Virus record (IMG/VR): IMGVR_UViG_3300033233_000190
Span: 1-20,449 of that record
Length of the DNA: 20,449 bases
Source: a virus
Direction: 5' to 3' (one strand)
Made by a program: the position numbers and the translations under genes. The notes under the pieces are model-generated. The model was not told the origin of the DNA. It saw nothing but the letters and a program-made list of their open reading frames with translations, and did not search any database. Below, one piece after another: positions 1-20,449 of the stretch. Within the stretch, counting starts at the first letter, position 1. Each line of letters begins with the position of its first letter.

Positions 1-314
1 TGAAAAGCATCAAAGAAGTTGAGGATATTATAAAGGGCAGTGTAATTTTACCGAAGGCTAATATAACATCGAATAAAACTGGTGGCTTAATTTGGCTTAA
101 AGATGAACTTTCAAGAATTGAGGATAATTTTGACACGAGAACAGAGCTTTATAAGTTGCTGAAGTCCGAGCTTACACGATTAGGTCACTGGAAGAACAAA
201 GGGCGAGGCAATCCGAGAACAGGATTTAGAAATTCACCGGTTGCTGTTCAGACCTCCCAGCTCCGGCAGGCACTCAACGGAATGAATAAAAACACTCAAT
301 TAGATGAGTTATAA
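1..314 (+). CDS. Hypothetical phage protein, start codon cut by the window edge
   Basis: The frame beginning at base 3 is open from the window edge to a TAA at 312-314. The first two bases are TG followed by AAA AGC ATC, so the start is very probably an NTG codon whose first base lies just outside; the protein would then be about 104 residues and almost complete. It is basic, with a helical-looking first half and a conserved-looking centre, LGHWKNKGRGNPRTGF. I do not recognise the family. Its position upstream of the large terminase makes a small terminase or DNA-binding role conceivable, but nothing in the sequence shows this. The next small ORF overlaps its end by 11 bases. Confidence 0.7.
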   Translation, partial: KSIKEVEDIIKGSVILPKANITSNKTGGLIWLKDELSRIEDNFDTRTELYKLLKSELTRLGHWKNKGRGNPRTGFRNSPVAVQTSQLRQALNGMNKNTQLDEL

Positions 315-495
315 GCGCATCCCCATAAAAAAGGGGTATTCTGATATAGGCGAGGCAAAAAGAATGCAACAGCGAGCATTTATGGAAGAACTGAGAGAAA
401 AGGGAGGGGGGGGTAGTCCCGGAGTGGGTGGGTTCTTTTGGCAATCGGGCTTTAGCGTGATTTCACACACACTTGACATTAAAGTTCACGCTTAG
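304..495 (+). CDS. Small hypothetical protein with a Gly-rich stretch over a G8 run
   Basis: This 63-residue ORF starts at an ATG overlapping the end of the previous gene by 11 bases. The first 34 residues look like a normal basic, helical phage protein (MSYKRIPIKKGYSDIGEA...). The rest is less convincing: it passes through a run of eight Gs (406-413) coding GGGG and then a low-complexity tail. Adding one G to the run would stop translation at once, while deleting one G would give a shorter alternative tail, so the true C-terminus is uncertain. No clear ribosome binding site precedes the ATG, so expression would rely on coupling to the upstream gene. Function unknown. Confidence 0.4.
   Translation: MSYKRIPIKKGYSDIGEAKRMQQRAFMEELREKGGGGSPGVGGFFWQSGFSVISHTLDIKVHA
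402..432 (+). other. G-rich tract with possible G-quadruplex potential
   Basis: On the + strand this stretch holds GGG, A, eight Gs, twelve mixed bases, GGG, T, GGG. Four or more runs of at least three Gs lie within 31 bases in otherwise A+T-rich DNA. The pattern permits a G-quadruplex and makes the G8 run prone to slippage. Whether it folds or matters is unknown. Confidence 0.4.
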
Positions 496-540
496 CATTA
501 GAATTCACGTTTAGCATTAAATTTTATATTTAAGATTTAG
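451..540 (+). promoter_or_regulatory. Candidate regulatory region with direct and inverted repeats
   Basis: This short region covers the end of the 304-495 ORF and the gap before the next gene. It contains a perfect TTGACA (473-478), two near-identical 16-base direct repeats (485-500 and 504-519), and AGCGTGA (454-460), the exact reverse complement of TCACGCT (486-492). TATATT at 525-530 resembles a -10 box and lies 15 bases after TTCACG. No single pair has ideal 17-base spacing, so the promoter call is weak. The repeats could equally be operator sites or part of a packaging recognition region, since the terminase gene lies about 0.9 kb downstream. Confidence 0.3.
485..519 (+). repeat. Pair of 16-base direct repeats, TTCACGYTTAGCATTA
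   Basis: The copies at 485-500 and 504-519 match at 15 of 16 positions; the only difference is C versus T at the seventh base. Their starts are 19 bases apart, close to two helical turns, so both copies would face the same side of the DNA. This is a common arrangement for a DNA-binding protein. Confidence 0.7.
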
Positions 541-548
541 GAGATGTA

Positions 549-713
549 ATGACATTAGAAGAGACGAAAGAATACACAAAAAACGCATCATTACTATATG
601 ATATAATAAATGATTTCATAGATAAGAATGAGATGCAATTAACGCAGGTAATTGGGGTACTTGAGACGATAAAATTAGAGTTAATGATAGAGGCGACAGA
701 TGGAGAAGAGTAG
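549..713 (+). CDS. Small acidic hypothetical protein (54 residues)
   Basis: An ATG at 549 follows a good ribosome binding site (TTAGGAGA, about 5 bases upstream) and opens a 54-residue frame ending at TAG 711-713. The product starts MTLEETKEYTKNASLLYD and is strongly acidic and helical (for example NDFIDKNEMQLTQVIGVLE). The next gene starts inside its last codons, overlapping by 14 bases, as expected for translational coupling in a phage operon. It resembles the small helical accessory proteins found in phage early/late junctions, but I do not recognise a family. Confidence 0.7.
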   Translation: MTLEETKEYTKNASLLYDIINDFIDKNEMQLTQVIGVLETIKLELMIEATDGEE

Positions 714-915
714 GGAAGAGCAGGACGAGGATTTCCGGAGATACTTCAGTTGGTATGCAGACAAGGGGTGCAAGATATGTTACGGGACGGGGAAAGCAGG
801 TTGGATGGTTGAGTTACAGCAATATATGCCTTGTGAGTGTGTAATGAGAAATATGGAGAGGGAGAAGAGGGAACAGGAATCTAAAATAATCAAAGTTAAA
901 GAGGTTATAAATTGA
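700..915 (+). CDS. Small protein with CxxC...CxC zinc-binding pattern
   Basis: The 71-residue product carries C24-x-x-C27 followed by YGTGK, then P-C45-E-C47. CxxCxGxG is the signature of the zinc centre of DnaJ-type chaperones; here half of the site is supplied by a CxC, which would complete a four-cysteine zinc site. The remainder is charged and helical (residues 48-71, rich in E, K and R). Start choice is supported by AGAGG at 689-693, six bases before the ATG, inside the end of the upstream gene. Its stop (913-915) overlaps the next start in TTGA. A metal-bound structural or nucleic-acid/protein-binding role is likely; the precise function is unknown. Confidence 0.75.
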   Translation: MEKSREEQDEDFRRYFSWYADKGCKICYGTGKAGWMVELQQYMPCECVMRNMEREKREQESKIIKVKEVIN

Positions 916-1265
916 TAACTAAAAAAGAAGATGCTTGGATTACCGAATTCATTCCCCAATATACACCAAAGGGGTCGAGATTATATCATAGAAAATCGAG
1001 TTTAACTCCAAAACAGAGATTAGTTTCAGATTTCTTCGATAGATTTAGGGATGAGGGGTTGGTTGGGTCGGAACAGAACATTACATTAACAGCAATGAAT
1101 GGCGGGTTTATTACTACGTTTATGGAAAAAGACGGGAAATATATGGGGATGGGGTATAGGAAAGACTTAGCTGGGAATGAAATTGAAATAAGAACTCCGT
1201 ACTGTCCTACAAGAAGAGATGCGGATGGGTATCTTAATATGTTAATAAAGGCATATAATAAATGA
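912..1265 (+). CDS. Hypothetical phage protein, TTG start
   Basis: The protein has 117 residues. No ATG occurs in the first half, and TTG 912-914 is preceded by GAGGTT (901-906) at good spacing and overlaps the previous stop in TTGA, so TTG is the best start. The product has a basic N-terminal half (YTPKGSRLYHRKSSLTPKQR) and an aromatic, mixed alpha/beta second half with MNGGFITTFMEKDGKY and YCPTRRDADGYLNML. No family is recognised. Its position among small genes before the terminase suggests a late regulatory or packaging accessory role, which is inference only. Confidence 0.7.
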   Translation: MITKKEDAWITEFIPQYTPKGSRLYHRKSSLTPKQRLVSDFFDRFRDEGLVGSEQNITLTAMNGGFITTFMEKDGKYMGMGYRKDLAGNEIEIRTPYCPTRRDADGYLNMLIKAYNK

Positions 1266-1384
1266 TTTTATCTGACTTAGTTTATAAAGACGCATTAGAC
1301 TTTCCCGATGGGATATATTTATGGATTTCTGAGGTAAAATTCAGAGTTTACATTTTCCACAATCAAATGATAGTATTGAATTGA
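1262..1384 (+). CDS. Very small hypothetical protein (40 residues)
   Basis: ATG 1262-1264 overlaps the previous stop as ATGA, and its own TGA (1382-1384) overlaps the TTG start of the terminase as TTGA. The reading frame therefore fills exactly the 115-base space between two genes with the same four-base coupling seen elsewhere in this operon, which is the main support for it. The product begins MILSDLVYKDALDFPDGIYL and looks like a small beta-rich domain (WISEVKFRVYIFHNQMIVLN). The ribosome binding site is poor (AAAGG, somewhat far). Function unknown; it may also serve to carry ribosomes to the terminase start. Confidence 0.55.
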   Translation: MILSDLVYKDALDFPDGIYLWISEVKFRVYIFHNQMIVLN

Positions 1385-3066
1385 TCGAACAAGAGCAAAA
1401 ATGGGTAAAGGAGAATGTTGAAGTTTTTTCAACTTTTGCCGAGAAGTATTTAAAAATCAAGACAAAAGATGGAAGGATTGTTCCTTTCAAACTAAACAGT
1501 GCACAAAAGAAGGTCAATCAGATAGTTGAAGACACAATAAAAGCTGGGAAACCACAAAAATTCATCATTCTTAAAGCACGACAAGAAGGAATCTCAACAT
1601 ATTTTGCCGGGAGAGGGTTCTGGAGGTCTATAACGAGGAAATACTGGAAAACAGCGGTAATTGGACACGTTAAAGACGCATCTAATAACCTTTTCGATAT
1701 GATAAAGAGGTTCTATAACTATTTAGACCCCATATTACAGCCAAGTTTACAGGCATCTAACGAGAAAAAGCTTGCATTTTCCAAATTAGAGTCAGAAATG
1801 AAGGTTTTCACAGCAGAGGGTGGGGATTCAGTAGGTCGTTCAGACAACTTTCAGGATTTATTACTAACCGAAGTTGCTTTTTGGAGAGATGCAGACGCAG
1901 TATTAACTGCTTTAATGGAGACGGTTGGGGATATTCCAGATTCCTTAATAGTTTTAGAGAGTACGGCTAATGGAGTTGGCGGGGAATTTTATGAAAGATG
2001 GCAGGCAGTTAAGAATGGAGAATCAGACTTTACACCTATTTTTTTAGCTTGGTACGAATTAGATGAATACAAGAGGAATTTTCAGACAGAAGATGAGAAA
2101 AAGAGATTCATAGAATCAATGACCGACTTAGAAAAGAAGAATATGGAGACATATGGGTTGACTTTAGAACAAATGAATTGGTACAGACATCGTTTAATAA
2201 ACAAATACAACTATAATCTCTTAAAAATGCAACAGGAAAACCCATTCAATGATATAGAAGCATTTATATCATCCGGAAGACCTGTTTTTGACAATGAAAT
2301 TTGTGCAAGGAATTATGAACTCTCTAAAAAAGCTAAACCAAGAATTGGAAATTTAGTTTACAGAGGCGATAAAGTAGAGTTTCAAGATAACGTAAGAGGA
2401 TATATAAAATTATTCTACGACCCCGACTTAAAAGAAAACGAAAAATATAGATTTTCAGCAGGTTGTGATGTAGCTGAGGGATTAGAACAAGGAGATTATT
2501 CAGTTATCCCTGTACTTGATAGAAAAAATATGAAAGTAGTCTTAGAGTGGCACGGGCATATAGACCCTGACTTACTCGCTGATGAACAGGAAAAAATATC
2601 AAAATTTTTAAGTGGGGACGTATTCTTTGCCACCGAGAAGAACAACCACGGACTAACCACCATCGTGAGTGCTTATAAAAAGAAATTAAAGCAATATTAT
2701 AATCAAACATTCACAAAAGGTTATTCATCTACTTCTTCTGATTTAGGGTTTAAGACATCTGCACAATCCAAGGTAATAGTAATAAATAATTTAAATGAGT
2801 GGATAAGAGAACAGGTTTTTTGGAGTGATTCTACTGAATTTTGGAGTGAATGTTTAACATTTGTTCGTAACGAAAGAGGACAAATGTCTGCACAGGGGAA
2901 AGATGAAGATAAATCTACGAAATGTTTTGATGATAGAGTAATTGCTTATGCTTTAATGATACATTGTTCCCTTTGGATGCCAAATTTCCATATAGAAATT
3001 CCTAAAGAACCAGTATCGAGACCATTTTTTGAAGAAGAAATTTTAGTTGACGAGGCGACATTTTGA
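1381..3066 (+). CDS. terL: Terminase large subunit (DNA-packaging ATPase/nuclease)
   Basis: This 561-residue protein is the motor that pumps genome DNA through the portal into the prohead and cuts the concatemer. The ATPase half has a Walker A-like ILKARQEGIS (63-72), a Walker B-like DLLLTEVAFW (159-168) with the catalytic glutamate E164, and the coupling motif ESTANG (193-198). The RNase H-like nuclease half has GCDVAEG (D363) and D372, the TEKNNHG segment (E419) and D517-D518 near the C-terminus. Walker A lacks a classical GKT/S, but RQxGIS is common in phage terminases. TTG 1381 is the only sensible start, because an in-frame stop lies at 1330-1332 and no ATG precedes the ATPase domain. 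The portal gene overlaps its stop by four bases. Confidence 0.95.
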   Translation: MIEQEQKWVKENVEVFSTFAEKYLKIKTKDGRIVPFKLNSAQKKVNQIVEDTIKAGKPQKFIILKARQEGISTYFAGRGFWRSITRKYWKTAVIGHVKDASNNLFDMIKRFYNYLDPILQPSLQASNEKKLAFSKLESEMKVFTAEGGDSVGRSDNFQDLLLTEVAFWRDADAVLTALMETVGDIPDSLIVLESTANGVGGEFYERWQAVKNGESDFTPIFLAWYELDEYKRNFQTEDEKKRFIESMTDLEKKNMETYGLTLEQMNWYRHRLINKYNYNLLKMQQENPFNDIEAFISSGRPVFDNEICARNYELSKKAKPRIGNLVYRGDKVEFQDNVRGYIKLFYDPDLKENEKYRFSAGCDVAEGLEQGDYSVIPVLDRKNMKVVLEWHGHIDPDLLADEQEKISKFLSGDVFFATEKNNHGLTTIVSAYKKKLKQYYNQTFTKGYSSTSSDLGFKTSAQSKVIVINNLNEWIREQVFWSDSTEFWSECLTFVRNERGQMSAQGKDEDKSTKCFDDRVIAYALMIHCSLWMPNFHIEIPKEPVSRPFFEEEILVDEATF

Positions 3067-4964
3067 TTGAAAATACACCACTATCCGCATCAGACCTTGA
3101 ATATCTGCACGATCAGGTAATCTCATTTTTCACAGAGAAATGGGAAATAGGTTCTGAAAATGAACGTTATCAGAAAATTGATAATTGGGATGCTGATAAA
3201 AAGAAGAAAATCCGCAATCAGCAGAGACAGCCATATTCAATCCCGATTGCCATTACGAAACTCGGCACAATCTATGCCACACAGAAACAGGCGAGAACTC
3301 AATATAAAGTTGAGGCGAAAGTTGACCCAAATGATGAGATTAAAGCTGAATTAGCCACTTTAATGCTAAGAGACGATGAGAAGTCATCTAAATTTAAATA
3401 TTTAGAATCAGAAGTATTCCAATCTGGTGTTGGTGTCTTATACGGGGCTGGGGAAGCGTATGTAGATTACTCGACTATAACTCCTAAAATAAAATTCAGA
3501 AAATTAGATTATAAGAATGTAGTCTGGGATATAAACTCAAGAGAATATGATTTATCCGATGCACTTTGGCAGGCAAAGATTGACAGGATGTATAGATTCC
3601 AATTTGAACAGCAATATGGGGAGAGTAAAGAAATAAGTGAGAACGATGGAAGTTGGGGCAGAGAGAAAAACTCCTACTATGTAACTAAAAACCCAAATGG
3701 TAAGAGTGAATTTGATATACTTTCGGTATTCACGCATTATCAAAAAGTTACAAGAAAATATTGGTATGTAATACATCCTGACCCGTTAGGTTTCTTAGGG
3801 GACGGGGTTTATATGAAAAGACTAAACTCACAAGAAGAAGCAGATGTAGAATTAAGAAAAGCAAACTTCAAATATGTTGCTAACGGATTTGATAAAATGG
3901 GCAAGGTAGAAGAGAAAGAAGAAGTAGCTTACGATAAATACATATTCGCAGATTCAAGAATAGTTAAATACGAACAATTAGATTATCCCTCATTTCCTAT
4001 TAAAATATTCAGATGTTTCCATTATGAAGATGATTTCTGGAGTTTTATGGATGTGCTTAAAAGTCCGCAGATATTCTACGATAGACTTTTAGCACAGATA
4101 GATTATTCCTTCGGTTCAGATATAAAAACAGTTTATCAGTTAAATGTAAACGCATTAGCTGATGGGATGACTTACGAACAGGCAAAGAAGATAATTGAAC
4201 AGACAGGGGGAGTAGTTCCTTCTAATTCAAACGAAGCCATAGTGCAGGCAATTAAAGCACAGGGGGTAAATCCTCAATGGTTACAAATTGCAACTGTAAT
4301 GCAGAGTTTAATGGAGGATTTCGCAGGTGGAAGAAGTTTTTCAGGATTAGGTGAAGGTTCGGGTGAATCCGGAAGAGCGATAAATCTAAAGAAACAACAA
4401 GGTGCTTTAGTTGCCTTCTTAATGTTAGACAACCTTGCAAGATGGAAACAAATGATGGGTGAATTTGCTTTATTCCTACATAGCGAATACGATACAGTAG
4501 AAAGACAAATAAAAGTGCAGGGTGCGGAATTATCACCAGAGATGCTTCAGATATTAAATCAGAACGGAATGGTAGCGCCTTCACAGACAGACCAAGAATC
4601 TGTTTATGTAAAAGTAGGTGGAATTGATTTTCTAAAAGATGCAGAATTAGAACTAACAGTAACCGAAGCATCACTAACTGCATCGGAGAAAGAATTTAAA
4701 TACTTACAACTATTAGAAATGGGCAGGGCTAATCAAGCAATGTGGCAAATGCCCGCTTATATTCAAATGTTGTTAGAATATGATCCGAATATTTCCAGTA
4801 GAATGAAGAAACAATTATTACAACAGATTGAACAGTATAATCAACAACAACAGCAAATGGCTCAACAAGAATTAAATATTAAAAAAGCAGCCATACTTCA
4901 AGATGGAATAAATGCTAATTTGAATTATAGAGCACAAAACCAAAAACAACAAATAAAGGAATAA
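3063..4964 (+). CDS. Portal protein (P22-like)
   Basis: The 633-residue protein would form the dodecameric ring at one capsid vertex, through which terminase packages DNA and to which adaptors attach. Position directly after terL, length and composition fit a podovirus portal. A typical segment is GESGRAINLKKQQGA (about 435-450), resembling the SG-A...R/K...G stretch of portal stem regions. The C-terminus (about 585-633) is rich in Gln and predicted helical, like the barrel-forming tail of P22-type portals. The start is TTG 3063, overlapping the terminase stop as TTGA with GAGG about 10 bases upstream; no earlier in-frame start is attractive. Assignment to the P22 family is inference from pattern, not from a search. 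Confidence 0.88.
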   Translation: MIENTPLSASDLEYLHDQVISFFTEKWEIGSENERYQKIDNWDADKKKKIRNQQRQPYSIPIAITKLGTIYATQKQARTQYKVEAKVDPNDEIKAELATLMLRDDEKSSKFKYLESEVFQSGVGVLYGAGEAYVDYSTITPKIKFRKLDYKNVVWDINSREYDLSDALWQAKIDRMYRFQFEQQYGESKEISENDGSWGREKNSYYVTKNPNGKSEFDILSVFTHYQKVTRKYWYVIHPDPLGFLGDGVYMKRLNSQEEADVELRKANFKYVANGFDKMGKVEEKEEVAYDKYIFADSRIVKYEQLDYPSFPIKIFRCFHYEDDFWSFMDVLKSPQIFYDRLLAQIDYSFGSDIKTVYQLNVNALADGMTYEQAKKIIEQTGGVVPSNSNEAIVQAIKAQGVNPQWLQIATVMQSLMEDFAGGRSFSGLGEGSGESGRAINLKKQQGALVAFLMLDNLARWKQMMGEFALFLHSEYDTVERQIKVQGAELSPEMLQILNQNGMVAPSQTDQESVYVKVGGIDFLKDAELELTVTEASLTASEKEFKYLQLLEMGRANQAMWQMPAYIQMLLEYDPNISSRMKKQLLQQIEQYNQQQQQMAQQELNIKKAAILQDGINANLNYRAQNQKQQIKE

Positions 4965-4967
4965 AAA

Positions 4968-5882
4968 ATGCCAGAGAACACGCAAGCAGACCCAACAGTT
5001 GACAACCAAGCGGAAGCAGTTGAAAACCAAGTTGAAGAAGCACCTGTAATCGAGCAGATAGGAGAACTTCTTAAAGGCAATCCGAATTCTGAAGTAGAAC
5101 CAATCCAAGAGGAAGTTCCTGCACAGGATGAAGAACCAAAGGAAGACCTAAAAGAAAAGCCAACTGAGGTTCAAAATGAAGAACCAAAACAATCGAAGCC
5201 CGATGAACTTATCATTGATGACGCTTTGATAGAGCGTTACCCCACGCTTAAAATGTATAGGGGTAAGAAAATACTTGAGGACTTACCGAAGGCATATCAT
5301 AATATTGTACTTGCTTATGCGGAAGACCACAAGAAACTTAAACAAATAGAAAAAGAACAGGCGAAACAGAAACTTCCTGAATTATCGGCTATTCCCGACC
5401 CAGTGGCAGAGCCAGATGAATTTAAGAAATGGTTAGCTGACTATACTGAAAAAGTGAAGTCAGAAGTTACCCCTCCACCGCAAGTGGATTGGGTAGCAGA
5501 GGCAAGAAAAGTATTACCACCTGAAGTTGACTTTGATAAAGTTAGGGAGAATTTCTTAAACTTTAATGCTGAAAGATTCTTTAACGAATTAGGAGAACTT
5601 AGACCAGAAGTGGCTGGCTTCTATGAAAAGAATCCGCACATTTTAATTAACGAAATGAAAACCTATTATCAATTAGCTTCACAAGCTGAAAAGAATGCAA
5701 TGGCAATTAAGTCAGAAGCAAACACTAAAGCATATAATACTATCAAGACTTCACTTAAAAAAGCCAATGAGAACAAAGAGGACTTACCACAAGCCCAATT
5801 TAATCAAGTTGGAAGAACAGATAGGTCAACGCCAGAGGATGAACTGTTAGCCAATATTTATAAAATTGCACAGGGAAGATAA
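4968..5882 (+). CDS. Putative scaffolding protein
   Basis: The 304-residue protein lies between portal and major capsid, the usual place for a scaffold, which guides coat assembly and then leaves the prohead. Residues 1-80 are strongly acidic and rich in Glu, Pro, Gln and Asn (for example EEAPVIEQIGELL), and so probably disordered. Residues 85-125 contain a conserved-looking block (IERYPTLKMYRGKKILEDLP), followed by charged helices and a basic C-terminal third. This acidic-then-helical plan fits known scaffolds. The ATG has AAAGGA about eight bases upstream, inside the end of the portal gene. No protease domain is seen, so cleavage of the scaffold is not implied. Confidence 0.72.
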   Translation: MPENTQADPTVDNQAEAVENQVEEAPVIEQIGELLKGNPNSEVEPIQEEVPAQDEEPKEDLKEKPTEVQNEEPKQSKPDELIIDDALIERYPTLKMYRGKKILEDLPKAYHNIVLAYAEDHKKLKQIEKEQAKQKLPELSAIPDPVAEPDEFKKWLADYTEKVKSEVTPPPQVDWVAEARKVLPPEVDFDKVRENFLNFNAERFFNELGELRPEVAGFYEKNPHILINEMKTYYQLASQAEKNAMAIKSEANTKAYNTIKTSLKKANENKEDLPQAQFNQVGRTDRSTPEDELLANIYKIAQGR

Positions 5883-5902
5883 TTCCCAAAAGGAGATAAA
5901 CA

Positions 5903-7111
5903 ATGGCTTTAACAGGCGTAATATCAACAGTCAGAAGTTCAGCAACAGGCGTTTTAGCTGCTAATCAGAAACCTGACATAGATAGTGTATTAAGGTTAAT
6001 AAAACCTTATCAGACACCACTAATGCAGTGGTTATATTTTTCAAACAAACAATCAAAAGTTGTTTTAAACTCAAACGGTAAATTCAGTTGGTTTGAAGAT
6101 GAGTATTTACCTCATCAGACAACAGTTACTGCCGCAGTTAATTTATCATCTACATATTATTTGAATCTCACAAGTTCAAATTGTACCAATGTAAGTTTCT
6201 TCAAATTAAACGATTTAGTTTACATTGAAGCAAACGATGAATTAGCTTTCGTTTCAACAGTAGCAAGTGCAACTGATATTACATTAACAAAAGTTCACGC
6301 AACAATTCCAACTGCACTTACAGCAATTGACGCATCCGCAGTTGGTTCTTACATTAAAATCGTTGGTTCTTGGAACTTAGAAAACAACGAAAAAGTAACT
6401 TCTATCACTACTCAGGAAGTTGAAGTTTACAACTACTGTACAATCTTTAACGAGGGTATTGGAACAACAGGAAGAGACCAAGCTGGTGTAAACTACACAG
6501 ATGGCAAGACTCACGATGAAGAAGTGATGAAGAAAATGGAAGAAATGAAACTTATGTATGAGAGAAACTTCCTTTTCTCAAACGTAGCAGTTTCAACAGG
6601 AACAACAACCGCCACAAAGAAAACAATTGGTAAAGGGTTGAAAGGATTCTTCACATCTAATGCAGTATCTTACTCAGGTGATATTTCCGAGCAAGCACTT
6701 GACGCATTCTTTGCTCAGGTATTTGCAAAAGGAGATACACAGAGAACATTTGTTGTAGGTAACAACCTATTCAATGGCATCTCTAAGATTGCAAAAGACA
6801 AACAAGGTTCTTTCCCTTCAGTAATTGACAGTTCTTATGGTGGAAGAGTAAACACATATCTACACGGTATGGGTGATGTTAAAATAGTAAGAGACCCCGT
6901 AATGGATGGTAAATTTGCTAATGCAGGATTTATTTTCCAGGAAGACCAGATAATTCCAAGACATATGGGTAATGATAAGAAAGGTTCAAGAAAGTTCCGC
7001 ATCGAAGCTAATGTAGAGACTCCGGGTGCAGACAGAACCGAAACCAAACTCTTAGCAGATATTGGTTTACAAGTCAATAACCAAGAACTTGGCGGGCTCT
7101 TATATCAATAA
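5903..7111 (+). CDS. Major capsid protein (HK97 fold, possibly SU10/DUF5309-like)
   Basis: The 402-residue protein follows the scaffold gene and has the strongest ribosome binding site pattern of the head module (AAAAGGAGAT before the ATG). The N-terminus has PDIDSVLRLIKPYQTPLMQW (25-44), then FSWFEDEYLPHQTTV (61-75), reminiscent of the TP-phi...W-x-D segment of SU10/DUF5309 capsids. The middle has VEVYNYCTIFNEGIGTTG and a long charged helix (KKMEEMKLMYER), fitting the spine helix of the HK97 fold. The C-terminus ends ADIGLQVNNQELGGLLYQ, also like that family. Major capsid identity is strong from context and length; the named subfamily is tentative. A hairpin just downstream probably separates its high expression from later genes. 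Confidence 0.88.
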   Translation: MALTGVISTVRSSATGVLAANQKPDIDSVLRLIKPYQTPLMQWLYFSNKQSKVVLNSNGKFSWFEDEYLPHQTTVTAAVNLSSTYYLNLTSSNCTNVSFFKLNDLVYIEANDELAFVSTVASATDITLTKVHATIPTALTAIDASAVGSYIKIVGSWNLENNEKVTSITTQEVEVYNYCTIFNEGIGTTGRDQAGVNYTDGKTHDEEVMKKMEEMKLMYERNFLFSNVAVSTGTTTATKKTIGKGLKGFFTSNAVSYSGDISEQALDAFFAQVFAKGDTQRTFVVGNNLFNGISKIAKDKQGSFPSVIDSSYGGRVNTYLHGMGDVKIVRDPVMDGKFANAGFIFQEDQIIPRHMGNDKKGSRKFRIEANVETPGADRTETKLLADIGLQVNNQELGGLLYQ

Positions 7112-7117
7112 TTAAAC

Positions 7118-7135
7118 GGGTGGGAAATCCCACCC
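7118..7135 (+). terminator. Hairpin after the major capsid gene (probable attenuator)
   Basis: GGGTGGG (7118-7124) pairs perfectly with CCCACCC (7129-7135) across a four-base loop, AAAT. It lies seven bases after the capsid stop and 17 bases before the next start. The following TAATTT is only a weak U tract, so partial termination or 3'-end stabilisation of capsid mRNA is more likely than full termination. Confidence 0.65.
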
Positions 7136-7152
7136 TAATTTAAAGGAGATGT

Positions 7153-7551
7153 ATGTACACATTCACAAGCGTAAATAACAGATTCAGAATATTTGGAGCC
7201 CCGGTTAATGGACAGCCCGAATATGATGTAAGATTTGAGCCAATAGGCAGTATGGGGAGATTTGCAACAAACGACAGTGAACTTGCAGAGAAGTTAAGAG
7301 CACACCCCGAATTTGGGAAAAGGTTTATGGAAATTGGAATCAGTGCAAAAGAAAATCCTCACGTAGTTTCAGGAATCCGAAGTTCAGAAACAAAAACCGA
7401 ATTAGGCAAAGAGCCAATTGACCCAGAGAAGTTAATTCAGTTTGGAAGATTACAGGCAACTCTTTTAAAGAAAGACGGGAGCTATCGTAGAGACGCTTCC
7501 GAAGAAGAAATAAAACAGTACGAATCATTAAAAAAAGAATTGGGTGAATAA
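7153..7551 (+). CDS. Small head-associated hypothetical protein
   Basis: The 132-residue product follows the capsid hairpin and has a strong ribosome binding site (AAAGGAGAT, 7142-7150). The first half is a compact beta-rich region ending in FATNDSELAEKLRAHPEFGK, a short helix-turn pattern that I associate with small phage proteins encoded next to capsid genes. The second half is charged and helical (residues 80-132, including DASEEEIKQYESLKKELG). It could be a capsid-end or head-completion factor. No enzymatic motif is visible, and I cannot name a family with confidence. Confidence 0.75.
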   Translation: MYTFTSVNNRFRIFGAPVNGQPEYDVRFEPIGSMGRFATNDSELAEKLRAHPEFGKRFMEIGISAKENPHVVSGIRSSETKTELGKEPIDPEKLIQFGRLQATLLKKDGSYRRDASEEEIKQYESLKKELGE

Positions 7552-7607
7552 GAGTAACCCAGTGGATGACGAATTTTGAGTAATCATCAAAGAAAGGATC
7601 AAATAAA

Positions 7608-8006
7608 ATGGCTTGGACAAAAAGAACGGCAAACGGAATGGGCAGACAGTTTGAGACTGTAACACAGGCAGCTTCAGCAACATACGCCTATTCAAGTGTA
7701 ATAGACTTCCTAAAACCAAAAGGTGATGGACAGGAGAGATATATCTCTTTGTTTGCAGAGGCAAGTGCAGTATCGGGAACAAACATTGACATTTCATTGT
7801 GGGGTGCCTATACCTCTGGTGGAACTAAATTCTTGTTAGTTGATGCACCGGGTTCAATTGCAGACTTAACAAACTCTGCAAAAACCGCAGGAGCTTCATT
7901 TAACATCGAAGCATATCCAGCTCCGTATTATTACATTGGAATGCTTGCAGATGCAAATGAAAGTGCAAACACAGTTACACTTAGCATAACACCTGAAGTA
8001 AAATAA
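7608..8006 (+). CDS. Small beta-rich protein, possible capsid decoration protein
   Basis: The 132-residue product is rich in Ser, Thr, Ala, Gly and aromatic residues and has alternating strands such as YISLFAEASA, IDISLWGAYT and YYYIGMLADA, so a beta-sandwich or jelly-roll is likely. It sits between capsid and adaptor genes, is preceded by AAAGGA at good spacing, and is followed by its own strong hairpin. That is the pattern expected of a highly expressed capsid surface (decoration) or head-spike protein. This is an inference from context and composition; no cement-protein motif is diagnostic. It shares a loose style with the beta domain of the exported protein at 19554-19931. Confidence 0.72.
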   Translation: MAWTKRTANGMGRQFETVTQAASATYAYSSVIDFLKPKGDGQERYISLFAEASAVSGTNIDISLWGAYTSGGTKFLLVDAPGSIADLTNSAKTAGASFNIEAYPAPYYYIGMLADANESANTVTLSITPEVK

Positions 8007-8011
8007 ACTAT

Positions 8012-8027
8012 GGGGGCGAAAGCCCCC
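8012..8027 (+). terminator. GNRA-loop hairpin between decoration and adaptor genes
   Basis: GGGGGC (8012-8017) pairs with GCCCCC (8022-8027) around a GAAA tetraloop closed by C-G, an exceptionally stable combination. The hairpin is followed by TTAATTAAA, not a real U tract, so it may be an attenuator, an mRNA stabiliser or a partial terminator that lowers expression of the minor structural genes downstream. Confidence 0.65.
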
Positions 8028-8044
8028 TTAATTAAAGGCGAGAT

Positions 8045-8653
8045 ATGACAAGTACCCAAATGTTAAGCAGATTAAGAACTCTGCTTGATGAAAATTCTGC
8101 CGGATTTTGGACAGATACTGAATGTTACAATGCTTTATCAGATGGACAAAGGGAAGTTGTTAATATTCTTCTCAAGGTTAATCCCTATCATCAGGCATTA
8201 AAATCTCTTTTAAGAACACAGAGTGCAATAGGTGCATCGGGGACAGCTATTTCCCTTCCGAGTGATTTCAAAGAGTTATTAAATGCAACTTGGAGTACAG
8301 TTACCGGAGAAACTCAATTCCCTTGTAATATAAAAGACTACGACACACAATTTTTAATAGATAAGAACAATACTTACTTAGCTCCGCATAGAGCTTCCCC
8401 AGTAGTTTACATAAAAGCAGGAACGACAGTAGGAAGAAAAATTTACTTTGAACCAGCATCAACAGGTGATTATACCTTTGTGTATCTTACAAATCCGACA
8501 GAAATAGATGGCAGTACAAATCCGATACTTCCAGTTGAAACACACGAACCAATAATAGTTTACGCATTCTCATTCCTATTAAGAAAAGATTTAAGAGGAG
8601 CAGAGGCAGATGGTGCTTATAAACTATTTTTAGAAATGGCGAGTAAATTATGA
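8045..8653 (+). CDS. Putative head-tail adaptor protein 1
   Basis: The 202-residue protein begins with a helical segment (QMLSRLRTLLDENSAGFWTD, then ECYNALSDGQREVVNIL) of a kind typical for connector proteins that sit under the portal ring. This is followed by ISLPSDFKELLNATW and a beta-rich part (VVYIKAGTTVGRKIYFEPAS), and by a helical C-terminus. Such alpha-beta-alpha proteins of about 200 residues between head and tail genes are usually adaptors. The ATG is preceded by AAAGGCGAG. Its stop overlaps the next start as ATGA, and the next protein has a comparable plan. The exact family is not identified. Confidence 0.62.
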   Translation: MTSTQMLSRLRTLLDENSAGFWTDTECYNALSDGQREVVNILLKVNPYHQALKSLLRTQSAIGASGTAISLPSDFKELLNATWSTVTGETQFPCNIKDYDTQFLIDKNNTYLAPHRASPVVYIKAGTTVGRKIYFEPASTGDYTFVYLTNPTEIDGSTNPILPVETHEPIIVYAFSFLLRKDLRGAEADGAYKLFLEMASKL

Positions 8654-9618
8654 ATGTACAAGAGATTAGAGATACCTTTTTAATGAGGTATCAAAGATTA
8701 AGCAGACAAAGACAGCAAAAAGCAGAGATAATTCCTGAAAAAGAAATTGCTTGGTATATTTCCGCAGCACAACAGGACATTCAGAGAAGACTATCGGTAG
8801 TAGAGAGTTCTAAAGATATAGCTTTGGGAACTACTTCTAATTTATACGCTTTACCTGTTACATTCGGGAAACAAAAACACGCTTATGTAGGTTCAACTTC
8901 TTTAGTAGAAAAACCGATTGAATGGGCTGAAAAACAGGGAGTAATGAGCCAAAGCGGATATTTTTATGCAATTAAAATTTCAGGACATATACCTTATATT
9001 TACTGCCCTATTACAAGTGGGACTTTAACTATTGTCTATTATCCCGATTTATCTTACTATCAACCCTCATTAGGTGCTACACAGGTTTGGGGTTCGTTTA
9101 ATGGAGTTGCTTATTCAGGGAATTTAGTGCTTCCAAACAGATACAGTGTAGCGATAATCTATCATATGCTATCACAGATATTTCCTGATTATCTACCTTT
9201 ATACGAAAAAGAATTAAAGAGTTTAAGAGAATCAAGACAATTTTCAGTAGAAGATACATTAAACTATAATTTAGGCGGACTTAATGAAGAACTGGGATAT
9301 GAAGTTTATTCAACGAGTCCATCAACAACAATCACTTCACTGGATGATGCCGTGAAAAGAATAAGAATAAGAGTTGACGATACTGGCGGATATGAAATAG
9401 CATTCTCAACAGGATGGACTACCACACCGACAGTACAAAATAATATTTCATCAATTGTAATTACTTCCCCCGACGGTGAATTTGTTAATTGGGTACAACC
9501 TGCTGTTAATAACCACGACTTTGGATGGACGCAGTCAGGTACGACTACAATAACATTTGAGCCAAGTCCACTAACCGGATGGGGAGAAGCCGAAATAATT
9601 ATAAATATATACGAATAA
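8650..9618 (+). CDS. Putative adaptor/connector protein 2 with extra C-terminal beta domain
   Basis: The 322-residue protein starts with helices (EIRDTFLMRYQRLSRQRQQ, EIAWYISAAQQDIQRRLSVV), then a beta-rich block containing LYALPVTFGKQKHAYVG, which parallels the LPSDFKE segment of the preceding adaptor, and closing helices to about residue 210. Residues about 228-322 form a separate beta-rich domain (RIRIRVDDTGGYEIAFSTGW ... WGEAEIIINIYE), absent from the neighbour. The N-terminal part suggests a second ring below the first adaptor; the C-terminal part may contact tail or fibre. The ATG is coupled to the upstream stop (ATGA). Function is inferred from order and architecture only. Confidence 0.6.
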   Translation: MNVQEIRDTFLMRYQRLSRQRQQKAEIIPEKEIAWYISAAQQDIQRRLSVVESSKDIALGTTSNLYALPVTFGKQKHAYVGSTSLVEKPIEWAEKQGVMSQSGYFYAIKISGHIPYIYCPITSGTLTIVYYPDLSYYQPSLGATQVWGSFNGVAYSGNLVLPNRYSVAIIYHMLSQIFPDYLPLYEKELKSLRESRQFSVEDTLNYNLGGLNEELGYEVYSTSPSTTITSLDDAVKRIRIRVDDTGGYEIAFSTGWTTTPTVQNNISSIVITSPDGEFVNWVQPAVNNHDFGWTQSGTTTITFEPSPLTGWGEAEIIINIYE

Positions 9619-11786
9619 TGGAAATAAAAGGATTTACAAAACTTAATGAAGTTACAGCACCGGAACTTCTAAAAGATGAAGAACTTGTAAAATTAGAAGA
9701 TGCTGTATTAGACAAAGAATTAGGCAGACCGCTTAAACGAGGCGGATGGGAGAGGCATAATTCAAATGTAGCCGATACAGGAAACATTTTATCTTTACAC
9801 GAAGTTGTTACCTCTAATGGAAGTAATTATCTTTTAGCGGGGATAAATGGAAAGTTAAGAAAATCCTTAAACGGGACAGGTTCTTGGAGTGATGTAACCG
9901 ATAAAGGGACACCGCCATACAGGATGCAACCTTATGCAGATGAATTTATTTTCACAGATGGAAACGTGCCACCATTTTTAGTAAGCGGAGATTCATTAGG
10001 AACGGTAGTAGATTTAGAGATTGCAAAACCAAGTGATAGTGAGATAGCACTGATTTACGGGAGTAATGCTTCAAGTGGGACTGGTTCATTAACACCTAAT
10101 AAATATTACAAATATTCAATAGTTTATGTAACTGCAAAGGGAGATAAAAGTCCACCTTCTAATCCATTTAGTTATATCCCTGCTGATCCAGCGGTTGATT
10201 TTATAAATATGCCAGTAAGTTCTGACCCAAGAGTTTTGTATAGATATATTTATAGAACACTTGCTAATGGAGATGTTTATTATTTCCATTCTCAAATAAA
10301 CAATATAGATACTACCTTTACAGATAGGTTAGGAGATTCAGATTTAGGTTCAGATGTATTAGACTTTATTTCTGCCCCGATTGCAGGAAAATATATAACT
10401 TTACACAAAGAAAGGATTGTCTTATCAAATATACAGAGGACAGTAAAAAATTGGATTACTCCTGCAAGATTTTCACATTATTCACACGCAAACTTAGTAG
10501 ATGAAAGTGCGAATGCTTTACCATCAGGTACGTATCAATATTTATTTGTATTCTATGATAAAGAAGGACTACAAAGCGATTATATAGAATCAAATATAGT
10601 TACAATTCCGGGTGGTAGTGGTGAAGATGAAATTGCTTTATACTTACCATTGGTTGGTGAAGACTATGATGTGATTGAAAGAGCTGAAATATATAGAAAG
10701 TTTAATGGCGGTAATTATCAATTGCTTGATAGTTATGACCCTAAACGAATAGTTACCACGGGTGAATATATCGACTTAAATGCGTCGGTATTTCATTATT
10801 TAGACGATAATACAAAAACACCGACAACAATATTTGCCTCAACGCAAACATCTGAAATAGAAAAATGTGGAATAGCTTTTTCAGAAATAGGACAACCGGC
10901 AACATTTAAATTAGAAGATATAAGGAACATATTTCCAGATGATGGAGATGAAATAACCGAAAGTTATGACGACCAAGATGGAATTTTAGTATTTAAGACA
11001 AGGTCTATATGTAAAATATATACAAATGGTTCACCTGATAATTGGAGATTAGTAAAATTAGTTACGAACATTGGATGTAGCGAACCAAATGCTTTATTAA
11101 AATATGGTAATACTTATGTATTTGTATCGAATGGAGAAATATATAAATTCAACTCTAACGGTGGATATGAAAACATAGGGATTGAAATATGGAACACTTT
11201 AGATGGAGTAACAGTTTGGCATTCTTCAATGGCAGACGATACTTGGTATATGTTCGGTGTTACGGGGAATATGACAAAGGGTTATGGATTTTTAGTTTAC
11301 GATTATTTAGTTGGAAGTTGGTATATTTTTAATATGAGTGGAATTCCTTATGCTTCATTAAAAGATAATAACGGAGATTTGCTTGTTTCACAAGGTGGAT
11401 ATGTATGTAAATATGGAAAAGGGGAGACCGACACAGAAACAGGTTCATCAGTAGATATAGTTCCCATTTTAAGGACAAAAACCTTTGGCGAGTTAATTTC
11501 TTTAGTAAGATTAAGAAAATTAAGATTCAACTATAAAAAAATGGATAACGAAACAATAACACTAACAATCACGAATCCGGATACGGCAGTTACAAATACC
11601 TACACAGATTCAACAAATAGTGTTAATGCAAGCGGATTCAAATTATATGAAACACCTATAAAGGACACCGATTCATTAAAAGAAACATCAAAATTTTATG
11701 TGAATCTAACAGGTTCAGGATTTGTAGAATGGGGAGATTTACAAATAACTATCAAACCAATACTAAAGGGTAAACGAGATGGCTGA
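9618..11786 (+). CDS. Putative tail nozzle/hub protein
   Basis: The 722-residue protein begins MEIKGFTKLNEVTAPELLKD and is almost entirely beta-strand-like, with many repeated segments rich in Gly, Asn, Tyr and Ser (SNGSNYLLAGINGKLRKSLN, YRMQPYADEFIFTDGN, YGNTYVFVSNGEIYKFNSNG). Its size, N-terminal style and location after the adaptors fit the nozzle or hub of short-tailed phages (T7 gp12 or P22 gp10 role), which often contain beta-propellers. I chose ATG 9618, which overlaps the preceding TAA as TAATG; an in-frame ATG at 9579 would add 13 basic residues lying wholly inside the upstream gene and is less natural. Identity is inferred from context, not from a diagnostic motif. Confidence 0.6.
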   Translation: MEIKGFTKLNEVTAPELLKDEELVKLEDAVLDKELGRPLKRGGWERHNSNVADTGNILSLHEVVTSNGSNYLLAGINGKLRKSLNGTGSWSDVTDKGTPPYRMQPYADEFIFTDGNVPPFLVSGDSLGTVVDLEIAKPSDSEIALIYGSNASSGTGSLTPNKYYKYSIVYVTAKGDKSPPSNPFSYIPADPAVDFINMPVSSDPRVLYRYIYRTLANGDVYYFHSQINNIDTTFTDRLGDSDLGSDVLDFISAPIAGKYITLHKERIVLSNIQRTVKNWITPARFSHYSHANLVDESANALPSGTYQYLFVFYDKEGLQSDYIESNIVTIPGGSGEDEIALYLPLVGEDYDVIERAEIYRKFNGGNYQLLDSYDPKRIVTTGEYIDLNASVFHYLDDNTKTPTTIFASTQTSEIEKCGIAFSEIGQPATFKLEDIRNIFPDDGDEITESYDDQDGILVFKTRSICKIYTNGSPDNWRLVKLVTNIGCSEPNALLKYGNTYVFVSNGEIYKFNSNGGYENIGIEIWNTLDGVTVWHSSMADDTWYMFGVTGNMTKGYGFLVYDYLVGSWYIFNMSGIPYASLKDNNGDLLVSQGGYVCKYGKGETDTETGSSVDIVPILRTKTFGELISLVRLRKLRFNYKKMDNETITLTITNPDTAVTNTYTDSTNSVNASGFKLYETPIKDTDSLKETSKFYVNLTGSGFVEWGDLQITIKPILKGKRDG

Positions 11787-11991
11787 TATAAATCAAATAG
11801 AAGACTTAAAACATAATTTTTTATCCGTACCCGGGATAGGTGAAAAACTCCCTAATCCTAAAGATGTAGCTGACAAATCAAGTTTTTATCTTAAAAGCGG
11901 GGACACTTACATAAAGCATAAAATGATAAATGGGAAATGGATGAAAGAAGTAGTAGATAGTAATTCACAAGTAATATTCCAACAAGTATAA
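11779..11991 (+). CDS. Small hypothetical virion-associated protein
   Basis: The 70-residue product starts at an ATG eight bases inside the end of the nozzle gene, preceded by AAAGGG, and ends in a TAATG shared with the fibre gene. It has an N-terminal helix (INQIEDLKHNFL), a loop with PGIGEKLPNPKDV, and beta strands (SFYLKSGDTYIKHKMINGKW). The second half resembles the short 'KxYxMKDGxW' strand pattern at the start of the next fibre protein, so it may be a fibre-attachment or baseplate-type small subunit. I do not recognise a family. Confidence 0.65.
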   Translation: MADINQIEDLKHNFLSVPGIGEKLPNPKDVADKSSFYLKSGDTYIKHKMINGKWMKEVVDSNSQVIFQQV

Positions 11992-13190
11992 TGACTAAGA
12001 ATTTACCTAAATCAACGCTTATACACGAAGTTATAGCTGAACAAGATGCTGTAATATTAGGGAAGGCGAATATTGCCCCTTCTGATGGCAAGCAATATGC
12101 TATGAAGGATGGCGTATGGACTGAGGTAAGTAGTTCTTTTAGTGGAAAGTTAGATGATGTTCCTGATGGTACTACTTACAAAAGAGTAACTCAAACAGAG
12201 AAGAATACTTGGAGTGCTAAATCTGATTTGACTTTAATACAAGTTAAAGCTGATACAGAGATTGCAAGTGCTATCTCTTTGAAGCATAGTAATTCATTAG
12301 ACCATACACATACAAATAAATCGGTTCTGGATGGAATACAAGAATCCTTGACAACTGTATTGAAAGGGAATTACGATACAGCGTATACCCATAGTCAAAG
12401 TACACACGCCCCAACCGATGCGGTTAATTTAGCAACGGTTAAAGCTGATACAGAGATTGCAAGTGCTATCTCTCTTAAACATTCAAATAGTTTAGACCAT
12501 TCACATTCCAATAAAGCGACTTTAGATAATATTCAGGAAGCACTAACAACAGCATTAAAATCAAACTATGATACTGCATACACAAATAATCATACCCATA
12601 GCAACAAAGCAACACTTGATAGTATTCAACAGGCACTAACGACAGCACTTAAAACTAATTATGATACTGCTTACACACATAGTCAATCAGTACACGCTCC
12701 AAGTAATGCACAAAAGAATAGCGATATATTAAAATCAGAAATCGAAGCTGTTTTAACAGGCGTAATAAGTTCACATTCACACGCAAGTAGTGGCGGACTT
12801 GGATATGCAATAAACGTTCAGGCATTAACATCTTCGCCAACAGATGCACAAACTGTTTACTTCGGAACATTACCTAAAGCACCTGTAACCGTAGCAGGTA
12901 CTTCTAAAGTTTATATTCGTAAAGCTGGGACTATTAAGATTGCAGAAATTTATTGTTATTCGGGAACTGCTGGCACTAATGAATCCTGGAGTCTTTATAT
13001 CAGAGTAAATAATACTACCGATTATTTAATAGCAACATTATCTGTTAGTACCAATGAACGAGTTTTTTCAAACACTGGTTTAAGTATCGCTATGTCGGCA
13101 GGTGATTATTTTGAAATTAAAGGCGTACAGCCAACTTGGGCAACAAACCCATTGACTACCATCTATGGCGGTTATGTTTATATAGAATAA
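11991..13190 (+). CDS. Tail fibre protein with HxH-bearing repeats and a jelly-roll-like tip
   Basis: The 399-residue protein has an N-terminal attachment-like segment (GKQYAMKDGVWTEV, 33-46), a repetitive shaft and a C-terminal beta domain (about 272-399) ending GGYVYIE. The shaft has a full 65-residue repeat (85-149), a second truncated copy (150-200) and a third partial copy (201-243), sharing VKADTEIASAISLKHSNS and LDxIQxxLTTxLKxNYDTAY. Each unit carries an HxH (H105/H107, H170/H172, H201/H203), with another at H262/H264; HxH pairs in trimeric phage fibres can bind metal at the axis. The C-terminal domain looks like a receptor-binding jelly-roll. It is coupled to the upstream gene by TAATG. 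Host-binding role is inferred from architecture. Confidence 0.8.
   Translation: MTKNLPKSTLIHEVIAEQDAVILGKANIAPSDGKQYAMKDGVWTEVSSSFSGKLDDVPDGTTYKRVTQTEKNTWSAKSDLTLIQVKADTEIASAISLKHSNSLDHTHTNKSVLDGIQESLTTVLKGNYDTAYTHSQSTHAPTDAVNLATVKADTEIASAISLKHSNSLDHSHSNKATLDNIQEALTTALKSNYDTAYTNNHTHSNKATLDSIQQALTTALKTNYDTAYTHSQSVHAPSNAQKNSDILKSEIEAVLTGVISSHSHASSGGLGYAINVQALTSSPTDAQTVYFGTLPKAPVTVAGTSKVYIRKAGTIKIAEIYCYSGTAGTNESWSLYIRVNNTTDYLIATLSVSTNERVFSNTGLSIAMSAGDYFEIKGVQPTWATNPLTTIYGGYVYIE
12243..12473 (+). repeat. Direct repeat inside the fibre gene (36-base perfect copies, 195-base period)
   Basis: Bases 12243-12278 and 12438-12473 are identical over 36 bases and are offset by 195 bases, exactly 65 codons. 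The similarity continues beyond the 36 bases mainly at protein level, with many synonymous changes, and a third diverged partial unit follows. This points to tandem duplication with later drift, with one block kept or refreshed. Confidence 0.85.
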
Positions 13191-13202
13191 AAGGAGAATA
13201 AA

Positions 13203-13652
13203 ATGGCATCATACGATTATCTTGAGAATTTTCTCAAACAAAAAATGTACGGGAGTAATCCGCTTTTCGACCAATTATTTGGTAATGCACAAAGAAGAGT
13301 GGGAATGAGTACCGACAGGAATGTAAGAAATATTTTACAACAAAACGCACAATCTGGATTTAGAGGTGTGGGTGCGAATCAGATAAATGATGCTTACAGA
13401 ACCGAATCAGACGCATTAACACAGATAAACGACCAAGTAATGACGAAACAATTAGAAGACCAGAACTTTGCCATTTCACAGCTTTTAGGATTAGAACAGA
13501 TGAAATCACAGCAGACAGGTTTTGGCGATGTATTAGGCGGAGTTTTAGGAATGGGAGTAGGTGCTTTAGGCGGTGGATTCTTAGGCGGATTAGGTTCTAA
13601 ATGGGCTGGTAATTTATTCGGTGCTGCCAAAGCTGGCGGTGGATTTAACTAA
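13203..13652 (+). CDS. Small glycine-zipper protein, candidate ejection protein
   Basis: The 149-residue product has a polar helical N-terminal part (about 1-105, with NAQRRVGMSTDRNVRNILQQ and QINDQVMTKQLEDQNFAISQ) and a hydrophobic Gly-rich C-terminus (about 106-149) with GDVLGGVLGMGVGALGGGF followed by LGGLGSKWAGNLFGAAKAGG. Such glycine-zipper helices insert into membranes and occur in small ejection proteins of short-tailed phages (T7 gp14, P22 gp7-like roles). It has a strong AAAGGAG site. Its place just before two larger proteins fits a three-protein ejection set. Family assignment is inference; a membrane-active capsid-internal role is the best reading. Confidence 0.68.
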   Translation: MASYDYLENFLKQKMYGSNPLFDQLFGNAQRRVGMSTDRNVRNILQQNAQSGFRGVGANQINDAYRTESDALTQINDQVMTKQLEDQNFAISQLLGLEQMKSQQTGFGDVLGGVLGMGVGALGGGFLGGLGSKWAGNLFGAAKAGGGFN

Positions 13653-13662
13653 GGATAAAACT

Positions 13663-14670
13663 ATGGCAAACTTCGGCGATTTCTTTTTAAGGGGAGCAAA
13701 TTCTACCTTCCCACAAACTTTTGGAAGAACATTTCAGTTTGGTTTAGACCAACAGGAAGAACAACGCAAAAGAAATGAGTTATTAAAGGCACAACAGGAA
13801 CAGCAGGGGATAATGTCTCAAATCATAGGCGGGCAAAAAGTTACGGGAGCAAGTTATAGAGGACAATACGCGCCCTTAGATGTTCAAACAGCCCCGATGA
13901 CGACAGAGGATAAATTCAATCTTTATTCCCGTTTATCCCCGACAAATCAGAATGCCATTGAATATTATAATAAACTAACTGCACCGAAACAAGTTAAATA
14001 CAAAGAATGGAATGGAAATCAATATTTAGAAAATCCCGATGGAAGTGTTGACTGGACAAAACCAGTAGCAGAAAAGCCCGATACTCAAACATCTTTTGAA
14101 GTTGTAAAAGCTAATACAATAAAAGGATATGAAAATTATCCAAACGACTATACAGTTCAATTAACGAAGAAAAATAATGAAATTGTTGGACAATCAGTTC
14201 CTCATACATTCAAACAACAAAAGATAAATATTGAGACAGGCGAGAAAGAGGATAAATTAGACCCTATTGCAAAAAGTTTTTTAGAAGATAAAGTAAAGGA
14301 ACTTAATGGATTAAGAGGATTACTTTCTCACGCCCCAGATGATAATGGTAAATATAAAATTTATGATAAACTCGGTCAACCAGTAGCTTATTACACACCA
14401 GATGAGGTACGGAAAGCAATTGATAATAAGAACGCTGAATTAGACAACTATTTGAAATCTAACGGCGGGCAAGCAATGGATGATTATAGCTACTACAAAG
14501 AACATCTTGGAGGTAAACCAGAATCGTTATGGGGAACAATTTACAAGAATTATATAAAAGATAAGAATGACAAAAAAGATGGCGTTTGGCTTCAGACACA
14601 AAGGTTTGCTTTTATTAAAGATTATGGATTTGATCCAACTATGAAATATGATTTAGGGAAAATAAAATAA
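13663..14670 (+). CDS. Candidate internal virion/ejection protein (335 residues)
   Basis: I take ATG 13663, which has AAGGAT about seven bases upstream and gives MANFGDFFLRGANSTFPQTF; a longer in-frame GTG at 13621 would overlap the previous gene and add unlikely sequence. Residues 1-60 include a Gln/Glu-rich helix (LDQQEEQRKRNELLKAQQEQ) suited to a coiled coil. The middle is polar and partly beta (KYKEWNGNQYLENPDGSVDW), and the C-terminal third is charged, with a conserved-looking YYKEHLGGKPESLWGTIYKN. Its stop overlaps the start of the 1627-residue protein (TAATG). The position between two likely ejection proteins suggests packaging inside the capsid; no catalytic motif was seen. Confidence 0.65.
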   Translation: MANFGDFFLRGANSTFPQTFGRTFQFGLDQQEEQRKRNELLKAQQEQQGIMSQIIGGQKVTGASYRGQYAPLDVQTAPMTTEDKFNLYSRLSPTNQNAIEYYNKLTAPKQVKYKEWNGNQYLENPDGSVDWTKPVAEKPDTQTSFEVVKANTIKGYENYPNDYTVQLTKKNNEIVGQSVPHTFKQQKINIETGEKEDKLDPIAKSFLEDKVKELNGLRGLLSHAPDDNGKYKIYDKLGQPVAYYTPDEVRKAIDNKNAELDNYLKSNGGQAMDDYSYYKEHLGGKPESLWGTIYKNYIKDKNDKKDGVWLQTQRFAFIKDYGFDPTMKYDLGKIK

Positions 14671-17600
14671 TGGGAAAACAGAGACCCAAAAACGAATTTT
14701 ATTATGCTCCATCAGAGTTCCCTGATGGTAGCGCTTTGGAAAATAAAAAGCGTAAAGATGAATTTTATTATGCCCCATCTGAATTTCCTGATAGTAGTGC
14801 TTTGGAAAATAAAAAGCGTAAAGATGAAATTTATTATGCTCCATCAGAGTTCACGAGTGATGGAGTTCCTATAAATCAGCCGGTAGCTTCACCGGTAGTT
14901 CCGCCACCTGTTACACGGATGAGTAATATACAACAACCTAAAACTTCTATATTAGAGGGGATATGGAAAGGATTTACTTCTCCTATAATTAAAGCTTATA
15001 ATGAAGTTAGTTTAGGAGGCAGAGAGTTAGGTCAAGGTCTTCATCGAGGAATAAGAAACCCAACTGGAGACCTAAATAAACAGTTAAGCGGAGTAATTGA
15101 TATTTTAGGCGGTGGTTTGCAATCGGTAATGCTTCCATTCACTGCCCTATTTGGTGCTGCCACTGGTGGGTTAAAAGAATCTACTCCTTTAGACAAAAAA
15201 GTTGCTAAAGGTTTAGAACAAACGATGAACCTACCTTTTGAAGCAATAAAACAAGCTTCGGAATTAGTTAAAAAAGGTTTTGATACGATAGGATTGCCTT
15301 TACCTGAGGATAATGATGTAAGCAAAAAAATAAATAATTTAATTACCGAAGTTGGTGGTTTGCTCCTTATGGGCAAGGGTCATCGTGAAGCAATGAAATA
15401 TATAGATAAAGTTTTACCCGAAATTAAACAAGTTAAACCACTTGAGATGCCGAAAGAAGTTGCCCCAGAAGTAAAGCCAACTAAACAAACGAAGGTAGAA
15501 ACCCCAGAGGTAAAGCAACCAAACGATATTAAGCAAACCTTAAATGTTGGCGATATAGGATTAGACAAATTAACTGACTTAAATCCAGAGGTTAAAGCTC
15601 CGGAGGTTAAAACGCCAGAGGCGAAACCACTTGAGACACCGAAAGAAGTTGCACCAGAAGTAAAACCGGTAACACCAGAGACTAAAAGCGAAATAGATAA
15701 AATGTTCGGTGAAACAACGGTAGAATTAAAAAATGTAGAAAATAATACTTTTTATCACGGTACTTCAAAAGAAAGTGCTGAAAAGTTAACATCCGGCAAC
15801 CGTTCTGGATTAAAACGTGATAAAATTTTTATATCCCCATTCAAAGATTATGCAGAACAATTTGGCAAGACAATAGTCGAAATGACCCCTAACAAGGAGT
15901 TAAAGGTTGCTAATGGTTGGAAAGTTAATAATATATATTTCCGAAAAGAACATAACATAAAAAATGATGCCGAACTTTACCAATATCTTAAAAAAGAAGG
16001 TTATGACGCCGTTGCACTGGATAATGATAAAATAGAAATAATAAACTACGATGCTTTTAATATAAAAGGACAACCTCCTAAGAGCGAGGCGAAACCACTT
16101 GAGACACCTAAAGAAGTTGCCCCAGAAGTAAAACCTGTAACACCAGAGACTAAGATTAAGAAAGAAACGACAGAATGGCAAGATAGGGGTTTTTACGAAG
16201 TTAAAAACACTGGCAAAGGCACTCAAATTAGACGAGGATATGAAGTAAGCGTAAATGTAAAGGGATTGACTAAAGAACAACAAAAAAACACAAGGATTGC
16301 CCCCACAGAAAATTATATGGGTGGAATTAGGACAAAAGTACACGGGAAAACACCCGAACAAGCCATTGCCAGAGCAAAAGAGCTATATGGAGAAAAGGCA
16401 ATTATAAGTAAACCCAAATATTACGAAGAAGAGGTCGGAGGAGTTGGCGGGAAAATAATGACAATGGAAGAAGCGTTTCCCAATCGCTTCGAGAAAGGTA
16501 CAGAGAAACCTGCTGAGACTACACCAACGGTAGAAACGCCAGAAGTAAAACCAATTGAACAACCAACAACTAACGAGGTACAAAATGCCACTCAAAAAGG
16601 GAAAATCCCAGAAAACAATATCGAGCAACGTCTCCAAACTGATAAAGGAGGGCTACCCCCAGAAACAGGCAGTAGCAATAGCATACTCCAAAGCGGGAAA
16701 GAAGAAAAAGTAAATCAAGGGACTGGTGAGACTAAAGTAAGGGGATTGTCTAAAACTACCGAAATTAAAGCGATTGAATCTGATATAGTTGAAGGCATAA
16801 AGAACTTGCCTGATTATGAAGTATTGAAAAACGACCCACAGATTAAAACCGCTTCTAATATGATTGCGAATGATTTTGAGAGAGCTAAAAGAATTGCATT
16901 AGGACAAGAAGAAGCACCAAGTGATTTATTGCCCGGATTTGTTTATAAAGGATTAGAATCTTATGCTATAAAGAACAAGGACATTAATCTAATCAAAGAA
17001 CTTGCTACTTCGTCTTATTTATCAGAACAAGCAACAAGGGCAGGACAATTTGTACAATCTCTTAGAGGACAAGACCCCTATTCACCAGTAAAAGCAGTTA
17101 AAGATATTATAGAAACCCAAAATAAAACTCCGAGAGCTAAAAAATTAACAGAACTTGAACAACAAATTAAAACTCTGGAAGATAAAATAAAAAATCTTGA
17201 ATCCGATAGGGCACTTAAAAAAGCGCAAAGGGAGATAAGAAAAGAGAAAAGAAGTTATACAAAAGAACAGTTAAAAACAGAACGAAGCGATTTATACGCA
17301 CAATTATACCAAGAAACTGCAAATCTTAATGCCGGAGTTCCTTTAAGTGGCAAAGCAGTTAAGATAATGGGGCAATTATTAAAAAATTATGCAGAAGAAG
17401 GTATAACTAATGCTGCGGAAATAGTTGATGCTATCTACACAGAAGTAAGCGATAAAATTAAAGGGATAACAAAAGAAGATATTAGAAATGCACTTTCTGG
17501 ATATGGCAAAGAAGTTACAAAAACCAGAGATGAACTAACTAAACAAGTTGCTGACCTTAGAAAACAAATGGTGCTTATCTCTAAGATTGAAGATTTACAG

Positions 17601-19553
17601 TCAGGCAAATTGCCACAAAAAAGAACTATAAATAAAACTACTCCAAGTGAAGAATTACAGGCACTGAAAGAACAACTTAAAAATGAATTAAAAAATTTAG
17701 GTATTACAGAACAGGAAACTTTAAGTAAATCAAAAACAGCAATACGGAATAGAATAAAAGAGATTGACGATAAAATTAACAGAGGCGAATTTACTAAACC
17801 AACGAAAAAATTACCGCCAACTGATATAGAAAAGCAGAGATTAGAGGCAGAATTAAAGGACAAAAGAGATAGATGGAATAATATTCAAAAATATTTAGGA
17901 GAAGCGATTACTGATAAGGAAATTAAACAAATTGTTGACTTATCTAAAAACATTGAAGATACAAAAATAAAAGTAGAAAATTCGATAAGAAGTGAACTGA
18001 ACGAACCCAAGACACCAGAAGAAATGGCTTGGGGATTGGCACAGCGTTATTTTAATAAATATATAGCAAATCTTAAGCATAGGGCGGGGAAAATAACATT
18101 AGATGATTTTAAGAGTTCTCCGATAAAGACTACAGGCGAGATACTTAAGGCATCGTTAAATGCTTCTAAAAGTATGGTATCTGCATTTGATGATAGTTTT
18201 ATAGGGAGACAAGGTTTAAGGGCTTTATTTACAAGCGATGTTCCCGATTTTATTACAGCTATTCCAAGAAGAATTTTAAGTAATACGAGGTTTGAAACTA
18301 ATCCCGAAATTCCCAGATATATTTGGAGCAAATCTTTAGGTAAATCTTTAAGTATTATTGGGAATACACTTAAGGGTAAAGGTGTTGAAATAATGGATGT
18401 TTTAGCTGCTGAACAGTTAGCAGACAAATACTATCCAATAATGCAAAAGATGAAAGTTGCTTTATCAACAGCAGAGGAAGCATTCCCAACCGATATACAA
18501 TTTATTGACAAAGTACCATTGGTTGGCAAGGGATATAGAGCAAGTGAATACGCTTTTACTGGGACTGCACATTATATGAGATATAAATTAGCACAGAAAT
18601 ATATTGCAATAATGAAGGCGACAGGCGTTGACCTAACTGACAAGGTACAATTAGAAGCCGTTGGGCAAATGATTAACTCTCTTACGGCAAGAGGAAACAC
18701 TGGTGGAAGCCAGAAACCCGGATTAGTCAATGCTATTATCTGGTCGCCTAAAATGATAATGGGTCATATTAATGTTTTAACAGACCCTCTTATAGGGAAA
18801 ACCTCGTTTGTAAGAAAACAAGCAGGTTATAATCTATTAAAAATAATGGGCGGTATTGTCTCAATCCAAGCAATTGCTAACGCAGTAAAACCCGGTTCAG
18901 CAGAAACGAATCCTTTAAGTAGTGATTGGGGGAAAATTAAAGTTGGAAATACAACCTTTGATTATACTGGCGGATTGGGTGGCATCGTAACTTTAGCGGC
19001 ACGATTATCGCCTTTGCTTATAGGCAAGCCCCCAATGTATAAAGATAGGGCTACTGGTGAGATAAAAGAAATAAACACTGGCGAATATGGGTCAATGAAT
19101 GGGATGGATTTGCTTTATAATTTCCTTGAAAACAAGACATCCCCATTTGCAGGAGAAGTGGTAGCTCATCTTAAGGGAGAAACCAGAGATAAACAAAGAC
19201 CCACAGTCCCAAAAAGTTTAATGAATATGTATGTCCCATTTCCAGCGAAGACGGGAAATGAGTTATTAAGTGATCCTAATTCTGCAAACTTTATAGCAAG
19301 TATGATATTAGATTCTTTTGGATTTTCAAGTAATACATACTCAAACGATCCCGATTTGATAAAAGTAAAAAACACTTTATTAAGAGCAGATAAAGAAAAA
19401 ATGTATGGGAAATCGGTAGCTTCTTTTAATCTATCATTAGAAAAAGCACTTGAAAATGGAAGTATAACAAAAGAACAATATGATGAATACATTAAGCAAT
19501 TTGAAGAATTACAACAAAAAGCACCAGAGAAACAACCAAAAGGAGAGAAATAA
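14670..19553 (+). CDS. Giant internal virion (polyvalent-like) protein with an ART-like domain
   Basis: This 1627-residue protein is the largest product and the likely main ejection protein. In order: three tandem YYAPSEF repeats (9-61); a segment with hydrophobic Gly-rich stretches (about 100-250); a Pro/Glu/Val/Lys linker; an ADP-ribosyltransferase-like domain (about 355-468); linker; an unrecognised module (about 500-610); linker; a helical domain with the [19 protein letters not shown] motif (about 700-815); coiled coils (822-870, 945-1110); and a long C-terminal region (about 1112-1560) with [15 protein letters not shown] and [20 protein letters not shown]. The last parts resemble conserved regions of large phage polyvalent proteins. 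Hydrophobic segments near 1388-1406 and 1434-1452 could aid membrane passage. Domain names come from pattern memory, not from a search. Confidence 0.8.
14694..14852 (+). repeat. Tandem 66-base repeats encoding a 22-residue motif
   Basis: Units at 14694-14759 and 14760-14825 and a partial third from 14826 encode (D)[22 protein letters not shown] 30-base block, beginning GCTTTGGAAAATAAAAAGCG and continuing through the unit boundary, is identical between units one and two. A 21-base stretch of the YYAPSEF part is identical between units one and three, giving a mosaic pattern expected of recombination between copies. Confidence 0.85.
15438..16154 (+). repeat. Near-identical linker repeats flanking the ART-like domain
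   Basis: Bases 15618-15686 and 16086-16154 match at 65 of 69 positions. All four differences are third-position synonymous changes, and both encode [20 protein letters not shown] plus ETK. A partial third copy at 15438-15479 encodes [14 protein letters not shown]. The two full copies bracket bases 15687-16085, which hold the ART-like domain. Confidence 0.9.
15732..16073 (+). other. ADP-ribosyltransferase-like domain within the giant protein
   Basis: Residues about 355-468 show the order expected of an H-Y-E type ART fold: [15 protein letters not shown] (H363 in strand 1), [20 protein letters not shown] (S389/Y394 region), and [20 protein letters not shown] with E456 before the last strand. 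Many ART domains carried in phage and conjugative-element polyvalent proteins have the same YHGTS start and 'GYDxI...E.I.F' ending. If active, it would use NAD+ to modify a host target after injection. The assignment is by eye. Confidence 0.62.
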
Positions 19554-19931
19554 ATGAAAACACTATTTGCAATCTTAATCTTTTCTGTATCGGTATTCGC
19601 ACAGGATTGGGTTACAGCAACAATAGATTCTAACGGAACGACTTCAAGTGTAATTACGTTAGGATATTTGCATCCAATTGCAGTTACGGTTGATACCCCG
19701 TGGACTACTGCAAACCTAAATGTTCAGGTTTACGATGCAAAAATAGGGGCATACAGAACATTGAAAGGAGATGACGGGAATGCTGTCGTCTTAACCATCA
19801 CAAGTCCACCTGCTACTTATAGATTCAAACCAATAGATGCGTGGGCTATTAGTGATAAGTTTAAATTAGTCTCAACACAGACGCAGGCAAAGAAAAGAAC
19901 TCTAAAAATTAAACGTGGAAAATTAGAATGA
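19554..19931 (+). CDS. Exported-looking small beta-sandwich protein
   Basis: The 125-residue product has a clear Sec-type signal peptide: K2, a hydrophobic core (about 4-14) and a likely cleavage after VFA (residues 14-16), leaving a Q-D-W N-terminus. The mature part is beta-rich (TATIDSNGTTSSVITLGYLH, PWTTANLNVQVYDAKIGAYR, LTITSPPATYRFKPIDAWAI). It resembles a small domain common in phage structural operons, where serine/threonine-rich strands precede 'WTTA.L.VQVyd...G.y..L'. That domain normally lacks a signal peptide. The start follows AAAGGAGAG. The gene is coupled by ATGA to the tailspike gene, which also has a signal peptide, suggesting that the two are a functional pair. Role unknown. 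Confidence 0.72.
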   Translation: MKTLFAILIFSVSVFAQDWVTATIDSNGTTSSVITLGYLHPIAVTVDTPWTTANLNVQVYDAKIGAYRTLKGDDGNAVVLTITSPPATYRFKPIDAWAISDKFKLVSTQTQAKKRTLKIKRGKLE

Positions 19932-20449
19932 AAAAACTAATCTTAATAGTTCTTTTCCCATTCTTAATCTACTCACAGACACTACAAAAGTCTTGGAGAG
20001 ATTACCAAAGGATGGTATTAGATGTTTTAAGAGATTCAGTTGAGATTGTAACGCCTGAAAAGTTTGGTGCAAAGGGAGACGGAGTTACCGATGATGCAAC
20101 TGCGATTTATAATACACTGTACCTTAATAAAGGGAAGACTATATTATTTTCAGGACAGTATAAAATATACTCACAGGTGCATATAGACTTACAGGGAGAA
20201 AGTATATCTTTAGTATTCGACCCTGATGCGAAGATAACATCTACATCTCAATCGAGTTATGGAAATACTTACTATCCAGATGCTTTATTCAGGATTACGA
20301 ATGGTAAAAGAGTAATAATAAGTGGGTTGCAAATAGAAACTAAAAAAACTGGTGTTTTACCCGGGCTGAACTATAACTTAAATTATATAAACACGCAAGA
20401 TGATACTGCTAATTTTTTATGTGCTTTTAAGATAGACAGTACAGAAGAA
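19928..20449 (+). CDS. Pectate-lyase-fold tailspike with signal peptide, 3' end beyond the window
   Basis: The frame from ATG 19928 stays open to the window end (174 codons visible). Residues 1-16 are a signal peptide (MKKLILIVLFPFLIYS, then Q). A short helical stretch (SWRDYQRMVLDVLRDSVE) is followed by TPEKFGAKGDGVTDDATAIY (42-61), the hallmark of the pectate-lyase-3 parallel beta-helix found in phage tailspikes that bind or cut surface polysaccharide. The next strands (KTILFSGQYKIYSQVHIDLQ, LFRITNGKRVIISGLQIETK) fit successive beta-helix rungs. The start overlaps the previous stop as ATGA. An exported polysaccharide depolymerase or a host-derived secreted enzyme are alternatives to a virion spike; catalytic residues would lie in the missing part. 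Confidence 0.85.
   Translation, partial: MKKLILIVLFPFLIYSQTLQKSWRDYQRMVLDVLRDSVEIVTPEKFGAKGDGVTDDATAIYNTLYLNKGKTILFSGQYKIYSQVHIDLQGESISLVFDPDAKITSTSQSSYGNTYYPDALFRITNGKRVIISGLQIETKKTGVLPGLNYNLNYINTQDDTANFLCAFKIDSTEE

What the first reader, a model, noticed from the sequence alone, without database searches (positions are those of the whole stretch)
19554..20449. Two consecutive virion-operon genes with Sec signal peptides, including a tailspike
Both products start with textbook signal peptides (..SVFA-Q and ..FLIYS-Q) and are coupled by ATGA. Cytoplasmic phage assembly does not normally use exported subunits; P22-like tailspikes have no signal peptide. Either the spike and its small partner are secreted by infected or lysogenic cells (free depolymerase, surface alteration, superinfection exclusion), or they were captured from a host secreted-protein locus. 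The -Q after cleavage suggests a Bacteroidota/Ignavibacteriota-type host.
Basis: partly seen in the sequence, partly recalled or inferred. Interest (0 to 1): 0.6.

Follow-up and report, generated by a model that had tools for sequence, protein, structure and literature searches.

The report
Exported tail proteins of a podovirus
The last two virion genes of this phage fragment make a small tail protein and a tailspike that both start with a secretion signal; relatives do the same, and in isolated marine phages proteins with such signals are recorded as parts of the virus particle, which is unexpected because tailed phages are thought to be built entirely inside the cell.

Summary
ORFs 19554-19931 and 19928-end, the last two genes of a podovirus virion operon, start with textbook Sec signal peptides (SPs) with Q at +1, joined by ATGA; none of the other 17 genes has one. 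It is not chance: in related genomes G001, G005 and G018, 5-7 distal virion genes carry such leaders. In the four genomes 22 of 93 genes are SP+ (82% with A/G/S/C^Q), against 1-3% (0-17%) in other loci. Relatives G007 and G019 lack them.

Decisive point: four Cellulophaga phage isolates (phi19:1, phi18:3, phi10:1, phi39:1) have 12 distal tail proteins with rule-conformant SPs, all Q+1, that GenBank notes as found in virions by MS/MS. No portal, capsid or tape-measure protein checked has one. So 'secreted instead of virion' is disfavoured. The best reading is virion tail proteins exported by Sec, trimmed to a Gln N-terminus, and joined to tails outside the cytoplasm. Export, cleavage and late joining are inferred.

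Shine-Dalgarno motifs, absent from Bacteroidota phages tested, plus Q+1 suggest an Ignavibacteriota-like host, unproven. No paper in the held library describes this. The spike's 3' part is missing.

The parts
14670..19553 (+). 1627-aa internal (ejected-type) virion protein just upstream; positional anchor for comparing genomes; no SP
   Evidence: relative in G001 28% identical overall, up to 41% in segments
19540..19545 (+). AAGGAG ribosome-binding site of the first SP gene
   Evidence: Direct reading; Shine-Dalgarno enrichment in this clade
19554..19931 (+). 125-aa small, probably beta-sandwich, tail protein with SP
   Evidence: SP+ small proteins at the same place in G001 (156 aa), G005 (143 aa) and G018 (at least 199 aa); all-beta low-confidence model, best matches small Caudovirales proteins
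19554..19601 (+). Signal peptide MKTLFAILIFSVSVFA, predicted cleavage before Q17
   Evidence: Rule scan
19928..19931 (+). ATGA overlap coupling the two SP genes
   Evidence: Direct reading
19928..20449 (+). Tailspike with SP, N-terminal 174 aa only (3' end of contig)
   Evidence: PHROG tail/tail spike hits 8e-9 and 6e-8; N-terminus conserved with G001 645-aa protein
19928..19975 (+). Signal peptide MKKLILIVLFPFLIYS, predicted cleavage before Q17
   Evidence: Rule scan
20051..20122 (+). Start of the beta-helix part (TPEKFGAKGDGVTDDATAIYNTLY, typical of phage spikes)
   Evidence: PHROG/Pfam alignments start at residues 28-48

Best explanation
The two genes encode distal tail proteins of a podovirus: a small tail protein and a beta-helix tailspike. 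Their leaders are functional Sec signal peptides adapted to a host that follows the Q-rule. During late infection the subunits are exported across the inner membrane, the leader is cut and the new N-terminal Gln probably cyclised to pyroglutamate; they fold and trimerise in the periplasm and attach to cytoplasmically built heads and tail stubs outside the cytoplasm, most likely when the inner membrane fails at lysis. Shown: the leaders, their specificity to distal or accessory virion genes, their conservation in relatives, and that other Q+1 SP-bearing tail proteins are recorded as virion components in isolates. Inferred: export, cleavage, cyclisation, place and time of joining, and that this phage behaves like those isolates.
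For: Only the last two of 19 window genes have SPs. Five distal genes in G001, seven virion genes in G005 and six in G018 have them; 22 of 93 genes, 18 with A/G/S/C^Q (one gene counted twice through overlapping loci), against 9/939 and 29/1010 in other loci. Q at +1 only matters after cleavage, which argues for a cut leader. None of the SP+ proteins scanned shows a type IX secretion sorting domain above cut-off, so the periplasm is the likely end point.
Against: No experiment on this phage or its host. MS/MS notes cover particle preparations and could include co-purified secreted proteins; they do not report N-termini. The SP+ Cellulophaga proteins are not sequence homologues of the window's proteins. 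Some relatives (G007, G019) and some Cellulophaga phages (phi18:1, phi46:1, the phi4:1 spikes) manage without leaders. No exported tail fibre of a tailed phage is known to me.
Confidence: 0.6

Rival explanations
1. The hydrophobic N-terminus is not cut: it stays on the protein as a short helix that anchors the spike and its partner in the tail or tethers tail assembly to the inner membrane.
For: The leader belongs to a conserved N-terminus where spikes usually carry the virion-attachment part; cytoplasmic assembly would need no new step.
Against: The detail fits SPase I substrates: basic n-region, short h-region, small residue at -1 and Q at +1 in most cases across unrelated gene families and phage families. 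An uncut anchor has no reason to keep Q there.
Confidence: 0.15
2. The proteins are mainly secreted, non-virion factors: a free depolymerase and partner that loosen the host coat, alter the surface or block reabsorption of progeny.
For: SPs; carbohydrate-active folds: beta-helix and weak LamG/CBM hits in relatives, a pectate-lyase-like domain in phi39:1 gp26. A 1010-aa SP+ protein in G005 ends in a hydrophobic stretch plus RRRKA, like a membrane anchor.
Against: Counterparts in four isolates are recorded as MS/MS-detected virion proteins. Position in the tail operon; PHROG tail families.
Confidence: 0.15
3. Dual use: one pool is assembled into virions and a second pool stays in the periplasm or on the surface, for example to stop progeny from binding debris.
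For: Compatible with all data here; would explain why mainly receptor-facing proteins carry leaders in most genomes.
Against: No direct evidence for a second pool.
Confidence: 0.08
4. Annotation artefact: translation really starts downstream of the leader.
For: An ATG at 20012 exists in the spike frame.
Against: Leader conserved between window and G001; good ribosome-binding site for the first gene; same pattern in many genomes; the 20012 ATG lacks a proper spacer.
Confidence: 0.02

Closest known systems
Distal tail proteins of Cellulophaga phages phi19:1 and phi10:1 (Assiduviridae), phi18:3 (Pachyviridae) and phi39:1
   Same: Operon-end tail/fibre/pectate-lyase genes with Sec SPs and Q at +1; recorded as MS/MS-detected virion proteins
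   Different: Different phage families and host; no sequence homology of the SP proteins found; no Shine-Dalgarno enrichment in most
P22-like podovirus tailspikes and pectate-lyase-fold phage spikes (PHROG 17312, 14558)
   Same: Beta-helix start motif, P22-like portal, place at the end of the virion operon
   Different: Standard spikes start directly with the attachment domain and have no signal peptide (established knowledge)
Filamentous phage coat proteins (Inoviridae)
   Same: Virion proteins made with signal peptides (established knowledge)
   Different: Those are membrane proteins of virions extruded through the envelope; these are soluble tail proteins of a tailed, presumably lytic phage
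Porphyromonas gingivalis 'Nixviridae' Q-rule SP genes (PMC10367356)
   Same: Phage genes with Q-rule SPs
   Different: There the five genes have unknown function and were read as host-surface modifiers, not virion parts

Membership tests
Podovirus tailspike (pectate-lyase fold) | Beta-helix N-terminal motif shared with phage spikes | tested here: met
   PHROG tail 8e-9, tail spike 6e-8
Podovirus tailspike (pectate-lyase fold) | Full beta-helix, catalytic residues and trimerisation domain | not testable with these tools
   Contig ends at 20449; no close relative of the spike was found to hold the rest
Podovirus tailspike (pectate-lyase fold) | No signal peptide; starts with the attachment domain | tested here: not met
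   Leader before the attachment region; this departure is the finding
Sec/SPase I substrate of a Q-rule host | n-, h- and c-region with small -1 residue and Q at +1 | tested here: met
Sec/SPase I substrate of a Q-rule host | Leader cleaved in vivo, N-terminal pyroglutamate | not testable with these tools
   Needs N-terminal proteomics
Exported virion proteins as in Cellulophaga phages | Protein present in purified particles | not testable with these tools
   Recorded for Cellulophaga proteins, not for this uncultured phage
Type IX secretion cargo | C-terminal sorting domain | tested here: inconclusive
   None found in the G001, G005, G018 or Cellulophaga SP+ proteins scanned; the window spike's C-terminus is missing

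The most novel reading that the evidence does not exclude
Some tailed phages of FCB-type bacteria build their virions in two compartments: heads in the cytoplasm, distal tail parts in the periplasm, joined at lysis. In one contig (G014) even the head-tail adaptor and the presumed tail hub carry signal peptides, so the whole tail may be made outside the cytoplasm.
Probability: 0.35. Interest if true: 0.88.

Novelty: new variant of a known kind. Interest (0 to 1): 0.72.

Why it matters
Tailed-phage assembly is taught as wholly cytoplasmic. Signal peptides restricted to distal tail proteins, in several unrelated phage groups, with counterparts recorded in virions of culturable isolates, mean either that part of the tail is made in another compartment or that a leader can be reused as a tail part. 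Either would be new, and Cellulophaga phages in culture make it testable now. It also matters for expressing such spikes and for host prediction (Q at +1 plus Shine-Dalgarno use).

Tried and rejected
Direct searches for relatives of either SP protein in IMG/VR and phage records found none for the small protein and only distant spike matches; relatives came through the terminase, the internal virion protein and the capsid protein. The host search through the capsid protein in prokaryote genomes gave one 3.3-kb contig in a Dojkabacteria MAG, probably misbinned, so no host. Sequence homology between the post-IVP small proteins of window, G001 and G005 is not significant; they correspond by position and leader only. 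Weak similarity of G001's 156-aa SP protein to an SP-less head-side protein (2e-5 single comparison; z 7.2) is suggestive only. The AlphaFold model of the small protein is low confidence (pLDDT 58), so its fold matches are a hint. Type IX secretion was considered and dropped for lack of a sorting domain. Literature searches found no description of exported tail proteins; subscription journals, including the 2013 Cellulophaga phage paper, are mostly not held. Flavobacterium phage 11b showed no SP tail genes by the rule. The query contained 36 residues not taken from any record (my error); that call is not used as evidence.

Full report
What is there. The window is a linear IMG/VR fragment of 20449 bases carrying a podovirus virion operon: terminase 1381, P22-like portal 3063, SU10-type capsid protein 5903, two SU10-adaptor-like proteins 8045 and 8650, a hub-like protein 9579, a 1627-aa internal virion protein (IVP) 14670-19553, then the two genes of the finding. 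Both start with signal peptides: MKTLFAILIFSVSVFA^QDW and MKKLILIVLFPFLIYS^QTL. They are joined by ATGA. The second gene is a spike cut off at the contig end (PHROG tail/tail spike).

Relatives. Terminase, IVP and capsid searches gave a small clade. G001 (terminase 72%, capsid 79%): among the genes after the IVP five have SP-like starts, of which the rule flags four. The second matches the window spike over leader plus about 24 residues, and the rest of the protein differs, as in modular spikes. G005 (capsid 55%) has seven SP+ virion genes: a duplicated pair near the capsid gene (45% identical), three between adaptor and hub, and two after the IVP. G018 (capsid 43%) has six, all with Q at +1. 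G007 and G019, at a similar distance, have none at the places visible. In the four SP-rich genomes 22 of 93 genes are SP+ (one gene counted twice through overlapping loci), 18 with A/G/S/C^Q; in other terminase relatives 9 of 939 (1 with Q), in other IVP relatives 29 of 1010 (5 with Q) (eight IVP loci that already looked SP-rich were left out of that background). The leaders are therefore a clade feature, specific to accessory and distal virion genes, and vary between relatives.

Are such proteins in virions? GenBank records of Cellulophaga baltica phages state which proteins were found by MS/MS. In phi19:1 gp101-103, phi18:3 gp85-87, phi10:1 gp91-94 and phi39:1 gp25-26 the annotated proteins have SPs by the rule, each with a Q+1 site, and all are MS/MS-supported (records; N-termini); phi19:1 gp104 also looks like one by eye. 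They are the last tail genes before lysis genes: pectate lyases, tail fibres and unnamed structural proteins. MS/MS-supported tape measure, portal, capsid, adaptor and other tail proteins checked in these phages have no SP. Phages phi18:1 and phi46:1 have none, and phi4:1's spikes have none (one short phi4:1 protein, gp57, has a membrane-anchor-like start). Thus tailed phages with SP-bearing virion proteins exist in culture. These proteins are not sequence homologues of the window's; the link is by kind of gene, position and leader.

Host. Q at +1 is typical of Bacteroidetes, and Ignavibacterium album also has a Q-value of 77% (PMC5837995). The window clade has Shine-Dalgarno-like motifs upstream of 45-90% of genes, against 5-20% at random places; most Cellulophaga and Bacteroides phages tested sit at or near the random level. 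Q-rule plus Shine-Dalgarno points away from Bacteroidota proper, to something like Ignavibacteriota. No host was found directly.

How it most likely works. Sec export, leader removal, probable pyroglutamate, folding in the periplasm, and attachment to the virion outside the cytoplasm, probably when the membrane fails. Only the leaders, their distribution and the virion records of the isolates are shown; the rest is inferred. The main rivals are an uncut leader used as an anchor and a secreted non-virion role. Q at +1 argues against the first, the MS/MS records against the second. No type IX sorting domain was found above cut-off in the SP+ proteins scanned.

Odd case. In G014 a 237-aa protein with a significant SU10-adaptor match (Pfam 36.2 bits, cut-off 27) and an 895-aa protein at the hub position also start with SPs, with D or Q at +1. 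If real, core neck proteins are exported too, which is hard to square with sealing a packaged head in the cytoplasm. It is one contig and was not followed further.

Literature. Phage Q-rule genes of unknown function are noted for Porphyromonas gingivalis phages (PMC10367356). The North Sea flavophage paper does not mention signal peptides (PMC8776804). No paper found describes exported tail proteins, within an open-access library that lacks most subscription journals.

Verdict. Observation confirmed; interpretation partly supported; interest high because the question is now testable with cultured phages.

Noticed in passing
L143 3236-3949 and 3928-6615 (same as L208 11850-12563 and 9184-11871, minus strand): In contig G014 a head-tail adaptor (Pfam SU10_adaptor 36 bits) and the protein at the tail-hub position start with signal peptides, so even core neck proteins may be exported.
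   Followed up: partly
L206 9926-15244 (-), L144 7691-11800, L126 7545-11546, L111 13633-18033: Very large (1300-1800 aa) tail-fibre-like proteins with signal peptides lie downstream of the internal virion protein region in four other phage contigs.
   Followed up: partly
L170 9156-12188: A 1010-aa SP protein of G005 ends with a hydrophobic stretch followed by RRRKA, like a C-terminal membrane anchor with a cytoplasmic tail.
   Followed up: no
window 15753-16079: The internal virion protein has an insert ([15 protein letters not shown]..., [15 protein letters not shown]), absent from G001, that looks by eye like an ADP-ribosyltransferase-type domain in a protein presumably injected into the host cell; Pfam gave no hit.
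   Followed up: no
window 14670-14870: The N-terminus of the internal virion protein holds three near-identical repeats ([21 protein letters not shown]).
   Followed up: no
L007 19701-21797, L008 19809-21836 (PQ571277, PQ571263): Bacteroides phage genes annotated 'tail spike protein' match the window's large terminase over 94-97% of its length; the label looks like an annotation error.
   Followed up: no
L170 6392-6886 and 6897-7418: Two SP-bearing neighbours near the capsid gene of G005 are a tandem duplication (45% identical).
   Followed up: yes
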